A stretch of 64,000 bases of DNA from Dehalogenimonas sp. THU2 (GTDB taxonomy: Bacteria > Chloroflexota > Dehalococcoidia > Dehalococcoidales > Dehalococcoidaceae): positions 1 through 64,000 of the forward strand of contig NZ_JBDLLU010000008.1 of NCBI RefSeq assembly GCF_039749495.1, read 5' to 3'. Positions 1 through 64,000 of this stretch are shown here, piece after piece. Numbering within the stretch: position 1 is the stretch's first letter; each line of letters starts with the position of its first letter. The notes below the pieces were generated by a model. That model saw only the letters and a program-made list of their open reading frames with translations. It did no database searches and had not been told where the DNA came from. Made by a program: the position numbers and the translations under genes.

Positions 1-1
1 C

Positions 2-412
2 ACCAATGTACCGGTCAAACCGACGTTTGACTGGGCTGACGTCCCCGGTGCCGTCTCCTACGAAGTCTGGGTTGACACCAAGGCTGACTTCAGCACCGCC
101 GTCAAGGCCACCACCCCGATCTCGGCTTACGCCTGGACCGGCGCTAACCTGGCCAACAACACCTCCTACTACTGGCAGGTACGCGCGGTAACTGGTTCCG
201 GTACATCCGGATGGGTAACAAGCGTGTTCACTACTGAACTGGCTGCGCCTCCTGTGGTCACCGTGACCCAGCCAGCCCCCACTCAGACGAACATCACCCT
301 GACCGTTCCCGCGACTGAGACCCCCAGCTACATCTGGATCATCGTCGGCATCGGCGCACTGCTGACCGTCCTGGTGATCGTGCTCATCGTCCGCACCCGC
401 CGCGTAGTCTAA
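2..412 (+). CDS. C-terminal part of a surface protein (FN3-like domain plus C-terminal membrane anchor)
   Basis: The frame is open from the window edge to TAA at 410-412, so only the last 136 residues are seen. They hold a fibronectin-III-like module (FDWADVPGAVSYEVWVDT, then SYYWQVRAVTGSG), a Pro/Thr-rich linker, one hydrophobic helix (IWIIVGIGALLTVLVIVLIV) and a basic tail RTRRVV. This order predicts an exported protein held in the membrane by its C-terminus. The protein at 31666-34536 ends in the same way, so both may belong to one surface-protein family. The N-terminal function is not visible. Confidence 0.8.
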   Translation, partial: TNVPVKPTFDWADVPGAVSYEVWVDTKADFSTAVKATTPISAYAWTGANLANNTSYYWQVRAVTGSGTSGWVTSVFTTELAAPPVVTVTQPAPTQTNITLTVPATETPSYIWIIVGIGALLTVLVIVLIVRTRRVV

Positions 413-442
413 CTCGTTAGACTAAACAGCAACGGATAACCA

Positions 443-480
443 GAAGGCCCCCCGGGCAACCGGGGGGCCTTCTCTATTTT
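443..480 (+). terminator. Rho-independent terminator of the surface-protein gene
   Basis: A 13-bp perfect GC-rich stem (443-455 with 460-472) closes a GCAA tetraloop and is followed by TCTATTTT. It lies 30 bp after the stop codon at 412. Confidence 0.9.
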
Positions 481-499
481 CCCCCCCACGTCATTGCGA

Positions 500-523
500 G
501 GCCTGTCCTGTGCTTGTCGAAGG
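500..523. repeat. Dispersed intergenic repeat, copy 1
   Basis: The block GCCTGTCCTGTGC..GTCGAAGGG is closely related to blocks at 6814-6837 (same strand) and 43379-43402 (opposite strand). All three lie between genes. It follows a GTCATTGCGAGG stretch of the kind that often recurs between genes in this bacterial group. Confidence 0.65.
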
Positions 524-554
524 GCTCCCGGCGAAGCGGTCTTGGTTTCTGGTT

Positions 555-584
555 TTGACAATTAAGCCTTGGATAATGGATATT
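555..584 (+). promoter_or_regulatory. Candidate promoter of the HDAC-like gene
   Basis: TTGACA (555-560) and GATATT (579-584) are separated by 18 nt. The leader would be about 30 nt and shows no well-placed Shine-Dalgarno sequence before the ATG at 621. Confidence 0.5.
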
Positions 585-620
585 GTTCTAAGACGTTAGA
601 TATGAGGGATTGGATAATTC

Positions 621-1700
621 ATGTCAACCGGTTACGTCCATCATCCCGCTTTCCTCACCCACGACGCCGGCCCTTCCCACCCGGAATCCCCGGATCGCCT
701 GCGCGCGATAATGGGGCGCCTTGGAAGCGGCGGCATAGCTGACCGCCTGACATCCGTCGAGGCACGCCCCGCCACTCGTCTGGAACTTCTGGCCGTCCAC
801 GACGATACCTACCTGGAAGAATTGGAGAAAATGGCTGGTCAGGGCGGCGGATGGCTGGACGCGGATACGCACGTCTCGCCGGGGTCCTGGAAGGCAGCGT
901 TATATGCTGCGGGAGGCTCTGTGGCGGCTGTAGAGGCGGTCATGGAGGGCAGGGTGTCTCATTGCATGGTATTGGCCCGCCCGCCCGGCCATCATGCCTT
1001 CAGAAATCGAGGCTCGGGTTTCTGTCTGTTGAACAACGTCGCCATCGCCGCCACCGCAGCGCGGCGAAAATACGGCCTCAACCGCGTCGCTATCATCGAC
1101 TTTGACGTCCACCACGGCAACGGCACACAGGCCATCTTTGAAGGCGACCACGGCGCGTACTACGTTTCGACCCACCAGTACCCGCATTACCCGGGGACAG
1201 GGGGATTGGGGGGAGTTGATAGTTACCAGTTTCCACTTTCTAATCAATCGGAACGATCAACTATGAACTATAAACTATCAACCCCGCTAAACATCCCCCT
1301 GCCGTCCGCCTGCGGCGATAAGGAATATCTGCGAGTCTTCGACGAGATCATCCTGCCCGCCGTCCGCCGCTTCAATCCGGGCCTGATCCTCGTCTCCGCC
1401 GGCTACGACGGCCACTGGGCGGACCCTCTGGCGGGCATGAACCTGCCCGTCTCCGGCTTCGCTGCGATGGTCGGGAGGATCAAAAACCTGGCGGAAGACC
1501 TCTGTGGTGGCCGCCTGGTCTTATGCCTGGAAGGCGGCTACCACCTGGAAGCCCTGGCCGCGTCCGTCGCCGCCACCTTCCAAATCCTCCTCGGCGATTC
1601 CCAAATCGACGACCCACTCGACCCGCCCCCGGACAGGTTGAAGGCATCACCCGACATATCGACTCTCATCGCGGATCTGAAGAATATCCACTACCTCTAA
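621..1700 (+). CDS. Histone deacetylase-like / AcuC-type amidohydrolase
   Basis: A 359-residue zinc hydrolase of the HDAC superfamily, which removes acetyl groups from acyl-lysine, polyamines or related amides. Family landmarks occur in order: RPPGHHAF (active-site His pair), FCLLNNVAIAA, IDFDVHHGNGTQ (zinc Asp and His), STHQYPHYPGTG, ILVSAGYDGHWADPL (second zinc Asp) and LCLEGGYH near the end. The substrate cannot be told; acetoin-utilisation (AcuC-like) and polyamine deacetylases share this fold. An AT-rich inverted-repeat segment (1209-1285) adds about 25 residues between the HQYPHYPGTG motif and the NIPLPS motif, where relatives normally have a short loop. The gene stands alone between a terminator and a convergent transporter gene. 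Confidence 0.9.
   Translation: MSTGYVHHPAFLTHDAGPSHPESPDRLRAIMGRLGSGGIADRLTSVEARPATRLELLAVHDDTYLEELEKMAGQGGGWLDADTHVSPGSWKAALYAAGGSVAAVEAVMEGRVSHCMVLARPPGHHAFRNRGSGFCLLNNVAIAATAARRKYGLNRVAIIDFDVHHGNGTQAIFEGDHGAYYVSTHQYPHYPGTGGLGGVDSYQFPLSNQSERSTMNYKLSTPLNIPLPSACGDKEYLRVFDEIILPAVRRFNPGLILVSAGYDGHWADPLAGMNLPVSGFAAMVGRIKNLAEDLCGGRLVLCLEGGYHLEALAASVAATFQILLGDSQIDDPLDPPPDRLKASPDISTLIADLKNIHYL
1209..1285. repeat. Inverted-repeat element inserted in frame inside the HDAC-like gene
   Basis: Arms GTTGATAGTT (1215-1224) and AACTATCAAC (1273-1282) are perfect inverted repeats, flanked by G-runs and C-runs. The interior is AT-rich and contains ACTATGAACTATAAACTATC, a low-complexity pattern like that seen in intergenic gaps. 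It encodes roughly VDSYQFPLSNQSERSTMNYK without a stop, so the host frame stays open. Confidence 0.7.
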
Positions 1701-1710
1701 CTTCCAACCT

Positions 1711-1828
1711 CCCTCTCCCTTGATGGGAGAGGGAATGAGGGTGAGGGTGAAGGGGCGGAGGGTGCGTTTGGAGATTTAGGTTTGGAATTTGGAATCTATT
1801 TTGGATTTAGAAATTAGATATTAGGATT
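1711..1828. repeat. Intergenic repeat cluster: GC-rich hairpin plus AT-rich degenerate repeat
   Basis: CCCTCTCCC (1711-1719) pairs with GGGAGAGGG (1725-1733), followed by GAGGGTGAGGGTGAAGGG. From about 1767 the sequence becomes a degenerate tandem pattern of TTTGGAATTTGGAAT / TTAGAAATTAGATATTAG type. The hairpin lacks a U-tract, so it is not a typical terminator. It fills the gap between two convergent genes. Confidence 0.6.
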
Positions 1829-2737
1829 TCACCCGTCGCGTCTTTCCCCACACTCCATCTCGCACTCATCGCACTCCTCATCACAGGGCTCCACGTGCAG
1901 CGTGATCTCCAGCCGCGGCAGGCGCTCCCTGAGGTCAGCCTCCAGGTGGTCGCACATCCGGTGGGCTTCTTCGACGGAGGCGGCGCGCGGCATCACCAGG
2001 TGCAGTTCGGCGAAGCGCTGGGCGCCGGCCTTGCGGGTGCGCAGGCTGTGGAACCCGGTCAGTTGCGCCCGGTGCTCTCGCAGCACGTCGGCGATGAGCT
2101 TTTCCTCACCGTCGGGCAGTCCCGTATCGACGATGCCGCCGAAGGACTTTTTGAGGATGTCGTAGGCCGCCTTGATGATGATCAGGGCTACCGCCATGGC
2201 GATGATTGGGTCCAGGACGGTCAGGCCGGTGAATTGTACCAGCGCCAGGCCGGTTAGAACCCCCGCGGAGGTCATAACGTCAGTCCGCAGGTGCTGGGCG
2301 TCGGCCTCCAGGGCGACAGAATCGGTGGCTTTGGCGATCTTGAAGAGGTGGCGGCTGACCAGCGTGTTGGCGATGACGGAAACCAGCATCACGGCGATGC
2401 CCCAGCCCAGCAGTTCGACCTCGGCGCCGTGGAGAATCCGCTTGACCGCCTCGTAGATGATCCAGATCGCGGCCACAAAGATCAGCACGGCCTCGACAGT
2501 GCCGGAGACGTTCTCCCACTTGCCGTGACCGAAAGGGTGCTCCCGGTCGGCGGGTTTGTCGGCGGCACGTACACCGAAGAAGGCAATGATGGCGGCCACC
2601 AGGTCCAGCGCGGAGTGGATGGCCTCTGCCAGCACGCTGACCGCGCCGGTCAAGAGCCCCACCGTCACCTTGAGGACGATGAGCAGGGTGTTGGAAGCTA
2701 CCGAAAGTGACGCGGCGCGGGTTTTAGTGTTTACCAT
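1829..2737 (-). CDS. Cation diffusion facilitator (CDF) family metal exporter
   Basis: A 302-residue inner-membrane protein of the CDF family, which exports divalent metals (Zn, Co, Fe, Mn) in exchange for protons. Hydrophobic helices cover about residues 10-205. The helix-2 metal motif is HSALD, followed by HPFGHGKWENVSG; helix 5 carries DAQHLRTDV. The cytoplasmic C-terminal domain includes FHSLRTRKAGAQ and LHLVMP, then ends in a Cys/Glu-rich tail (CDEECDECEMECGE) that could bind metal and is unusual for the family. The metal cannot be named from sequence. The gene is single, with AT-rich repeats on both sides. Confidence 0.9.
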   Translation of the reverse strand: MVNTKTRAASLSVASNTLLIVLKVTVGLLTGAVSVLAEAIHSALDLVAAIIAFFGVRAADKPADREHPFGHGKWENVSGTVEAVLIFVAAIWIIYEAVKRILHGAEVELLGWGIAVMLVSVIANTLVSRHLFKIAKATDSVALEADAQHLRTDVMTSAGVLTGLALVQFTGLTVLDPIIAMAVALIIIKAAYDILKKSFGGIVDTGLPDGEEKLIADVLREHRAQLTGFHSLRTRKAGAQRFAELHLVMPRAASVEEAHRMCDHLEADLRERLPRLEITLHVEPCDEECDECEMECGERRDG

Positions 2738-2759
2738 CAGCGATAATTCCTAAGCCTAA

Positions 2760-2836
2760 GCGCAAAATCTTGGATAAAAACACCCGGACCAGTTTTGATA
2801 TTTGGACTTTGGAATTTGGATATCAGGAATCGGTGA
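2760..2836. repeat. AT-rich degenerate intergenic repeat
   Basis: TTTTGATATTTGGACTTTGG, then AATTTGGATATCAGG: the same low-complexity style as at 1767-1828. It lies between secF and the CDF gene. No promoter or terminator is evident within it. Confidence 0.5.
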
Positions 2837-3733
2837 TTAAGATTTGGCCCCGATGCGTTTCTTGTCGAAATTGTCCCAGATAACCAGTATCGCCGGCGCG
2901 ACAAAGACCGAATCATAGGTGCCCACTATGATGCCGATGAGCATGACCACCGCCAGGTTCTGGATGGTGGCGCCCACGAAGAGCATCAGCGCCAGCACCA
3001 CGATGATGGTGGTCAGGGAGGTATTGATGGAACGGATCAGCGTTTCGGCCACGCTGCGGTTGACCACGCCCTCGAAGGTCGGGGCCACGCCGCGCAGGGC
3101 GTTCTCCCGGATCCGGTCGAAGACGACCACCGTGTTGTTGACGCTGTAACCGATGACCGCCAGGATGCCGATGATGAAGACCAGGTTGATCTCCCAGCCG
3201 AAGGCGGCGGCCAGCACGGCGTAGATGCCCAGTACGGCCACGACATCATGCAGCACCGCCACCACGGCGCCGGTGCCGTAGTGCAGCGGTTTGGGCATGC
3301 GACGGAAGGCGTAAGTCAGGTACAGCAGGATGCCCACGGAAGCCAGTCCCACGGCGATCAGGGCGATCCGGGAGGTCTGGCTGGCGATGATGGGATCCAC
3401 GGATTCGAAGCTGCGTTCGGTCAGAGCGCCGAAAGCTGTTTCCAGCCCGTCCTCGAGGGTGTTTTTCTGAGCGTCGGTGATGGAAGGCAGGCGGATGATG
3501 AAATCCTCGCTGCCGGTCTCCTGGATGATGGCGGTGCCGTAACCCAGGTCTGAAAGCTCACTTCTGAGGTCGGAAAGCTCAGGGGCCGAGTCGAAAGCGA
3601 CAGTCAGCAGCGAACCACTGGAAAAGTCGATACCGGATTTCAGTCCGAAGGCGCCCAGGAAAATGAGCGAGAGGACGATCAGCGCCCCGGAAAGACTGAG
3701 AAAAAGTTTACGTTTACCGATGATATTAGGCAT
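2837..3733 (-). CDS. secF: Protein translocase subunit SecF
   Basis: A 298-residue membrane subunit that works with SecD, using the proton-motive force to help exported proteins leave the Sec channel. It has one helix near the N-terminus, a periplasmic domain opening with GIDFSSGSLL, and five C-terminal helices with IGYSVNNTVVVFDRIREN, a SecF signature. The start is taken at ATG 3733, preceded by AGGGGA; upstream in-frame codons fall inside secD and do not resemble SecF. The start overlaps the secD stop by 8 nt, so translation is probably coupled. Confidence 0.95.
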   Translation of the reverse strand: MPNIIGKRKLFLSLSGALIVLSLIFLGAFGLKSGIDFSSGSLLTVAFDSAPELSDLRSELSDLGYGTAIIQETGSEDFIIRLPSITDAQKNTLEDGLETAFGALTERSFESVDPIIASQTSRIALIAVGLASVGILLYLTYAFRRMPKPLHYGTGAVVAVLHDVVAVLGIYAVLAAAFGWEINLVFIIGILAVIGYSVNNTVVVFDRIRENALRGVAPTFEGVVNRSVAETLIRSINTSLTTIIVVLALMLFVGATIQNLAVVMLIGIIVGTYDSVFVAPAILVIWDNFDKKRIGAKS

Positions 3734-5072
3734 TCTGGTCCCCTGTTTCGGTGGTGAATAGTTTGAGATTTTTAGCAGCTTTGGAGCCGATGAGCGCCCG
3801 GAGGAAGGTGCGGGTGATGAACATGGCGGTAAACATACTGGCCAGGACGCCGACACCCAGCGTCAGGGCGAAGCCCTGTACCGGGGCTCCGGCGGCTACG
3901 CTGCCGCCGACCCAGACAAGGATGGCGCAAACGATGAGGGTGGTGACGTTGGCGTCCCAGATAGCACTCCAGGCGCGGGAGAAACCGGCCTCGATGGCGG
4001 CGCCCACGGTGCGGCGGGCCCGGAGTTCCTCTTTCATCCGCTCGAAGATAAGCACGTTGGCGTCCACCGCCATGCCGATGGACAGGATGAAGCCGCCGAT
4101 GCCGGCCAGCGTCAGCGTCACCGGCACCAGTTTATAGATGGCCAGTACCAGCACGACATACACCAGGAGGGCCACGCTGGCCATCAGGCCGGGCAGGCGG
4201 TAGAAGACGGTCATGAAGATCATCACCAGGATGATGCCGATAATGCCGGCCAGCAGGCTGAGATCCACGAAATCGGCGCCCAATATCGGGGAGACGGTAT
4301 TCTCATAGATGACTTCCAGCGGCACCGGCAGGCGTCCGGCATTGAGCTGACGCGACAGGAGCTGGGCTTCGTTGGTGGACAGCCCGGTGATAACGCCGGA
4401 ATCCGTGATGACGGTGTTGACGGTGGGGGCGATGGGGAGACCGTCGTCGCCGATGAGCGCCGTGTCGCCTTCGAAGATGCCTAGCCTGTCACCTACCAGG
4501 CGAGTGGTGACTGCCTCGGAAATGGCGGAGCCTTCACCGTTCCACTCGAAGTTGAGTTCGATGCCGCCGAACTGCCCGGTGGTGACGAAGGTGTTTTCGT
4601 TGAAATAGCTGGAATTGAGTTCCTTGACTACGCCGTCGATCTCGGCGGTGGCCGGTTTCCAGCGGCCCAGTTCGTTCACCCAGGTGGCCTCTTCATCAGC
4701 CCCGGCGATCTCACCGAAGACCAGCAGGGCGGTGGAGCCGATGCGCTGTTTCTGGGCATCGGACAGTTCCGTGCCCGGCAGTTCCACGACGATGCGGTTC
4801 TCTCCCTGGCGGGCGATATTGGGTTCGCTGACGCCCAGGGGGTTGACCCGGTTATTGATGACGCCCAGGATGCCCTCGATGGTGGCGTCCTTGTCCTCGT
4901 CGGCCACGCCGGACAGGTCGGCTTCGTAGACCAGGTGGATGCCGCCCTGTAGGTCGAGGCCGAGCTGAACAGGCTTGCCGAACAGGATGCCGTCGCCCAT
5001 CGGCAGGACCACCAGCGCCGATAAAATCAGGAGCACCAGGATGGTGATAAGTCCGGGAAGATGTTTTTTCAT
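3726..5072 (-). CDS. secD: Protein translocase subunit SecD
   Basis: A 448-residue SecDF-family subunit. The N-terminal helix is followed by the SecD signature GLDLQGGIHLVYE, a periplasmic P1 region with NRVNPLGVSEPNIARQGENR, and a C-terminal membrane domain with IGMAVDANVLIFERMKEE, the conserved helix-4 region linked to proton flow. It precedes secF with an 8-nt overlap. The length is short compared with proteobacterial SecD but normal for Gram-positive and Chloroflexota forms. Confidence 0.95.
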   Translation of the reverse strand: MKKHLPGLITILVLLILSALVVLPMGDGILFGKPVQLGLDLQGGIHLVYEADLSGVADEDKDATIEGILGVINNRVNPLGVSEPNIARQGENRIVVELPGTELSDAQKQRIGSTALLVFGEIAGADEEATWVNELGRWKPATAEIDGVVKELNSSYFNENTFVTTGQFGGIELNFEWNGEGSAISEAVTTRLVGDRLGIFEGDTALIGDDGLPIAPTVNTVITDSGVITGLSTNEAQLLSRQLNAGRLPVPLEVIYENTVSPILGADFVDLSLLAGIIGIILVMIFMTVFYRLPGLMASVALLVYVVLVLAIYKLVPVTLTLAGIGGFILSIGMAVDANVLIFERMKEELRARRTVGAAIEAGFSRAWSAIWDANVTTLIVCAILVWVGGSVAAGAPVQGFALTLGVGVLASMFTAMFITRTFLRALIGSKAAKNLKLFTTETGDQNA

Positions 5073-5210
5073 TCTTTATTCCGAATCCAGATTAAAATCG
5101 ATATTTTAGTTGGCCACAGTTTACCAGAAAATGGCGGTCTGAGCAGCCGCCGCGATTTCCTATCAGGTTAAAGTTTCGTTATCGTGTCGCCGCTCTCTGT
5201 TTAATTATTG

Positions 5211-6722
5211 TTAAGACCCGTTCGCCCCGCGTTCGATCAACCGGCGAGCGAACTCGATGGCTTCCTCCGGCGTGCTGATCTCCCCGGTGGCCTGCGCTTC
5301 TCCGGCGGCGGTGAGAATCGTCCCCATTTCAGGCCCCGGTCTCAAGCCGAGGCGTGATTGTAAATCGGTTCCGGTCAGGAGCCGCGGCGTCCGGGATTTT
5401 TCCAGTTGCCGACCGCGTTCGGCCAGAACATAGTTCACTATTGTAACATGTTCACGAAAGTTATCAAGCGACAGCGTCGGGCCGCGGGCGGCCAGGTGGT
5501 CGGCCAGGCTGAGATAAAGGGTGGCGACAGCCGCCTCGCCGGTGTCCCGCAGGTAGCGATAGACCGCCTTGGGGGTGGGTAAAATCGCTTCTGGACCCAT
5601 CTGGTTCGGCCGCATGTGGGACTCCACCATGGCGGCGACGAATTTGGTTTCTTTTTGTGAAAATCGCAGCCGTTTCAGCATTTCCTGCGCCGTCACCGCG
5701 CCGCGGCCGGCGTGGCCGTAGAAGCGGACGCGGCCGTTGGGCGCCAGGACCTTGGTCTCCGGTTTGGCGATGTCATGGATGAGCGCGGCCAAACGGGTGA
5801 GGGCCAGCCGGGTGGTGCCGCCGTTCAGCGGGGATTCGAAATATGCGGCGGTCGATGCATCCCAGGGGATGATGCTTTTCGCTTCAGGCATAGCGTATGA
5901 CCAGTCACCTCGTCGTAATACCCAGTCCAGAGAGGATACCGTTTTAAGCTGGTGACCCAGTACGTCCCAGGTGTGTTCTTTAGGTTGATCGACGCCTCGC
6001 GACGGCTCCAGTTCCGGGAATATCCGGGTCAGGAGGGAGAGCCGGTCAAGGTACTCGAATACGGCGCCCGTCGAGGGCAGGGAAAGCAGTCTCACCAGTT
6101 CTTCCCGGGTTCTTTCGCCGGCGACATTTGCGACCGATTCGGCGTCGGCGGTGATGGCAACCTCGGTGGCCGGTTCGATGGTAAATCGGAGTTCGGCGGC
6201 CAGTCTCACCGCCCGGAGTAGGCGTGCCGGGTCCTTTTGGAAAACATCGGGAGAGACGGCGCGGATGAGTCGCTTTTCCAGGTCTCGCATCCCACCCCTG
6301 GGATCTATTACCGGCAGTTCCCCTGTCGCGATGTCGAAATTTTCGAGCGGGCAGGCCAAAGCGTCGATGGTGAAGTCCCGCCGGGCGAGGTCCTCTTCCA
6401 TAGTACCCCAGGCATCGCCGATATCCACCTGGCTGAAGGCGCCGCCGGCCGGGAGGGTGATGCGGAACATGCCGGCTCCCTCGTCCAGCGCGAAACAGGC
6501 GCTGCCGAGCTTGTCCGCCAGGTCGGTTATTAGGGAGGCGGTATCGCCGGATACGGCGACATCCAGATCGCACACCGGTAATTTGAGCAAAGTATCGCGG
6601 ATGAATCCGCCGGCGATGAACGCCTTGACGCCTTTGGTATGAATCACCGCCGCAATGGCGGCAATGACAGCCCGCTGGCCGGGATCGTTTACGCTGATGA
6701 ACGAGGGTGTTGTATCTGCCAT
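5211..6722 (-). CDS. CCA tRNA nucleotidyltransferase / poly(A) polymerase family protein with HD domain (copy 1)
   Basis: A 503-residue class II nucleotidyltransferase that adds all or part of the 3' CCA of tRNA. The head domain has GGFIRD and DLDVAVSGD (catalytic carboxylates), then RRDFTIDALACPL and PARLLRAVRLAAEL, which are family motifs B-D. The C-terminal half has an HD-type domain (LAALIHDIAKPE, GHAGRGAVTAQEMLKRL, VESHMRP). Start ATG 6722 is chosen because a promoter (TTGCCC, 17 nt, TATAGT) ends 13 nt upstream; a farther TTG would overlap it. A shorter paralogue lies at 38373-39632, so the two may divide CC and A addition. Confidence 0.85.
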   Translation of the reverse strand: MADTTPSFISVNDPGQRAVIAAIAAVIHTKGVKAFIAGGFIRDTLLKLPVCDLDVAVSGDTASLITDLADKLGSACFALDEGAGMFRITLPAGGAFSQVDIGDAWGTMEEDLARRDFTIDALACPLENFDIATGELPVIDPRGGMRDLEKRLIRAVSPDVFQKDPARLLRAVRLAAELRFTIEPATEVAITADAESVANVAGERTREELVRLLSLPSTGAVFEYLDRLSLLTRIFPELEPSRGVDQPKEHTWDVLGHQLKTVSSLDWVLRRGDWSYAMPEAKSIIPWDASTAAYFESPLNGGTTRLALTRLAALIHDIAKPETKVLAPNGRVRFYGHAGRGAVTAQEMLKRLRFSQKETKFVAAMVESHMRPNQMGPEAILPTPKAVYRYLRDTGEAAVATLYLSLADHLAARGPTLSLDNFREHVTIVNYVLAERGRQLEKSRTPRLLTGTDLQSRLGLRPGPEMGTILTAAGEAQATGEISTPEEAIEFARRLIERGANGS

Positions 6723-6792
6723 GACGAATGCTCTAACTATACAAGCATCGGCGGGGTGGGGCAAGGGTCTTCGGATTAATTCACGTATTTCG

Positions 6793-6843
6793 TGTCTCTC
6801 CTTTTCGTAAAGAGCCTGTCCTGAGCGAAGTCGAAGGAGAGAC
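6793..6843. repeat. Dispersed intergenic repeat, copy 2, in a hairpin
   Basis: GCCTGTCCTGAGC..GTCGAAGG at 6814-6837 matches the blocks at 500-523 and 43379-43402. The outer sequences GTCTCTCCTTTTCG and CGAAGGAGAGAC can pair, giving a hairpin between priA and the CCA-type gene. Confidence 0.65.
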
Positions 6844-6888
6844 TAAGAGGGATTTCGTCTCTGCCGTGCCCGCCAGGTTAAATCAGAC

Positions 6889-9315
6889 TTAGTCCAGACC
6901 CAGTGGATCGACATCGATACCGATCCCCGCGGGGAGTCCGGCGGTTGAAAGGAATTCGGATACGCCGCAGCCTTTCACCATCACCTGCCAGCGGTAACGG
7001 CCGCCGCGCCGCGGCACGAAAGCTGGCGCCGGGCCGAGAAAATCGATGCCGGTCAGACCCCGGGCATCCCGCTCCAGGGTCAATTTATTTTTCAAGGTGG
7101 CGGCTACGGCGCGGCCTGTGCCTTCATCGACATGTTGAATCGTCAGCACGGCCAGTTCACCGAAAGGCGGGTAGCCCAGCGTTCGCCGGAATTTGATCTC
7201 CTGTTGAAAGAAACTCGGGTAGTCATGTTTGACGGCGGCGATGACGGCGTAATGCTCCGGCTGGTAGCTTTGCACCACCACCCGGCCGGGGAATTCGCCG
7301 CGCCCGGCCCGTCCGGCTACCTGGGCCAGCAACTGGAAAGTGCGTTCACCGGCGCGGAAATCCGGTAGATTGAGCGCCGTATCGGCGTTGATCACGCCCA
7401 CGAGCCCGACCCGGGGCAGATCCAGCCCGCGCGCCACCACCTGGGTGCCGATAAGGATATCTGCCCGTCCGGCGCGGAAATCGTCGAAGATCTGGTATCC
7501 GGCATCCTTGCCGCGAGTGGCGTCGGAATCCCAGCGCAGGATACGGGCTTCCGGGAATTCCCGCTGTGTCTCCTCCTCCAGTTTCTGGGTACCCAGGCCC
7601 AGGTACTTGATGCGGCGGCTGTGGCATACCGGGCAGATCTCCGGCACCCGGTAACCGGCGTTGCAATGATGGCAGACCAGCCGCTTCTCAACCGGGTGAT
7701 AACCCAGCGGCAGCAGGCAGTTGCGGCATTTGAGCACCTCGCCGCAATCACGGCACTGGATGAAGGTGGCGCCGCCGCGGCGGTTGTAAAACAGGATGAC
7801 CTGTTCCCTGTTCCTGAGGGCATCCGTGATTTCAGCCCGCAGCTTACGGCTGAAGATGGAGAGGTTGCCGCTTTTAAGTTCTTCCCGGAGATCGATCAGG
7901 GTGACCGCCGGCAGCGCTGCTCCGGGGTGGGGGGTGAGGCGGTCCGGTAGTTCCAACAGGGTGACTGTTCCGGTGGACACCTTATGATAGCTTTCGATAT
8001 CCGGTGTCGCCGAACCCAGCAGCAAGGCGGCGCCTGACTCAGTCGCCAGACGTTCAGCGACGGTGCGGGCATGATACAGGGGAGGAGTGTCCTGCTGTTT
8101 GTAGGCCCACTCGTGTTCTTCGTCCATTACGATAAGGCCTAGTTGACTCACGGGGGCGAACAGGGCGCTCCTGGGGCCGATTACGATGTCGAAGACCCCT
8201 TCGGCGATAGCCCGCCACTGGTCGAAACGTTCGCCCAGGGACAGTTTGCTGTGCAAGACCGCCACACGGCCGGGGAATCGGGCGGTGAAGCGTTCTATGA
8301 TCTGGTGGGTGAGGGCGATCTCCGGCACCAAGACGATGATCTGTTTCCCTTCTTTCAAGGCATGGGCGGTGGCGTGAAGATAGACCTCCGTTTTACCAGA
8401 GCCGGTCACCCCGTGCAACAAAAACGCGGGCGTTTTGCCGGGCATTGCCGTATCGATGCCTCGGATGACAGCTTCGACGGCGGTGGTTTGGGCGGGGGTT
8501 AGGGTGGGGGGCAGCGGCAGTTCCATCGCGGCGGGCAGGCGTGGGGCGCGCCGGGATTCTTCTTTGACGGTTTCGATCAGGCCTTTCCGGGTCAAGGCAG
8601 CCAGCGCCTCGGAAATATCGCCGATCTCATCGCGCAGTGCGGCGGCGGTGTTGTTGCCGCGGGAGTTGATCAATTGAGACAAGATTGATGCCTGTTTAGG
8701 GGCTTTCGCCATCAGTTTCCCGGCGATTGCCTGCGCGGCATCGAAATCGATGATAAGGCGGACCACTGTTTCCAACCGGGGTTTGATCTTGAGTGGCTGA
8801 AGCCGGTAGCGCCGGTCGATTAGATTGTTATCGAGGAGGTGCCGCAGCGCATTGCGCGCCGCCGTTTTTCCGAAGCGTTTTTCCAGCGTTTTTTGTTCGA
8901 CGGTATCGTCAAGCCTGATGTCTTCTATGATGGCGCACTCGGTCGGGGATAGGGCGACATCGCAAGGGAGTTCTGTGGTTTTGAAGATGGCTTCCGCCTT
9001 TCGTTCGAAACCGGGAGGCAGCCACAGCGCCAGCGAGGGGAATAACGGCGCCAGGTAATGGCGGCTGATAAACAGACCCGTCGCCATTTGCGCCGGGGTG
9101 AGACAGACGAGAGGATCGGTGACTCCGGCCAGGAGGCGCGTCTCGGCGAAGCGGGGGATATCGCCTACTTCCACCACAATGCCCTGGAGAGTCTTCGGCC
9201 CGAAGGGTACCAGCACAGCCTGACCCGGCCGGATATTCAACCCGGCCGGTATTTCGTAGCTGTAAGAGTTACGACCGGCGGCCGGTGAATTGACACTGAC
9301 CTCGGCGTAGCGCAA
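6889..9315 (-). CDS. priA: Primosomal protein N' (replication restart helicase PriA)
   Basis: An 808-residue 3'-5' DNA helicase that reloads the replisome at stalled forks. The N-terminal DNA-binding domain (about residues 1-110) is followed by a helicase core with Walker A LLHGVTGSGKTEVYL, Walker B VMDEEHEWAYKQQ and motif III LLLGSATPDIESY. The zinc module has paired Cys motifs (CRDCGEVLKCRNC, CHHCNAGYRVPEICPVC). Motifs V-VI include GTQVVARGLDLP and QVAGRAGRGEFPG. The start appears to be TTG at 9315, 17 nt after the rplS stop, with a weak AGAAG-type ribosome site. The order trmD-rplS-priA suggests co-transcription. Confidence 0.95.
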   Translation of the reverse strand: MRYAEVSVNSPAAGRNSYSYEIPAGLNIRPGQAVLVPFGPKTLQGIVVEVGDIPRFAETRLLAGVTDPLVCLTPAQMATGLFISRHYLAPLFPSLALWLPPGFERKAEAIFKTTELPCDVALSPTECAIIEDIRLDDTVEQKTLEKRFGKTAARNALRHLLDNNLIDRRYRLQPLKIKPRLETVVRLIIDFDAAQAIAGKLMAKAPKQASILSQLINSRGNNTAAALRDEIGDISEALAALTRKGLIETVKEESRRAPRLPAAMELPLPPTLTPAQTTAVEAVIRGIDTAMPGKTPAFLLHGVTGSGKTEVYLHATAHALKEGKQIIVLVPEIALTHQIIERFTARFPGRVAVLHSKLSLGERFDQWRAIAEGVFDIVIGPRSALFAPVSQLGLIVMDEEHEWAYKQQDTPPLYHARTVAERLATESGAALLLGSATPDIESYHKVSTGTVTLLELPDRLTPHPGAALPAVTLIDLREELKSGNLSIFSRKLRAEITDALRNREQVILFYNRRGGATFIQCRDCGEVLKCRNCLLPLGYHPVEKRLVCHHCNAGYRVPEICPVCHSRRIKYLGLGTQKLEEETQREFPEARILRWDSDATRGKDAGYQIFDDFRAGRADILIGTQVVARGLDLPRVGLVGVINADTALNLPDFRAGERTFQLLAQVAGRAGRGEFPGRVVVQSYQPEHYAVIAAVKHDYPSFFQQEIKFRRTLGYPPFGELAVLTIQHVDEGTGRAVAATLKNKLTLERDARGLTGIDFLGPAPAFVPRRGGRYRWQVMVKGCGVSEFLSTAGLPAGIGIDVDPLGLD

Positions 9316-9332
9316 GCGTTTTCTCGCTGCTT

Positions 9333-9689
9333 CTATTCGGTGGCTTTAGGTTCGCGCTGTTCCTTGATGCGGGCGGCCTTGCCGGACAATCCGCGCAGGT
9401 AGTATAGCTTGGCGCGGCGGACCCGGCCGCGGCGAACCACTTCGATCTTATCGACCAGCGGAGAGGCGAAGGGGAAAACGCGCTCTACGCCCACGCCGTA
9501 GGTGACACGGCGCACGGTGAAATTGCCGCCGTCTCCGCCGTTACGGGTACGCAGCACAACACCCTGGAACATCTGGATGCGTTCTTTTTCGCCTTCGACG
9601 ATCCTGACATGTACTTTAACGGTATCACCCGGGTTTACCTCGGGGAAATCGGTTTTGACCGCCGCCGGTACCAACTCTGAAACTTTCAT
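9333..9689 (-). CDS. rplS: 50S ribosomal protein L19
   Basis: A 118-residue large-subunit protein at the 30S-50S interface. Typical L19 blocks are [57 protein letters not shown] and [19 protein letters not shown]. Start ATG 9689 has a good ribosome site (AAGGAG, 7 nt). A possible promoter (TTGTGA, 16 nt, TAACAT) lies between this gene and trmD, so it may be transcribed from its own promoter as well as from upstream. Confidence 0.97.
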
Positions 9690-9795
9690 ATGGGACTCCT
9701 TGTCATACCGCGCCGGGTCAACACCCGCCGGAAAAATCAGCAATGTTACAGACTGAATAGTAAATCACAAAAGGGCATTGAATAGCAAGTCGGGC

Positions 9796-10551
9796 TTAAT
9801 CGGTGCCGCTTTCGCCGCTATCGAATTCGGCTTTTAGCTCGATCAACGTCTTCCGGTCGGTTTTCGACAATTCTGCTATATCCAATAACTCCGGTCGTAT
9901 CGCCAGGGTGCGTTTCAATGATTCCCGCCGCCGCCAGCGGGCGATCTCGGCGTGGTTTCCGGAAAGCAGCACCGGGGGCACCGCCATGCCGCGGAATTCC
10001 GGCGGGCGGGTATAGTGGGGATATTCCAACAGTCCCTGGCTGTGGGACTCATCGACTTGGGATTCGCTCGAACCCAGGACGCCGGGCAGCAGGCGCGCCA
10101 CGGTGTCGGTCAACACCATGGCGGGCAGTTCTCCGCCGGAAAGGACATAATCGCCGATGCTTATCTCATCGTCGATGATCGCCCGCAACCGCTCATCGAT
10201 GCCCTCGTAATGCCCGGCGATGAGGATGAGGCGCGGCTTTTGCGCCAGTTCGGCGGCGATGGCTTGGGTGAACAATCGACCCGCGGGTGAGAGCAGGATG
10301 ACTGGAGCCCTGGCATCGTCCAAAGCCTGCACGGTCTCGACGGCCTCGAACACCGGCTCCGGCTTCAAGACCATGCCAGCACCGCCGCCGTAGGGCGTGT
10401 CATCGACGACATGATGGCGATCATGGGTGTAATCCCGGATGTTGTGGAGCTGCATATCGAGCAGGCCGCGGTCGATAGCCCTCTTCAGGATACTGGAACC
10501 GAACGGTCCGGCGAACATCTCCGGGAACAGGGTCAATATATCGATGCGCAT
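9796..10551 (-). CDS. trmD: tRNA (guanine37-N1)-methyltransferase
   Basis: A 251-residue SPOUT-class enzyme that methylates G37 next to the anticodon to prevent frameshifting. Signatures are [12 protein letters not shown] at the start, [21 protein letters not shown], the SAM trefoil-knot segments [12 protein letters not shown] and [16 protein letters not shown], and the linker [24 protein letters not shown] 10551 lies 6 nt after an extended -10-like TGTTAAAAT and has no ribosome site, so the mRNA may be nearly leaderless. It heads the minus-strand block trmD-rplS-priA. Confidence 0.96.
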
Positions 10552-10745
10552 CGGCTGATTTTAACATAAACGCAACCCGGAAGGCGTCCCTGTTCAGTCC
10601 GGGATCCATCGACCAAGGGTATTGCTACCTGAATCGGGCGAAATCTGGAGTTTTGAAGAGCCTGGGTGAGAGGCTGAAATACTATTGACAGGATTTACTG
10701 GCTGTAACAATGTCGCAGACCGCCGCTGGGCGCGGTTAACCTGTC

Positions 10746-10774
10746 TTGACCTAACCCGTATTTGAGAGTATATT
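10746..10774 (+). promoter_or_regulatory. Sigma70-type promoter of an isolated RNA unit
   Basis: TTGACC (10746-10751) and TATATT (10769-10774) are separated by exactly 17 nt. Transcription would start near 10781. Back-to-back palindromes (GTACCGGTAC and GTACTAGTAC) lie at the start of the transcript. Confidence 0.8.
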
Positions 10775-10780
10775 GAAAAT

Positions 10781-11130
10781 GTGAGTACCGGTACTAGTAC
10801 TCGCAAGGATCGAAATAACGAAAAAGGAGGATGAATGGTAGAAAGGCAAGCCGTTCTTGGGATTTGGCTCTTTCCTCAGGCACACTCCTCGCTCGGAGAT
10901 GGAAAATCCTAGGTGATGTCCATAGCGGGGAGTCAGAACGAAGGTTCTTGAGCTTTCCATAGGCTGGGTTGAAATCCATCTGGTCGTATGATCAGGACGG
11001 GAAAGTAAAGAGCGAAGCAGCACTAGAGGACCAAAAAGGATCCCAGGTAACGAGAAAAGAATAAGGTTTACCAAGGTTTACACGGGCGGGTGCCGATAGC
11101 GGACTAGCTAGGCACCCGCCCTTATTTTTA
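10781..11130 (+). ncRNA. Candidate non-coding or dual-function RNA of about 350 nt, family unknown
   Basis: The segment has its own promoter and a strong terminator but no long reading frame. The 5' end can form GAGTAC/GTACTC; a GAAC-GAAG-GTTC hairpin lies near 10937 and AAGGTTTACCAAGGTTTAC is a direct repeat before the terminator. I looked for landmarks of RNase P RNA (GAGGAAAGTCC), tmRNA (tRNA-like end with CCA), SRP RNA (GGAAGGAAGCAG) and group I/II introns and saw none. An AAAGGAGG at 10823-10830 precedes ATGs at 10831 and 10835. The latter opens a 25-codon frame; the former a 43-codon frame ending in TAG that stays open for 33 more codons. It could be a small-protein mRNA, a regulatory RNA or both. 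Confidence 0.55.
11084..11130 (+). terminator. Terminator of the 10781-11130 RNA
   Basis: GGGCGGGTGCC (11084-11094) pairs with GGCACCCGCCC (11111-11121) over 11 bp, followed by TTATTTTTA. The 3' arm lies inside the last codons of the convergent gene at 11108-11941. Confidence 0.9.
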
Positions 11131-11941
11131 TATCATCGCCGACCCGGGTGCTGCACAGGGCCGCGGCACTGCCGCCTTTCAAGGCGATCTCCAGGTATCC
11201 CGCGGAACCGATGACAGCCATCAGGCCGCTGCCGTCCGCGTAAGCGTGTTTCAAGCCCTGTACCAAATGGCCGCCGAGATCGATGCGCAGGTTGGTCCCG
11301 GCTGGGAGGTCTTCGGGGCGAACGTCGGTGATGACGTTGCCGAAGTTGTCGATGTGCAGGACGTGGCCGGTCACCCCGCCGCCCGCGAGAACTTCCGGCT
11401 GGGGCAGCTTCAGCATGTTCAACCGGTTGACCGTTTCGCCGAAGGCGTTTATCTGAAACCCCTGGGACAGGAGCGCCGCCACAGGGGCCATGATGTCCCG
11501 GCCGTGGAAGGTGTCCGATACCGGCTGGCGGAAGAAACGGCTGTTGGTGACTTCCACGGCATGCGCCTCCGGGTTCAGTTTGACCTGGCGGAGGCCGCCG
11601 CTGGCTTCGACGAAATCGCCCGAGGCATACTCCTGGATCGCGTAGGAGAGCACACCGTTGTCCGGCCCCACAAAGGTCCCTGACGGCGTCCGGAGAATGA
11701 CGATACGCCGGGTGGTGCCGACGCCGGGGTCCACCACCACCAGGTGAATGGCGGAACGGGGGAAGTAAGGATAGACGGTGGATAGGACGAAAGCCGCCTG
11801 AAACACATTTTGGGGCGGGATTTCATGGCTGATATCTACCAGCAGGGCCTCCGGGTTGGTGTCCAGGATGACGCCCTTCATGGCGGCGACATAGCCGCCG
11901 GCGACGCCGAAGTCCGTGGTCAGGGTGATGACGGAGTTCAT
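11108..11941 (-). CDS. SAM hydrolase / SAM hydroxide adenosyltransferase family (DUF62)
   Basis: A 277-residue protein of the DUF62 family, which splits S-adenosylmethionine with hydroxide to adenosine and methionine and is related to fluorinase and chlorinase. Motifs are ITLTTDFGVAGGYVAAMKGV near the N-terminus, VVDPGVGTTRR and FVGPDNGVLSYA, DTFHGRDIMAPVAA, and a C-terminal beta-barrel segment HVLHIDNFGNVITDV. Start ATG 11941 follows a G-rich site (GGGGGCGAA). The last codons form one arm of the terminator of the convergent RNA unit. It appears co-transcribed with gatB and secG. Confidence 0.88.
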   Translation of the reverse strand: MNSVITLTTDFGVAGGYVAAMKGVILDTNPEALLVDISHEIPPQNVFQAAFVLSTVYPYFPRSAIHLVVVDPGVGTTRRIVILRTPSGTFVGPDNGVLSYAIQEYASGDFVEASGGLRQVKLNPEAHAVEVTNSRFFRQPVSDTFHGRDIMAPVAALLSQGFQINAFGETVNRLNMLKLPQPEVLAGGGVTGHVLHIDNFGNVITDVRPEDLPAGTNLRIDLGGHLVQGLKHAYADGSGLMAVIGSAGYLEIALKGGSAAALCSTRVGDDIKIRAGA

Positions 11942-11971
11942 TTCGCCCCCGTTCGACAATCGTTCGGGATA

Positions 11972-12190
11972 CTAGATTATCAGCAGCACCCAGATGGACA
12001 CCAGGACGAACATGATCACCAGTGCGATGGTCAACTGGAAGAGCGATTTCTCGATGCCGCGCTTGGTGCGGAAGACCGTGTCCGACTGGCCGAATATGCC
12101 GCCCAGGCCGCCGCCCCGCACCTGCAGCAGGGTCGAAAGGCCGAGGGTCACGGCGATGATGATCTGGGCGATAAGTAAAAAGGTGAGCAT
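11972..12190 (-). CDS. secG: Preprotein translocase subunit SecG
   Basis: A 72-residue SecYEG subunit with two membrane helices (about residues 2-22 and 50-71) joined by the SecG loop QVRGGGLGGIFGQSD followed by FRTKRGIEK. The ribosome site GGAAGG lies upstream of ATG 12190. It starts 4 nt after the gatB stop, so the two are probably one transcript. Confidence 0.93.
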   Translation of the reverse strand: MLTFLLIAQIIIAVTLGLSTLLQVRGGGLGGIFGQSDTVFRTKRGIEKSLFQLTIALVIMFVLVSIWVLLII

Positions 12191-12194
12191 TGTT

Positions 12195-13664
12195 TTAACC
12201 TTCCTTGAGCTTCTGTTGAATTATATCGGCGGCGAGGGCCGGATTAGCCCGGCCTTTGGACAGTTTCATCATCTGTCCGACCAGGAATTTGAGCGACTGT
12301 TCTTTACCGGCGTGATAATCAGCGACGGCGGCCGGATTGGCGGAGATGATGTCCGCGGCCATGTCTTTGAGGGCGGAGTCGTCGGAGATCTGGGCAAGTC
12401 CTTTATCCTTAATGATGTCCGCGGCGGACTTGCCGGAATTGTACATCTCCTCCAGCACGGTCTTGGCGGTGGCGCTGTTGATAGTGCCTTTGGCGGTGAC
12501 GACGGCCAGGCCGGCCAGGGCGGCGGGGGGCACCTTTTCGCTGAAAGCGGCGATGTCGATGTTGGCCGCGTTCATGATGCGGGAGATCTCGCCGTTGACC
12601 CAGTTGGCGGCGTCCTTGGCGGTTGCCGCCATATCCGCGCTGAGGACGGCTTCGAAATAATCCGCCGTCTCGCGGGCGGAGGTCAGCAGGGAGGCGTCGT
12701 AATCGGACAGGCTGTAATCTCGCATGAAGCGGGCCTGGCGGGCTTCCGGTAGTTCGGGCAGCCGCGACCGGACATCCTCGATCCATTTGTCGTCGAACTT
12801 AAGCGGCGGCAGATCGGGTTCCGGGAAATAGCGGTAATCGTGGGCAAACTCCTTGGAGCGCTGCGAGACCGTCTCGCCCCGGTCGTCCAGCCAGCCGCGG
12901 GTCTCCTGCTTGGCGCTGATGCCCAGGTCATAATCTTTGGATTGCCGGCCGACCTCGTACTCCAGCGCCCGGAAAACGGCGCGGAATGAGTTCATGTTCT
13001 TGACTTCCACCTTGGGGTAGAACTTCGTCTCACCAGCCGGTCTGAGCGAGATGTTGGCGTCGCAGCGGAAGGATCCCTCGTCCATGTTGGCCACCGACAC
13101 GCCTAGGTAGCGCAGGATGGTGCGGAGTTTCATCAGGTACTGGCGTGCCTCTTCCGGCTCCCGCATGTCCGGCTCACTGACGACCTCCATCAGCGGCACG
13201 CCGGAGCGGTTGACGTCCACCAGGGAGTGCCCGCCGCCGAGTTCATCGCGGTGGATGAGCTTGGACACGTCTTCCTCGAGGTGAACGCGGGTGATGCCGA
13301 TACGCCGCACCTCACCGTTGACGGTGACATCCAGCCAGCCGTTACGGCCGATGGGCTCGTCGTATTGGGATATCTGGTAACCCTTCACAAGGTCAGGGTA
13401 GGGGTAGTTCTTGCGGTCGAACTTGGAGTGCGGCGCGATGGTGCAGTGGAGCGCCAGCGCCGTCATCATGGTGAACTCCACGGCGCGCTTGTTGATCACC
13501 GGCAGGACGCCGGGCAGGCCGAGGCATACCGGGCAGACGCGGGTATTGGGCGGCGCGTCGGCATAGTCCGAGGCGCAGCGGCAATACATCTTGCTGGCGG
13601 TGGCCAGTTGGGCGTGGACCTCCAGCCCGATGACCGTCTCGTATTTGGTAATCGTCGTCGTCAT
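12195..13664 (-). CDS. gatB: Asp/Glu-tRNA(Asn/Gln) amidotransferase subunit B
   Basis: A 489-residue GatB, the subunit that activates mischarged Glu-tRNA(Gln) or Asp-tRNA(Asn) before amidation. Signatures are ETVIGLEVHAQLATASKMYC, NTRVCPVCLGLPGVLPVIN with zinc Cys residues, KNYPYPDLVKGYQISQYD, RIHLEEDVSKL-like RVHLEEDVSKLIH, SGVPLMEVVSEPD and the C-terminal YqeY-like domain. Promoter TTGCCG, 17 nt, TATACT lies upstream, and AAGG precedes ATG 13664. gatA and gatC are not adjacent in this window. Confidence 0.96.
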   Translation of the reverse strand: MTTTITKYETVIGLEVHAQLATASKMYCRCASDYADAPPNTRVCPVCLGLPGVLPVINKRAVEFTMMTALALHCTIAPHSKFDRKNYPYPDLVKGYQISQYDEPIGRNGWLDVTVNGEVRRIGITRVHLEEDVSKLIHRDELGGGHSLVDVNRSGVPLMEVVSEPDMREPEEARQYLMKLRTILRYLGVSVANMDEGSFRCDANISLRPAGETKFYPKVEVKNMNSFRAVFRALEYEVGRQSKDYDLGISAKQETRGWLDDRGETVSQRSKEFAHDYRYFPEPDLPPLKFDDKWIEDVRSRLPELPEARQARFMRDYSLSDYDASLLTSARETADYFEAVLSADMAATAKDAANWVNGEISRIMNAANIDIAAFSEKVPPAALAGLAVVTAKGTINSATAKTVLEEMYNSGKSAADIIKDKGLAQISDDSALKDMAADIISANPAAVADYHAGKEQSLKFLVGQMMKLSKGRANPALAADIIQQKLKEG

Positions 13665-14101
13665 GAAATTAACCTTGTAAGTATAGCAATACAGCCGCAG
13701 AGCGGCAACAGGCGCTCAATCACTTGTCATGACCTAAAAATAAATATGCCAAACCCGCCAAAATCCTATTGACAGCCCAGGAGTGCCGGTGTGCTACAAT
13801 GCACTCTCTGATAAGCGTGTTACAGGATGAACTTGCTGATTTTGCGTTGTTTTGCCGCCTCTCGGATTTCTTCGCGTGGTTCTCCCGGATCGTCGCCTGA
13901 ATTGTTTGGATTGTTTTTACTTGTCACAACGAAACAATCTCACGTTTGGCGCCTCGGATTCCAATCGTGGAAAATCGGGATTGTTTCCGAAAATAGCATC
14001 GGCGAAAAAACAAAAACCGTCATTTGCTCTCCTATATCGGTCGGCCCGAAGCTGAAACTGAAAACACCTTATTCACCTCCCTTGAGAAAATTTACAAACA
14101 T
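13665..14101. other. Gene-free stretch between divergent genes
   Basis: About 430 bp with no convincing gene. A TTGACA at 13769-13774 and an extended -10 (TGCTACAAT, ending 13800) are 20 nt apart, so a plus-strand transcript could begin near 13807. An open frame at 13827-14141 has no ribosome site and no recognisable content. The rest is AT-rich and unassigned. Confidence 0.4.
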
Positions 14102-14130
14102 TTTACATTCGGCTAATACTTGGATAATAC
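14102..14130 (+). promoter_or_regulatory. Promoter of the 50-residue-repeat protein
   Basis: TTTACA (14102-14107), 17 nt, TAATAC (14125-14130). A strong ribosome site AAGGAGG (14154-14160) follows before ATG 14166. Confidence 0.8.
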
Positions 14131-14165
14131 TGGGAGTGTAGTATGGGTGTCACAAGGAGGACGAT

Positions 14166-14969
14166 ATGTCAAAGACGATTTTGAGACTGGTTTCAGGTAC
14201 CGTGGTTCTGGCCGTGCTGGCTACAGGCGCGGTGGGAGTGGCGGCGGCGGATAGGACCGCAAGGGAACCGGCGCCGGCGGTCGAACGGACACAGCGTCCG
14301 GACGCCAGTGTTGCGGCGACGATCGATCAGATCATCGAACGCATCATGGAGATGCGGAACCGCAGCAATGTGGTCGCGTTGCTCGACCGGCTGGTGAAGA
14401 ACGACCGGATCACCCAGGGCGAAGCCAATCAGATCCTTAAAGACTGGGACGAAAAGCATCCGCCACCGTCCTTCGCGGACATCGAAGCCCGGATCATGGC
14501 GATGAAGAATCACAATAACGTAGTCGCCGTCCTCGACCGGCTGGTGGCCAACGGCATCATCACCCAGGGCGAGGCAAACCAGCTCCTCAAGGCATGGGAA
14601 GAGGCGAACCCGCCGCCGTCCTTCGAGGATATCGAAGCCCGGATCATGGCGATGAAGAACCACAATAACGTGGTCGCCGTCCTGGATCGGCTGGTGGCCA
14701 ACGGCATCATCACCCAGGGCGAGGCCAACCAGCTCCTTAAGGTCTGGGAAGAGGCCAACCCGCCGCCGTCCTTCGAGGACATCGAAGCCCGGATTTTGGC
14801 GATGAAGAACCACGACAGAGTGATAACCGTCCTCGACCGGCTGGTGGCTAACGGTATCATCAGTCAGGGTGAGGCCAACCAGTTACTTAAGGCATGGGAA
14901 GACCAGCATCCTGACTGGCAGACCGCGCCGACTCCTCCTCTGCCTACCACGTCCGCACGGACAGCGTGA
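14166..14969 (+). CDS. Secreted protein made of four 50-residue repeats; function unknown
   Basis: A 267-residue protein with an N-terminal signal segment (VVLAVLATGAVGVAAAD) and then four units of exactly 50 residues at about 56-105, 106-155, 156-205 and 206-255. Each unit reads like IEARIMAMKNHNNVVAVLDR, then LVANGIITQGEANQLLKAWE and a PPPSFED linker. The NGIITQGEANQLLKAW part recalls the short helical SHOCT-type motif (G-x-I-T-x-E-E-F), so each unit is probably a helical hairpin. Units 2 and 3 are nearly identical in DNA. The tail is Pro/Thr-rich with no membrane anchor. It has its own promoter and terminator and lies next to a two-component system. Confidence 0.8.
   Translation: MSKTILRLVSGTVVLAVLATGAVGVAAADRTAREPAPAVERTQRPDASVAATIDQIIERIMEMRNRSNVVALLDRLVKNDRITQGEANQILKDWDEKHPPPSFADIEARIMAMKNHNNVVAVLDRLVANGIITQGEANQLLKAWEEANPPPSFEDIEARIMAMKNHNNVVAVLDRLVANGIITQGEANQLLKVWEEANPPPSFEDIEARILAMKNHDRVITVLDRLVANGIISQGEANQLLKAWEDQHPDWQTAPTPPLPTTSARTA
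14331..14930 (+). repeat. Four tandem 150-bp coding repeats
   Basis: Units begin at 14331, 14481, 14631 and 14781. The second and third differ at only a few bases, while the first and fourth have diverged more, which points to recent internal duplication. Confidence 0.85.
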
Positions 14970-14988
14970 CCGGTAATCGCGTAGAAAG

Positions 14989-15024
14989 AACAGGCCGGGA
15001 GGGGAACCTGCCGGCCTGTTTCAT
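14989..15024 (+). terminator. Terminator after the repeat-protein gene
   Basis: AACAGGCCGG (14989-14998) pairs with CCGGCCTGTT (15011-15020), followed by TCATTT. The U-tract is short. Confidence 0.7.
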
Positions 15025-15069
15025 TTACCAATCCTGCCCGTTATAATGTCGCAAAAGCCAGATAATATT

Positions 15070-15753
15070 ATGGAAACGATCTTCATCATCGACGACGAGC
15101 CCAATATCGTCGAACTGGCACGGCTTTACCTGGAACGCGATGGTTATAAGGTACTCTCCGCCGGGAAAGGCCGCGACGGCCTGGACCAGATCGCCGCTGC
15201 CGGTCCGAATCTGATAATACTGGACGTCATGCTGCCCGACATCGATGGGTTCGAGGTCTTGAAACGTATCCGAAAAGGCAGCCAGGTACCCGTGCTGATG
15301 CTGTCCGCCCGGCGTGAGGATGTGGATAAGATCGTCGGGCTGGAAATGGGAGCCGACGACTACCTTACCAAGCCGTTCAATCCCCACGAATTGCTGGCGC
15401 GGGTCAGAGCGGTGCTGCGCCGCAGCAAGGTGATGGAACCGGCGGCCGAAGTTATCGAACTGGGCAACCTCAGGATAGACGCAGACCGCCATGAAGCCGC
15501 GGTGGCGGGATCGAAAATATCCCTGCGCAGCAAGGAATTCGCCCTGCTGCTGGCTATGGCCCGTCATCCCGGCGTGGTATTCAGCCGGGAGAAGCTCCTA
15601 AACCAGGTCTGGGGGTACGACTATTACGGCGACACCCGGACCGTGGATGTTCACGTAAACCATCTGCGCGACAAGCTGAAAGTCTCCGGCGTCGACATCG
15701 AAACGCTTCGGGGCACGGGGTACAAACTGGTGGCTCGCGAGGAGGCCGGGTGA
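15070..15753 (+). CDS. Response regulator, OmpR/PhoB family
   Basis: A 227-residue DNA-binding regulator. The receiver has FIIDDEPN (acidic pair), [14 protein letters not shown] (phospho-acceptor Asp), [11 protein letters not shown] and [13 protein letters not shown] (Lys). The winged-helix output domain ends with [20 protein letters not shown], typical of OmpR. Start ATG 15070 is preferred over ATG 15046, because a TATAAT at 15042-15047 overlaps the earlier codon. Its stop overlaps the GTG start of the kinase gene (GTGA), so the pair is translationally coupled. Confidence 0.92.
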
Positions 15754-17135
15754 GCCTGCGGCTGAAGCTTTTCTTCACCTATGCGCTGGTGGTGGTCGTT
15801 ACCTTGCTCATCGCCGCGCTGGGCAGCGCCGTGCTGGTTCGCCAGTACGCCGACAACCTGGCGCTGGAGCGGCTCGACGATGCCGCCCGGCCTATTTCGG
15901 TGCAGGTGACCGCACTGATACGGGGGAATGTCACCCTGCCGGAACTCATCCAGAACATGCAGGAACAGGCCGATGCTTCCGGTATGTATATCCTGTGGTC
16001 TGATACCTCCGGCGACTTGGTGCGCCAACTGACGCCGCAAGGCCGGGCGATATTACAGTTTCCCGAAGGCACATTGCCCCACGGCGTCCCGCAGGGAACT
16101 ACCGGACAACTGACCGACAGCACCGGGGGAGAGTATTTCTACTCGGCCTACCCGCTGGCCCGAGCGCCGGCCGGTCTGGCGCGGGCGCAGACGCTGATCC
16201 TGACGGTGCCCCGGCCTGAGGCTGCTGTGGCCTTGGCCGGGATTTTTCGCCCCTTCGCCTGGGCTGGTATCATCGCCCTTTTTGCCTCGTTGCTGCTGGC
16301 GCTCTGGCTGTCGCGTTCGGTTTATAAGCCCCTCGGCGATATCACCGCCGCCGCCGGGAAGATCGCCCTTGGGGAATATGCCCATCGCATCGATTCGAAA
16401 GAAACCGGTGAGATCGGCAAGCTGGCGAAAAGCTTCGACCGTATGGCGTCGGAGGTGGAGGCTTCACAGCTGAAGCTAAGGCATTTCGTCGCCGATGTCT
16501 CCCACGAACTGAAAAGCCCGCTGACCGCCATCCAGGGTTTTTCCCAGGCGCTCCTCGACGGCACCGCCGCCGATACGGCCACCCGTGACAAGGCCGCCAG
16601 GGTCATCAACGAAGAAGCCCGGCGCCTGCGCCGGCAGGTGGACGAACTGCTGGACCTGTCCCGCTTTCAATCCGGCCAGCTCAGGATGAGTTTCGAAAAT
16701 GTGGACCTGGCTGAGGTGCTGACCCATTCGGTCGAACTCTTCAGCCTGCCCGCCGCCGACAAATCGGTAGCGCTGAAGCTTGATGTCGCGTCAGGCCTGA
16801 CGGTACGGGGCGACGCCGACCGGCTGGAACAGGTCTTCAACAATCTGTTGGATAACGCCGTCAAGAATAGCCCTCAGTTCTCTACGGTCAGGGTTGCCGC
16901 ACATAAAAACGGCGCCCGTATCGAGGCCACGGTCACCGACGAGGGTCCCGGCATTCACCCAGACCAGTTGGAACGCGTCTTCGACCGTTTTTACCAGGTG
17001 ACCGGGGTGAGGACGGGGGTGGGGCTGGGGCTGGCCATCAGCCGCGAGATCGTGCTGGCCCACGGGGGCGGCATCGAGGCGCGGAGCGCGCCGGGGGCGG
17101 GGGTGGAGTTTGTGGTCATATTCCCGGCCGGATAA
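15750..17135 (+). CDS. Membrane sensor histidine kinase
   Basis: A 461-residue partner kinase of the preceding regulator. It has two membrane helices (about residues 8-30 and 165-190) with an extracytoplasmic sensor between them, a HAMP linker, then the phospho-His motif [20 protein letters not shown]-box [18 protein letters not shown]1 [11 protein letters not shown]-box FDRFYQV and G2 [13 protein letters not shown]. Start is GTG 15750. The signal sensed is unknown; the neighbouring repeat protein and ABC exporter are possible targets. Confidence 0.93.
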
Positions 17136-17145
17136 AAGACCCGGT

Positions 17146-18015
17146 TTACCCCGTTACATCCCGTTTACGGAACAGGTAGAAGGCGTAGGTTACGAACGCC
17201 ACGCTATAAATACTTAAGACGACGGTGGCGTGTGTCACACTGGGGAGCGCATCCGACTGGCCGAAACCCATCCCTCCACTGAAGCTTGCCGGTAGATCGG
17301 CCAGCGCGGTGATGGCGCTGACATTGGCGGCCAGCAGATAGTTGGGTATATCGGCCACCCAGCCTCCGGCCAGTCCCATCAGGCCGGTTATGATGGGTTC
17401 GAAGAAGAGCACGGCGATACCCAGGGCGATGCCCGGCATAGCCGAACGTCCGGCGATGGACAGTAAGAAAGCCATGAAGATGAAAGGTATCATCACAAAG
17501 AATGTACGCCAGAACTGCAGGAACTGGTCAAAGATGTAGTCGCCGGTGATGAAGCCGAAGTCGAAGGCATTGCCGCCGATGGCTGTGGTCAGGAGGCTCA
17601 TCAACATTCCGGTGAGCACGCCCACGACCATGCCGATGAGGACGAGGATGAGGACCGCGATGATCTTGGAGCCCAGCAGTTTGAACCGGCTTTCACTGGC
17701 GGTGACGGTGGTGCGGATGGTGCGCCAGTTGTATTCGCTGCCCATGGCGCTGGCCATCAGGATCACGGCCAGTATCGCGCCCAATGAGGATATCATGTTG
17801 AGGGCAAATGGCACGGCCACCGGCAGCCCCAGCACGGTCTGGATGTCGCCGCTACCCGGCCCCTGACCGCCCGGCCCGGCCGGCAGTTCGACGTTGGAAA
17901 CGGCGAACAGTATCAGGTACATGATCGCCATGATGCCTATTAGAACGAAAAGCAGGGTACGGGTCATGCCGCGCTTGCGCAGCTTGAACAACTCGGCGCC
18001 GATCAGCCTATTCAT
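17146..18015 (-). CDS. ABC-2 type transporter permease
   Basis: A 289-residue membrane protein with about six helices and the N-terminal IGAELFKLRKRGMTRTLLF start common in ABC-2 permeases. A GSEYNWRTIRTTVTASESR segment after the second helix is typical of drug or peptide exporter permeases. ATG 18015 has a strong GGAGG site that lies within the upstream ATPase gene, and the two frames overlap by 8 nt. Together with the ATPase it should form an efflux pump of unknown substrate. Confidence 0.87.
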   Translation of the reverse strand: MNRLIGAELFKLRKRGMTRTLLFVLIGIMAIMYLILFAVSNVELPAGPGGQGPGSGDIQTVLGLPVAVPFALNMISSLGAILAVILMASAMGSEYNWRTIRTTVTASESRFKLLGSKIIAVLILVLIGMVVGVLTGMLMSLLTTAIGGNAFDFGFITGDYIFDQFLQFWRTFFVMIPFIFMAFLLSIAGRSAMPGIALGIAVLFFEPIITGLMGLAGGWVADIPNYLLAANVSAITALADLPASFSGGMGFGQSDALPSVTHATVVLSIYSVAFVTYAFYLFRKRDVTG

Positions 18016-18958
18016 GGCCTTCACCTCCGGTAAGCTCCAGGAAGACGTCCTCAAGGCTGGCGACATGTTTGACCAGCTCCGATGCGAAGATATTATTTTG
18101 GGCCAGCGCCTGGTTCACCTGGGCGCCGCTGTCCGGGGGCGCATCCACCACCAGGTAACCGGCCTCGGCTCTAACCGATTTGACCCACGGCAGACTTTGC
18201 AACACTGCTGTCGCCCCCGCCGGATCGTCCACCCGGACATGCAGCACCTGGCCGTTGGACACCAGTTCGCGGACCGGTGCGGAGGTGAGCATCTCACCCT
18301 TCTTGATGATGGCCACCCGGTCGCATACCAGTTCCACCTCGTGCAGCAGGTGACTGCACAGGAAGATAGCGCGGTCCTCCTGGGCCAGCTCCGGGATGAG
18401 GTCGCGGATCTCCTTGGTGCCGGCCGGGTCCAGGCCGTTGGTCGGCTCGTCGAGGATGATGAGCTCCGGATCTCTGAGCAGCGCCGCGGCGATGCCGAGC
18501 CGCTGTTTCATGCCCATGGAGTACGTCTGGTACTTATCCTTGGCGCGGTCCAGCAGGTTGACCCGGTCCAGCACCTGGTTGATCTTGCCGTCGGCGATAC
18601 CGCCGATGCTTTTACCCAGGGCGATCAGGTTGTCGTGGCCGGAGAGGTAAGGGTAAAAAGACGGCTCCTCGATGATGGCTCCGACCCGCCGCAGGATCGC
18701 CCAGCGGTTTTCCTTGAGTTTCAGCCCGAAGATCTCGATGTCTCCGGCAGTGGGGGCGACCAGCCCCAGCAGCATGCCGACGGTGGTGCTCTTCCCGGCG
18801 CCGTTGGGCCCCAGGAAGCCGAACACTTCCCCGCGCCTGATCTCCAGGTTCATATTCTTGACCGCCGCCAGTGTGCCGAAATACTTGGTGAGGCCTGAGG
18901 TGCGCAAGATGACATCGCATGCTTCCGGATGGGGGTTGTAGCCGGGTGGTATGATCAT
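18008..18958 (-). CDS. ABC transporter ATP-binding protein (drug/peptide exporter type)
   Basis: A 316-residue ATPase with Walker A FLGPNGAGKSTTVGMLLGL, Q-loop region IIEEPSFYPYLSG, signature YSMGMKQRLGIAAALL, Walker B ELIILDEPTNGLDP and H-loop FLCSHLLHEVE, followed by the C-terminal accessory domain usual for the CcmA/DRA group. Its ATG overlaps the stop of the PadR gene (ATGA), giving a coupled operon of regulator, ATPase and permease. Confidence 0.93.
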   Translation of the reverse strand: MIIPPGYNPHPEACDVILRTSGLTKYFGTLAAVKNMNLEIRRGEVFGFLGPNGAGKSTTVGMLLGLVAPTAGDIEIFGLKLKENRWAILRRVGAIIEEPSFYPYLSGHDNLIALGKSIGGIADGKINQVLDRVNLLDRAKDKYQTYSMGMKQRLGIAAALLRDPELIILDEPTNGLDPAGTKEIRDLIPELAQEDRAIFLCSHLLHEVELVCDRVAIIKKGEMLTSAPVRELVSNGQVLHVRVDDPAGATAVLQSLPWVKSVRAEAGYLVVDAPPDSGAQVNQALAQNNIFASELVKHVASLEDVFLELTGGEGHE

Positions 18959-19494
18959 ATTCCCTTCCCTTCGATTATGGACTCGATATCCCGGGATGCC
19001 CTTTTGATCGTTTCACGTATCGCGGCTTTCTGTTCGGGATTGAGCCGATCGATCTTCCGGCCGAAGAGCTGGCGCAGATGCTGCAACTGTTCCACGGTGT
19101 CTTTCCATTCGGCCTGGTTGAAGTGACCTTTGTGCGCGGCGATATTGTTCAAACCGTCGATGATGTCGGAGTGTTTGGAAAGATATTCCAAGCCCTGCGC
19201 GGTGATGGTGTAGGTCTTTCGCCCGGTGTTTTCCACCGAGGTGACGTATCCCTGCTCCTGGAGCGTTTGCAGGATGGGATATACGCTGCCGGGGCTGGGT
19301 GTGTAGAAGCCATGGGAGCGTTCCTCCAACGCCCGGATGAGCTCGTAGCCATGCGCCGGTTTGTCCTTGAGCAGGTCGAGCAGAACGAACCTGAGGACGC
19401 CTTTTTCAAAGAACCGTTTGGCTCGCGCCGGCCCGAACGACGGCCAACGGGGCGACATGTGGCAACAGATGTGGAGCCTTTTGAACAACTTCAT
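18955..19494 (-). CDS. PadR-family transcriptional regulator of the ABC operon
   Basis: A 179-residue winged-helix repressor. The N-terminus carries a short HICCH cluster; the PadR core reads VLRFVLLDLLKDKPAHGYEL, then RALEERSHGFYTPSPGSVYP and YVTSVENTGRKTYTIT, followed by a helical dimerisation tail. Start ATG 19494 is chosen because a consensus promoter ends 7 nt before it, which implies a leaderless mRNA. Members of this family usually repress their own operon and are released by small hydrophobic or aromatic ligands. Confidence 0.88.
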   Translation of the reverse strand: MKLFKRLHICCHMSPRWPSFGPARAKRFFEKGVLRFVLLDLLKDKPAHGYELIRALEERSHGFYTPSPGSVYPILQTLQEQGYVTSVENTGRKTYTITAQGLEYLSKHSDIIDGLNNIAAHKGHFNQAEWKDTVEQLQHLRQLFGRKIDRLNPEQKAAIRETIKRASRDIESIIEGKGI

Positions 19495-19501
19495 GCGATA
19501 T

Positions 19502-19530
19502 ATCGTAACATATCGGAATACATCGGTCAA
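19502..19530 (-). promoter_or_regulatory. Leaderless promoter of the padR-ABC operon with overlapping dyad
   Basis: On the minus strand TTGACC (19525-19530), 17 nt, TACGAT (19502-19507), then 7 nt to the ATG at 19494. The -10 region lies within a run of CGATAT/ATATCG half sites, including the palindrome CGATATATCG, a plausible PadR operator. Confidence 0.75.
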
Positions 19531-19564
19531 TCGTCGGACTGTGCGCTTGCCGGGAGGGGGAGAG

Positions 19565-19595
19565 TACCAATACTACCAATTCAAATACTACCAAT
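19565..19595. repeat. Three TACCAAT direct repeats upstream of padR
   Basis: TACCAAT occurs at 19565-19571, 19574-19580 and 19589-19595 in the gap between padR and the dnaK terminator. It may be a binding site array or low-complexity sequence. Confidence 0.45.
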
Positions 19596-19650
19596 GTGGG
19601 ACGGCGGGACCGGGTTTGGTTAGGTGTGGGCTCACATGCGGTGATGAACT

Positions 19651-19681
19651 AAAAGGGAGGGGCTTTTTACCCCTCCCTTTT
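19651..19681 (-). terminator. Terminator after dnaK
   Basis: AAAAGGGAGGGG (19651-19662) pairs perfectly with CCCCTCCCTTTT (19670-19681). Read on the minus strand it ends in TTTT, 20 nt after the dnaK stop codon. The A-rich outer arm makes it potentially bidirectional. Confidence 0.88.
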
Positions 19682-19701
19682 AGATTCGATTCTATTTCGG
19701 G

Positions 19702-21615
<1,914 letters not shown>

Positions 21616-21649
21616 GATTGAGAATCCTCCTTAATAATTGCACTATTCG

Positions 21650-21678
21650 ATTATACTACCCAGAATTATCAGTACCAA
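21650..21678 (-). promoter_or_regulatory. Separate sigma70 promoter of dnaK
   Basis: On the minus strand TTGGTA (21673-21678), 17 nt, TATAAT (21650-21655). No CIRCE-like dyad is visible here, unlike upstream of hrcA. Confidence 0.75.
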
Positions 21679-21708
21679 GCCTTCAGCTTTCAGCCTTCAA
21701 CCAAACGA

Positions 21709-22224
21709 CTAGGATATATCTTCGCAGGACACCTTGACCTGTGCCTGCCTGAGTACCTTGTCTTTGAACATGTAACCGGCCATCAGTTCTTCAACGATGA
21801 TGCCTTCCTCACCGGCGCAGCGGAGCACCGCTTCATGGAGGCCGGGGTCGAAGTGTTCGCCCACAGTTTTCATGGGCGTCACGCCCTCCCTGGCTAGGAG
21901 TTGTCGGAACTTCTTTTCGATCAGCGCCATGCCCTGTACCCAGGACTCGCCGGCCAGATGCTCCGGAACCGCCGCCAGGGCGCGGGAATAATCATCCAGC
22001 ACCGGAAGTATGGCAAGGAAAGCCAGGCTCTTGCCCAGACCGACGGATTCCATTTTTTCCAGATCGGTGCGGCGTTTATAGTTAATGAAATCGGCTTGAG
22101 CGCGTTTGAAATTGTTGAGATTGTCCTCCGCCCGAGCCTTTTCCTGCTCCAGCGTCTTCTGAAGAGAATCGAAATCTTCCTGTAGCGCTTCGCCTCCATT
22201 CTGTTCCTGTTTATCCTGTACCAT
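21709..22224 (-). CDS. grpE: Nucleotide exchange factor GrpE
   Basis: A 171-residue co-chaperone that releases ADP from DnaK. The N-terminal half is a long coiled coil (EDFDSLQKTLEQEKARAEDN), the middle has NYKRRTDLEKME and LAILPVLDDYSRALAAVPEH, and the C-terminal beta-wing shows EHFDPGLHEAVLR and GYMFKDKVLRQAQVKV, the GrpE signature. It lies between hrcA and dnaK. A short CTTCAGCTTTCAGCCTTCAA stretch (about 21680-21702) separates it from the dnaK promoter. Confidence 0.95.
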   Translation of the reverse strand: MVQDKQEQNGGEALQEDFDSLQKTLEQEKARAEDNLNNFKRAQADFINYKRRTDLEKMESVGLGKSLAFLAILPVLDDYSRALAAVPEHLAGESWVQGMALIEKKFRQLLAREGVTPMKTVGEHFDPGLHEAVLRCAGEEGIIVEELMAGYMFKDKVLRQAQVKVSCEDIS

Positions 22225-22240
22225 CGATACCCCTTTTCAA

Positions 22241-22274
22241 AAATTCGAAACACGAATTACGAAACTCGAAACCA
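22241..22274. repeat. AT-rich degenerate intergenic repeat
   Basis: ATTCGAAACACGAATTACGA followed by AACTCGAAAC, a short iterated (A)CGAA pattern between grpE and hrcA. It resembles in style the low-complexity stretches elsewhere in the window. Confidence 0.5.
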
Positions 22275-22379
22275 GCTTCCAAGTAGCCGTATTCGCGATA
22301 TGGATACGGATCCCGGTACTCGAACTTCGGCTCTATTATAAATATACCGCTACCGGCGGTGCCGGGCCAAACGCTATTT

Positions 22380-23426
22380 TCAGGCTGCTTCATCGACCGT
22401 GGCGCCCGGTCCCCGCCCGTAGAGCTCCGCGACCAGGGCGCTCATCACCAGAGACAGGTAGCGCACCGCGGCGATGGTCTTCTCATAGTTCATGCGGGTG
22501 GGGCCGATGACCCCCAGCATGCCGTGGGCTTCGTCGGGGAGGCCATAGTTGCCCAGCACCACAGAGTAATCCCGGATGCTCTCTTCCCGGTTCTCCTGCC
22601 CGATGTAAACCTTGATCTCCTGGCCTTCGAACTCTTCCTCGCCCAGCATCCGGCCCAGGCGGCGCTTCTCCACTAGTTCCATGAGAGACTGGGCGCGCTG
22701 GCTTTTAACGAATTCCGGCTGCTCCAGCAGGTAGTTCAAACCCTCCAGGTAGGGCTCCTCGTTGCGTTGCTCGTCCTCGGTCTGAAGCATCTTGACGACA
22801 GCGTCGCGGACCTTTTTTTCGGTCTCATTCAGGACCTGACTGTTTTTCTCTATCTGCGACCGGGACTGGCCGTCGAATGCCTCATTCAGTTTGCCGGACA
22901 TGGAGTTCAGCTCGAATTGGCCTACCGGCGTCTCGAAGCTGATAAGCTGCTGCCGCACCCGGGCGCCACGCATGATCAGCACCGCCAGGGCTAGGCTTTC
23001 CTGTAATGTCACCAGTTCCAGGCGATGGAACCGGGCGCTGGTCTGCCGGGGTTGGGTAACTACGGCGACGTTGTGAGCCCGCTGGGATACCAGGCCCACG
23101 GCCAGGGAAAGCCAGTTCTCCATTTCCTTTTCCACCTGGTGGAAGAGGTGATTGATGAGGACCTGCTCCGTCACTGGCAGCCTGGCGTTCTTGATGCTTT
23201 CCACGTAGTAGCGGTAGCCCTTGTCCGAAGGGACACTGCCGGCGGAGTGGTGGGGCTTCAGGATATAGCCCTCTTCTTCCAGTCGGACCATCTCATTGCG
23301 AACCGTAGCGGAGCATACATCCAGTCCGCACTCGGCGATGACCGACGCCGATGATACCGGCGCGGCTCGCTCCACGTACTGGCGGATAATGCTTGAGAGT
23401 ATAATCTCAGTTCTTGGGCTGAGCAT
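22380..23426 (-). CDS. hrcA: Heat-inducible transcription repressor HrcA
   Basis: A 348-residue repressor that binds CIRCE operators and needs GroEL to stay active. The winged helix at the N-terminus reads VSSASVIAECGLDVCSATVR, then NEMVRLEEEGYILKPHHSAG and VPSDKGYRYYV, an HrcA hallmark. A GAF-like and insert domain follows, ending with GVIGPTRMNYEKTIAAVRYL. ATG 23426 is chosen because the upstream TTG lies inside the operator. Its own gene is preceded by a CIRCE-like dyad, so it is autoregulated together with grpE and perhaps dnaK. Confidence 0.95.
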   Translation of the reverse strand: MLSPRTEIILSSIIRQYVERAAPVSSASVIAECGLDVCSATVRNEMVRLEEEGYILKPHHSAGSVPSDKGYRYYVESIKNARLPVTEQVLINHLFHQVEKEMENWLSLAVGLVSQRAHNVAVVTQPRQTSARFHRLELVTLQESLALAVLIMRGARVRQQLISFETPVGQFELNSMSGKLNEAFDGQSRSQIEKNSQVLNETEKKVRDAVVKMLQTEDEQRNEEPYLEGLNYLLEQPEFVKSQRAQSLMELVEKRRLGRMLGEEEFEGQEIKVYIGQENREESIRDYSVVLGNYGLPDEAHGMLGVIGPTRMNYEKTIAAVRYLSLVMSALVAELYGRGPGATVDEAA

Positions 23427-23439
23427 CTTTTTACACCTG

Positions 23440-23466
23440 TTAGCAGTCAACTGGCTCGATTGCTAA
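23440..23466 (-). promoter_or_regulatory. CIRCE-like operator before hrcA
   Basis: TTAGCAGTC (23440-23448), 9 nt, GATTGCTAA (23458-23466). It matches the consensus TTAGCACTC-N9-GAGTGCTAA with one change in each arm, and the changes keep the symmetry. A partial half site TTAGCACTT lies at 23477-23485. Confidence 0.9.
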
Positions 23467-23473
23467 CAATCGT

Positions 23474-23503
23474 AATTTAGCACTTTTAAGGTGAATTTGT
23501 CAA
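23474..23503 (-). promoter_or_regulatory. Promoter of hrcA-grpE
   Basis: On the minus strand TTGACA (23498-23503) is followed after 17-18 nt by CTAAATT (23474-23480). The CIRCE dyad lies just downstream, where a bound repressor would block initiation. Confidence 0.65.
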
Positions 23504-23655
23504 GATGCCGGGATAAAACGGGGTCGTTTTACCGGCATGCCGAAGCTGCGGCGGGGCAGCAATCGCAGATGCGAAGTGGGGGGAGCTGAATCGGATGAAA
23601 GCGTCTCCAGATACCTGACGCTGGAGATCGATGCCGGAAACGGCATACTGCAGCT

Positions 23656-23684
23656 TTAACCCGTCGTGGCGGCCATGTTATAAT
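23656..23684 (+). promoter_or_regulatory. Leaderless promoter of the metallo-beta-lactamase-fold gene
   Basis: TTAACC (23656-23661), 17 nt, TATAAT (23679-23684), then only 6 nt (CGCGGC) before ATG 23691. There is no ribosome-binding site. Confidence 0.7.
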
Positions 23685-23690
23685 CGCGGC

Positions 23691-24323
23691 ATGGAAATTA
23701 AATATCTCGGCCATTCATGTTTTCGGATCAAAGGTAAGAACACGACCGTCATCACCGACCCGTACGCGCCGGAGCTGGGTCTGACGCTGGGCAAGCAGAC
23801 AGCCAACATCGTCACGGTGAGCCACCAGCATGCCGGTCACAATTTCGTCGAAGGCATCGGCGGGGCGCCGCGCGTGGTCACCAAGCCGGGAGAGTACGAG
23901 ATCGGCGACGCCATCATCATCGGGTTATCGACCTTTCACGACTCTGAGAAGGGCATGATCCGCGGCAAGAACGTCGTTTTCGTCATCGAGATGGACGAGC
24001 TGTCCATCTGCCACCTGGGTGACCTGGGAGTCACGCTCAAGGACGATGAGATCGAAGAACTGGGCAAGGTGGACATTCTCCTGGTACCGGTCGGCGATAT
24101 GAGCGCCCTGAACGCCACCGCAGCGGCGAGGCTGGTGCGCCAGATAGAACCGGGCATCGTCATCCCGATGCATTATAAGCTGCCGGACAGCACCCATGAG
24201 CTCGAGCCGGTGGAGCGTTTCCTGGCTGAAATGGGTTCCAGCCCGGTGATGCCGCAGGCGAAACTCAGCGTCACCCGCGCCAACCTGCCGCTGCCGACCC
24301 AGGTGGTGCTGCTGGAGGCTTAA
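23691..24323 (+). CDS. MBL-fold metal-dependent hydrolase, UlaG/UPF0173-like
   Basis: A 210-residue protein with the metallo-beta-lactamase fold. It begins MEIKYLGHSCFRIKG, has SHQHAGHN in place of the usual HxHxDH metal motif (the Asp is Gly), then CHLGDLG and IPMHYKLPDS. These features fit the UPF0173/UlaG-like hydrolases, whose natural substrates are mostly unknown. The altered metal motif may change or reduce metal binding. The start follows from a promoter ending 6 nt upstream. Confidence 0.82.
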   Translation: MEIKYLGHSCFRIKGKNTTVITDPYAPELGLTLGKQTANIVTVSHQHAGHNFVEGIGGAPRVVTKPGEYEIGDAIIIGLSTFHDSEKGMIRGKNVVFVIEMDELSICHLGDLGVTLKDDEIEELGKVDILLVPVGDMSALNATAAARLVRQIEPGIVIPMHYKLPDSTHELEPVERFLAEMGSSPVMPQAKLSVTRANLPLPTQVVLLEA

Positions 24324-24349
24324 CCCGGTACCTCGTCTCTTCGAGATTC

Positions 24350-24386
24350 AATAGACCCCTGCCATGCCGGGGATCTATTCTTTTTG
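24350..24386 (+). terminator. Terminator after the MBL-fold gene
   Basis: AATAGACCCC (24350-24359) pairs with GGGGATCTATT (24369-24379) with one bulge, followed by CTTTTT. Confidence 0.85.
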
Positions 24387-24433
24387 AAACCGTTCGTCGC
24401 AAGAGTAAGATGTGGACACCCGCGGCGATGATT

Positions 24434-25207
24434 TTAATCGTCGAGGTCAGCCGGTGGAGGAAGCCGCCGATGCCGGTGCCAAAGTACCCCCAATCCGATT
24501 ATGACCGCGGCGCCGGTGATCCAGCGCGCGGTGGGGATGCCGCCCAGTGTCCAGACCTCGATCTTGAAGCCTTCCAGAATGAAGCGCCCGACGCCGTAAT
24601 AAATGAAATACAGCAGCATTATATCGCCGTCCCTGAGGCGGTCGCGCCATTTACGCCCGATGATCATCAGGAGGGCAAAGCCGGTGATGTTCAATACGAA
24701 TTCGTAAAAGAACATCGGGTGGAAATGGGTAAACTCCTCAAATTCCGGCAGCCGGTTGGCCGGGTCGATGAAAATGCCCCACGGCAGGTCGGTGGGGTAG
24801 CCGTAGAGCTCCTGGTTGAAATAGTTGCCCCAGCGCCCGATACCCTGGGCCAGGATGAGACCGGGGGCCAGGATATCGAACCAGCGCAGGGCATTGATCT
24901 TTTTCCAATAGGTGTAGATGAGGACGCCGACGACACCGCCGGCGATAGCGCCGAAGATGCCCAGGCCGGCGCCGCCGATGATCTGCTCCGGGTTTTGAGA
25001 GTAGAAATCCCATTGGTCGATAACATGGTAAGCCCGCGCCCCGATGATGCCCAGCGGCAGGACGATGAGGGCCATATTGAAAAGATGCTCGGGGTTCTCA
25101 CTGCGGCGTTTGGCTTCGATATACGCAACGGCTACCCCCGCCGCCGCTCCCAGCGCCAGCATCAAGCCGTAAAGATGAACGGTCAGGGGACCGATTTCAA
25201 AAGACAT
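24434..25207 (-). CDS. lgt: Prolipoprotein diacylglyceryl transferase
   Basis: A 257-residue membrane enzyme that attaches diacylglycerol to the lipobox Cys of prolipoproteins. It has about seven helices, the IGARAYHVIDQW segment, the Lgt signature GRWGNYFNQELYG, and ARFILEGFK-like GRFILEGFKIE near the end. The ribosome site GGAG precedes ATG 25207. The neighbouring znuA encodes a lipoprotein that would need this enzyme. Confidence 0.95.
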   Translation of the reverse strand: MSFEIGPLTVHLYGLMLALGAAAGVAVAYIEAKRRSENPEHLFNMALIVLPLGIIGARAYHVIDQWDFYSQNPEQIIGGAGLGIFGAIAGGVVGVLIYTYWKKINALRWFDILAPGLILAQGIGRWGNYFNQELYGYPTDLPWGIFIDPANRLPEFEEFTHFHPMFFYEFVLNITGFALLMIIGRKWRDRLRDGDIMLLYFIYYGVGRFILEGFKIEVWTLGGIPTARWITGAAVIIGLGVLWHRHRRLPPPADLDD

Positions 25208-25259
25208 CCGGGCTCCGTCCCTATGATTTCGTGGCAGGGGCGACCCCTGCCGGTTTCTC

Positions 25260-26195
25260 TTATTCTAACGCCTCGGCGACCTTTTCGGCTAGATTTGACA
25301 TAAAGGTGAAGTAAGAACCGTCAGCCGGCAGAATGACCGGAGATAGTTCCACCACCCTGGCCCCGGTTTCCCGGGACACCGCCTGGACCAGGGCCGCCGA
25401 AGTTCCGGTCTCGGTGAAGATGGCTTTCACCTGATTCTCCCTGATTTGCGTGATGAGCGCGGCGAGGTCCGCCGCGGAAACTTCCGCCTGGGTGGAGAGG
25501 CTGGGGATGACAGCCCCGATCAACTGAAAACCGTAGCGCCGGGCAAAATAGCCCATGGAATCATGACCGGTCACCAGCTTGCGGCTGCCCGGCGCCACCT
25601 GGCTCATCTTCAAGGCGATATCGGAATGCAACGCATCCAGGCGGGACTCCAAATCACGGGCGCGACTATCGACATCGAGACCCAGTGTCGCCTTCATCTC
25701 AGCGGCCAGGGCGGTGACGACGCTCTTCATCGCCAGGGGATCGACCCAGAAATGGGGGTCGGGGGCACCGGCTTTCAGTTCGTGTTCTTCACCTTCTCCA
25801 CCGTTTTCGTGTTCGACGATCTCGCCCTCGCCGACATAACGGATGACGATATGGTCGGTGGCGGTAAAAAGTTTTACCCCGCGGCTCACGGCTGTTTCTA
25901 CCGCGGCTTCGATGCTTACTTCCAGGTCCAGCCCGTTCCAGACGATTAAGCCGGCCTTGTTAAGCCTCTCGATATCGCGGGCTGAAGGCTCCCAGTCGTG
26001 AGGATCGGCGCCATCAGGCATGAGCACGATGACCGGGACTTCATCGCCAGCCAGTTCTTTGACGATAGACCCAAGGATAGAATGGGTGACGACGATCGAT
26101 TTTTCATCGCCACCGTCCTTACCGCAGCCGCTCACCAGAGCCGAACCCAATATTATTACCAGCGCCAACGATGCGGGTAACAACCGGTTTTTCAT
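25260..26195 (-). CDS. znuA: Zinc ABC transporter substrate-binding lipoprotein ZnuA
   Basis: A 311-residue cluster-9 binding protein that captures Zn2+ outside the cell. It has a lipoprotein signal with lipobox VSGC (Cys at about residue 24), metal ligands in DPHDWEPSARD and PDPHFWVDP, the His/Glu-rich loop EHENGGEGEEHE typical of zinc rather than manganese binding, TGHDSMGYFARRYG and IFTETGTSA. ATG 26195 overlaps the zur stop (ATGA) and has an AAGGAAG site. Its permease and ATPase genes lie 4 kb away (29989-31636). Confidence 0.92.
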   Translation of the reverse strand: MKNRLLPASLALVIILGSALVSGCGKDGGDEKSIVVTHSILGSIVKELAGDEVPVIVLMPDGADPHDWEPSARDIERLNKAGLIVWNGLDLEVSIEAAVETAVSRGVKLFTATDHIVIRYVGEGEIVEHENGGEGEEHELKAGAPDPHFWVDPLAMKSVVTALAAEMKATLGLDVDSRARDLESRLDALHSDIALKMSQVAPGSRKLVTGHDSMGYFARRYGFQLIGAVIPSLSTQAEVSAADLAALITQIRENQVKAIFTETGTSAALVQAVSRETGARVVELSPVILPADGSYFTFMSNLAEKVAEALE

Positions 26196-26623
26196 TCTTC
26201 CTTCACCTGGCAACCACGGCAAATCCCTTGGAATTCCAATTTGTGATCGGTGATGCGGAAACCGGTTTCCCGCTCCAGCGCTGATTCCAGCTCCACCGGG
26301 CAATGTCCGGTAAAATTCACCACATCCCCGCAGCCACGGCACACCAAATGGTGATGATGCTCCGCCGGCCCGGCCTTGAAGCTGGCGGCGGCGCCTTCCG
26401 GCTGGAAGCGGCATAAAAGCCCCAGTTTCTCCAGCAGGTCCAGCGTCCTATAAACTGTCACCAGCCCGATTTCCGGATGTTTCTCCAAAAGGGCGGTGTG
26501 CAGGGCCTGGGGGGTAGCGGGAGTGTTGTCGTTAACCATAGCCTCGACAATAGCCCGCCGCTGCGGCGTGAGCTTGAATCCCGCGCTTTTGAGTTCGTTC
26601 AGTATCTTCTGATTGGGTGTCAT
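26192..26623 (-). CDS. zur: Fur-family regulator, probably Zur
   Basis: A 143-residue Fur-type repressor. The DNA-binding domain reads KLTPQRRAIVEAMV and IGLVTVYRTLDLLEKLGLL; the metal sites include AEHHHHLVCRGCGDVV and a second Cys pair CRGCQ at the end. Coupling to znuA by a 4-nt overlap and a zinc-type operator upstream argue for zinc sensing rather than iron. A separate Fur-type gene with an iron operon is at 47721-48134. Confidence 0.88.
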   Translation of the reverse strand: MTPNQKILNELKSAGFKLTPQRRAIVEAMVNDNTPATPQALHTALLEKHPEIGLVTVYRTLDLLEKLGLLCRFQPEGAAASFKAGPAEHHHHLVCRGCGDVVNFTGHCPVELESALERETGFRITDHKLEFQGICRGCQVKEE

Positions 26624-26636
26624 TGATTCACCTAAA

Positions 26637-26651
26637 TGAAAAACGTTTTCA
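26637..26651. promoter_or_regulatory. Candidate Zur box
   Basis: TGAAAAACGTTTTCA is an inverted repeat (6-bp arms, 3-nt centre), 14 nt upstream of the zur start. Its shape resembles Zur operators of the TGAAAA-N3-TTTTCA kind known from actinobacteria. It would cover the zur-znuA promoter region. Confidence 0.75.
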
Positions 26652-26822
26652 GTTACAATCTAGCAAAGGCCTCGAGTTGTGTCAAATGAGAAATCAAACC
26701 CAGGCCGAAGCCCCTGACATCAAGCGTATTTTGATTCAAGACAGTCGAGTACTAGAATAAGCGTGCGGGAATCTCCTCAGAACGTCAGATGTACACCGTT
26801 TATATCCTGCAGGAGGCATGTG

Positions 26823-27140
26823 ATGAGAAAGTCGACCTTGGTGATAGCGATTACCGGCGGCGTCCTTTTCCTATTGGGGGTGGGGGTGATGGCGGAGGTA
26901 TTATCCGAGGGTTTTTGGATTCTGGCTTTTTTCGGGCTGCTGATACTGGCTGCCGGTCTGCTTATCGCCGGACTGAGCACGCGGGGAGAAACAAGATGGC
27001 TGAATTTCACCATGGCATCGGCCATGTTGATCGGCCTTGGAGTCATCTACATTTTCAGCCTGGGATATTTCATTTTTCCTCTAGCCGTCGTTTTCCTCAT
27101 CGTTTCGCTTCGGAAATGGTCTCGCTTTCATTCCGCGTGA
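26823..27140 (+). CDS. Small membrane protein, function unknown
   Basis: A 105-residue protein with about four hydrophobic segments (TLVIAITGGVLFLLGVGVMA, ILAFFGLLILAAGLLIAGL, FTMASAMLIGLGVIYIFSL, FIFPLAVVFLIVSL) and a basic tail. ATG 26823 has a strong GGAGG site 6 nt upstream. A TTGATT, 16 nt, TAGAAT promoter lies before it. I recognise no family. It diverges from zur. Confidence 0.7.
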   Translation: MRKSTLVIAITGGVLFLLGVGVMAEVLSEGFWILAFFGLLILAAGLLIAGLSTRGETRWLNFTMASAMLIGLGVIYIFSLGYFIFPLAVVFLIVSLRKWSRFHSA

Positions 27141-27166
27141 ATCGGATCGGATCAGTTCGATCGGGA

Positions 27167-28582
27167 TCAATTCCCGTTGTTAACCGGAAGACCTCGACCC
27201 CGTGGTAATGAGGCGAACACCCCCAGAACGCAAAGAACGGTAAAGATGCTGAAGGCCACCCTCAGGCTGGTCACCAATTCCGCGTGAACATCCGGTGATA
27301 ACTGGACGCGGCCGATAATGAGGGCGAAGAGCAGGAGCGCGATACCCAATGACAGCATCTGGCCGACAAGGCGCATGGTAGAAAGCGTCGCCGAGGCCAC
27401 CCCGTAATGCCGCCGGGTCACCGATCCCATCACCGCCGAGGTGTTAGGTGAGGAGAAGAGGCCGAAACCGGAGCCCAGCACGACGAGCGCGGCCACGATG
27501 TAGACCATCGAAGTATTCTCACTGATGAAGATGAGAAGTCCCAAGCCTGTTGCCGACAGAGCCATTCCCGCCGAAGCTAGCAACCGTGGTTCGAAACGGT
27601 CGGCTAGGCGTCCGGCGAACGGAGAGATGGAGGCCATCAGGATCGGCTGGGCAACCAGGATGAGCCCCGCTCCCGCCGGTGAAAAACCCTTGACGAATTG
27701 CAGGTACAGCGACAGCAGGAAACCGGTGGCGAAGGTGGCGGAGTAGTTGATCAGGGTGGCCACGTTGGACAGAGTAAAGACGGGGTTGTGCCGGAACAGC
27801 TCGATCGACAGTATAGGATGGGTCGTCCGGGCTTCCAGCAGGAGGAACACTATTAAGCCGACGGCGCCGCCGCCGATCAGGATAAAACCGTCTGGATCCG
27901 GCAATTCCGAAAATCCCAGCATCAGGGAGATCAGCGCTAAGCCGTACACTACTGCGCCTTTGAGGTCGAAACGTTCGTCGCTGGCTTCCTGCCACTCTGT
28001 CTTCATTCTGGTAATGATGAAGTACAAGGCGAACAATCCCAGGGCGGCGGTGGTCAGAAAAATGCTGCGCCAGCCAAAGGCGCCGGTGAGCAGACCTCCC
28101 GCCGTCGGTCCCAGCGAGAGTCCGATATATACCGCGGCGGCGTTCAATCCCAGCACCTTGCCCCGTTCCGCCGGCGGGAAAACAGAGGTCAGAACGACCA
28201 CTCCGGTACCGAAGAGCATAGCCGCTCCGATACCCTGGGCTACCCGCAAGGCGATAAGTTGTGAGCCGCTTTGGCTTAATGTGATCGCTATGGAGACGAC
28301 GACGTAAACTGCTAACCCGGAGATGAAGATGCGCCGCCGTCCCTTGATATCGGCCAGGCGCCCGAAAGGCAGCAGGAACACGACGGCGGCCAGGATGTAG
28401 GCAGTGGCCACCCAGCCCAGGTTTACGGCATCGAGGCTAAATTCCCTGCCGATTACCGGCAGGGCGATATTGACCGCCGATCCCATGAAAGGTGTCAGGA
28501 ACGATGCCAGGGTAGCCGCCACCAGCGCGGCTCTTCTGGCGGAACTGGCGGTGGCCGGCGGCAGTGTGGAATGCGGCAGCAT
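27167..28582 (-). CDS. MFS drug efflux transporter (DHA2/EmrB-like)
   Basis: A 471-residue major facilitator with about 14 helices, which fits the drug:proton antiporter-2 family. Motif A is FGRLADIKGRRRIFISG; antiporter motif C is IGLSLGPTAGGLLTGAFGWR, close to the DHA consensus. It starts 4 nt after the stop of the glyoxalase-like gene, so the two are co-transcribed. The substrate is unknown. Confidence 0.9.
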   Translation of the reverse strand: MLPHSTLPPATASSARRAALVAATLASFLTPFMGSAVNIALPVIGREFSLDAVNLGWVATAYILAAVVFLLPFGRLADIKGRRRIFISGLAVYVVVSIAITLSQSGSQLIALRVAQGIGAAMLFGTGVVVLTSVFPPAERGKVLGLNAAAVYIGLSLGPTAGGLLTGAFGWRSIFLTTAALGLFALYFIITRMKTEWQEASDERFDLKGAVVYGLALISLMLGFSELPDPDGFILIGGGAVGLIVFLLLEARTTHPILSIELFRHNPVFTLSNVATLINYSATFATGFLLSLYLQFVKGFSPAGAGLILVAQPILMASISPFAGRLADRFEPRLLASAGMALSATGLGLLIFISENTSMVYIVAALVVLGSGFGLFSSPNTSAVMGSVTRRHYGVASATLSTMRLVGQMLSLGIALLLFALIIGRVQLSPDVHAELVTSLRVAFSIFTVLCVLGVFASLPRGRGLPVNNGN

Positions 28583-28585
28583 GCC

Positions 28586-28954
28586 TTATTTGGCGTCGGG
28601 GTCCGATTGCATCATGCCGAAGGGGTTGCCCTCGGTGTCGGTGAAATAGGCGAAGTAGCCGATGCCCGGCACCGTCTGGTTGGGGCTGAGGCGCTTTCCC
28701 CCGGCGGTGATGACCTTGTCCGCCGCGGCATCCAGGTCTGCCACATCCAGTGTGTTGACTGTTTGCTTGATCGGCCCGGTCTTGTCTGTAATGGCGCCGT
28801 TGATGCCCGGTTCGGAATCGGGGCCGGTGGTTATCATCCAGTAGTCCATCGGACCGCCCCATTTTTCAACTTTCCATCCGAAGGCTTCTTGATAGAACTT
28901 GACTGCTCGTTCCGTTTTTTCCGCCGGAATCTCGAAATGGATCATTCTGCCCAT
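28586..28954 (-). CDS. Glyoxalase/VOC superfamily protein
   Basis: A 122-residue single-domain vicinal-oxygen-chelate protein. It begins MIHFEIPAEKTERAVKFYQE with a GWKVEKWGGP segment, and ends GIGYFAYFTDTEGNPFGMMQ, the VOC repeat ending. Proteins of this type are glyoxalases, dioxygenases or antibiotic-binding proteins. Its position directly before a drug exporter suggests a resistance or detoxification pair. ATG 28954 has a GGAGG site. Confidence 0.85.
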   Translation of the reverse strand: MGRMIHFEIPAEKTERAVKFYQEAFGWKVEKWGGPMDYWMITTGPDSEPGINGAITDKTGPIKQTVNTLDVADLDAAADKVITAGGKRLSPNQTVPGIGYFAYFTDTEGNPFGMMQSDPDAK

Positions 28955-28968
28955 GGCAGGCCTCCTGA

Positions 28969-29883
28969 TTAGCGCCTGGCGGCACCGATTAACTGAGACA
29001 TCTCAGTCAATTTCCATTCTAGCATGTAATTTTCGATACTCTTAACAATTTCGATGGGCGCCCGCGGGTTTACCAGCGCCGCGGTGCCGACCTCTACCGC
29101 TGTCGCCCCGGCCATTAGAAACTCGATGGCATCCTCTCCCGTGGTGATGCCGCCACAGCCGATGACAGGTACCTTGACCGCCCCGGCGACCCGGTACACC
29201 ATGGCGAGGGCTACCGGTTTGACCGCCGAGCCGGACAGGCCGCCGGTGATATTGCCCAGTACCGGTTTTCGTTTCTTGATATCGATGGCCATGCCGCGCA
29301 GGGTGTTGATGAGGGATACGGCATCGGCTCCCGCGCTTTCGACCGCCTGCGCCAGGGCGACGATGTCGGAGGTGTTGGGGGTGAGTTTCACGATGACCGG
29401 GAGCGAAGTCGCGTTTTTAACGGCGCGGGTTACCGCTGCCGCGGATTCCGGCGTGGAGCCGAACTCCAGACACCCCGCCGCCACGTTAGGGCAGGAGATA
29501 TTCACTTCCAAGGCCGCAATGCCGGGCACTTTATCCAGCCGATGAGCCAGTTTGGCGTATTCATCGACGCTCTCGGCGGCGATATTCACGAAGATCGGCG
29601 TCGTCCATCCGGCCCATAACGGGGCGTATTTTTCGATGACCGCCTCGACGCCCGGATTTTGCAGCCCGATAGCGTTGAGCAACCCATAGGGGGTTTCCAT
29701 GATGCGGGGCTGGGGGTTTCCGGCGCGGGGTTTGAGTGTGGTGCCCTTGCAGACGAACGCGCCCAGGTCTGCGATATCACACAGGCGGTTAGGCTCATCG
29801 CCGTAACCGGCGGTGCCGGAGGCGGCGATGACGGGGTTCTTGAGTTTCAGGCCGGGCAGTAATTGGATAGAAAGGTCAGGCAT
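28969..29883 (-). CDS. pyrD: Dihydroorotate dehydrogenase, class 1B catalytic subunit
   Basis: A 304-residue FMN enzyme that oxidises dihydroorotate in pyrimidine synthesis. Landmarks are KNPVIAASGTAGYG, KPRAGNPQPRIMETPYGLLN (close to the class 1 consensus), EVNISCPNV with the catalytic Cys of class 1B, VIVKLTPNTSDIVALA, SLINTLRGMAID and GCGGITTGEDAIEFL. No pyrK is adjacent; the NfnA-like gene at 42539 belongs to another complex. A promoter ending 7 nt before ATG 29883 implies a leaderless mRNA. Confidence 0.93.
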   Translation of the reverse strand: MPDLSIQLLPGLKLKNPVIAASGTAGYGDEPNRLCDIADLGAFVCKGTTLKPRAGNPQPRIMETPYGLLNAIGLQNPGVEAVIEKYAPLWAGWTTPIFVNIAAESVDEYAKLAHRLDKVPGIAALEVNISCPNVAAGCLEFGSTPESAAAVTRAVKNATSLPVIVKLTPNTSDIVALAQAVESAGADAVSLINTLRGMAIDIKKRKPVLGNITGGLSGSAVKPVALAMVYRVAGAVKVPVIGCGGITTGEDAIEFLMAGATAVEVGTAALVNPRAPIEIVKSIENYMLEWKLTEMSQLIGAARR

Positions 29884-29890
29884 AAGTGTG

Positions 29891-29919
29891 ATTATAGGGG
29901 AGGGGGTGGGGGAGCGCAA
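29891..29919 (-). promoter_or_regulatory. Leaderless promoter of pyrD
   Basis: On the minus strand TTGCGC (29914-29919), 17 nt, TATAAT (29891-29896), then 7 nt to ATG 29883. The spacer is almost pure C on that strand. Confidence 0.75.
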
Positions 29920-29988
29920 GGAGCCGTTATCCTCGGTTCTGGCGGACGGGTTCGGCGTGTGTCAAAGGGTAATCCCGAACCATTAATG

Positions 29989-30789
29989 TCAGGAATTATC
30001 GTCGTGGTGCCTTCCCCCGTCGTGCCCGTGATGGCATTCAAGCACTGTGAGGTGTTTCTGGTCGGGACCGATAACGATGCCGAAGGTTTCCAGGAGCGCC
30101 TTGGGCGTGATCACCTCGTCCGGCGGACCCAGGGCAACCACCTTATGCGCCAGGAGCATGACCTGGTGGCAGAGTGCCGCCTCTTCCTGCACGTCATGGG
30201 TGGCTACTACAACGCTGGCGCCGCGGCAGAGTTCGTCCTTCACGGCCTGCAGGTAAAGCTCACGGCTGCCGACGTCCAGGCCGGAGGTAGGTTCGTCCAT
30301 TACCAGGAGGTCGGCGCGGTGAGCCAGCACCTGGGCCAGGTAAACCCGCTGCTGTTGACCGCCGGAAAGAGAACGCAGGGGGGTATCGGCCAGCTTTTCA
30401 ATGTTCATAGCCCGCATCGCCTCGCCGACGATGTCGTTGTCCTTTGCGGTCAGGCGTCCCAGGAGACCGCGACTGGGAAAACGGCCCATGCGTACCACGT
30501 CGATGGCGCGCAGCGGCAGCACGAAGCCGGAGGCATGGAACTGGCCGAGGTAGGCGATACGCCGGGGATTGGACCCCGGTTTGGAACCAAAAACCCGGAC
30601 CTCACCCCCGATGGGTGGCAGCAAGCCGACGATGGTTTTGAGCAGGGTGGATTTGCCTGAGCCATTGGTGCCGATGAGGGCGATGGCCTGGCCTTCCTTA
30701 AGTTCAAAATCGATGCCGGCCACCACCGTTTTTCCATTGTAGCCGACGTCCAGCTTGCGGGCGGCGATGTCAGGGACTGTATTAGCCAT
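29989..30789 (-). CDS. znuC: Zinc ABC transporter ATP-binding protein ZnuC
   Basis: A 266-residue ATPase with Walker A LIGTNGSGKSTLLKTIVGL, signature LSGGQQQRVYLAQVLA, Walker B DLLVMDEPTSGLD and H-loop VVATHDVQEE. The C-terminus is His-rich (HHGHDGGRHHDD), as in many zinc-handling proteins. ATG 30789 overlaps the znuB end by 8 nt. It pairs with znuB and, by inference, with the distant znuA. Confidence 0.9.
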   Translation of the reverse strand: MANTVPDIAARKLDVGYNGKTVVAGIDFELKEGQAIALIGTNGSGKSTLLKTIVGLLPPIGGEVRVFGSKPGSNPRRIAYLGQFHASGFVLPLRAIDVVRMGRFPSRGLLGRLTAKDNDIVGEAMRAMNIEKLADTPLRSLSGGQQQRVYLAQVLAHRADLLVMDEPTSGLDVGSRELYLQAVKDELCRGASVVVATHDVQEEAALCHQVMLLAHKVVALGPPDEVITPKALLETFGIVIGPDQKHLTVLECHHGHDGGRHHDDNS

Positions 30790-31636
30790 GCTGTGCTTCC
30801 CCCGTCTGGTTCGCCCCACGGGTTCTCAGGTTGGATAAAGTGAAAACGGTGAAGAAGATGAGTGTGGCTACCAGGATGACCGAGGCCCCGGCAGCCAGGT
30901 TGAAATGGTAACTAAGCAGCAGCCCGGCATACATCGAAACTGAGCCGAAGACGGCCGCCCAGGCCATCATGCCGCGGATGCGCCGTGCCAGTAGCGCGCC
31001 CGCGCCGGCCGGGGCGATGAGCAGGCCGAAGACCAGCAGCGTACCCACCGTTTGGAAAGAGATGATGATGGTGGCGGCGATCATGAAAAGCATGATGTTG
31101 TGGTAGATCTTGGACGGAAAACCGGCCACCTCCGCTTGTTCCGGATCGAAAGCCAGCAGCATGAAAGGCCGCGCGCAGATAAAAGCGGTAATGCCGATGA
31201 CGATGGTGGCGATAAATTGAATCAGGATATCTCCCCAGCTTATGCCCAAAAGTTCGCCGAAGAGGATACGGGTGAGGTCGCCGGAAAAGGAACTGGAACG
31301 GGAGACGATAACCACACCCAACGCCAGCATGCCGACGAACAATAATCCGATAGCCGTATCCGACGACAACCGGGAGCGCCGGGTGATCAGTGTCACCCCG
31401 CCGATCATCACCGCAGCCCCCAGCGCCGCCCCCAGGATGCCGGAGAACCCCATCAACACCGCCAGGGCGATGCCCGGCAGCACGCCGTGAGCCAGCGCGT
31501 CGCCGATGAAAGCCAGCCCCCGGAGGATGATGAACGTCCCTGCGATGGCACAGGCGACGGACACCAGCACTCCGGCCAGCAGAGCCTGGGTCATGAAGGG
31601 GTTGTCGGCAAAGGGCGAGACCAAAGCGTCGATCAT
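30782..31636 (-). CDS. znuB: Zinc ABC transporter permease ZnuB
   Basis: A 284-residue cluster-9 (ABC-3) permease with about eight helices, including GLAFIGDALAHGVLPGIALA and LGVVIVSRSSSFSGDLTRIL, then FGLLIAPAGAGALLARR. These are typical of Zn/Mn permeases. It has a promoter whose -35 box covers the stop codon of the upstream surface-protein gene and whose -10 box ends 6 nt before ATG 31636. No zinc operator like that at 26637 is visible here. Confidence 0.9.
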   Translation of the reverse strand: MIDALVSPFADNPFMTQALLAGVLVSVACAIAGTFIILRGLAFIGDALAHGVLPGIALAVLMGFSGILGAALGAAVMIGGVTLITRRSRLSSDTAIGLLFVGMLALGVVIVSRSSSFSGDLTRILFGELLGISWGDILIQFIATIVIGITAFICARPFMLLAFDPEQAEVAGFPSKIYHNIMLFMIAATIIISFQTVGTLLVFGLLIAPAGAGALLARRIRGMMAWAAVFGSVSMYAGLLLSYHFNLAAGASVILVATLIFFTVFTLSNLRTRGANQTGEAQHG

Positions 31637-31642
31637 GCTGTA

Positions 31643-31671
31643 ATTATCGGTTCTTTACGTCTGACTTACAA
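31643..31671 (-). promoter_or_regulatory. Leaderless promoter of znuB-znuC
   Basis: On the minus strand TTGTAA (31666-31671), 17 nt, GATAAT (31643-31648), then 6 nt to ATG 31636. There is no ribosome-binding site. Confidence 0.65.
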
Positions 31672-34536
31672 TGTCCGCTTTCCTTTGACCACTATCACCA
31701 GCGCCAGGAGCAGTAAAACCACGGCTCCACCCATACCGGCCAGGGAGAAAGCCAGCCAATCCGGCATGGTCATGGTTGGCGCTATCGGCACTGTGACCGT
31801 GGGTGCCACCGGAGATGTCACCACCGGACTGGTCGGTGCTGTGGTCGCGGGAGCTGCAGTGGTGAAGGCGGAAACGGCGCTCCAGGCGGAAAAGCTGTTC
31901 TCACTGACCGCCCGGATCTTCCAGTAGTAGGTAGTGGCCGAGGTCAACGCAGCCGGCGGTTGCCAGGCGTTGCCGACGATATTAGCTGGCGAGGCCGTGA
32001 TGTTCTGGAATCCGGCATCCGTGGCCAGTAGAAGTTCATAACCGGTGGCGCCACCGACCGGTTGCCATTGAAAGAGGGGCAGCGGCGTCAGATTGGTGGC
32101 GCCGGGAGTGGGGGTTAAGAGTTGCGGTACGGCGACCACACCGCCCAGGGCGGTGGTGAAGCTGCGTTTTTCCGACCACGGACCCGGCACCGGCGCCACG
32201 GCGCGTACCCGCCAGTGATAGGTGACACCGGGCTCCAGCAGGCTCAGCCGAATGCTGCTGGCGGTCGAGTTGCCGCTGAAAAGTGGTGACGTCATATCGG
32301 CGGAATCATTCATTTGCCATTCATAGCCTGTGGCGCCGCTCACGGACTGCCATTTCAGGTCGATGCCACCGATGATTCCGGAAGGGTAATAGGTCCCCAG
32401 TCCCGGGGCGGATGCGGGGGGTGAGGTCAGAGCGACAGCGCTGGCGATGGTATCGGTGTAGGTCATTATGCGGTTATTGGTCGTATCCAGCGACCAAAGC
32501 TGGTGGCTATTCCTCGACAAACCCCATAGTGTGACACCGTCCGTCAATCCTTCGCTCGCCAAGTCCCAGGCGGCGGTTTCGGTCAACACCCGCGCCAGGC
32601 CACCGGTGGAGGTGCTGACGTTATTGGCGGATGGGGCATAAATGAAGCCGTTCGGTGCGACATCCAGGTCGCTCAACAGGGTCCCGGCGGGCAGGCCGGA
32701 ATCGATGCGTTTCCAGGCGGCATCACCGATCTTATAGCGATAGATGCCCGTGTTGGCGTCGGTCGAAGAGGCATAGATCTTATTGCTGTCGCCGAAGTCA
32801 GGATCGAAGGTGAGGAGAATACTGCCGGTGAGCGAGGTTGCCGGTAGGGTGGAGAAAGTGACTCCGGCGTCGGTCGAAATATACGCGAGACCGTTCGATG
32901 CTGCGGCGATCAGGGTTCGGTCGGTGCTGAAATCCGGCGACAGTTCTAGCGCGTTGAATTTCACACTCCCGGTGGCGACATTCTCAAAGAAGATGCCGGT
33001 GCCTGTTCTCCAGATGGTCGCGATATTACCATCACCGTCGAACGATGTGAAAAAGAAATTGTCCTTATCCAGTGCCGCGAAACCGGCTGTGGTGTCGATG
33101 CTTACGGGCAAACGGATGAGGCTGAATGTGGTTCCCTGGTCGGTGGACACCAGGCACAGAGCGCCATCGGCGTCGGTGGCGGCAATGAAGAGTGAACCAT
33201 CCGCAGCGGTGATCAAACGGTCGATGGTCAGGATACGGTAATCTCCGATGCCGAGCAGTTTCCGCCATGTAAGCCCGTCATCGTCGGTGCGCCATACGCC
33301 GTGAACACCGTTGAAGGCGAGGAGGTACAGTGTGTTGTCAGATTCATAGGTGGGTGACGCCACGACGGTAACCAACGTTCCGGCGCCTGTTTCGTCGATG
33401 AATAAGTCTGGGAGCCAGTTCATTCCCCCATCGATCGATGAAAAAACGCCGCTGCCCGTGCCGGAAGTGGCGGCGAAGGTCATATTATCAACGGAAGCGA
33501 TGGCCGTCACCCGCTGTCCGCCAGGGTTCCTGACAGCCGATTGCCAGCTAATCCCGCCGTCGCTGCTGCGAAAAATCTCCCCGGAAGCGCTCCCAGCCAG
33601 CAGACTGTAAGCTCCTGATGTGCCGCTGACCGACAGGCTGGAGAAATCGGTGGGGCTGGAAAACGGTAGTGCGTAAGCCGCGGGCGCTTCGGCCGGCCGG
33701 GCGTAACACAACCATAAACCGCCCGCGTCCGCGCCGGTATCGATAGCAACGTAGAATTGCGGATTGGTTGTCAGGTTGAAATCCTGGGGTAAGGTGATGG
33801 CGCCGGACGTGGCCGGTACGATTGAGCCGTCGCGGTGCTGAAGCGCCGCTGCCCGCCAGGTGCCGCCGTTGTAGAGCAGGATGTAGGCATCGCCGGCGCT
33901 TTCTCCCAGAGCCAGGAGTTCCCGGTCGACCGCGAAGGTTGGAGAGAAACCTACATCGAAGACGTTGTAAGCGATGAGGCCGCTATCTATCCAGCCGCCG
34001 AAAAACTCCGCCTCGTTGATAAAATAGACGCCGCCCCACTCGTTCGCATCATCGTCGGCCACGGATACGGCGATGATGTTGGCGCCGGTAGTGCCATCGA
34101 CGCTCAAGCCGGTGATGCGTTTACCCGGACCTCCCGGATAAGCGGCCACGGTTTGGAAGCTCAGGCCGTTGTCGGTTGAACGGTAAAGGGTGGTGTCCGT
34201 GGCGTAATAGAATTGCCCGGCATCGGTCAGTTCCAGAGCTACCGGGGTGTGGACCGAAGCGAAGACTCGGGTAATATTTTCACCGGAAGCGTCGGTGCGG
34301 AAAAGGCCGCCCTCAGTGCCGGTAACCCAGGCATAAACCTGACTGGCGCTGTCGATGACGAGGTGTTTTACGTCGGTTTCCGGGGTCAGGTACCAGCTTC
34401 CGGCAGTGCCGGTCTGGGGCAAAGGAACCTCAGACCACTTGGCGTCAGCGGCAGCGGTTGGTTGTGGGGTCGGGGTTACCAACAGAGCTAGAGCGATGAG
34501 AAAAGTGGCGGTGCGGCGGACAGAAAAAATAGTCAT
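31666..34536 (-). CDS. Large exported beta-propeller/FN3 surface protein with C-terminal anchor
   Basis: A 956-residue protein with a signal peptide (TATFLIALALLVTPTPQPTA). About residues 40-690 carry repeated Asp-box (BNR/sortilin-type) motifs such as STDNGLSFQT, SSDGGISWQ, SIDGGMNW, RTDDDGLTWRK and STDAGVTFSTL, which form beta-propellers. Two fibronectin-III-like modules follow (ATGYEWQMNDS..YHWRVRAVAP and ATGYELLLATD..YYWKIRAVSEN), then a Pro/Thr linker, one membrane helix and the tail KGKRTL. The order of the last parts matches the partial protein at 2-412. It probably forms part of the cell envelope. The mRNA appears leaderless. Confidence 0.85.
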   Translation of the reverse strand: MTIFSVRRTATFLIALALLVTPTPQPTAAADAKWSEVPLPQTGTAGSWYLTPETDVKHLVIDSASQVYAWVTGTEGGLFRTDASGENITRVFASVHTPVALELTDAGQFYYATDTTLYRSTDNGLSFQTVAAYPGGPGKRITGLSVDGTTGANIIAVSVADDDANEWGGVYFINEAEFFGGWIDSGLIAYNVFDVGFSPTFAVDRELLALGESAGDAYILLYNGGTWRAAALQHRDGSIVPATSGAITLPQDFNLTTNPQFYVAIDTGADAGGLWLCYARPAEAPAAYALPFSSPTDFSSLSVSGTSGAYSLLAGSASGEIFRSSDGGISWQSAVRNPGGQRVTAIASVDNMTFAATSGTGSGVFSSIDGGMNWLPDLFIDETGAGTLVTVVASPTYESDNTLYLLAFNGVHGVWRTDDDGLTWRKLLGIGDYRILTIDRLITAADGSLFIAATDADGALCLVSTDQGTTFSLIRLPVSIDTTAGFAALDKDNFFFTSFDGDGNIATIWRTGTGIFFENVATGSVKFNALELSPDFSTDRTLIAAASNGLAYISTDAGVTFSTLPATSLTGSILLTFDPDFGDSNKIYASSTDANTGIYRYKIGDAAWKRIDSGLPAGTLLSDLDVAPNGFIYAPSANNVSTSTGGLARVLTETAAWDLASEGLTDGVTLWGLSRNSHQLWSLDTTNNRIMTYTDTIASAVALTSPPASAPGLGTYYPSGIIGGIDLKWQSVSGATGYEWQMNDSADMTSPLFSGNSTASSIRLSLLEPGVTYHWRVRAVAPVPGPWSEKRSFTTALGGVVAVPQLLTPTPGATNLTPLPLFQWQPVGGATGYELLLATDAGFQNITASPANIVGNAWQPPAALTSATTYYWKIRAVSENSFSAWSAVSAFTTAAPATTAPTSPVVTSPVAPTVTVPIAPTMTMPDWLAFSLAGMGGAVVLLLLALVIVVKGKRTL

Positions 34537-34543
34537 GCAGCGC

Positions 34544-34572
34544 ATTGTAAAGAGCATTTCACGGTGCGTCAA
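34544..34572 (-). promoter_or_regulatory. Leaderless promoter of the beta-propeller gene
   Basis: On the minus strand TTGACG (34567-34572), 17 nt, TACAAT (34544-34549), then 7 nt to ATG 34536. Confidence 0.78.
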
Positions 34573-34674
34573 CATGGAGGACTCTCAAGTCACTGAAAGA
34601 GGTCTTTAATTTGGTCCTCCGCCTGTGTGAAAAGCACATATTCGATTCCAAGACGGATTCAAAGTATTAATGGT

Positions 34675-35778
34675 CTAGCTGGTCTCCACCTCAGCCTCGA
34701 CCGGGGTTCCCAGCGAGGCTGCCAGTTCCTCGAACAGCCTTTTCTGTTTCTTGTTGAGTTTTTCGGGCGTCACCACCTTTATCTCCACCCATTCATCACC
34801 GAAGGTGGAAGCCCGGTTGAGTACCGGCATGCCTTTGCCCTTGAGGCGGATGACCTTGCCCGTCTGCACTCCAGCCGGCACCTTGAGCTTGGCCGGGCCA
34901 TAGAGGGTGGGTACTTCGAGTTCGATGCCGAGGGCTGCCTGCGCGAAGTTGAGGGGCAGTTCATAGACGACATTATCGCCGTCACGCCGGAACTGCTTGT
35001 GGGCGGCCACATTGACCGTGAGGTACAGGTCGCCGGCGCTGCCGCCACGCTCGCCCAAATTACCGCCACCGCTCATGCGGATCTGGTTGCCGTTGTCGAT
35101 CCCCGCCGGTATTTTAACCTTGATAGTGCGGGTCATCCGCTCACGCCCGCTGCCCTTGCACTTGGCACAAGGGTCGGCGATGATCTGCCCTTCACCGCGG
35201 CAACGGGGACAGGTCACTACATTGGTGAATCTTCCGAAGACGCTTCGCTGCACTTGATAAACTTTTCCCTGACCGCCGCATTCGGTGCACTTTGTCGGGG
35301 TGGTGCCTTCCTTGGCTCCGGTGCCCTTGCACTCTTCACAGGCTTCCACCCGCTGGATGTTGACCTCTTTTTCGATACCGGTGGAAGCCTCTTCAAGGGT
35401 GATGCTCATGCGGTAGTTCAGGTCGGTACCGCGGCGGGGAGCTTGCCGCCCGGCACCACCCATACCCCCGAAGAAAGTCTCGAAGATCTCGCCCAGGCCG
35501 CCTCCAAAACCGAAGTCCTCGAAACCACCGGCCCCGCCGGCAAACGGTCCGCCGTTTGCCCCGGCATGGCCAAAGCGGTCATAAGCGGCGCGCTTGTTGG
35601 CGTCGCACAGGACTGAATAGGCCTCATTCAGTTCCTTGAACTTGGCCTCGGCATCATCTTCCTTATTGCGGTCCGGGTGGTACTGGAATGCCAGTTTGCG
35701 GAAGGCTTTTTTGATTTCATCATCAGAGGCACCGCGGGCAATGCCCAGCACCTCGTAATAATCACGTTTTGTCGCCAT
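34675..35778 (-). CDS. dnaJ: Chaperone protein DnaJ (Hsp40)
   Basis: A 367-residue type I DnaJ that stimulates DnaK. The J domain ([26 protein letters not shown]) is followed by a Gly/Phe-rich region, four zinc repeats ([32 protein letters not shown]) and the C-terminal substrate domains. It is unlinked from hrcA-grpE-dnaK and shows no CIRCE dyad upstream. AAGAGG lies 10 nt before ATG 35778. Confidence 0.96.
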
Positions 35779-35988
35779 GGTCGATTAACCTCTTTTGGAA
35801 ATTGCTTTAAACTACAATTTTATCGCTTTTTGGCAAAAAAAGCCATCGATAAACGTAGCGGGGGTGAAAAACGGTGATTAACGCTGATCGATTTCAACAA
35901 TCGGCGGGGCAGGGTGTTCCGATTTAAATGATCGAAATATGCCTGATAATACGATTTCGCCGCGATGCCGGGCGGAATACGGTGCCGG

Positions 35989-36558
35989 CTATCCCTTGAG
36001 TTCGTTGCCTACGCTGAAGGCTTTACCGACTACTGCTCCCAGTGTCTGGTACTGCGACTGGGCGGTAGTATAAATGAGAGGATTGATCTTGGTCACGTCG
36101 GGACGACCGTTGGTGAGACATTCTTCAGAGATGTGTGTTTCTGTGATGCGGCCGATGACTAGCACGTGACTGCCGAGATCGATGGTATGGTGCAGTTCGC
36201 ACTCAAGGTTCACCGGACAGGCTTCGATGAGCGGCGCGCCGCAAAGTTTACCGGTAACGACTTTGAAGTTACAGACAGACGCTTTATCCGCTTTGGCGCC
36301 GGAGACAATACCGCAGTAATCCACTTCCTTCACCAGACCGGCGCCTGGAACATTGACCGAAAAGCATTTGTTCTCCATGATGCCCTTGAGGGTGTGACGG
36401 GTATGCCGGATAGCTACCGAGACCATCGGCGGGTCGCCGCAGGCGATACCGCCCCAGGCGACAGTGATGAAGTTCGGCTTTCCATTCACCTGTGCACCAA
36501 CCAATAAGGCAGGCATGGGATATAGCAGTGATTGGGGACCGAGTTTGATTTTGGCCAT
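35989..36558 (-). CDS. Flavin reductase / flavoredoxin family protein
   Basis: A 189-residue FMN-binding split-barrel protein. The core reads YPMPALLVGAQVNGKPNFIT, then WGGIACGDPPMVSVAIRHTR and a Cys-containing CFSVNVPGAGLVKEVDYCG, typical of flavoredoxins of strict anaerobes. It may carry electrons between ferredoxin and other redox proteins. AAGGAG precedes ATG 36558. It probably follows none of its neighbours in one pathway, but a second flavoprotein lies just upstream. Confidence 0.88.
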   Translation of the reverse strand: MAKIKLGPQSLLYPMPALLVGAQVNGKPNFITVAWGGIACGDPPMVSVAIRHTRHTLKGIMENKCFSVNVPGAGLVKEVDYCGIVSGAKADKASVCNFKVVTGKLCGAPLIEACPVNLECELHHTIDLGSHVLVIGRITETHISEECLTNGRPDVTKINPLIYTTAQSQYQTLGAVVGKAFSVGNELKG

Positions 36559-36582
36559 ATACGCTCCTTGGCGAATCCGGCG

Positions 36583-37152
36583 TTATTCTACCAGCTTCTC
36601 GCCGGCTTCGAAAGCCTGCTTCAGCGCACCGGTTACACTGGTGATGGCGCCAGCCTCATCGACACCGGTGAAAAGAAGCTCCCCGGCATATTCGATATCG
36701 AGCACGGTAAAAAGAGCCTTGACTGTAACCCTGGCCGGATCGAACAAATTAGGCACCCTGCGCCCGCCCACCGAGATAAACAATCCTTTGCGCGGCTTGG
36801 CCGGTTCCAGCGGGGGCAGTTTCATCTCATATTTTTTAACCCAAAGACACTGGCAGCGGTCAATGGCCGCTTTCAGTTGGGAGGTGACTGACATGAAGTG
36901 CAAAGGTGAGGCGACGACTATTCTGTCCGCCCAGTGGAGCGCTTCGTAAACCAGGCGCATATCGTCGTTTATCTTGCATTCGCCGGTGCGGCGGCAATAG
37001 TCACAATGAGTACAACCTGAAATATCCAGTTCAGCGACTTCAATAATGCGGGTTTCGGCCCCGCGGTTTTTTGCTCCGCGCATGACCTCATATAGCAGTT
37101 GTTCCGTATTGCCACCCAGGCGGGGGCTGCCGGAAAGGCCGAGAACGTTCAC
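36583..37152 (-). CDS. NADPH-dependent FMN reductase / iron-sulfur flavoprotein
   Basis: A 189-residue flavodoxin-fold protein. The FMN loop is VLGLSGSPRLGGNTEQLL and a compact Cys motif CTHCDYCRRTGEC (C-x2-C-x2-C-x5-C) matches archaeal-type iron-sulfur flavoproteins; VVASPLHFMSVTSQLKAAID binds flavin phosphate or the isoalloxazine ring. The start GTG 37152 overlaps the ybeY stop (GTGA). It is a likely redox or oxygen-detoxification enzyme; rubrerythrin lies nearby. Confidence 0.88.
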   Translation of the reverse strand: MNVLGLSGSPRLGGNTEQLLYEVMRGAKNRGAETRIIEVAELDISGCTHCDYCRRTGECKINDDMRLVYEALHWADRIVVASPLHFMSVTSQLKAAIDRCQCLWVKKYEMKLPPLEPAKPRKGLFISVGGRRVPNLFDPARVTVKALFTVLDIEYAGELLFTGVDEAGAITSVTGALKQAFEAGEKLVE

Positions 37153-37634
37153 GCCAGCGAAGGCTCCAGAAGTTTCAGTATCTCCTGTTCCCGCGACTCC
37201 ATTATCTCCGCGTCGGCGTCCACCTCATGATCAAATCCCAGGAGATGCATGATTCCGTGTATGAGGAGACGCGCCAGTTCGGTCTTCAAGGGGTGCCCGT
37301 ATTCCGCTGCCTGAATTTCGGCTTGAGGCAAAGAAATGACGAGTTCGCCAAGATGGATTATCCCGTCCTCGGCTGGCGGAAAATCGCAATCGGTGGTGGC
37401 GTCCGAGGCTGCTTCTTTGACGTAGAAAGAGAAGGAGAGCACATCGGTTGGTTTGTCTTTCTGCCGGTAGAGGCGATTCAACTCCCGGATTTTATCCTGT
37501 CCGGTGATATAAATACCCATCTCCGACCCTGCTTCGGCGCATTGGGCTACCAGTATCTGCCGGGCGATGCTTCGCAGCCATGGTACAGAGACCGATTTCT
37601 TGAATTCTTTGTCAACGGTAATATCGATTTTCAT
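37149..37634 (-). CDS. ybeY: Endoribonuclease YbeY
   Basis: A 161-residue metal-dependent RNase needed for 16S rRNA 3'-end maturation and ribosome quality control. The C-terminal zinc motif HGIMHLLGFDHE and the segment LNRLYRQKDKPTDVLSF are diagnostic. Start ATG 37634 has a CTGACC, 17 nt, TATGAT promoter ending 9 nt upstream, so the leader is at most a few bases. It is coupled to the flavoprotein gene by a 4-nt overlap. Confidence 0.94.
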   Translation of the reverse strand: MKIDITVDKEFKKSVSVPWLRSIARQILVAQCAEAGSEMGIYITGQDKIRELNRLYRQKDKPTDVLSFSFYVKEAASDATTDCDFPPAEDGIIHLGELVISLPQAEIQAAEYGHPLKTELARLLIHGIMHLLGFDHEVDADAEIMESREQEILKLLEPSLA

Positions 37635-37703
37635 GGCTGTTGTATCATAACACAACAGGGCTTTCTGGTCAGCTTGTCTGATAATGGCTCTCTGCATGAC
37701 AAT

Positions 37704-37728
37704 CCAAATGGTGAACTTTTCCATTTGG
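37704..37728. promoter_or_regulatory. Inverted repeat between ybeY and rubrerythrin
   Basis: CCAAATGG (37704-37711) and CCATTTGG (37721-37728) form an 8-bp dyad with a 9-nt centre. It lies 22 nt before the TATAAT (37751-37756) of the rubrerythrin gene, where a regulator could bind. Confidence 0.55.
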
Positions 37729-37784
37729 TGCGCGGACGAGCGTAGGTTATTATAATAGTGAAATGACACATCGGGAGGATTATC

Positions 37785-38288
37785 ATGGGGACGACCGAAC
37801 AGAACCTTGCCGCAGCATTCGGAGGCGAGAGCCAGGCAAACCGCAAATACCTCTTCTTCGCCGAGAAGGCCGATACTGAAGGGTTCCCCCAGGTAGCGCG
37901 CCTTTTCCGGGCTGCCGCCGAGGCCGAAACGGTGCATGCCCGCAATCATCTCCGGGTAATGAAAGGCATTGCCAGTACTTCGGATAATCTCAAGGCGGCC
38001 ATCAATGGCGAACATTATGAGTTTAACCAGATGTATCCGGGTTTTATAGAACAGGCGAAAAAGGAAGGATCGTCCCAGGCTGAAATGAGCTTCTTCAGTG
38101 CCAATTCCGTGGAAAAAATCCACCATTCGTTATTTCAAAAAGCTCTGAACGACACCGAAATAGGCGTGAAAACAGAAGAGCGCCCTTATTTTGTGTGTCA
38201 GGTATGTGGTAATACGGTTCTGGGAGAGGCTCCGGACACTTGCCCCATTTGCGGGGCTCCGAAGTCAGCGTTTAGACAAGTCGATTAG
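37785..38288 (+). CDS. Rubrerythrin
   Basis: A 167-residue non-haem di-iron peroxidase that removes hydrogen peroxide in anaerobes. The four-helix part has EQNLAAAFGGESQANRKYLF, AAEAETVHARNHL and the second ExxH region AEMSFFSANSVEKIHHSLF; the C-terminal rubredoxin-like domain has CQVCGNTV and CPICGAPKSAF. It has TATAAT at 37751-37756 and a GGGAGGA site. It is one of the few oxygen-defence genes here. Confidence 0.95.
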   Translation: MGTTEQNLAAAFGGESQANRKYLFFAEKADTEGFPQVARLFRAAAEAETVHARNHLRVMKGIASTSDNLKAAINGEHYEFNQMYPGFIEQAKKEGSSQAEMSFFSANSVEKIHHSLFQKALNDTEIGVKTEERPYFVCQVCGNTVLGEAPDTCPICGAPKSAFRQVD

Positions 38289-38372
38289 CGCCGGGAATCG
38301 TTGAAGTGCTCCTAAAATCCGGTCGGTTTGAAAAGCAGACACATGGCGTAATTGTCGCAGGATTTCTGACGA

Positions 38373-39632
38373 TTAAACCGATTCCCTCGGAATGCAACAC
38401 CAATCACGCACGATAGATTCCTCCTGTCCACGGTTGGTGATGGCTCCATCGAGTCGCCGGTCTCTGAGATCGTCAAGTAATCGCTTAATCTCCGGTCCCT
38501 GGGGCACGCCCATCAGCTTTAGATCTTCACCGGTGAGTTCAGGGACTACGTCACGCCATCTCTTCATGAAGCGGGTTATGTTGCAGCGGGCTGTTTCCGA
38601 ATCTATAGCTGCTAATCCGGCAAATAACGCCTCATCGCAAAGACCTCGCAGAAGTCCGGAAATACGGCTTGGTGCCGTGTTTGGTGAAGCCAACAATGGC
38701 ATCCCTTCGATAATAACCGAACTGTCATGGAGAGTCCGGCTCTGGCGTCGCGTTAGTCTTAATCCGGCGATGAGTTCTTCTTTCTGAACCGGCGCCAACC
38801 GCCATCCAAGCAGTGCCAGATAGACCTCCGGACCAGGTTTGGTTTGAGCAGCACGCGCCCGGTTGCAAACGGCGGTCAACCATTTGTCACCCTGAAGCGC
38901 TGGGTGCCAGTATCTCAATAGGCCAAGCTCGCAGGCTCTCCAAAACACCTTCTCCGGTTCCAATTCACCCAAAACACACTCAAGTTCATAACGCTGCCGG
39001 TCTGGGGTAATTGATTCGATCAAGGGTAGATCTCGGCGAAATAGTGCTAATGTCTTTGGTTCGATATCAAAACCCAATCGTTGTTCGTAGCGGATCGCAC
39101 GCCAAAGGCGGGTGGCGTCATCGATAAAACTCGCCGGATGGAGCACCCTGATACAACGGTGCTCCAAGTCATATTGACCACCGTGTCTGTCGAAAAGACG
39201 ACCCCAATCGTCGTGGTTGAGTGATATAGCCATGGCGTTGACACTGAAATCGCGGCGAGCTAGATCATCTTCGACGCTACCGGGGCGAACCACGGGAAGT
39301 ACACCTGGCCTGGCGTAAGTCTCCTGGCGGCTTCGTGCGATATCGATGATATGATCATTCCACTTCAATCGTGCAGTACTGAAACGATGGTGTATCATGA
39401 GGTCATCGGGGTTTTCAGCCAGCGACCGCGCCAGATGGATTGCATCACCCTCGACCAACAGGTCCAGATCGATAACTGCGCGATCCAGCAGAATATCCCG
39501 CACCCCGCCGCCTACCAGGAATAACCGGGAATTCAGTTCTCTCGCTCTGGCCCCTGCATTTTTCAGAAAATCATGAACCTCGGGAGGAAGCGATTCTGTC
39601 AGTTTAGCGGGTAGATCAGTATTCTTTGCCAT
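38373..39632 (-). CDS. CCA-adding/poly(A) polymerase family protein (copy 2, without HD domain)
   Basis: A 419-residue class II nucleotidyltransferase. It has GGGVRDILLDRAVIDLDLLV with catalytic Asp residues, then LARRDFSVNAMAISL, FIDDATRLWRAIRYEQRLGF and DRQRYELECVLGELEPEKVF. It lacks the clear HD domain of the copy at 5211-6722 and the two are not close in sequence. One may add CC and the other A, as in some deep-branching bacteria, or one may act on other RNA. ATG 39632 is chosen; a TATAAT lies 15 nt upstream. Confidence 0.83.
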   Translation of the reverse strand: MAKNTDLPAKLTESLPPEVHDFLKNAGARARELNSRLFLVGGGVRDILLDRAVIDLDLLVEGDAIHLARSLAENPDDLMIHHRFSTARLKWNDHIIDIARSRQETYARPGVLPVVRPGSVEDDLARRDFSVNAMAISLNHDDWGRLFDRHGGQYDLEHRCIRVLHPASFIDDATRLWRAIRYEQRLGFDIEPKTLALFRRDLPLIESITPDRQRYELECVLGELEPEKVFWRACELGLLRYWHPALQGDKWLTAVCNRARAAQTKPGPEVYLALLGWRLAPVQKEELIAGLRLTRRQSRTLHDSSVIIEGMPLLASPNTAPSRISGLLRGLCDEALFAGLAAIDSETARCNITRFMKRWRDVVPELTGEDLKLMGVPQGPEIKRLLDDLRDRRLDGAITNRGQEESIVRDWCCIPRESV

Positions 39633-39696
39633 TTCCGTCACCGGCCAATTATAGCATGGACGAAAGAAAGACAATCATATAGAAAATCGTTTCAGG

Positions 39697-39725
39697 TTGA
39701 CATCACAAGCTGGAGAAAGGATAAT
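39697..39725 (+). promoter_or_regulatory. Promoter of the Rrf2-IscS locus
   Basis: TTGACA (39697-39702), 17 nt, GATAAT (39720-39725). The leader to ATG 39797 is about 65 nt. Confidence 0.8.
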
Positions 39726-39796
39726 ATGAATAAGTCTCCTAAGTTGCGTATCATTATTCGCTTTCAATGTTTTCACCATAAACGGAGGCAGCCAGA

Positions 39797-40240
39797 ATGA
39801 AGTTATCAGCCCGAGGTCGGCATTCAATGGAAGCCATGTTCGATCTCGCCATCCATTTCGGCGAAGGTCCCATTCTAATTCGTGACATTGCCATGCGCCG
39901 CCGTATTTCCGAGCAATATCTGGCCCAACTTTTTATCCCATTACGAATTGCCGGGTTGGTACGTAGTGTCCGGGGTGCTAACGGCGGTTTTGTTCTAGCC
40001 AAGGACCCGGTGGAAATCCGGTTGTCGGAGATTGTAAAAGCCACGGAAGGCTCAACCGCTCCTTCCGAATGTGTCGATGATCCCCGTGTCTGTTGGAAAG
40101 GCGAACACTGCGTCACCCGCGATATCTGGGCTGAAATTAAGCGCGCCACTGATAATATTTTAGACGGCGTCACACTGTCCGTTATGGTGGAGCGTTGGCG
40201 CTCCAGCGGCATACCGGAAGTACCGGAAGAGGTTGCCTGA
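39797..40240 (+). CDS. Rrf2-family regulator (IscR-like)
   Basis: A 147-residue winged-helix protein. The N-terminal part MKLSARGRHSMEAMFDLA and RRRISEQYLAQLFIPLRIAG with VRGANGGFVLAKDP are typical of Rrf2/IscR. Three Cys in CVDDPRVCWKGEHC can hold an iron-sulfur cluster. Directly upstream of a cysteine desulfurase, it probably tunes iron-sulfur assembly to demand. Ribosome site GGAGG precedes ATG 39797. Confidence 0.92.
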   Translation: MKLSARGRHSMEAMFDLAIHFGEGPILIRDIAMRRRISEQYLAQLFIPLRIAGLVRSVRGANGGFVLAKDPVEIRLSEIVKATEGSTAPSECVDDPRVCWKGEHCVTRDIWAEIKRATDNILDGVTLSVMVERWRSSGIPEVPEEVA

Positions 40241-40253
40241 ACGAGGTGGTTGG

Positions 40254-40481
40254 GTGAGCGAACGCTCTTGTCATTGTTACGGTTGCGGTCGCAACCAGGG
40301 TGTCGAACCTTCCGAATTGCCCTGCCTTGCCCTTCAGGGATGGTATATCCTCTCCCACCTGGCTGGGCCTGAAGACATCAAACGTTTCGGGTTTTGTTCC
40401 CTTACCTGTTTGCAGCGATGGGTGAACGAGCACACCCCATCCGTTCCGGAAGTTTTCCTCAGCGGTCTGGACGAATACTAA
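40254..40481 (+). CDS. Small Cys-rich protein of unknown function
   Basis: A 75-residue protein starting at GTG 40254, 13 nt after the Rrf2 stop, with a GAGGTGG site. It has Cys pairs CHCYGC near the start and CSLTC in the middle, which suggests a bound metal or cluster. I recognise no family. Its position between an IscR-like regulator and IscS suggests a role in cluster assembly, but that is inference. Confidence 0.6.
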   Translation: MSERSCHCYGCGRNQGVEPSELPCLALQGWYILSHLAGPEDIKRFGFCSLTCLQRWVNEHTPSVPEVFLSGLDEY

Positions 40482-40546
40482 AACCAAAATAGCCATTTCG
40501 ATCAGTTTCCTCTTAAATCCTTCGACTCTGATATAATCAGCCTGTT

Positions 40547-41710
40547 ATGAAGCGAATCTACCTGGACTATGCCGCAACTACTCCGGTCGCTCCGGAAGTC
40601 CTCGCGGCCATGCTGCCATACTTTCATGAAACGCCAGGCAACCCCTCCGCTATCTACGCCGAAGGGCAACAGGCGCGACAGGCGGTGGAAACGGCTCGGA
40701 ACTCTGTTGCCCGGCTGATTAACGCCCGGTCTGATGAGATATTTTTCCTGAGCGGCGGCACCGAGGCGGATAATATGGCTCTCTCAGGCCTGGTTCTGGC
40801 TGAAGGGTGTAAAGGCCGTCATATCATTACCACATCCATAGAACATCATGCCGTGCTGGAAAACTGTCATTTCCTTGAAAAACAGGGCGCAAAAGTCACG
40901 ATTCTGCCGGTGGACGGCGACGGGATCCTTGACCCGAAGGCGGTCGAAAACGCCGTTCAGGCTGACACCGCGGTGGTATCTGTCATCATGGCTAACAACG
41001 AGATCGGTACCATCCAGAATATCTCAGCCATCTCCCGGATCACGAAACAGGCAGGAATTTATCTTCATACTGATGCCGTTCAGGCAATTGGACGGGTGCC
41101 GGTGGATGTGCAAGCGCTGGGTGTTGATTTATTGAGCATCTCCTCCCATAAGCTTTATGGACCCAAAGGTATAGGGGCGCTCTACATCCGGAAGGGTATC
41201 CGGATATCGCCCATATTGTGGGGAGGTGGTCAGGAGCGGGGCAGACGTTCCGGCACCGAGAACGTGCCCGGCATCGTAGGCTTGGGAAAAGCTGCGAAAC
41301 TCGCCCAATCATCGATGGTTGCCGAAGCCGAGCGTCTCACGATTTTGCGCGACCGCCTCATCGCCGGGGTGCTCACGAGGATTCCCGGCTCACGTCTGAA
41401 CGGTCATCCGACCCAAAGATTACCCAACAACGCTAACTTCAGTTTCGACTACGTGGAAGGAGAATCTGTTTGTCTGAACCTGGATCTGGCCGGCATCGCT
41501 GCCTCGCCCGGGTCAGCTTGTTCCTCCACCAGCACTACCCCATCTCATGTCCTCCTAGCCCTTGGTTTGCCGCAACACCAGGCTTTCGGTTCACTCCGGC
41601 TGTCGCTGGGGCGCTGGACGACCGAAGCCGACATCGACCGGGTGCTGGAAGTGCTCCCCGGAATCATAAGTCGCCTTCGTGCGATGTCGCCGATGCTTAA
41701 TAAGGGATGA
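40547..41710 (+). CDS. iscS: Cysteine desulfurase (NifS/IscS family)
   Basis: A 387-residue PLP enzyme that takes sulfur from cysteine for iron-sulfur clusters and thio-cofactors. It begins RIYLDYAATTPVAPEVL, has FLSGGTEADNMAL, SIEHHAVLENC, HTDAVQAIGRVPVDV, the PLP lysine in SISSHKLYGPKGIGALY and the catalytic Cys in SPGSACSS. An extended -10 (TGATATAAT) ends 9 nt before ATG 40547, so it has a nearly leaderless promoter of its own. No IscU gene follows. Confidence 0.95.
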   Translation: MKRIYLDYAATTPVAPEVLAAMLPYFHETPGNPSAIYAEGQQARQAVETARNSVARLINARSDEIFFLSGGTEADNMALSGLVLAEGCKGRHIITTSIEHHAVLENCHFLEKQGAKVTILPVDGDGILDPKAVENAVQADTAVVSVIMANNEIGTIQNISAISRITKQAGIYLHTDAVQAIGRVPVDVQALGVDLLSISSHKLYGPKGIGALYIRKGIRISPILWGGGQERGRRSGTENVPGIVGLGKAAKLAQSSMVAEAERLTILRDRLIAGVLTRIPGSRLNGHPTQRLPNNANFSFDYVEGESVCLNLDLAGIAASPGSACSSTSTTPSHVLLALGLPQHQAFGSLRLSLGRWTTEADIDRVLEVLPGIISRLRAMSPMLNKG

Positions 41711-41722
41711 CCTGCACCAAGC

Positions 41723-41752
41723 TTGACATCAAGGCATAATCTAGCCTATAAA
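41723..41752 (+). promoter_or_regulatory. Promoter of the SnoaL-like gene
   Basis: TTGACA (41723-41728), 18 nt, TATAAA (41747-41752). AAAGGAG follows before ATG 41788. Confidence 0.75.
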
Positions 41753-41787
41753 AGTACTTCGACAATATAGCCTGAAAAGGAGAAATT

Positions 41788-42354
41788 ATGGGAGCCGATT
41801 CCGAAACACGCACCGCCATCAACGACCTGTTGGAAGAGTTTAAATATGCTGTTGAAAACAAGAACGTCGAGGCACTTCTGAGCACGACTACCAAAGACGC
41901 CAATATGCTGAACATCGGTCCCGCTCACGATGAGATGAGCATAGGCCCCGCTCAGCTCAAAGAGCGCTATGAGAAATATTTCGCCAGCGTGGATTCCATA
42001 ACGGTGAAATATGGGTATACCACCATTAAGGCTAACGGTCCGGTTGCCTGGGTATCTAGTCACCTCTATCAAACCCTCAAGAAGGGATCGAGGCAGCTTG
42101 TGCTGGATATGCGGATGACCCTGGTAGCCGAGAAGATACAAGACGATTGGAAGATCAGTGAGATGCATCTCTCCATTCCCGGCGAGGTCAAGCTGCCCGA
42201 ACCGACGCCAGAAGAAAAAGCCGCCGAAGAGGCAGCCGCCGCTGCCGCGAAAGCCGCTGAAGAAGCTAAAAAGAAGGAAGAAGAGGACAAGCGGCAAGCA
42301 GCTCTGAAGGCTGACGAACCTCCGGCGGACCAATCGTTCTTCGATTATTTTTAA
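41788..42354 (+). CDS. SnoaL-like/NTF2-fold protein with charged C-terminal tail
   Basis: A 188-residue protein. The first 130 residues fit a SnoaL/DUF4440-type ketosteroid-isomerase-like fold (TAINDLLEEFKYAVENKNVE, then AWVSSHLYQT and LVAEKIQDDWKISEMHLS). The tail is a repetitive Ala/Glu/Lys helix (EEKAAEEAAAAAAKAAEEAK), probably a solvent-exposed single helix or coiled coil. The function is unknown. The gene has its own promoter and terminator. Confidence 0.75.
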   Translation: MGADSETRTAINDLLEEFKYAVENKNVEALLSTTTKDANMLNIGPAHDEMSIGPAQLKERYEKYFASVDSITVKYGYTTIKANGPVAWVSSHLYQTLKKGSRQLVLDMRMTLVAEKIQDDWKISEMHLSIPGEVKLPEPTPEEKAAEEAAAAAAKAAEEAKKKEEEDKRQAALKADEPPADQSFFDYF

Positions 42355-42373
42355 AAAAAGCCCCAAAGAATAC

Positions 42374-42406
42374 AAGAGGGAGTGTCGCAAGGCACTCCCT
42401 CTTTTT
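42374..42406 (+). terminator. Terminator after the SnoaL-like gene
   Basis: AAGAGGGAGTG (42374-42384) pairs with CACTCCCTCTT (42393-42403), followed by TTT. Confidence 0.9.
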
Positions 42407-42538
42407 CTTCAAAGATGTGTGCCCGCGGATTTATGGACCACGGCGATAGCTGGTTCGCTTGAAAACTGCTCCTTTACGTGATAGATTATTACGGCCGCTA
42501 GTTCTTTCGGACTAGTTCTTTTTGAACAAGGAGTGCGT

Positions 42539-43369
42539 TTGTATCCCATCATCGCTACCGAAGAACTGGTGCCACGGGTGCGCCTCTACACGATCCATGC
42601 GCCGCTGGTGGCTAAAAAGGCCGCCGCCGGGCAGTTCGTTATTCTCAGGGTAGATGAATCCGGGGAACGCATACCCTTGACCATCGCCGACTGGGATGCC
42701 ATCGCCGGCACCGTGTCGGTGGTCTTCATGGAAGTGGGAACCACTACAACCAAACTTGGCCGGCTCGGCGTGGGCGACGCAATCGTCGATTTTGTCGGGC
42801 CGCTTGGCAATCCCACCGAAGTGGAGAAATTCGGCACAGTCTGCCTGATGGCTGGAGGCTTCGCTACAGCCACTATCATGCCTATCGCCCGCGCCATGAA
42901 AGCGGCGGGCAATCACATCATCACCATCGTCGGCGCGCGCAACAAGGATCTGCTTTTCTGGCAGGATAAACTGGCGGCGGTCAGCGACGAACTCATCGTT
43001 ACCACCGATGACGGCTCAGCCGGCCGGAAAGGCGTGGTCACCGAGCCCATCAAGGAAAAACTGGAGCGCGGGGAGCGAATCGACCGGGTTATCGCCATCG
43101 GCCCCAGCATCATGATGAAGTTCTCCTCTTTAACGACCAAACCCTTCGGTGTTAAGACTATCGTGAGCATGAACCCCATCATGGTGGACGGTACCGGCAT
43201 GTGCGGCTGCTGCCGCGTTTCGGTGGCCGGTCAGACCCGCTTCGCCTGCGTCGACGGGCCGGAGTTCGATGCCCACGCCATAGATTGGGACTCCTTCATG
43301 TCGCGCCAGCGAACCTATATGGACGAAGAAAAACGGTCGCTGGAGAAGTGCCGCTGTCCCACTGTTTAA
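42539..43369 (+). CDS. Ferredoxin-NAD(P) oxidoreductase small subunit (NfnA/SudB-like)
   Basis: A 276-residue FAD- and NAD-binding subunit with one [2Fe-2S] site. The FAD part holds QFVILRVDESGERIPLTIAD; the NAD part holds LMAGGFATATIMPIARAM; Cys residues in GTGMCGCCRVSV and FACVDGPEFD bind the cluster. It pairs with the large subunit at 43447. Such complexes link ferredoxin, NADH and NADPH by electron bifurcation. TTG 42539 has AAGGAG 5 nt upstream and is preferred over GTG 42533, which overlaps the ribosome site. Confidence 0.88.
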   Translation: MYPIIATEELVPRVRLYTIHAPLVAKKAAAGQFVILRVDESGERIPLTIADWDAIAGTVSVVFMEVGTTTTKLGRLGVGDAIVDFVGPLGNPTEVEKFGTVCLMAGGFATATIMPIARAMKAAGNHIITIVGARNKDLLFWQDKLAAVSDELIVTTDDGSAGRKGVVTEPIKEKLERGERIDRVIAIGPSIMMKFSSLTTKPFGVKTIVSMNPIMVDGTGMCGCCRVSVAGQTRFACVDGPEFDAHAIDWDSFMSRQRTYMDEEKRSLEKCRCPTV

Positions 43370-43378
43370 ATCCGAAAT

Positions 43379-43402
43379 CCCTTCGACAGGCTCAGGACAG
43401 GC
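43379..43402. repeat. Dispersed intergenic repeat, copy 3 (inverted orientation)
   Basis: CCCTTCGACAGGCTCAGGAC, continuing AGGC, is the reverse complement form of the blocks at 500-523 and 6814-6837. It sits between the two genes of the Nfn pair. Confidence 0.65.
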
Positions 43403-43446
43403 CGAATATCGAAATATGAGACAATACCAAATGATCGAAATGCTCC

Positions 43447-44841
43447 ATGGCTAAACTGGATCTCAACCGTACCGGCATGCCCAAGCAGCCGCCGGAAGAA
43501 CGGCGTGAGAACTTCCGTGAAGTGGCCCTCGGCTACTCCGCTGATGAAGTGCTGAAGGAAGCCTCCCGCTGCATCGACTGTAAGGCCCGCAACTGCGTCG
43601 CCGGTTGTCCGGTAGCCATCGACATTCCGGAATTCATCCGGGCGGTGAAGTTCGGGGATCTGCCGGAGGCGGCTAAAATCCTCAAGCGCACCAACGCCCT
43701 CCCCGGCGTCTGCGGCCGTGTCTGCCCCCAGGAAAGCCAGTGCGAGGCCGTCTGCACCCTGGCTAAGAAAGGCGCCCCCATCGCCATCGGGCGCATCGAA
43801 CGCTATATCGCCGACTGGGAACTGGGGCACAAGGACGCCGTCGCCGGTACCGAGCGCCGCCCGCCGACCGGCAAGCGCGTCGCAGTCATCGGCGCCGGCC
43901 CGGCCGGCCTGACCGCCGCCGCCGAACTGGCAAGACTGGGGCACGAGGTCACAATCTTCGAATCCCTACATATCGCCGGCGGCGTGCTGATGTACGGCAT
44001 ACCGGAATTCCGGCTGCCTAAAGCCATCGTTCAGACCGAAGTCGAATACGTTAAAAGTCTGGGCGTAAGGATCGAACTCAACGCCGTCATCGGCAAGACA
44101 CTTACTATCGACGAACTTTTCACCGACGGGTTTCAGGCCGTCTTCCTGGGCACCGGCGCCGGTCTGCCGCTCTTCCTCAATATCGAAGGAGAGAATGCCC
44201 CAGGCATATACTCGGCCAACGAGTTCCTGTCCCGGGTCAACCTGATGAAAGCCTGGAGTTTCCCGGATTACGACACCCCTCTCAAGGTCGGTAAAGAGGT
44301 AGCGGTCATCGGCGGCGGCAACGTGGCCATGGACGCCGCGCGCTGCGCCGTCAGGCTGGGCGCTCATGTCACCGTGGTTTACCGGCGCAGCCGGGATGAG
44401 ATGCCCGCCCGCGCCGAGGAAGTGGAGAACGCCGAAGAGGAAGGCATAGATTTCCTGTACCTGACCAATCCCATCGGTTTCCAGGTCAACGAGCATAAAT
44501 GGGTCTCCGGCATGACCTGCCAGAAGATGGCGCTGGGAGAGCCCGACGCCTCCGGCCGCCGCCGCCCCGTGCCGGTGGAGGGCTCCGAGTTCGATCTGCC
44601 CGTCGATATGGCCATCATCGCCCTGGGCACCCGTCCCAACCCCCTAATCGCCCGTTCGACGGCCGACCTGGAATTCGCCAGTAAAGGCACCGTCGTGGCC
44701 GATGAAACCACCGGACTGACCCGGAAACAGGCGGTCTGGGCGGGAGGCGACATCGTCACCGGCGCGGCCACCGTCATCTCCGCCATGGGCGCAGGCAAAG
44801 CGGCCGCCCGCGACATCGACCGGTACCTGGCCGGGCTTTAA
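43447..44841 (+). CDS. NADPH-dependent oxidoreductase large subunit (NfnB / glutamate synthase small chain-like)
   Basis: A 464-residue FAD protein. The N-terminal [4Fe-4S] part has CIDCKARNCVAGCPVAIDIP and GRVCPQESQCEAVC; the FAD and NADPH folds are VAVIGAGPAGLTAAAELARL and VAVIGGGNVAMDAARCAVRL, with YRRSRDEMPARAEEVE between. A C-terminal GGDIVTGAATVISAMGAGK binds FAD. The glutamate synthase small chain has the same layout, but pairing with the preceding subunit favours an Nfn-type transhydrogenase. No clear ribosome site precedes ATG 43447. Confidence 0.88.
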   Translation: MAKLDLNRTGMPKQPPEERRENFREVALGYSADEVLKEASRCIDCKARNCVAGCPVAIDIPEFIRAVKFGDLPEAAKILKRTNALPGVCGRVCPQESQCEAVCTLAKKGAPIAIGRIERYIADWELGHKDAVAGTERRPPTGKRVAVIGAGPAGLTAAAELARLGHEVTIFESLHIAGGVLMYGIPEFRLPKAIVQTEVEYVKSLGVRIELNAVIGKTLTIDELFTDGFQAVFLGTGAGLPLFLNIEGENAPGIYSANEFLSRVNLMKAWSFPDYDTPLKVGKEVAVIGGGNVAMDAARCAVRLGAHVTVVYRRSRDEMPARAEEVENAEEEGIDFLYLTNPIGFQVNEHKWVSGMTCQKMALGEPDASGRRRPVPVEGSEFDLPVDMAIIALGTRPNPLIARSTADLEFASKGTVVADETTGLTRKQAVWAGGDIVTGAATVISAMGAGKAAARDIDRYLAGL

Positions 44842-44896
44842 TTCTCCCATACATACATCTCCTCTTCATTACGATTGCTGTTCGCCCCCCAGGTTC

Positions 44897-44925
44897 TTGC
44901 CTCAACGGTAAGCTCGCGGTATAGT
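44897..44925 (+). promoter_or_regulatory. Promoter of the SHOCT-domain gene
   Basis: TTGCCT (44897-44902), 17 nt, TATAGT (44920-44925), with an AGGAGG site before ATG 44967 or 44970. Confidence 0.75.
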
Positions 44926-44966
44926 TTTATCATTGATCTCTCATTTACACCCACAGGAGGCAGGAT

Positions 44967-45155
44967 ATGATGATTATCGGACTGGTGCTGGCTGTGGTGG
45001 TAATCTGGCTCATCATCTCTTCAGTACAGAAGGGTTCGTCGTTCACCCTCGGCGGCAGTGAGAAGAAGACGCCTCTGGAGATCGCCCGGGAGCGTTACGC
45101 CAAAGGCGAGATCACGTCGGAAGAGTTCGAGTCGATCAAGAAGAACCTTTCGTAG
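44967..45155 (+). CDS. Small membrane protein with SHOCT domain
   Basis: A 62-residue protein: one N-terminal membrane helix (IIGLVLAVVVIWLIISSV), a short linker and a C-terminal SHOCT motif (ARERYAKGEITSEEFESIKK). SHOCT modules are short oligomerisation or binding helices at the ends of many bacterial membrane proteins. The gene stands alone with a good promoter and ribosome site. Confidence 0.85.
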   Translation: MMIIGLVLAVVVIWLIISSVQKGSSFTLGGSEKKTPLEIARERYAKGEITSEEFESIKKNLS

Positions 45156-45285
45156 GTCCTGCCGGAGTATTTGTTTTCCCCCGCCCCTTTTTTAGGAAAC
45201 AATTACTGGATATCAGCTTTGTAAAACCGGGTTCCAAACGTAAGGTTATTTCGCAAAATCAATTCAATCAAATAAAACAAAATCT

Positions 45286-45657
45286 TTAGCAGCTTCTCAA
45301 TCGCTCCAACGTCTCCGGGGGCAGGGCAAAGTCATGGCGGACCTTGTTCATGGCGGCCGCCAGATCGTTTACATCACGGTGCCCGACGTCGTATTTTCTC
45401 CTGACCATATCCATGAAGGACGCCATTGCCCTCTGCTGAACGCGGACATTATCCGGGTCATGCTTGATGACGAGTTGCATACGATAGATCGACAGAAAAA
45501 GCTCACCATCGATACCGGTGAATCCGGTCACTTCCTGAATTCTCCGACGGGCGTTCTCGATAAAGCCTTTTGAATAGTAACCATGGGTACAGGCGTTCCT
45601 GTTTCCAGCCGGAGCGCCGCGGCGTTTGGGGGCGGGTGAATTGTTTCGTTGAATCAA
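45286..45657 (-). CDS. Hypothetical protein with GAPxGNRNAxxHGYYS motif
   Basis: A 123-residue basic, helical protein starting at TTG 45657 with AAGGAG 6 nt upstream. The N-terminal RRGAPAGNRNACTHGYYSKG resembles a motif common to small phage- or element-linked DNA-binding proteins (some are called terminase small subunit-like). The rest is alpha-helical (ELFLSIYRMQLVIKHDPDNV). The function is not known. Confidence 0.6.
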   Translation of the reverse strand: MIQRNNSPAPKRRGAPAGNRNACTHGYYSKGFIENARRRIQEVTGFTGIDGELFLSIYRMQLVIKHDPDNVRVQQRAMASFMDMVRRKYDVGHRDVNDLAAAMNKVRHDFALPPETLERLRSC

Positions 45658-46005
45658 TTAATGCTCCTTATGTTCTTATATTCGGGAAATCCATGATAAT
45701 ACGGCGCAGGCCGATTGTCAATGGGATTTTGGCGGGTTTTCAAAATATATATTGAGGTTTCAGCTATCAGCTATCGGCCTTCTTCTTTGGACAGACGGAG
45801 GTCGTGGGACGAAGATGTTGCGACAGCAGCCCTTCGGAGCGCTCTGAAATAAAGCCTCGTAATAAGATCAGGGGAGGACATAATAGCCCATTCAGAGAAT
45901 GACTATATGAAATTTGCGACGATACATCGCTATGGCGGATCGAAGGCTGGGTCACACCCGGCCTTCGGTCCGCGCTTTATTGCCAATTTAAAAATCGGAT
46001 AACTA
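45658..46005. other. Gene-free stretch with a hairpin downstream of the reductive dehalogenase
   Basis: About 350 bp. It contains TCAGCTATCAGCTATCGGCC-type low complexity (45757-45779) and an 11-bp hairpin, CGAAGGCTGGG (45941-45951) with CCCGGCCTTCG (45957-45967), just after the rdhA stop. The hairpin has no U-tract on either strand. I see no rdhB-like membrane-anchor gene here. Confidence 0.5.
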
Positions 46006-47400
46006 TTACGCCCAGTCGTCCGTGCCGGCACCCAGTATCGTGTCGTGTTTCCAACTAGACAGGTCGCGGTTCCACCAACCTTCGTAATCGGTGGAATCTC
46101 CATAACCGAATGTGCGGTCCATTTGAGCGAAAAACCCATTGAAGACTGAAGTGGCTGCCACAATAGTCCTCACAGTGGTATGAATTGACGCGAAGTTCTT
46201 CTGGCTGAAAACGCAGTTAGCGTCGCAGAAGTTGCAACCGTGGCACTTGGGGAAATTCATCTGCCAACGTTTAACCCCGGGACGATTCCAGTTATTTTGT
46301 TCCCCGTTAGGACCGACATCGTTAGTATCCCACGTCGGGTCGGTATCCATGGGGATGCTGCCCCACGGACAAACCTCGGCGCAGGTCTTACATTCGTAAC
46401 AAAACTTGTGCATACCAGCGTCGATCGGTGTCGTTTCCGGAAGCGGCAGGTCGGTTACTATGCTCGGCGTGTAGCGGATGAGAGTCCCTTCTTCCGGAGT
46501 ACAGTTGTGAGCATTCCTGGAAAGTTCCGACAGGCCCGCCATGACGCCGTTGGCAACATTGTAGGATTCCAAACCTGTGAGAGCATGGTAGCCAAGTGAC
46601 TTGAGAAACCTCTGAGTCCGGTTCTGAATGATCGGGCCCACCGCGTATCCTATCGTTGCGCCGATATTCAGCGCCGAAGAATACTCCAGCTTGGGAGCGG
46701 TATGATCGCCGAAGTTGGACATCTCCATGGGTTGCTTGACGACATAGACAATTGCAGATTTACAGGATTGAGGCACTACCCTGACACTGCCGTCGTCGCT
46801 TGGTTGATCGGTATTTTCTACTCTTATCCGACCAGCTTGAACAGAAAGATCAATATACCGCTGGTTGAACGCCAGGAAACCCTGACGGGGAGAACCATAG
46901 AAATGCATGGCAGCGCGCACCAGTTTAGCGTTTTCTTCGGCTGTTCCCTGCCATCGAGCAACGCCCCGCTGCTCAGGGGTAGTCACTTCGATCCCATACC
47001 AGGGGACTGACGTCAGTCCAGCGCCAAAGCTTAAAAATCCTGCACCAGCGCCAAAGGCGATGTCTTTCAGGCTATTACCGGGTGCGTTAGCCTTGAGTTG
47101 CTGCGCTTGCCAGGCTGCCCTCTTCTCCGCCTGGCCGTCGCCGGCTTTCACACCGAAGTTATACCCATGGTTGCCCAATTTGAAAGGCTTGATCTGATCC
47201 CAATCAACATCGACGGTGGGATTATAAGCCTCCCGCTGTTTGACGAACCAGGGGTGCTTGGCATCAACCGACGAAGCCATCATCTCATCCAGATCATGGA
47301 AACGGGGTGCTGTCAGCGCTGCGCCGCCGAGGCCGGCACCAGTCAGCCCGATACCTTTCATGAAATCTCTGCGTGATACAGTGTGATGAAAAGTAGACAT
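46006..47400 (-). CDS. rdhA: Reductive dehalogenase catalytic subunit, orphan
   Basis: A 464-residue Tat-exported corrinoid iron-sulfur enzyme that removes halogen from organohalides as terminal electron acceptor outside the membrane. The Tat signal is SRRDFMKGIGLTGAGLGGAA. Two cluster motifs lie near the C-terminus: CYECKTCAEVCPWGSIP (C-x2-C-x2-C-x3-CP) and CHGCNFCDANCVFS, where the usual Pro after the last Cys is Val. The length is normal for Dehalococcoidia RdhA. No rdhB anchor gene is adjacent, which is unusual for functional pairs but known for orphans. GAGGGG precedes ATG 47400. The substrate cannot be told. Confidence 0.93.
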   Translation of the reverse strand: MSTFHHTVSRRDFMKGIGLTGAGLGGAALTAPRFHDLDEMMASSVDAKHPWFVKQREAYNPTVDVDWDQIKPFKLGNHGYNFGVKAGDGQAEKRAAWQAQQLKANAPGNSLKDIAFGAGAGFLSFGAGLTSVPWYGIEVTTPEQRGVARWQGTAEENAKLVRAAMHFYGSPRQGFLAFNQRYIDLSVQAGRIRVENTDQPSDDGSVRVVPQSCKSAIVYVVKQPMEMSNFGDHTAPKLEYSSALNIGATIGYAVGPIIQNRTQRFLKSLGYHALTGLESYNVANGVMAGLSELSRNAHNCTPEEGTLIRYTPSIVTDLPLPETTPIDAGMHKFCYECKTCAEVCPWGSIPMDTDPTWDTNDVGPNGEQNNWNRPGVKRWQMNFPKCHGCNFCDANCVFSQKNFASIHTTVRTIVAATSVFNGFFAQMDRTFGYGDSTDYEGWWNRDLSSWKHDTILGAGTDDWA

Positions 47401-47532
47401 TTTTCCCCTCTCAATTTTCTCTACGGTCTTTCCCGTCCGTCACCCGGTCTCTCCCGAATGTCAGGATGGTTGCTTATACCCCCTTAATACTCGCCGGTGC
47501 TTACTTACTGTTATGGTACATCTATAATAAAA

Positions 47533-47573
47533 TGTATACATCGTACTAAAGTATTAGTCAACCTAGTACTTTA
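47533..47573 (-). promoter_or_regulatory. Promoter of rdhA with overlapping dyad
   Basis: On the minus strand TTGACT (47556-47561), 17 nt, TATACA (47533-47538). An inverted repeat TAAAGTA (47547-47553) and TACTTTA (47567-47573) spans the -35 box. The untranslated leader is about 125 nt. Both suggest regulated expression. Confidence 0.7.
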
Positions 47574-47642
47574 TGCGTATATTTTACCCTATTATGAATT
47601 TATTATCAGCGCCTAACAGTGACCTAGAACCTGCCCGTCCTC

Positions 47643-47672
47643 TTGACACCCCTGGACCTAACCGTTTATAAT
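47643..47672 (+). promoter_or_regulatory. Promoter of fur-feoB
   Basis: TTGACA (47643-47648), 18 nt, TATAAT (47667-47672). The Fur-type dyad follows directly. Confidence 0.8.
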
Positions 47673-47676
47673 AAAT

Positions 47677-47695
47677 GCAAATGATTACTATTTGC
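47677..47695. promoter_or_regulatory. Candidate Fur box
   Basis: GCAAATGATTACTATTTGC is a perfect 6-bp dyad with a 7-nt centre (GCAAAT at 47677-47682, ATTTGC at 47690-47695). The core AATGATTACTATT resembles 7-1-7 Fur boxes. It covers the start region of the fur-feoB transcript. Confidence 0.78.
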
Positions 47696-47720
47696 GTAAT
47701 ATTCAACAGCCGGAGGAACC

Positions 47721-48134
47721 ATGTCGCCGTTATCTAATACGGATCTGAAAGCCACCGGACAGCGGGCGGTCATCCTAGAAATCATCAAGAGCGGAAAAGG
47801 TCACCTGGACGCCGATGAGATCTATCGCCGCGCCCGGAAGAAACTGCCTCGACTGTCATTGTCAACGGTTTACCGCGCGTTACAGAAGTTCAAAGAAAGC
47901 GGCCTCATCGAGGAGTGCCACCTGGACGAGAACCATCATCATTACGAAGCGTCCCATAAGGGCGAACACCATCACCTGATCTGTTCCGGCTGCGGCAAGG
48001 TCGTTGAATTTACTCTGCCGCTGTCGCAGATCGTCGCTGAATGGGTGCCGCAGGCTGAGGGGTTCGAGATCACCGGCAGCGAGGTATCCCTCACCGGGTT
48101 GTGCCCGGATTGTAAGAAGAAGAAAGCGGAATAA
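47721..48134 (+). CDS. fur: Ferric uptake regulator family protein
   Basis: A 137-residue Fur-family repressor. DNA-binding part: ATGQRAVILEIIKSGKGHLD, then LSLSTVYRALQKFKESGLIE. Metal ligands are in NHHHYEASHKGEHHHLICSG, with CSGCG and CPDC zinc pairs. It heads a transcript with feoB, a zinc-ribbon protein and a DtxR-FeoA fusion, so iron is the likely signal. GGAGG precedes ATG 47721. Confidence 0.9.
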   Translation: MSPLSNTDLKATGQRAVILEIIKSGKGHLDADEIYRRARKKLPRLSLSTVYRALQKFKESGLIEECHLDENHHHYEASHKGEHHHLICSGCGKVVEFTLPLSQIVAEWVPQAEGFEITGSEVSLTGLCPDCKKKKAE

Positions 48135-48137
48135 TCC

Positions 48138-50195
48138 ATGCGGAAATCCAACCACTCGAAAAACGAAATCGACGAATCGGTGTATGGCATTCCGAGTTGC
48201 CATCAGCCGCGTCAGCAACATCGCCACCGTCATGGTCAAACCCCTGATGAGCCGGCGCTCAAGGTTGCCCTGGTCGGCAGCCCCAACGTCGGTAAGAGCT
48301 CCGTCTTCCACAGCCTGACCGGGCGACGAGTCATAATTTCGAATTACCCCGGCACTACGGTGGATATCTTCCGCGGCCGCACCGTTCTCGACGGGCGGAC
48401 GGTGGAGGTCATCGATACCCCCGGCATGTACTCCCTCCATTCGATTACCGAGGAAGAACGGGTAGCCCGGGCTATCCTGCTCAAGGAGAAGCCGGATGTG
48501 GTGCTGCACGTCATAGACGCCAAGAACCTTGACCGCATGCTGCCCATCACCTTCCAGCTTATCGAAGCCGGACTGCCGATCATCGTCGTGCTCAATATGA
48601 CCGATGAAGCCGACGCCCATGGCATCGTTATCGATGCCGAAAAACTGTCCTCGGAGCTTGGAGCGCCCGTAGTGGCCACCGCAGCCAACCTGGGGCGAGG
48701 CATCGCGGCACTGAAAAATGCCATCCTCGAATACCAGCCGGTTTGCCTGGCCCTGCCCGTCTTTTACGACGAAAGGATCGAACATGGTGTTGCCGCCCTC
48801 CTGCCCCTGGTCAAGGACAGCCCCCCGGCGGCCAGGATGTCGCCGAGATCCATCGCCCTGCTACTGTTACGTGAAGACGAGCAGATGCGACGGCTCGTCG
48901 CCGGTGAAGGGTATGATCTGTCTCGCATCGACGAAATAGTTTCCGGCACCCGTTTGGAATTGTCGCATCCCCCCGCTTACGTCCTGGCGGTGGCCCAGCA
49001 GCGGGCGGCGGGTAAACTGGCTGCGACGGTGATGACCCAGCGCGCCGAGGGGAAAATAAAATTCGGCGAGCGATTATCCCGCGCCATGATGCACCCGCTG
49101 AGCGGGGGAATCATCCTGGCGGCGGTGCTGTACGCCATGTACTGGTTCGTCGGCGTCTTAGGCGCCGGTACGCTGGTCGGCTGGCTGGAAGAGGTCGTCT
49201 TCGGCGAATACATCAATCCCTGGGTAACCGGGACACTGCAAAACATCATCCCGGTGCAGGTAATCTCAGACCTTTTCGTCGGGGACTACGGCATCATCAC
49301 ACTGGGCATAACCTACGCCATCGGCATCATCCTGCCCATCGTGACCACCTTCTTCATCATTTTCTCCATTATCGAAGACTCCGGCTACCTGCCGCGGCTA
49401 GCCATGCTCATCGACCGGGTGTTCAAGTTCATCGGCTTGAACGGCCGGGCCGTCATCCCTATCGTCCTCGGGCTGGGTTGTGACACCATGGCCACCATCG
49501 TCACCCGCACCCAGGAGACCAAACGGGAGCGCGTCATCACCACCCTGCTCCTGGCCCTGGCCATCCCCTGCTCCGCCCAGCTCGGTGTTATCTTTGGCAT
49601 ATTGTCGGTGTCTACCGGCATGCTGCTGACCTGGGTTGGCGTCGTCGCCCTGGTCTTCGTATTGGTCGGCTGGCTGGCATCGAGGATCATCACCGGGGAA
49701 CGCGCTTGTTTCTATATGGAGATACCGCCTTTGCGGCTGCCGCGCCTCTCGAACGTGTTGCAGAAGACCTATGCCCGCCTCGAATGGTATCTCAAAGAGG
49801 TCATCCCCTTCTTCGTCGTCGCCAGCGTGGTACTGTGGGCTGGTGACATCGCCGGTCTGCTGGATGCCATGATCGCCGGGTTACGGCCGATCGTCGAGTT
49901 CGTCGGAATCCCCGGTGACGCGGCGGTGGCCTTCGTCATAGGCTTCTTCCGCCGCGACTTCGGCGCTGCCGGACTTTACGACCTGACCACCCAGGGACTG
50001 CTCACCGGTAATGCCCTCCTGGTATCGGCGGTGGTCATGACTCTGTTCGTGCCGTGCATCGCCCAGTTCATGGTCATGATCAAGGAGCGGGGATGGAAGA
50101 CAGCCGTGGCTATTGCCGCTTTCATCTTCCCGTTCGCATTCCTGGTCGGCCTCGGCCTCGACCGGTTACTGAAAGTGCTCGGAGTTAACTTATGA
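48138..50195 (+). CDS. feoB: Ferrous iron transporter FeoB
   Basis: A 685-residue Fe(II) permease. The N-terminal GTPase has G1 LVGSPNVGKSSVFHSL, G2 NYPGTTVDI, G3 VIDTPGMYSL and G4 VLNMTDEAD; membrane gates include GLGCDTMATIVTRTQETKRE and LLALAIPCSAQLGVIFG. The N-terminus has a His-rich leader (CHQPRQQHRHRHGQ) not usual for FeoB, which might bind metal. The ATG at 48138 lies 3 nt after the fur stop. Its stop overlaps the next start (ATGA). Confidence 0.95.
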   Translation: MRKSNHSKNEIDESVYGIPSCHQPRQQHRHRHGQTPDEPALKVALVGSPNVGKSSVFHSLTGRRVIISNYPGTTVDIFRGRTVLDGRTVEVIDTPGMYSLHSITEEERVARAILLKEKPDVVLHVIDAKNLDRMLPITFQLIEAGLPIIVVLNMTDEADAHGIVIDAEKLSSELGAPVVATAANLGRGIAALKNAILEYQPVCLALPVFYDERIEHGVAALLPLVKDSPPAARMSPRSIALLLLREDEQMRRLVAGEGYDLSRIDEIVSGTRLELSHPPAYVLAVAQQRAAGKLAATVMTQRAEGKIKFGERLSRAMMHPLSGGIILAAVLYAMYWFVGVLGAGTLVGWLEEVVFGEYINPWVTGTLQNIIPVQVISDLFVGDYGIITLGITYAIGIILPIVTTFFIIFSIIEDSGYLPRLAMLIDRVFKFIGLNGRAVIPIVLGLGCDTMATIVTRTQETKRERVITTLLLALAIPCSAQLGVIFGILSVSTGMLLTWVGVVALVFVLVGWLASRIITGERACFYMEIPPLRLPRLSNVLQKTYARLEWYLKEVIPFFVVASVVLWAGDIAGLLDAMIAGLRPIVEFVGIPGDAAVAFVIGFFRRDFGAAGLYDLTTQGLLTGNALLVSAVVMTLFVPCIAQFMVMIKERGWKTAVAIAAFIFPFAFLVGLGLDRLLKVLGVNL

Positions 50196-50386
50196 CCGAC
50201 GAATCAACCGACAAAATGAAATGCCCCTTCTGCGGCTTCGAGTTCGATGCCGCTGCCGGTACCGGTTACTGCGGCTCCTGCCCGATGGGGAAAAGTTGTA
50301 AACTGGTACGCTGTCCCAACTGCGCCTACGAGACGCCGGCCGAACCGAAACTGCTGGCCGCTATCAAGAAACTAAGGAGAAAATAA
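50192..50386 (+). CDS. Small zinc-ribbon protein in the feo operon
   Basis: A 64-residue protein with four Cys pairs (CPFCGFEFDAAAGTGYCGSC and CKLVRCPNC), a rubredoxin or zinc-ribbon-like layout. Its start overlaps feoB (ATGA) and its stop overlaps the next start (TAATG). It may play the role of FeoC-type accessory protein, but sequence similarity to FeoC is not evident. Confidence 0.75.
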   Translation: MTDESTDKMKCPFCGFEFDAAAGTGYCGSCPMGKSCKLVRCPNCAYETPAEPKLLAAIKKLRRK

Positions 50387-51030
50387 TGATTATCGACGAA
50401 CACGGCGAAGAAATATTGGAAACACTGTGGATCAAGACCCAGGAAGAGAAGACCCGCGCGGAAGCCGAAGAGTTCCAGTCGCAGCAAGCGCTGGAGCAGC
50501 TTATCGAGGACGGTTTAGTGGTCAGCGCGGGAAACGGCACTCTGACCTTGACCGCCAAGGGTCTGCCGGAAGCCCGCAGCGTGGTGCGCCGCCATCGCCT
50601 GGCGGAGAGACTTCTCTACGATGTCCTGGGTACTCGGGATCGTGTAATGCATGAAAAAGCCTGCAAGTTCGAGCATCTGCTGGACAAGGGCCTTGACGAG
50701 AATATCTGCATCCTGCTGGGCCACCCCAAGGTCTGCCCTCACAACAAACCCATCCCCCCGGGTAAGTGCTGTGAGGCGGCGGCGGGGCAACCACAGAAGC
50801 TGGTGGCGCCCCTGTCTGAACTTAAGCCGGGACAAAAAGGCCAGGTGGCTTATATTTACGCCGTAGAATCCGACAAACTGCAAAAACTGATGGCCATGGG
50901 CGTCCTGCCCGGCGCGCCGGTGCGGCTGGTTCAGACCTTCCCGTCCTACGTCTTCCAGGCGGGCAACAGCCAGTTCGCCATCGACCGCGAAATGGCCGAT
51001 ACTATTTACGTTCGATTATCTGAAATTTAG
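50386..51030 (+). CDS. DtxR-type regulator fused to FeoA domain
   Basis: A 214-residue protein. The N-terminal half has a winged-helix and DtxR dimerisation fold (ALEQLIEDGLVVSAGNGTLT, RRHRLAERLLYDVLGT, HEKACKFEHLLDKGLDENIC, GHPKVCPHNKPIPPGKCC), and the C-terminal half an SH3-like FeoA domain (LSELKPGQKGQVAYIYAVES, LMAMGVLPGAPVRLVQTF). In the feo operon it probably serves as FeoA for FeoB and may regulate it. Fused DtxR-FeoA forms are common in anaerobes. Confidence 0.85.
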   Translation: MIIDEHGEEILETLWIKTQEEKTRAEAEEFQSQQALEQLIEDGLVVSAGNGTLTLTAKGLPEARSVVRRHRLAERLLYDVLGTRDRVMHEKACKFEHLLDKGLDENICILLGHPKVCPHNKPIPPGKCCEAAAGQPQKLVAPLSELKPGQKGQVAYIYAVESDKLQKLMAMGVLPGAPVRLVQTFPSYVFQAGNSQFAIDREMADTIYVRLSEI

Positions 51031-51037
51031 CTAACGA

Positions 51038-51067
51038 TTGCGCGCGGTTCTACGCGGCTGCTATAAT
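51038..51067 (+). promoter_or_regulatory. Promoter of tRNA-Ala
   Basis: TTGCGC (51038-51043), 18 nt, TATAAT (51062-51067), 12 nt before the tRNA. Confidence 0.75.
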
Positions 51068-51079
51068 CTAAGTCCGCAT

Positions 51080-51155
51080 GGGGCTGTAGCTCAGCTGGGA
51101 GAGCGCCTCCTTTGCAAGGAGGATGTCAGGGGTTCGAGTCCCCTCAGCTCCACCA
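51080..51155 (+). tRNA. tRNA-Ala (anticodon UGC)
   Basis: A 76-nt cloverleaf with acceptor GGGGCTG/CAGCTCC, D-arm GCTCAGCTGGGAGAGC, anticodon stem CCTCC/GGAGG with loop TTTGCAA (TGC at 51113-51115), and T-arm GGGGTTCGAGTCCCC. The terminal CCA is encoded. The region after it changes to decayed mobile-type DNA. Confidence 0.97.
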
Positions 51156-51267
51156 AAGAGGACGATACCGAGAACCACTCGGAAGACTAAGAAAGATTGG
51201 CTGGGGAGAGTCTTTTCAATAACCTTCCCTTGGCGGACGCCAGCTGACTCGAAACCGATCTGCTAGC

Positions 51268-51978
51268 AGTCTAGTTAAGCAATGGCAGGATGAGCTCCGC
51301 AGCAAATTCGCCCTGCCTTTCGATATCCTCACAAACGACAACCTGGAAGCCGCCAGGACCGGTAACTGGTTCCGGGAGACCGATTTCGCCATCGCCAGGT
51401 TGGACAAACTGTCGCGAAACGAAGACGTCCAACCGAAGCTCGCCGCGCCGGACTGTCGCTGGGATCTGATTGTTTGCGATGAAGCTCACAAGATGTCCGC
51501 TAGCTTCTTCGGCGGCGAAGTCAAATACACCAAGCGCCACAAGCTGGGTCAATTACTATCGACCCTCACCCGTCATTTCCTGCTTATGACCGCCACTCCG
51601 CACAACGGCAAAGAAGAAGACTTCCTGCTATTCATGTCACTGCTCGACGCCGACCGCTTCGAGGGCAAGTGCAGGGACGGCGTCCATTCCGCCGATGTCT
51701 CCGATATGATGCGGCGCATGGTCAAAGAGAATTTCCTCAAGTTTGATGCCACGCCGCTTTTCCCAGAGCGGATCGCCTACACGGTGCCCTATAAGTTATC
51801 CGACGCCGAAGCTAAATTGTACAAGGCGGTCACGGACTACGTCCGTAACAAGTTAGACAGAGCGCAGAAACTCCAAAACGAGGGACGAGCGGGCACCGTC
51901 GGTTTCGCTTTAACCATCCTCACAGCGGCGCCATTGTCAACCGACCTTCCCCCGCTACCTTTTCGACATTATATTTAG
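51268..51978 (+). pseudogene. Fragment of a SNF2/DEAD-type helicase
   Basis: The frame reads SLVKQWQDELRSKFALPFDI, then TGNWFRETDFAIARLDKLSR, WDLIVCDEAHKMSASFFGGE (Walker B DEAH), RHFLLMTATPHNGKEEDF and MRRMVKENFLKFDATPLFPE. These match the middle of a large helicase family (about 1000 residues or more) often found in defence or restriction islands. The Walker A part is missing at the left and the match ends at GTVGFALTIL near 51926 before an unrelated tail. About 220 of the expected residues remain, so it is a truncated relic. Confidence 0.8.
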
Positions 51979-52115
51979 TTTAAAACCCCTGATAGCTAAT
52001 CCAACATTTTGTTAAATCGTGTAATCCAAGCTCAACGATCCAACAACCTCTAGCATTTCTGGCCTACAAGATTGTCCAGTTTAAAGCCCGACCCGTGCCC
52101 ATATCAACCTTTATT

Positions 52116-52853
52116 TTACGGTTGCTGGAAACATTCACAATCGGTTGATCGAGCAATTGGTGATGAGGGTTCCTCTGCACGAGATTCGTTTAGAAACCAT
52201 TTGCTAATCACCAATTTGTGATCTAGATCGTCTTTCACGATTCCAGCCATTTTAAGCGATCTCATAACGTTTGTGACCATCACCCGGGAAGCTCCAACAA
52301 GAGCCCCAAGATCTTCATGTGTAAGTCTGAAATTCAATTTGGTTCCATCCGGCGTTTCTTGACCGTGCTCCCGGGCCAGTCTCACGAGGGTCCGGGACAG
52401 GCTTGAACGCGTATCGTAGATGGCGACGTCGGCAAATTGCTAAGTAATGCGTCGGATTTTGTCACCCAAGCCTTTGATCACTTTCAGAGAGAGTTGACTG
52501 TTCTGCGTCAACAGGCTCTCAAAGTCACTCTTATAACAGGCGCACAACCGTGTATCTTCAACAGCGATAGCTCCAAAAGAACGTACCGAGTCATCGAACA
52601 GCACTTCTTCGCCAAACAATTGATTGGCGGTTAAATATCCGAGGGCGACCTCCCTCCCTACTTCTGAGGTCTTTATCAGTCTGACCCGACCCTTGGTGAT
52701 CAGAAAAATCGAGTTTGCCGGTTCTCCTTCGAAAAACAAATATTCGTTCTTAAGGTACTCGGGTCGACGAAAAAGCTTTCGAATATCTTTTCGTTCCTTT
52801 TCGGACAGAGAGTCAAAGAGCCACAGATCTGCCATGCAATTTAGGTATGTCAC
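52116..52853 (-). pseudogene. Crp/Fnr-family regulator interrupted by an in-frame amber codon
   Basis: Read on the minus strand, GTG 52853 (with GGAGGAGG site) opens a cyclic-nucleotide-binding-like domain (LFFEGEPANSIFLITKGRVR, GYLTANQLFGEEVLF). It runs to TAG at 52440-52442 after GDKIRRIT. The same frame then continues with QFADVAIYDTRSSLSRTLVR and the helix-turn-helix LTHEDLGALVGASRVMVTNV. Joined, this is a normal-length regulator of about 245 residues. A single nonsense change therefore removes the DNA-binding half. It could be a new pseudogene or, less likely, a read-through. Confidence 0.85.
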
Positions 52854-52877
52854 GGTCCTCCTCCAAACGCTCGGAGG

Positions 52878-52921
52878 TATTTTACAACAATCTTTACGAC
52901 TACCTTTGTAAAATATTATAC
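52878..52921 (+). promoter_or_regulatory. Promoter and 10-bp inverted repeat between the Crp/Fnr gene and the small membrane protein
   Basis: TATTTTACAA (52878-52887) and TTGTAAAATA (52906-52915) are perfect inverted repeats. On the plus strand TTTACG (52893-52898), 17 nt, TTATAC (52916-52921) forms a promoter with the right arm in its spacer. It is a plausible operator for the divergent Crp/Fnr protein. Confidence 0.65.
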
Positions 52922-52972
52922 CGACTAAGCATCCATTTGATGCCAGAATAGGGAAAATTGGGAGGTCGGTTC

Positions 52973-53140
52973 ATGGCAACCTGGTTAAGTATTTTCATCT
53001 TGGCGGCTGGTATATGTGGTTTCATGTTGAAAACGGCTAATAACCCCTTTAAAGGATTTATCACAATCAAGTTGTTTTGGGTTCATCTCCTACTGGGGCT
53101 TTCAGCTATGGTTTTAGCTTTACTGACATTATTTGGATAG
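52973..53140 (+). CDS. Small two-helix membrane protein, unknown
   Basis: A 55-residue protein with two hydrophobic segments (WLSIFILAAGICGFML and LFWVHLLLGLSAMVLALLTL) joined by a short polar loop. ATG 52973 has a GGGAGG site. It precedes the PNPOx-type gene by 51 nt. No family recognised. Confidence 0.65.
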   Translation: MATWLSIFILAAGICGFMLKTANNPFKGFITIKLFWVHLLLGLSAMVLALLTLFG

Positions 53141-53191
53141 TCGGTTTTGGTAGGTACACGTAAAGTCAAAAATAAATAGGAGGAACGCTAA

Positions 53192-53611
53192 ATGGCGACA
53201 ATGCCCAAAGAAGTAATCGATCTATTCCAGGATCCCGCGGTACCCAAGATGGTCGCAACAATCAGCCGTGATGGCGAACTCAATGTCACTCCCAAAACCA
53301 GTATGACCGCGGTGGATGCGGAAACCCTGGCTTTTGCCGACCTATATGGCTTGACGACAAGGACTTTCAAAAATCTTCGGGATACCAAAAAGGTGGCCAT
53401 TGTGGCTATGAAAATCCCGCTTGCACCTCCTTTTACTACGATCCAAGTCAAAGGGACTTTTCAGAAGTATGAAACTTCAGGCCCGCTGTTTGAAAAGTTT
53501 GCCGAAGGCCTGAAGAAGGCGATGGGGGTGGATATTACCGGGATCGGTATTGTCCAAGTGGAATCGATTTTCTCTCAAGCCCCCCAGGACAAAGGTAAAA
53601 AACTAGCGTAA
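53192..53611 (+). CDS. Pyridoxamine 5'-phosphate oxidase-like split-barrel protein, copy 1
   Basis: A 139-residue protein of the PNPOx-like flavin-binding split-barrel superfamily: LFQDPAVPKMVATISRDGEL, then NVTPKTSM and FADLYGLTTRTFKNLRDTKK. Such small members bind FMN, F420 or haem and act as reductases or sensors. A copy at 57614-58033 is about four fifths identical. AGGAGG lies upstream. ribBA, which makes flavin precursors, follows by about 100 nt. Confidence 0.85.
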   Translation: MATMPKEVIDLFQDPAVPKMVATISRDGELNVTPKTSMTAVDAETLAFADLYGLTTRTFKNLRDTKKVAIVAMKIPLAPPFTTIQVKGTFQKYETSGPLFEKFAEGLKKAMGVDITGIGIVQVESIFSQAPQDKGKKLA

Positions 53612-53718
53612 TTCGGATTAGATGCGAACACAAGGCCTTGTATTAATAAAAGTGCCACCACAAATAAGGGAAGAAGTCAACACTGCCCCCCATCTATTAG
53701 TCGGTCGAAGGAATTGGA

Positions 53719-54927
53719 ATGTTTGATGCAGATAATCTAAACAAGGCAATAGATGATTTTCGCCAAGGCAAGTTTGTAATGATAGTTGATGATGATCGCC
53801 GTGAAAACGAGGGTGATCTGGCGATAGCCGCAGAGGCGATTACACCTGAAGCCATCAACTTTATGGCTAAAAATGCACGCGGTCTAATTTGTGTCTCCAT
53901 GGATCCGGATCGTTTGGAAAAGCTTAATCTTCCGCTGATGGTTCATGAAAACACGTCTCAACATTCTACTGCTTTTACAGTTTCAGTGGAGGCTCGTTTT
54001 GGCGTTTCAACCGGAATTTCTGCAGCCGATAGGGCCGCAACGGTGAAGGTGTTGATCGATCCCGCAACTCAACCAAATGATTTGGTGAAACCAGGGCATA
54101 TTTTCCCGTTAAAAGCTTTGAAAGGAGGAGTCTTAAAGAGGGCTGGACACACTGAAGCTTCGGTAGATTTGGCGAGGTTATCAGGATTGTGTCCAGCCGC
54201 AGTAATCTGCGAGATTATGAACCCTGATGGATCTATGGCCCGTCTTCCCCAACTCGAAGCCCTAGCTAAGGAATGGGGCTTCACTATGATTAGTGTTGCC
54301 GAACTGATTGCGTATCGTCGAAGGACCGAACATCTAGTTCACCGAGTTGCAGAAACCAAAATGCCGACCCGCTATGGGGTATTTCAAGCGATAGCTTATC
54401 GTAGTGAAGTTGAAAGCGGCGAACACGTTGCCTTAGTGAAGGGCAAGATCGATGGAGATGAGCCTGTTTTAGTCCGGGTGCACAGCGAATGTCTTACCGG
54501 AGAAGTATTTGGTAGCCTGAGGTGCGATTGCGGTGAACAGCTGGACATGGCCATGAAAGCGATTATCAACGAAGGTTCTGGGGTGCTACTATATATGCGT
54601 CAGGAAGGTAGAGGCATCGGTTTCCATAACAAATTGCGAGCTTATTCTTTGCAAGACCAAGGACTGGATACGGTCGAAGCAAATCACGAGTTAGGTTTTA
54701 AAGATGACCTTCGTGATTATGGAATTGGCGCTCAAATCTTATCCGATTTAAGATTGACTCGTATCAAATTGTTGACCAATAATCCGCGGAAAGTGGTCGG
54801 ACTTGAAGGATATGGCTTAACAATAACAGAAGTATTGAATATCCAAACGACTCCCAATTCTCATAACTATAGCTACCTCGGTGCCAAGAAAAACAAACTT
54901 GGGCATCATCTCGAATTGGGGTATTGA
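53719..54927 (+). CDS. ribBA: Bifunctional DHBP synthase / GTP cyclohydrolase II
   Basis: A 402-residue riboflavin-pathway enzyme. The N-terminal DHBP synthase domain has [30 protein letters not shown] and [14 protein letters not shown]; the C-terminal cyclohydrolase II domain has the zinc site [15 protein letters not shown] and [20 protein letters not shown], ending [19 protein letters not shown]. The two products feed FMN and FAD synthesis. No other riboflavin gene is near. It lies between two PNPOx copies in AT-rich accessory DNA. It seems intact. Confidence 0.93.
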
Positions 54928-54981
54928 AGAAGATGCGGTCAAAATGATAGCCCGGTTAAAGAGTTCGAGCCGGGAGTTGAC

Positions 54982-55122
54982 ATGACTGTACGGAGGGGCA
55001 CTTTCGTTGGCAAGATTCAAAAACGGCCACTAGCAGCTTCGGATCGGTGCTTTGAATCGATCAAAAAGGGGATGGATAGGGCGATTCATGCTAATACTCG
55101 AACTGGTTGCGGATTTCGCTGA
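54982..55122 (+). CDS. Short open frame cut by an insertion-sequence end (doubtful)
   Basis: ATG 54982 has GGGAG 5 nt upstream and opens a 46-codon frame (MTVRRGTFVGKIQKRPLAAS..) that stops within the left end of the IS21 remnant. It may be the start of a gene cut by the element. I recognise no family. Confidence 0.25.
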   Translation: MTVRRGTFVGKIQKRPLAASDRCFESIKKGMDRAIHANTRTGCGFR

Positions 55123-55545
55123 AATCGGCCACCGATTTCGGTCCAAATCGGCCACCGTCACGGTGAATTCGGCCACCCCTGAGACGTGACCTTTTAGGGA
55201 GAGCGGTGTCGGGTTGGGGTCAGTTTAGCTTAGCCTCATTCTATCCGCAAGCTCCTCCTTCTTCCCACCAGGTTCTTGGGTATTCGCCTCTCTTTTCCGC
55301 CGCATGGAATCGCCCTTGAGGGTGAGGCGGTAGGCTTGTGCAGCAGACGATCACAGATGGCGTCGGCCATGGTCGGGTCGCCAATCGCCGGATGCCAATC
55401 CGGGATGGGGCACTGGCTGGCCACCACGGTGGTGCCGGCGTCGCTTACCCTTTAGGGATGGCCGATTTGGTCCGACAGGGTGGCCGGTTTACTCCGACAG
55501 GGTGGCCAATTTGCTCCGAGACGGCGGCCGATTTAATCCGAAATA
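55111..55545. mobile_element. Decayed IS21-family insertion sequence
   Basis: Both ends carry the multiple short repeats typical of IS21 ends. The right end has four copies at 22-bp spacing starting at 55460, 55482, 55504 and 55526, with the core GGCC-(A/G)-TTT and TCCGA. The left end has ATCGGCCACCG-type copies at about 55127, 55150 and 55171. Between them only part of istB remains; istA is missing. It splits accessory DNA between ribBA and DUF1638. Confidence 0.82.
55230..55440 (-). pseudogene. istB: Remnant of IstB (IS21 helper ATPase)
   Basis: On the minus strand the frame reads VASQCPIPDWHPAIGDPTMA, then DAICDRLLHK, the conserved IstB C-terminal block. A one-base shift afterwards moves into the normal ending AYRLTLKGDSMRRKREANTQ. 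The N-terminal Walker part is absent. Confidence 0.82.
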
Positions 55546-56319
55546 CGCACTGGTGCCTATTTTGAGTCAGGTCGTCCAACGTAATCGATTCAAGGATGCT
55601 TTTTGTGATATGTCCAACCTTATTCCAGATTCACGAATCGTGCAGTATTTGCCTCTCCAGGAGTCCCGCGGGTCTTGTGCGAAGTCAGTAGGTGATATAG
55701 ACCCTTCAGTAGCCGCCACGATATCGGAAAGCGTTATCTCTGAGGGGGGCGTGTCAATAGAAAACCACCCTTGACGCCGCGAACACTCTTTACTAATTGG
55801 GCAATGCGCAGAGGTACCAATAGCTGAACCAGGTATTGCTCCGAGATTCGATTCCTTCTAGCAAGATCTTGGCAAGTGATGGGCCTTGGCTAAAATGGAC
55901 TGCCAGATCAATAACGACCTGCAAGGAATGGTGCCCTCGTACAGAAATCTTCAATCGCGTCTCCATGTTCTGTGATTGAAGTAAAGCAAAACCAGTTTAA
56001 AATATTATTAGATGAAGTTGTTGTCGTCAAAGCTCTTTTGGTAACCTATTACCATGTTCACTCTGGGCGTAGTCTGTTCAATAGATGTTCAGCCTATCTA
56101 CAAGCATCACGTAAGAAGTCCGATTCACACTATGAAAAGCCGAGCAGTTAGGGCGATACGTCAAGGCCAGACAGAAGAAAAATTCACCGCCGGAAGAGCG
56201 TACTAGATCGACCGTGAAATCTAATCAATGTGTTCCTTTCGTGGCGTGGTCAGCATCATTGCTTAGATTTGGTCGCTCCTACTCTCCGTCAAAGGTTTAA
56301 TGATTCCATTCCAAGTTTT
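55546..56319. other. Gene-free, degraded stretch
   Basis: About 770 bp without a convincing gene. Short open frames such as 55502-55774 run through the IS end and match nothing I recognise. It probably holds the decayed remains of genes cut by the IS21 insertion. Confidence 0.5.
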
Positions 56320-56910
56320 TTAACAGTTCTGGGAATGAGCAGATTTCCTCAATGTCTTTGTCATCACAGTTTTTAAATTCGAGAGAGAGGCTGGATAAAT
56401 CTCGATAGGCACTCCGGTGTAGTCAAAAAATCCTAACATCGAGTCTTCATCTATCGGGCATACCCCGGTGTCAAGAAGCAATATCCTGTCATACCTACCA
56501 AAGTTGATTCGGGCATCGATATCATCCCAATGAAGCCCTTCTTTAAAGATATGTTCCCAATGTTTAATCCAACCGGGCGTAACAAAGAAAGTCTTTTGTT
56601 CTTTCTCCAACTCATTCCTTCTCATTTTTCCAAGAATAATCTCTATACAATCAGGTTCTGAGGGAATGATCAAGTTATGACGATCTATCCATTCGGGAAA
56701 ACAAGGATGACAACGAGAACCATATATTAAGGGTATTGGACCATTGGTTTTTCGGTTAAAGATGCCATTAAAAAGTTGCTTCATCTTTTCCGGATTGACA
56801 TGTAAGTTAGGTTGAAAATAAACAGGTTCAATTTTAAGTTTGTAATCGACAACAATTTTATTAATTTCATCCGTGAGAATGCCACAACAGATTAGTTCTC
56901 TAATATTCAC
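56320..56910 (-). CDS. DUF1638 family protein
   Basis: A 196-residue protein with the Cys/His block YGSRCHPCFPEWIDRHNLII, then EPDCIEIILG, KTFFVTPGWIKHWEHIF and LLLDTGVCP, the landmarks of DUF1638. Such proteins are found in methanogens and anaerobic bacteria, often near corrinoid methyltransferases; the biochemical role is not established. Start is GTG 56910 with AAGG 8 nt upstream. It lies downstream of merR on the same strand. The codon use is AT-rich. Confidence 0.75.
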   Translation of the reverse strand: MNIRELICCGILTDEINKIVVDYKLKIEPVYFQPNLHVNPEKMKQLFNGIFNRKTNGPIPLIYGSRCHPCFPEWIDRHNLIIPSEPDCIEIILGKMRRNELEKEQKTFFVTPGWIKHWEHIFKEGLHWDDIDARINFGRYDRILLLDTGVCPIDEDSMLGFFDYTGVPIEIYPASLSNLKTVMTKTLRKSAHSQNC

Positions 56911-57030
56911 TTTGTTGTCCTTGCAGGGCGATTGTATCAGGGAATAAGCCCATCCTGTGCATTGATAAGATTAAAACCAAGGTCTTTTGAGTATTAACCA
57001 CCTTCTCGAGAATAAGAAAGAGTTTCATTA

Positions 57031-57477
57031 TCACAGGATAAATACACACTGTGGGCAGTCCTGACAACTCGGACGGTCGCATTTTAGGCATGTCAATACA
57101 GATTCAAAAGCAGTGGTGTTATGTTTCTTCAAATCATTGAGAATTGATTGTTGTTCGTCGATCTTTTTGTTAGTAAGCTTTAGTGCCTTGAGAGACCGCT
57201 CAAGTATCTCCGCTTTGGTGCCGGGGGCCGGTACATTCAAACCCAACACGGCTTTGATGTCATCGACGCTCATGTCCAGGCGTCGGAGCGTATTGATAAA
57301 ACGCAATCTGACGATATCGCGTTTGTTATACAGTCGTAGCCCGTTGGGCGTAACCGCTGTTGGTTCTAGTAAGTCTTCTTCCTCATAATATCGTACAGTC
57401 CGAAGGCTTACTCCAACTTCCTTAGCAACATCACCGATTTGGAATACCATCCCTGGTTTGTTAGATTCGCCATTCAT
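57031..57477 (-). CDS. MerR-family regulator with Cys-rich tail
   Basis: A 148-residue protein. The N-terminal winged helix reads FQIGDVAKEVGVSLRTVRYY, EEEDLLEPTAVTPNGLRLYN; a long dimer helix follows, then the tail CLKCDRPSCQDCPQC, which could bind a metal or cluster. It diverges from the PNPOx copy at 57614. It may control that promoter, the DUF1638 gene, or both. Confidence 0.85.
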   Translation of the reverse strand: MNGESNKPGMVFQIGDVAKEVGVSLRTVRYYEEEDLLEPTAVTPNGLRLYNKRDIVRLRFINTLRRLDMSVDDIKAVLGLNVPAPGTKAEILERSLKALKLTNKKIDEQQSILNDLKKHNTTAFESVLTCLKCDRPSCQDCPQCVFIL

Positions 57478-57544
57478 GGTCTTATTTTATCATATACCGC
57501 CCATTCAAGGCAATGATGTAAGGGAATCATATTTTCCTAAGGTC

Positions 57545-57573
57545 TTGACAATGACGTAACGTAAGCCTATAAT
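57545..57573 (+). promoter_or_regulatory. Consensus promoter of PNPOx copy 2
   Basis: TTGACA (57545-57550), 17 nt, TATAAT (57568-57573): a perfect sigma70 match. The spacer contains an ACGTAACGT direct repeat. It faces the merR gene. Confidence 0.88.
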
Positions 57574-57613
57574 CCTGCACAACCCTACGGGGAATATGTA
57601 TTGGAGGACGAGT

Positions 57614-58033
57614 ATGGCGACACTGCCCAAAGAAGTAATCGACCTGTTCCAGGATCCCGCAGTACCTAAAATGGTTGCAACCATCAGCCGGGGTGGTGAA
57701 CTCAATGTTACTCCCAAGACGAGTATGCAGGTGGTTAATTCCGGTACATTAGCATTTGCTGATCTCTATGGCCTGACAACAAGGACCTTCAAGAATCTAC
57801 AGGACACGAAAAAAGTAGCTATTGTCGCTATGAAAGTGCCCGTCGCTCCCCCATTTACAACTTACCAAGTGAAAGGGACATTTCTGAAATATGAAACCTC
57901 GGGGCCTCTTTACGATAACTTCGCAAAAGCCTTAAAGGATGCGATGGGCGTTGACATCACAGGAGTTGGAACGATTCATGTTGACGCTGTCTATTCCCAG
58001 GCGCCCCAGGACAAAGGTAAAAAAATAGCGTAA
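57614..58033 (+). CDS. Pyridoxamine 5'-phosphate oxidase-like protein, copy 2
   Basis: A 139-residue close copy of 53192-53611, with most changes at residues 39-44 and 100-126. Start ATG 57614 has a TGGAGG site. It is followed after 15 nt by the receiver-like gene with a GGAG site, so the two probably share one transcript. Promoter strength suggests high expression. Confidence 0.85.
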   Translation: MATLPKEVIDLFQDPAVPKMVATISRGGELNVTPKTSMQVVNSGTLAFADLYGLTTRTFKNLQDTKKVAIVAMKVPVAPPFTTYQVKGTFLKYETSGPLYDNFAKALKDAMGVDITGVGTIHVDAVYSQAPQDKGKKIA

Positions 58034-58048
58034 CACCCCGGAGCATTC

Positions 58049-58528
58049 ATGAATCATATACGATTCTTGGTCCTCACTAGGGATCATAATGTCATCGACA
58101 CGATATCCCTGGCCTTCCATGTCGGATGGCCAGGGATAGAGGTGGTTGCCAGTGAGGACACCCGAGCTATCTCTATATATAAAAAAATCCGCCCTGCGGT
58201 CGTAGCAATCGGTCTTGACCTGCCGAATGCTCAAGGTTTTAAGCTCATAAGAGCATTACGAGATTTGTCCGACGTGCCCATAATTTCTTTGTCCAGCCAA
58301 TATGTTGATGCTGATTTAGTTCGAGCTGTCTGGTCCGATTCAGATGGGGATTTGTTAAAACCGGTTGGGATGTTTGGGATCATCGCCAAAGTGTGGTCTT
58401 TGTTGAAGCGACGTTCAATCGGATTTGACCAAGAGTTGTCAAGTGAAAATTCCGGACCTTCGATAATTCAACACTCCTTCCCCCAGAGACGAGTCGAACG
58501 CATAAAGGACTTAATCGCCGCATCTTAA
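58049..58528 (+). CDS. Receiver-like protein lacking the phospho-acceptor Asp
   Basis: A 159-residue single-domain protein with a CheY-like pattern: FLVLTRDHNVIDTISLAF, then VVAIGLDLPNAQGFKLIRAL, VPIISLSSQYVDADLVRAVW and GDLLKPVGMFG. The Asp expected after VVAI in the third strand is Gly, and the N-terminal acidic pair is reduced to RD, while Lys in LLKP remains. It is probably a pseudo-receiver that works without phosphorylation. The C-terminal 35 residues are polar. No output domain is visible. Confidence 0.75.
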   Translation: MNHIRFLVLTRDHNVIDTISLAFHVGWPGIEVVASEDTRAISIYKKIRPAVVAIGLDLPNAQGFKLIRALRDLSDVPIISLSSQYVDADLVRAVWSDSDGDLLKPVGMFGIIAKVWSLLKRRSIGFDQELSSENSGPSIIQHSFPQRRVERIKDLIAAS

Positions 58529-58606
58529 GTGGGTCCATACGAAATGTTGAACTCGCCCGCTTCTGGCTACTTCGTCCGGTTACAGAAACAAATAAGTATA
58601 ATTCTC

Positions 58607-58635
58607 TTGAACTTGGCCTACCACTAGAATAGAAT
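58607..58635 (+). promoter_or_regulatory. Leaderless promoter of the GAF-PAS gene
   Basis: TTGAAC (58607-58612), 17 nt, TAGAAT (58630-58635), then 8 nt to ATG 58644. Confidence 0.65.
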
Positions 58636-58643
58636 CTCCGTAA

Positions 58644-60008
58644 ATGGTAATTGACCTCCAGGAAAATCAAACTCCTTCCCCTAATAAATCTATGACATAC
58701 AAGCCGACGGATAAATTTCCAGTGAATCCGCGTATGAAAAACTGTGGGCCAAATCGTACACCCAAACTTAAGTTGGTGCTTCGAAACCACATCCTTGCGC
58801 TCATCAACAAGGCTACCGACGTTAAATCTCTTTTGAACAATTTGGTGCTTGAAATCAAGGACATCACCGGGTGCTCTGTGAGCGCGATAAGATTAGTGGA
58901 CGAAAGAGGGAGTATACCCTATCGTGCCTATAGCGGATTTGCGAACGGATTTTTTGAGTTCGAGAACGCTCTATCGATCATTTCAGACAAATGCATGTGC
59001 ATCAACGTAATAACGGGAACGACAGATCCGAAGCTCCCATATTACACACCATCCGGATCCTTTTACATCAATGCCACGACGGCCTTTCTTTCATCGGTTG
59101 CAGATGACGAAAAAGGAGTTACTCGTAACGCTTGCAGTGCTTTTGGTTATGAATCGGTAGCGCTAATACCGATAAAGTCTGGTACCAAAATTATTGGTTT
59201 AATACACATTGCCGATCACAACGAGAACATGGTTCCTTTGAGTGTTGTAAACCAATTGGAAACCCTAACGTATGACGTTGGGATTGCTATCGAAAGGCTC
59301 GTGGAGTATGAGAGAATTCAAAACAGCGAACAATACTATCGCTCTCTTATCGATAAAGTTCCGGCAGGATATTTGGTGCTAGATGCCGAAGGGTGTGTTT
59401 TAGAAGCTAATCTTAATCTACTTGAGATGATCGGATACCTTCGCGAAGATGTGTTAGGTAAAGACTTCATTGACTTTGTTGCGATAGAGCGGCGAGCGTT
59501 ATTCCGGGAAGGGTTCAATCGGTTGAACGGGCAAGGAGAAAGTAGCTTCGAATGTGTCTTAATTGCTAGTGATGGATTTCATAAGGAAGTTTCTATCGCG
59601 GGACACTCTGATGCAACAAACGATAGCGGATCGTGGAAAGTCTATTGCGTTGTCAATGATATTACGCAGCGTAAGAGAGCTGAGCAGGAGATACGGAACC
59701 TTGCGACGCTGCCTCTGATAAATCCGAATCCCATCATTCAGGTCACCCCAGAAGGCGTAATCGTATTTGCTAATATCGCCGCTAGGCCTTTATTGGAATG
59801 CTGGCATACCAGATATGGAAAAACCCTTCCTCCCAGTTGGCAACAGGCGGTTCGTGAAGTGTTTCGAACTGGCACGATGAAAACTGATGAACTTCAACAC
59901 CTGGGACATGTATATGATTTAAAACTGTTTCCGGTTCCGGAATTGGGGTTTGTCAACATCTATGGAATTGACATCACTAAGCGTTATCGCCAATCCAAGC
60001 AACAATGA
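58644..60008 (+). CDS. GAF-PAS-PAS sensor protein without kinase domain
   Basis: A 454-residue soluble protein: a GAF domain at about residues 50-215 (KDITGCSVSAIRLVDERGSI, SVALIPIKSGTKIIGLIHIAD), a PAS domain with coupling C-terminal motif at about 225-345 (GYLVLDAEGCVLEANLNLLE, YCVVNDITQRKRAEQE), and a second PAS-like domain at about 350-450 ending VNIYGIDITKRYRQSKQQ. In relatives a histidine kinase usually follows the last PAS block; here a stop comes directly. The adjacent kinase and regulator are on the opposite strand. Confidence 0.8.
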   Translation: MVIDLQENQTPSPNKSMTYKPTDKFPVNPRMKNCGPNRTPKLKLVLRNHILALINKATDVKSLLNNLVLEIKDITGCSVSAIRLVDERGSIPYRAYSGFANGFFEFENALSIISDKCMCINVITGTTDPKLPYYTPSGSFYINATTAFLSSVADDEKGVTRNACSAFGYESVALIPIKSGTKIIGLIHIADHNENMVPLSVVNQLETLTYDVGIAIERLVEYERIQNSEQYYRSLIDKVPAGYLVLDAEGCVLEANLNLLEMIGYLREDVLGKDFIDFVAIERRALFREGFNRLNGQGESSFECVLIASDGFHKEVSIAGHSDATNDSGSWKVYCVVNDITQRKRAEQEIRNLATLPLINPNPIIQVTPEGVIVFANIAARPLLECWHTRYGKTLPPSWQQAVREVFRTGTMKTDELQHLGHVYDLKLFPVPELGFVNIYGIDITKRYRQSKQQ

Positions 60009-60075
60009 TAACGCGTGAGCACGATCATCTTTTTCGATTGGATTCTCTGTGTTAATTGCTGCAAGAGTTTTCAAT

Positions 60076-60786
60076 TCAGTTGATTCCGTAGTTGTGAGCC
60101 AACACTGCGAGTTGAGTCCGATTCGACACTCCCAACTTCTTCATACATCTGTAAACGTACTTTTTTACAGTTGCCGAAGTGTATTTCAATTGGTTCCCAA
60201 TGTCTTTATTGCAGTAGCCTTTTGCTAGTAAATGAAACACAAGTCTTTCTTTGTCGGTCAATACTGCACCGAACTTTTCGTTCACGTATCGATTGTTAAT
60301 CGTCGGTTCTGTTAATTGCCGGGATATGTTGCCCATTGCCCTGTAAAAGACTCGAGTATCCCATACGCATAAGCCAGAACAAATCATTCTGATTGCTGAA
60401 GCCAGTACCATCCTCGGGCTTTCCTTCAACACAAATCCGTCTGCTTTTGACTTAATAGCTTCAGTCAGATACAACTCCGAATCATACCCCGTCAGAAGCA
60501 GGATACCAGTAGATGGATATTCACTCCGAATTTTTTGCGTCAGCGTGAACCCATCCATATCTGATCCACCAAGTTGGATGTCCAATATAACAATATCGGG
60601 TCTTAAATCCCTGACGAGTTCGAATCCACCAGTCGGATCAGAGGCTTGACCCAAGACTTCTATATCCTTTTCCCTTTGGAGCATCGTCTGCAATCCTTGC
60701 CGAACAACTTCATGATCGTCGACTAGGGCGATCGTTATTGTCCGTCCAACTGGCAGCGGCGAATCCTGAAAAGTGTTCTGATCCAT
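60076..60786 (-). CDS. NarL/LuxR-type response regulator
   Basis: A 236-residue regulator. The receiver has IALVDDHEVVRQGLQTML, DIVILDIQLGGSDMDGF (phospho-acceptor Asp), GILLLTGYDS and DGFVLKESPRM; the C-terminal LuxR helix-turn-helix has LTDKERLVFHLLAKGYCNKD, IGNQLKYTSATVKKYV, MKKLGVSNRTQLAVLA. Its ATG overlaps the kinase stop by one base (TAATG). Confidence 0.92.
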   Translation of the reverse strand: MDQNTFQDSPLPVGRTITIALVDDHEVVRQGLQTMLQREKDIEVLGQASDPTGGFELVRDLRPDIVILDIQLGGSDMDGFTLTQKIRSEYPSTGILLLTGYDSELYLTEAIKSKADGFVLKESPRMVLASAIRMICSGLCVWDTRVFYRAMGNISRQLTEPTINNRYVNEKFGAVLTDKERLVFHLLAKGYCNKDIGNQLKYTSATVKKYVYRCMKKLGVSNRTQLAVLAHNYGIN

Positions 60787-61970
60787 TAGAGTGTTCTCCT
60801 CTCTCGATCCCTCGGGTCAGCCCACCCGGATGGTTCAAAAGGAACTGCAACGTCTATTGCGGTACCTTGTGTTAGATGGCTATTGATCTTAAAGGAGCCA
60901 CCAAGGAGTTCGATCCGCTGCCTCATTCCTTCAATCCCTCCCGATTCTCCATTTAGTATCGAGTCGATATCAAAACCCTTCCCATCGTCCGAAATCCGTA
61001 GACTAACAATTTCACCGTTACTTTCAACGGAAACGATTACCTGTGTTGAGGTCAGGCTATGCTTCACGATGTTTAGAATCGCTTCGTGGAAGACACGGTA
61101 CAAAGCTGTTTCAATTTGAGGCACTAATCGTGTGTTTAGGTTACTCGTCATTTGGACTTTCAGTCCTGTTTTATCTTCCAATAGTCTAAGTTCTTGTTTT
61201 ATCAATTCAATCAAGCCATATCTTGTGAGCGTGATTGGGTATAGTGATTTCATGATGCTTCTAGTTTCATTCAGAGTACTTCTTATAAGTTGAAGCACCT
61301 CATACACTTGAAGCTTCTGCGATCCAGCAGTCTCTTCCAAGACTTCGCTAAGGTAGTGGCAGATATGTACTAAGTCCTGAACAACGCGATCGTGGAGTTC
61401 TGCCGCTAAGAGTTTACGTTCGTTTTCTTGAGCTTTAATGTATTCCAATGTTAAATCGCGCAATTTACGCTCGAAAAAGGCTATCTGGTCTTGTTTTAGC
61501 TTACTATCTCGAATACTAGCTTCAAGTTTTTCCACTATGCCTGTTAATTCTCTGGTCCTAACCTGAACCATCTCTTCAAGCCGATTCCGGTATTGGTCTA
61601 ATTCTTTTTCTTTGTTTACCCGTTCTGTGTCATCTCGGACCAGACTCTGGATATATTTCTTCCCGTCAATCGCAAGTAAGCGACTGATGAAACTAGTGTG
61701 TACGATATATCCGTCTTCCCTCAAGTAATCAAGATTAGCCCCTCCATATCCTCGTTCAACTATCTCTTTGAACACCTTTTCCCCTGCAGCCTGTTGCTCT
61801 GGGGGGCGAGTCTCCCACACCCTCATCTTGATCAGCTCTTCGAACGTTTTTCCGGTAAGCAACCGATACTCTTTATTGCAGTCAACTATTCGTCCAGTCT
61901 CAGCATCGATAAGAGCGATGCCATCACGTGAATTGTCAAAAAGCATCTGGTACTTGGCTTCTTTTTCCAT
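60786..61970 (-). CDS. PAS-domain histidine kinase (HisKA_3 / NarX-DegS type)
   Basis: A 394-residue soluble kinase. A PAS domain (YQMLFDNSRDGIALIDAETG..KEYRLLTGKTFEELI) and coiled-coil are followed by the HisKA_3 dimer motif ERKLLAAELHDRVVQDLVHI with the phospho-His, then the ATPase parts FHEAILNIVKHS, ISDDGKGFD and GGIEGMRQRIELLGGSF. No membrane helix is seen, so it senses an internal signal. It is coupled to the LuxR-type regulator. Soluble PAS kinases of this type often sit beside reductive dehalogenase genes in this group, although none is adjacent here. Confidence 0.9.
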   Translation of the reverse strand: MEKEAKYQMLFDNSRDGIALIDAETGRIVDCNKEYRLLTGKTFEELIKMRVWETRPPEQQAAGEKVFKEIVERGYGGANLDYLREDGYIVHTSFISRLLAIDGKKYIQSLVRDDTERVNKEKELDQYRNRLEEMVQVRTRELTGIVEKLEASIRDSKLKQDQIAFFERKLRDLTLEYIKAQENERKLLAAELHDRVVQDLVHICHYLSEVLEETAGSQKLQVYEVLQLIRSTLNETRSIMKSLYPITLTRYGLIELIKQELRLLEDKTGLKVQMTSNLNTRLVPQIETALYRVFHEAILNIVKHSLTSTQVIVSVESNGEIVSLRISDDGKGFDIDSILNGESGGIEGMRQRIELLGGSFKINSHLTQGTAIDVAVPFEPSGWADPRDRERRTL

Positions 61971-61996
61971 GTTAGGACCCTGACCTTTCGACCCGG

Positions 61997-62104
61997 ATTA
62001 TATGTCCATGCTGATACCTTTGGAAGAGCCCGTGGTAAAAGCGAGGCGGTATAAGGTTATTTTATCTACGATTACCATCCACCTTTGATACCTTCATTGT
62101 ATCA
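61997..62104 (-). promoter_or_regulatory. Promoter and repeated AAGGTATCA operator of the kinase operon
   Basis: TATAAT (minus strand) at 61997-62002. The motif AAGGTATCA (TGATACCTT on plus) occurs at 62012-62020 in the -35/-10 spacer and again at 62086-62094, where with GTATCA (62099-62104) it forms a 6-bp dyad (7-nt centre). It may be an autoregulatory site. Confidence 0.5.
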
Positions 62105-62231
62105 CAATGCCTAGAAAATCTACGCATAAAATACGATGGCAAAACCAGTATTTTCCGATAGCATTGGTGTCATCGGTTAAAACTGGGGATCATGCCAACT
62201 TAGGTAGACTCATAAAGTGAATAGTGCCAAC

Positions 62232-62352
62232 GGCAAGCCCCACGGTGGGGGAAACCAGGGTGCCGGGCTGTTGCGACCAGCCTGCTTAATATGCTGTGAA
62301 ACCCCTCCCGTGGGCTCCCTGGGTGTAATCGGGGTTCACCGCGGGGCTTGCC
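62232..62352 (+). other. 121-bp imperfect inverted-repeat leader before the radical-SAM gene
   Basis: GGCAAGCCCC (62232-62241) pairs with GGGGCTTGCC (62343-62352), continuing after one mismatch with CGGTG/CACCG. Inside, CCAGGG-T-GCC (62255-62264) pairs with GGC-T-CCCTGG (62313-62322), and GGCTG/CAGCC forms a small hairpin. It ends 20 nt before ATG 62373 and has no U-tract, so it resembles a structured 5' leader or a small palindromic element. I could not match it to a cobalamin or SAM riboswitch. Confidence 0.6.
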
Positions 62353-62372
62353 AGACTTAAAAAAGGGAACTG

Positions 62373-63185
62373 ATGCTGACCAACGTCTATAACATAGCCT
62401 TCGCCGAGTCCACCAGGCAAGCATATCTCCATTTCTGGGGATGTAATATCCGCTGTAAGGGCTGTATCCTCCGAAAAATTCCTTACGACTCAATGCTCGA
62501 CCGCAATATGCATCTTTACCTTGCTGAGCCCAAAGGTGAAGCGGCACCTCCGAATAGATTTCTCGATCTTGAAAGTGTAATGGGTATCCTATCTGACCTC
62601 AGGCCGACTTCAGTCATCTTCGAAGGCCAAGAAGCATCTCTAGACCCGTGTTTCGCCTTAATCGCCAAAACCCTGCATCAAAGGTTCAAAACCCAAAATA
62701 TCCTTCTGACTAATGGGCTGAATATGCCTGATCTTTCGCACGTCGACAAGGTAGCGGTAGGCCTTAAGTGCTTCGATGAGGACTTACACATCGACTATAC
62801 CGGCTTTTCAAACCGGCAGATACTTTCCAATTTCCGGAGGATCCATGCATCCGGAATAGCTATTCTGGCCGAGACGGTAATCATCCCCGGATATATAGAT
62901 GATGAAGAGGTCGAGAAACTTTCTCAGTTCATCGCCTCTGTTGACCGAAATATTCTGTATCACCTAGATGCATACTCCAGGGTGGCTGAGAACCATTGGC
63001 AAAGAGCCACAACGAAAGACGTCGAACAGGCAGCCGTAGCCGCCAGACGACACCTGCTTAATGTGCACTTTCTCCGTGATGAACCCAGGGAGTTCGGCGT
63101 TAAATCCATCTTCCCGACTGAGGCTGAGCTAGATGCCCCGGAACTAGCCCCAGCCGTAGAGACCCGAGAATTGGTTACTACCTGA
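62373..63185 (+). CDS. Radical SAM protein
   Basis: A 270-residue radical-SAM enzyme. The cluster motif is WGCNIRCKGC (C-x3-C-x2-C) within AYLHFWGCNIRCKGCILRK. Other segments are VIFEGQEASLDP, LLTNGLNMPD and VKAVG-like VAVGLKCFDED, with LAETVIIPGYIDD. The layout is close to pyruvate formate-lyase-activase-like and related small radical-SAM proteins; the reaction is unknown. An AGGGA site precedes ATG 62373. The following B12-binding radical-SAM gene starts about 24 nt later. Confidence 0.88.
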   Translation: MLTNVYNIAFAESTRQAYLHFWGCNIRCKGCILRKIPYDSMLDRNMHLYLAEPKGEAAPPNRFLDLESVMGILSDLRPTSVIFEGQEASLDPCFALIAKTLHQRFKTQNILLTNGLNMPDLSHVDKVAVGLKCFDEDLHIDYTGFSNRQILSNFRRIHASGIAILAETVIIPGYIDDEEVEKLSQFIASVDRNILYHLDAYSRVAENHWQRATTKDVEQAAVAARRHLLNVHFLRDEPREFGVKSIFPTEAELDAPELAPAVETRELVTT

Positions 63186-63208
63186 ATTAAGGACTGGAGA
63201 TACATGTT

Positions 63209-64000
63209 GTGAGAGTACTATTAGCAGCCGCCACCACCCCGGCTTTTAAACGGGCTTTTGCCAACTCCAGCAACCTGCCTAACGCCTTGCTCTTCATTGG
63301 CGCCATGCTGGAAAAGCACGGCCATGAGGTCCAGGTCTACGACGGGTTTATGGACAACCGCACGCCCGCCGAGTTGGCCGGGTTCAAACCGGACGTCATA
63401 GGTTTTTCAGTCATTGTCGGCCCGAACATGGAAGCCGCCATCAACTATTCTAGGCAATTCAAATCGCTCCTGCCTAGCGTCAAAATTGTCTGGGGCAACG
63501 TTTGCCCCAGTGTGCTGACCGAGCAGACCTTGGCTGAAGACTATGTCGATTTTGCCGTCATCGGCGCCGGCGAACATACTATGGTTGAGTTGTGCGATCA
63601 CCTGGAGAAAGGTTCTCTAGGTATACTCGAGGACATCAAAGGACTGGCTTTCAAGGACGCAAGAGGCCAAGTTGTCATCAACGAGCACCGGCCTTTTGTC
63701 CGGGACATGGACGAACTGCCCGACCCAGCCTGGCACCTGGTCGATGCCGCTAAGTACCGGGAACTCGATCTCAACACCAGCCGCGGCTGCGCCTACCACT
63801 GCGCTTTCTGTTACAACGACTCTTTCAATAAAGGATCACTGGGCTATCTTTCCGCGGAACGCCTGATTGCGCAGATTCAGCACCTTCAAAAAACCTACGG
63901 TGCCAAACATATCCGTTTTAATGATGACAACTTCACCTTCAACCGCAAGCGCCTTCGCGATTTCTGCCGTCTCCTCAGAGAGCATAGGATCAAGCTAACG
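63209..64000 (+). CDS. B12-binding-domain radical SAM protein (cut by window end)
   Basis: The first 264 residues of a longer protein starting at GTG 63209. The N-terminal Rossmann-like cobalamin-binding domain has LLFIGAMLEKHGHEVQVYDG, GFSVIVGPNMEAAINYSR and FAVIGAGEHTMVELCDHL. The radical-SAM cluster motif SRGCAYHCAFCYN (C-x3-C-x2-C) follows at about residues 190-202, then IRFNDDNFTFNRKRL. Such enzymes methylate unreactive carbon or phosphorus centres or rearrange carbon skeletons. It is probably co-transcribed with the preceding radical-SAM gene. Confidence 0.9.
   Translation, partial: MRVLLAAATTPAFKRAFANSSNLPNALLFIGAMLEKHGHEVQVYDGFMDNRTPAELAGFKPDVIGFSVIVGPNMEAAINYSRQFKSLLPSVKIVWGNVCPSVLTEQTLAEDYVDFAVIGAGEHTMVELCDHLEKGSLGILEDIKGLAFKDARGQVVINEHRPFVRDMDELPDPAWHLVDAAKYRELDLNTSRGCAYHCAFCYNDSFNKGSLGYLSAERLIAQIQHLQKTYGAKHIRFNDDNFTFNRKRLRDFCRLLREHRIKLT

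Follow-up and report, generated by a model that had tools for sequence, protein, structure and literature searches.

What kind of element lies directly 5' of a radical-SAM gene of Dehalogenimonas sp. THU2, at positions 62232-62352 of the window (the whole 64,000-nt stretch of DNA analyzed), is the question raised by this locus. A sequence-only reading had described a 121-bp region with a 15-bp outer stem and internal paired segments, located 20 nt before the start codon, which could be a new ligand-sensing leader, a protein-binding site or a small palindromic element. The first of these is favored by the data reported here, the reading as a mobile repeat being disfavored for the subtype of the window (type A, see below). 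The best reading is a new cis-regulatory RNA class of Dehalococcoidia, which, judging from sequence comparisons, is probably a riboswitch.

The element and its surroundings

The 121-nt element is bounded by arms of 16 nt each (P1), which form 15 pairs and one A-C mismatch (94% complementary) and are separated by 89 nt according to the inverted-repeat search. A gap of 20 nt (62353-62372) precedes the ATG at 62373. P1, P2, P3 and P4 are all present in the minimum free energy (MFE) fold, so that both the outer stem and the internal paired segments described earlier stand. The radical-SAM assignment of the gene is equally borne out (Table 1). Neither terminator-like sites, in agreement with the lack of a terminator U-tract noted before, nor sigma-70-like promoters were found in the interval 61950-62420. 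Rfam 15 gave no match to the element at gathering or permissive thresholds, only tRNAs and chance matches being returned, in line with the impression that this does not look like a known riboswitch.

The folding energy of the 121 nt corresponds to a z score of -2.35 against shuffled sequence (-1.25 with flanks), which is by itself only modest evidence for structure. As this energy is only moderately better than that of shuffles, a single sequence would not settle the structure; the comparative evidence, homologs and compensatory changes in aligned sequences, lifts the predicted fold of the window element beyond chance.

The radical-SAM protein encoded downstream is a paralog (42% identity) of the radical-SAM protein of an rSAM-CbiZ-CbiB-CobA operon headed by a cobalamin riboswitch (locus L186). 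Among orthologs of the window gene, a degraded element is found at L202, and no element at L203 and L204. Reductive dehalogenase genes lie beyond the window (PF13486 matches at G000:C8:64926-67292). Upstream of the element, and divergent from it, a PAS-domain-type sensor kinase and a LuxR-type response regulator were read from the translations at 60076-61970 (- strand); the pair resembles two-component systems found near reductive dehalogenase genes.

Table 1. Parts of the window element and genes downstream, in window coordinates
Feature	Position	Strand	Basis
P1 5' arm GGCAAGCCCCACGGTG	62232-62247	+	inverted repeat; class-specific pair counts
P2 5' strand GGGG, pairs with 62302-62305	62248-62251	+	MFE; covariation counts
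AAA linker, almost invariant	62252-62254	+	alignments A1 and A2
Pseudoknot 5' strand CCAGGG, pairs with 62317-62322	62255-62260	+	covariation; strand-pair inventory
Hairpin P3, type A loop motif GCGAC at 62273-62277	62262-62285	+	MFE; motif counts; P3 pair counts in types B/C
Type A signature CTGTGAAACC, 5' of P2 3' strand and overlapping its start	62294-62303	+	motif count
P2 3' strand CCCC	62302-62305	+	covariation counts
P4 5' strand CCCG, pairs with 62330-62333	62307-62310	+	covariation counts
Pseudoknot 3' strand CCCTGG, within P4 loop	62317-62322	+	covariation; strand-pair inventory
Conserved GTGTAAT, then P4 3' strand CGGG	62323-62333	+	almost invariant in alignments
P1 3' arm	62337-62352	+	inverted repeat; pair counts
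Probable ribosome-binding site AAGGGAA	62363-62369	+	inferred from sequence reading
Radical SAM protein, 270 aa, CxxxCxxC (CNIRCKGC)	62373-63185	+	PF04055, 42 bits
B12-binding-domain radical SAM protein, continues past window end	63209-64000	+	best NCBIfam matches are B12-binding rSAM families, scores below their cut-offs; PF02310 in a homolog

A pseudoknotted RNA family of Dehalococcoidia

The window element is a member of an RNA family that Rfam 15 does not contain. A second copy resides 13 kb away in the same genome, and is 97% identical across exactly the 121 nt. Of the 61 genomes of the order compared (the own genome and 60 relatives), 16 yielded homologs by BLASTN. A covariance model built from 35 copies (R1) matched 22 of 294 genomes of the class and, in a draw of 400 genomes of the phylum, 11 genomes, all of this order, none of the matches listed falling outside Dehalococcoidia. 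A second model (R2), which includes P1 and P3, was built from type B and C elements and one type D element, leaving out type A; it matched 29 of 393 genomes of the class (1-6 copies per genome) and recovered type A elements independently, the window element scoring 78.8 bits (E 1.8e-16). The family is confined to Dehalococcoidia in the covariance-model searches. A pattern scan of 84,980 GTDB species genomes returned ten stretches. Nine belong to Dehalococcoidia; the tenth is on a contig of a Kiritimatiellae metagenome-assembled genome. This contig (SLAD01000018.1, L099) carries a 5'-truncated type B element almost identical to L133, and is perhaps a binning error. No published description of the family was found in the open literature, a search which covers subscription journals and preprints poorly. 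Copies within one genome are up to 97-98% identical; near-identical copies also have upstream sequence in common, which is consistent with duplication of leader segments.

The fold derived from an alignment of 76 rows (A2) consists of P1, of P2 (GGGG/CCCC) enclosing the variable hairpin P3, of P4 (CCCG/CGGG), and of a 6-bp pseudoknot, missed by the earlier reading, in which the strand following AAA in the P2/P3 linker pairs with the P4 loop. P2, P4 and the pseudoknot together have 98.8% of cells paired and two-sided changes in 9 of 14 pairs, counts which are not independent events as the rows are related. Cells with two-sided changes number 50, against 7.8 in shuffles, and none of 500 shuffles reached any of five covariation measures; sliding the strands lowered pairing to 21-77%. 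Taken singly, P2 is paired in 97.8% of cells, P4 in 99.3% and the pseudoknot in 99.2%, with two-sided changes in 3 of 4, 2 of 4 and 4 of 6 pairs, respectively. The pseudoknot strands occur as CCAGGG/CCCTGG, TCAGGG/CCCTGA, CTGAGG/CCTCAG, CTAGGG/CCCTAG, CCAAGG/CCTTGG and TCATGG/CCATGA, the variant pairs being found in several genera. A2 was fitted to a model containing P2 and P4 and lacking the pseudoknot, and the pseudoknot counts are therefore not circular in that way. By class-specific counting, P1 is paired in 353 of 383 cells (shuffle mean 336.3, sd 2.6, maximum 345); P3, counted in types B and C, also exceeds its shuffles. Compensatory changes, the check proposed with the first description, are thus present in all four helices and in the pseudoknot. 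On the gene-sense strand, G-U pairs outnumber A-C juxtapositions (103 vs. 35), an excess in keeping with an RNA transcribed in the direction of the gene. There is little doubt that this is a real, conserved and structured leader RNA.

Subtypes and downstream genes

Four subtypes were distinguished. Type A is limited, in this sample, to six Dehalogenimonas-like genomes, that is, to the genus of the window. All type A rows but one (23 of 24) carry the GCGAC loop, as does one of 44 rows of the other types; the string CTGTG[AG]AACC, by which type A is in part defined, is likewise found in 23 of 24 type A rows. In type B elements P1 ends with CTGCCG/CGGCAG, and P3 is followed by TTAA. Types C and D are more diverse. 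Relative to the core, P1 of type A is offset by two positions from P1 of types B and C. Two subtypes (D, then C) occur in tandem before a Dpp-type transporter operon (L104, 521-811).

Type A elements are associated with cobamide genes, which are the first or second substantial gene downstream at about 26 of 29 loci, as counted from ORF calls and a reading of our own. Two degenerate copies (the context of one, G005:1690384, being inferred from its G006 counterpart) and G007:185930 depart from this pattern. Downstream genes encode class II ribonucleotide reductase-like proteins (NrdJ-like, TIGR02504, 447 bits, above the cut-off of 400), RdhA (PF13486), radical-SAM proteins of the window family, B12-binding radical-SAM proteins, and rSAM-CbiZ pairs (CbiZ by PF01955). 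Among the 24 distinct type A rows, 23 have a co-directional first ORF of at least 100 aa, and translation often starts 15-70 nt past P1. SAM, considered earlier as a ligand, is not supported, the common downstream theme being the cobamide.

The strongest point of the type A context is an exchange with the cobalamin riboswitch. The rSAM-CbiZ-CbiB-CobA operons of G003 and G005 (L186-L189) are headed by RF00174-type cobalamin riboswitches (24-30 bits, under the gathering score of 31.5), the rSAM-CbiZ-rSAM operons of G004 and G007 (L037, L038) by type A elements; identity between the swapped operons is 62% for the radical-SAM protein and 47-49% for CbiZ. Dehalogenimonas are described as corrinoid auxotrophs which salvage cobamides (PMC13390414). 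A family of class II ribonucleotide reductase-like proteins of ~600 aa is expanded in genomes G000-G010 (1-9 copies per genome, beside one copy of ~900 aa); the genes often adjoin rdhA and the radical-SAM family, as at G003:C1:1449423-1450682 and G000:C8:75619-76875.

Type B elements lie at molybdenum or tungsten genes at about 13 of roughly 20 loci. They precede TAT-type 2Fe-2S/molybdopterin hydroxylase operons, ModA (TIGR01256) with ModB (TIGR02141), ModBC with YqeB (a MobA-like transferase being encoded upstream), an ABC transporter with YqeB (TIGR03309), and an operon for a 4Fe-4S protein and an AOR (L223). The same kind of 4Fe-4S-AOR operon is headed in G025 by a canonical Moco RNA (L152). 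An ORF of ~60 aa (RSTIGLRxSTKxRLDxxRAPGQCYDGF) is located after type B elements as well as after a canonical Moco RNA (L128, L133, L134, L152); the ORF found after the Moco RNA of L152 is also present in type B hydroxylase operons. The ligand of type B is possibly Moco/Tuco, judging from these gene neighborhoods. The neighbors of type C copies include TRAP, Dpp and Liv transporter genes, among others. Several B and C copies, including all those of Dehalococcoides, have no co-directional next gene, and may be stand-alone RNAs or relics. In Dehalococcoides (L109, L111) the type B RNA is directly followed by an intrinsic terminator, with no co-directional gene, an arrangement conserved across species; this RNA is possibly a stand-alone RNA. 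Genes upstream of the copies encode transporters, response regulators, a MobA-like transferase and others, and a transposase-linked repeat was rejected on these grounds.

What the RNA may sense

On balance, we favor the view that the window element forms the 5' leader of a cobamide-related operon, as a member of a pseudoknotted cis-regulatory RNA family. It is most likely a riboswitch, and somewhat more likely than not one for cobamides. The folded type A core, with its GCGAC loop, would bind a corrinoid or cobamide; binding would stabilize P1, P2, P4 and the pseudoknot, and the stabilized fold would alter the access of ribosomes to the start site 5-70 nt downstream. An ON switch would be plausible for enzymes requiring the cofactor. 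Intrinsic terminators are missing in all 24 type A leaders, and were rejected as the common expression platform. Since type A lacks them, translational control or Rho-dependent termination is favored for these leaders. A hairpin sequestering the Shine-Dalgarno (SD) sequence was seen in several nrdJ leaders, and in these only; the search for terminators and SD hairpins recognized no expression platform in the window leader. Several points temper the cobamide reading: the core is common to copies at molybdenum and unrelated genes, and hence need not itself bind a corrinoid; some orthologs of the window gene have a degraded element or none; neither a promoter nor an expression platform was recognized in the window; the cobalamin riboswitches at the swapped operons score below the gathering score; and canonical cobalamin riboswitches, as well as Moco riboswitches, occur elsewhere in the same genomes, so that a further corrinoid sensor would in part duplicate them.

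The activity of dechlorinating bacteria of this kind, used in the clean-up of chlorinated solvents, depends on cobamide supply. If the element is a riboswitch, a class absent from Rfam precedes reductive dehalogenase and cobamide-salvage genes, and would allow a connection between cobamide status and the expression of dehalogenases to be tested; its subtypes would be a natural example of a single RNA scaffold serving unrelated cofactors. We put forward, tentatively, that the subclasses of this scaffold sense different large metal cofactors, type A (GCGAC loop) cobamides and type B the molybdenum or tungsten cofactor, these two standing in for the canonical cobalamin and Moco riboswitches, respectively, at homologous operons; further subtypes, before transport operons, would sense other ligands. 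Subtypes of a single scaffold before different gene sets are also known for the ykkC riboswitch family (PMC7266159), to which no sequence relation of the element was found.

It is rather unlikely that the conserved RNA is instead bound by one regulatory protein in all of types A, B and C, be it an antitermination factor or a protein that senses corrinoids, Mo or redox state, the ligand being sensed by the protein. A common protein would explain why a near-invariant core precedes cobamide, molybdenum and TRAP/Dpp genes, and would suit the absence of an obvious intrinsic expression platform; yet a core of this size and high conservation, with a pseudoknot and with loops specific to subtypes, is what is seen in aptamers, and an unsystematic look noticed no co-occurring candidate RNA-binding protein. 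Less probable still is a single non-cobamide ligand for types A, B and C alike, such as a general metabolic or redox signal, the cobamide and molybdenum links being separate uses. The core common to all types and the scatter of type C near transporter and other genes would agree with this, but the type-specific GCGAC loop, the P1/J4-1 geometry and the exchange, at homologous operons, with canonical riboswitches for two different cofactors do not.

We give very little credence to the idea that a small MITE-like mobile palindrome, or a site of structured DNA, has come to lie upstream of genes by chance. Up to six copies per genome, the near-identity of some of them, the sharp outer inverted repeat, and a next gene on the opposite strand in 12 of 44 B/C/D rows are features expected of such an element. 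Many copies unrelated to radical-SAM genes had been named in advance as the sign of a mobile repeat, and many copies are indeed not at radical-SAM genes; those of Dehalogenimonas, however, unlike a mobile repeat, head genes for cobamide enzymes or salvage, and type A copies are nearly always co-directional with them. Compensatory changes in every helix, the pseudoknot included, and the sense-strand G-U bias argue against a DNA element, and no transposase-like gene was noticed in the flanks read, bar one fragmentary case (L222, not family-searched).

The cobamide-riboswitch reading also calls for comparison with known leader RNAs. Like the cobalamin riboswitch (RF00174/RF01482), the element lies before cobamide genes, is of similar leader size, heads an operon homologous to the rSAM-CbiZ operon headed by that riboswitch in two relatives, and features the short string CCCG...UGUAAU.GGG. 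It differs in that covariance models give no match either way, the pseudoknot strand lies within the P4 loop, the long P1 is of other sequence, and no terminator is present. In a comparison of models, the cobalamin riboswitch has an L5-L13 kissing loop connecting aptamer and expression platform, whereas the long-range pairing of the element, between P2/P3 linker and P4 loop, stays within the core. With the Moco riboswitches (RF01055, and Moco-II RF01713, listed for Proteobacteria; PMC2864571) type B elements have downstream genes in common (ModABC, Mo hydroxylase, AOR), one operon type being headed by either RNA. The GNRA tetraloop on P4 and the tetraloop receptor in P2 which define Moco RNAs (PMC2408646) are missing from the A2 alignment, and the RF01713 model does not match the element. 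The rdhA motif WRC-34-1, likewise a candidate leader RNA, lies upstream of reductive dehalogenase genes (rdhA) of Dehalococcoidia, mostly in Dehalococcoides (PMC11109978). Identity with this motif, judged from its published placement, was not supported, as our model run with filters off at 16 Dehalococcoides rdhA loci gave nothing convincing (best 11.8 bits, E 0.057).

That the element is a highly diverged member of the cobalamin (RF00174) or Moco (RF01055) family is hardly credible: it shares GGGAA...CCCG...TGTAAT.GGG with the former, including P6 of the cobalamin riboswitch, and CAGGGTG...CCTCCCGT with the latter, but resemblance to two unrelated families at once, with neither model matching (Rfam scans at E up to 3-10; no match of R2 at loci carrying the canonical riboswitches), suggests chance, and the topology differs, with a pseudoknot strand inside the P4 loop and no GNRA-loop hairpin. 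Two tandem canonical cobalamin riboswitches were observed before a transporter operon at L190 (3181-3518; G004:C1:838680-839039).
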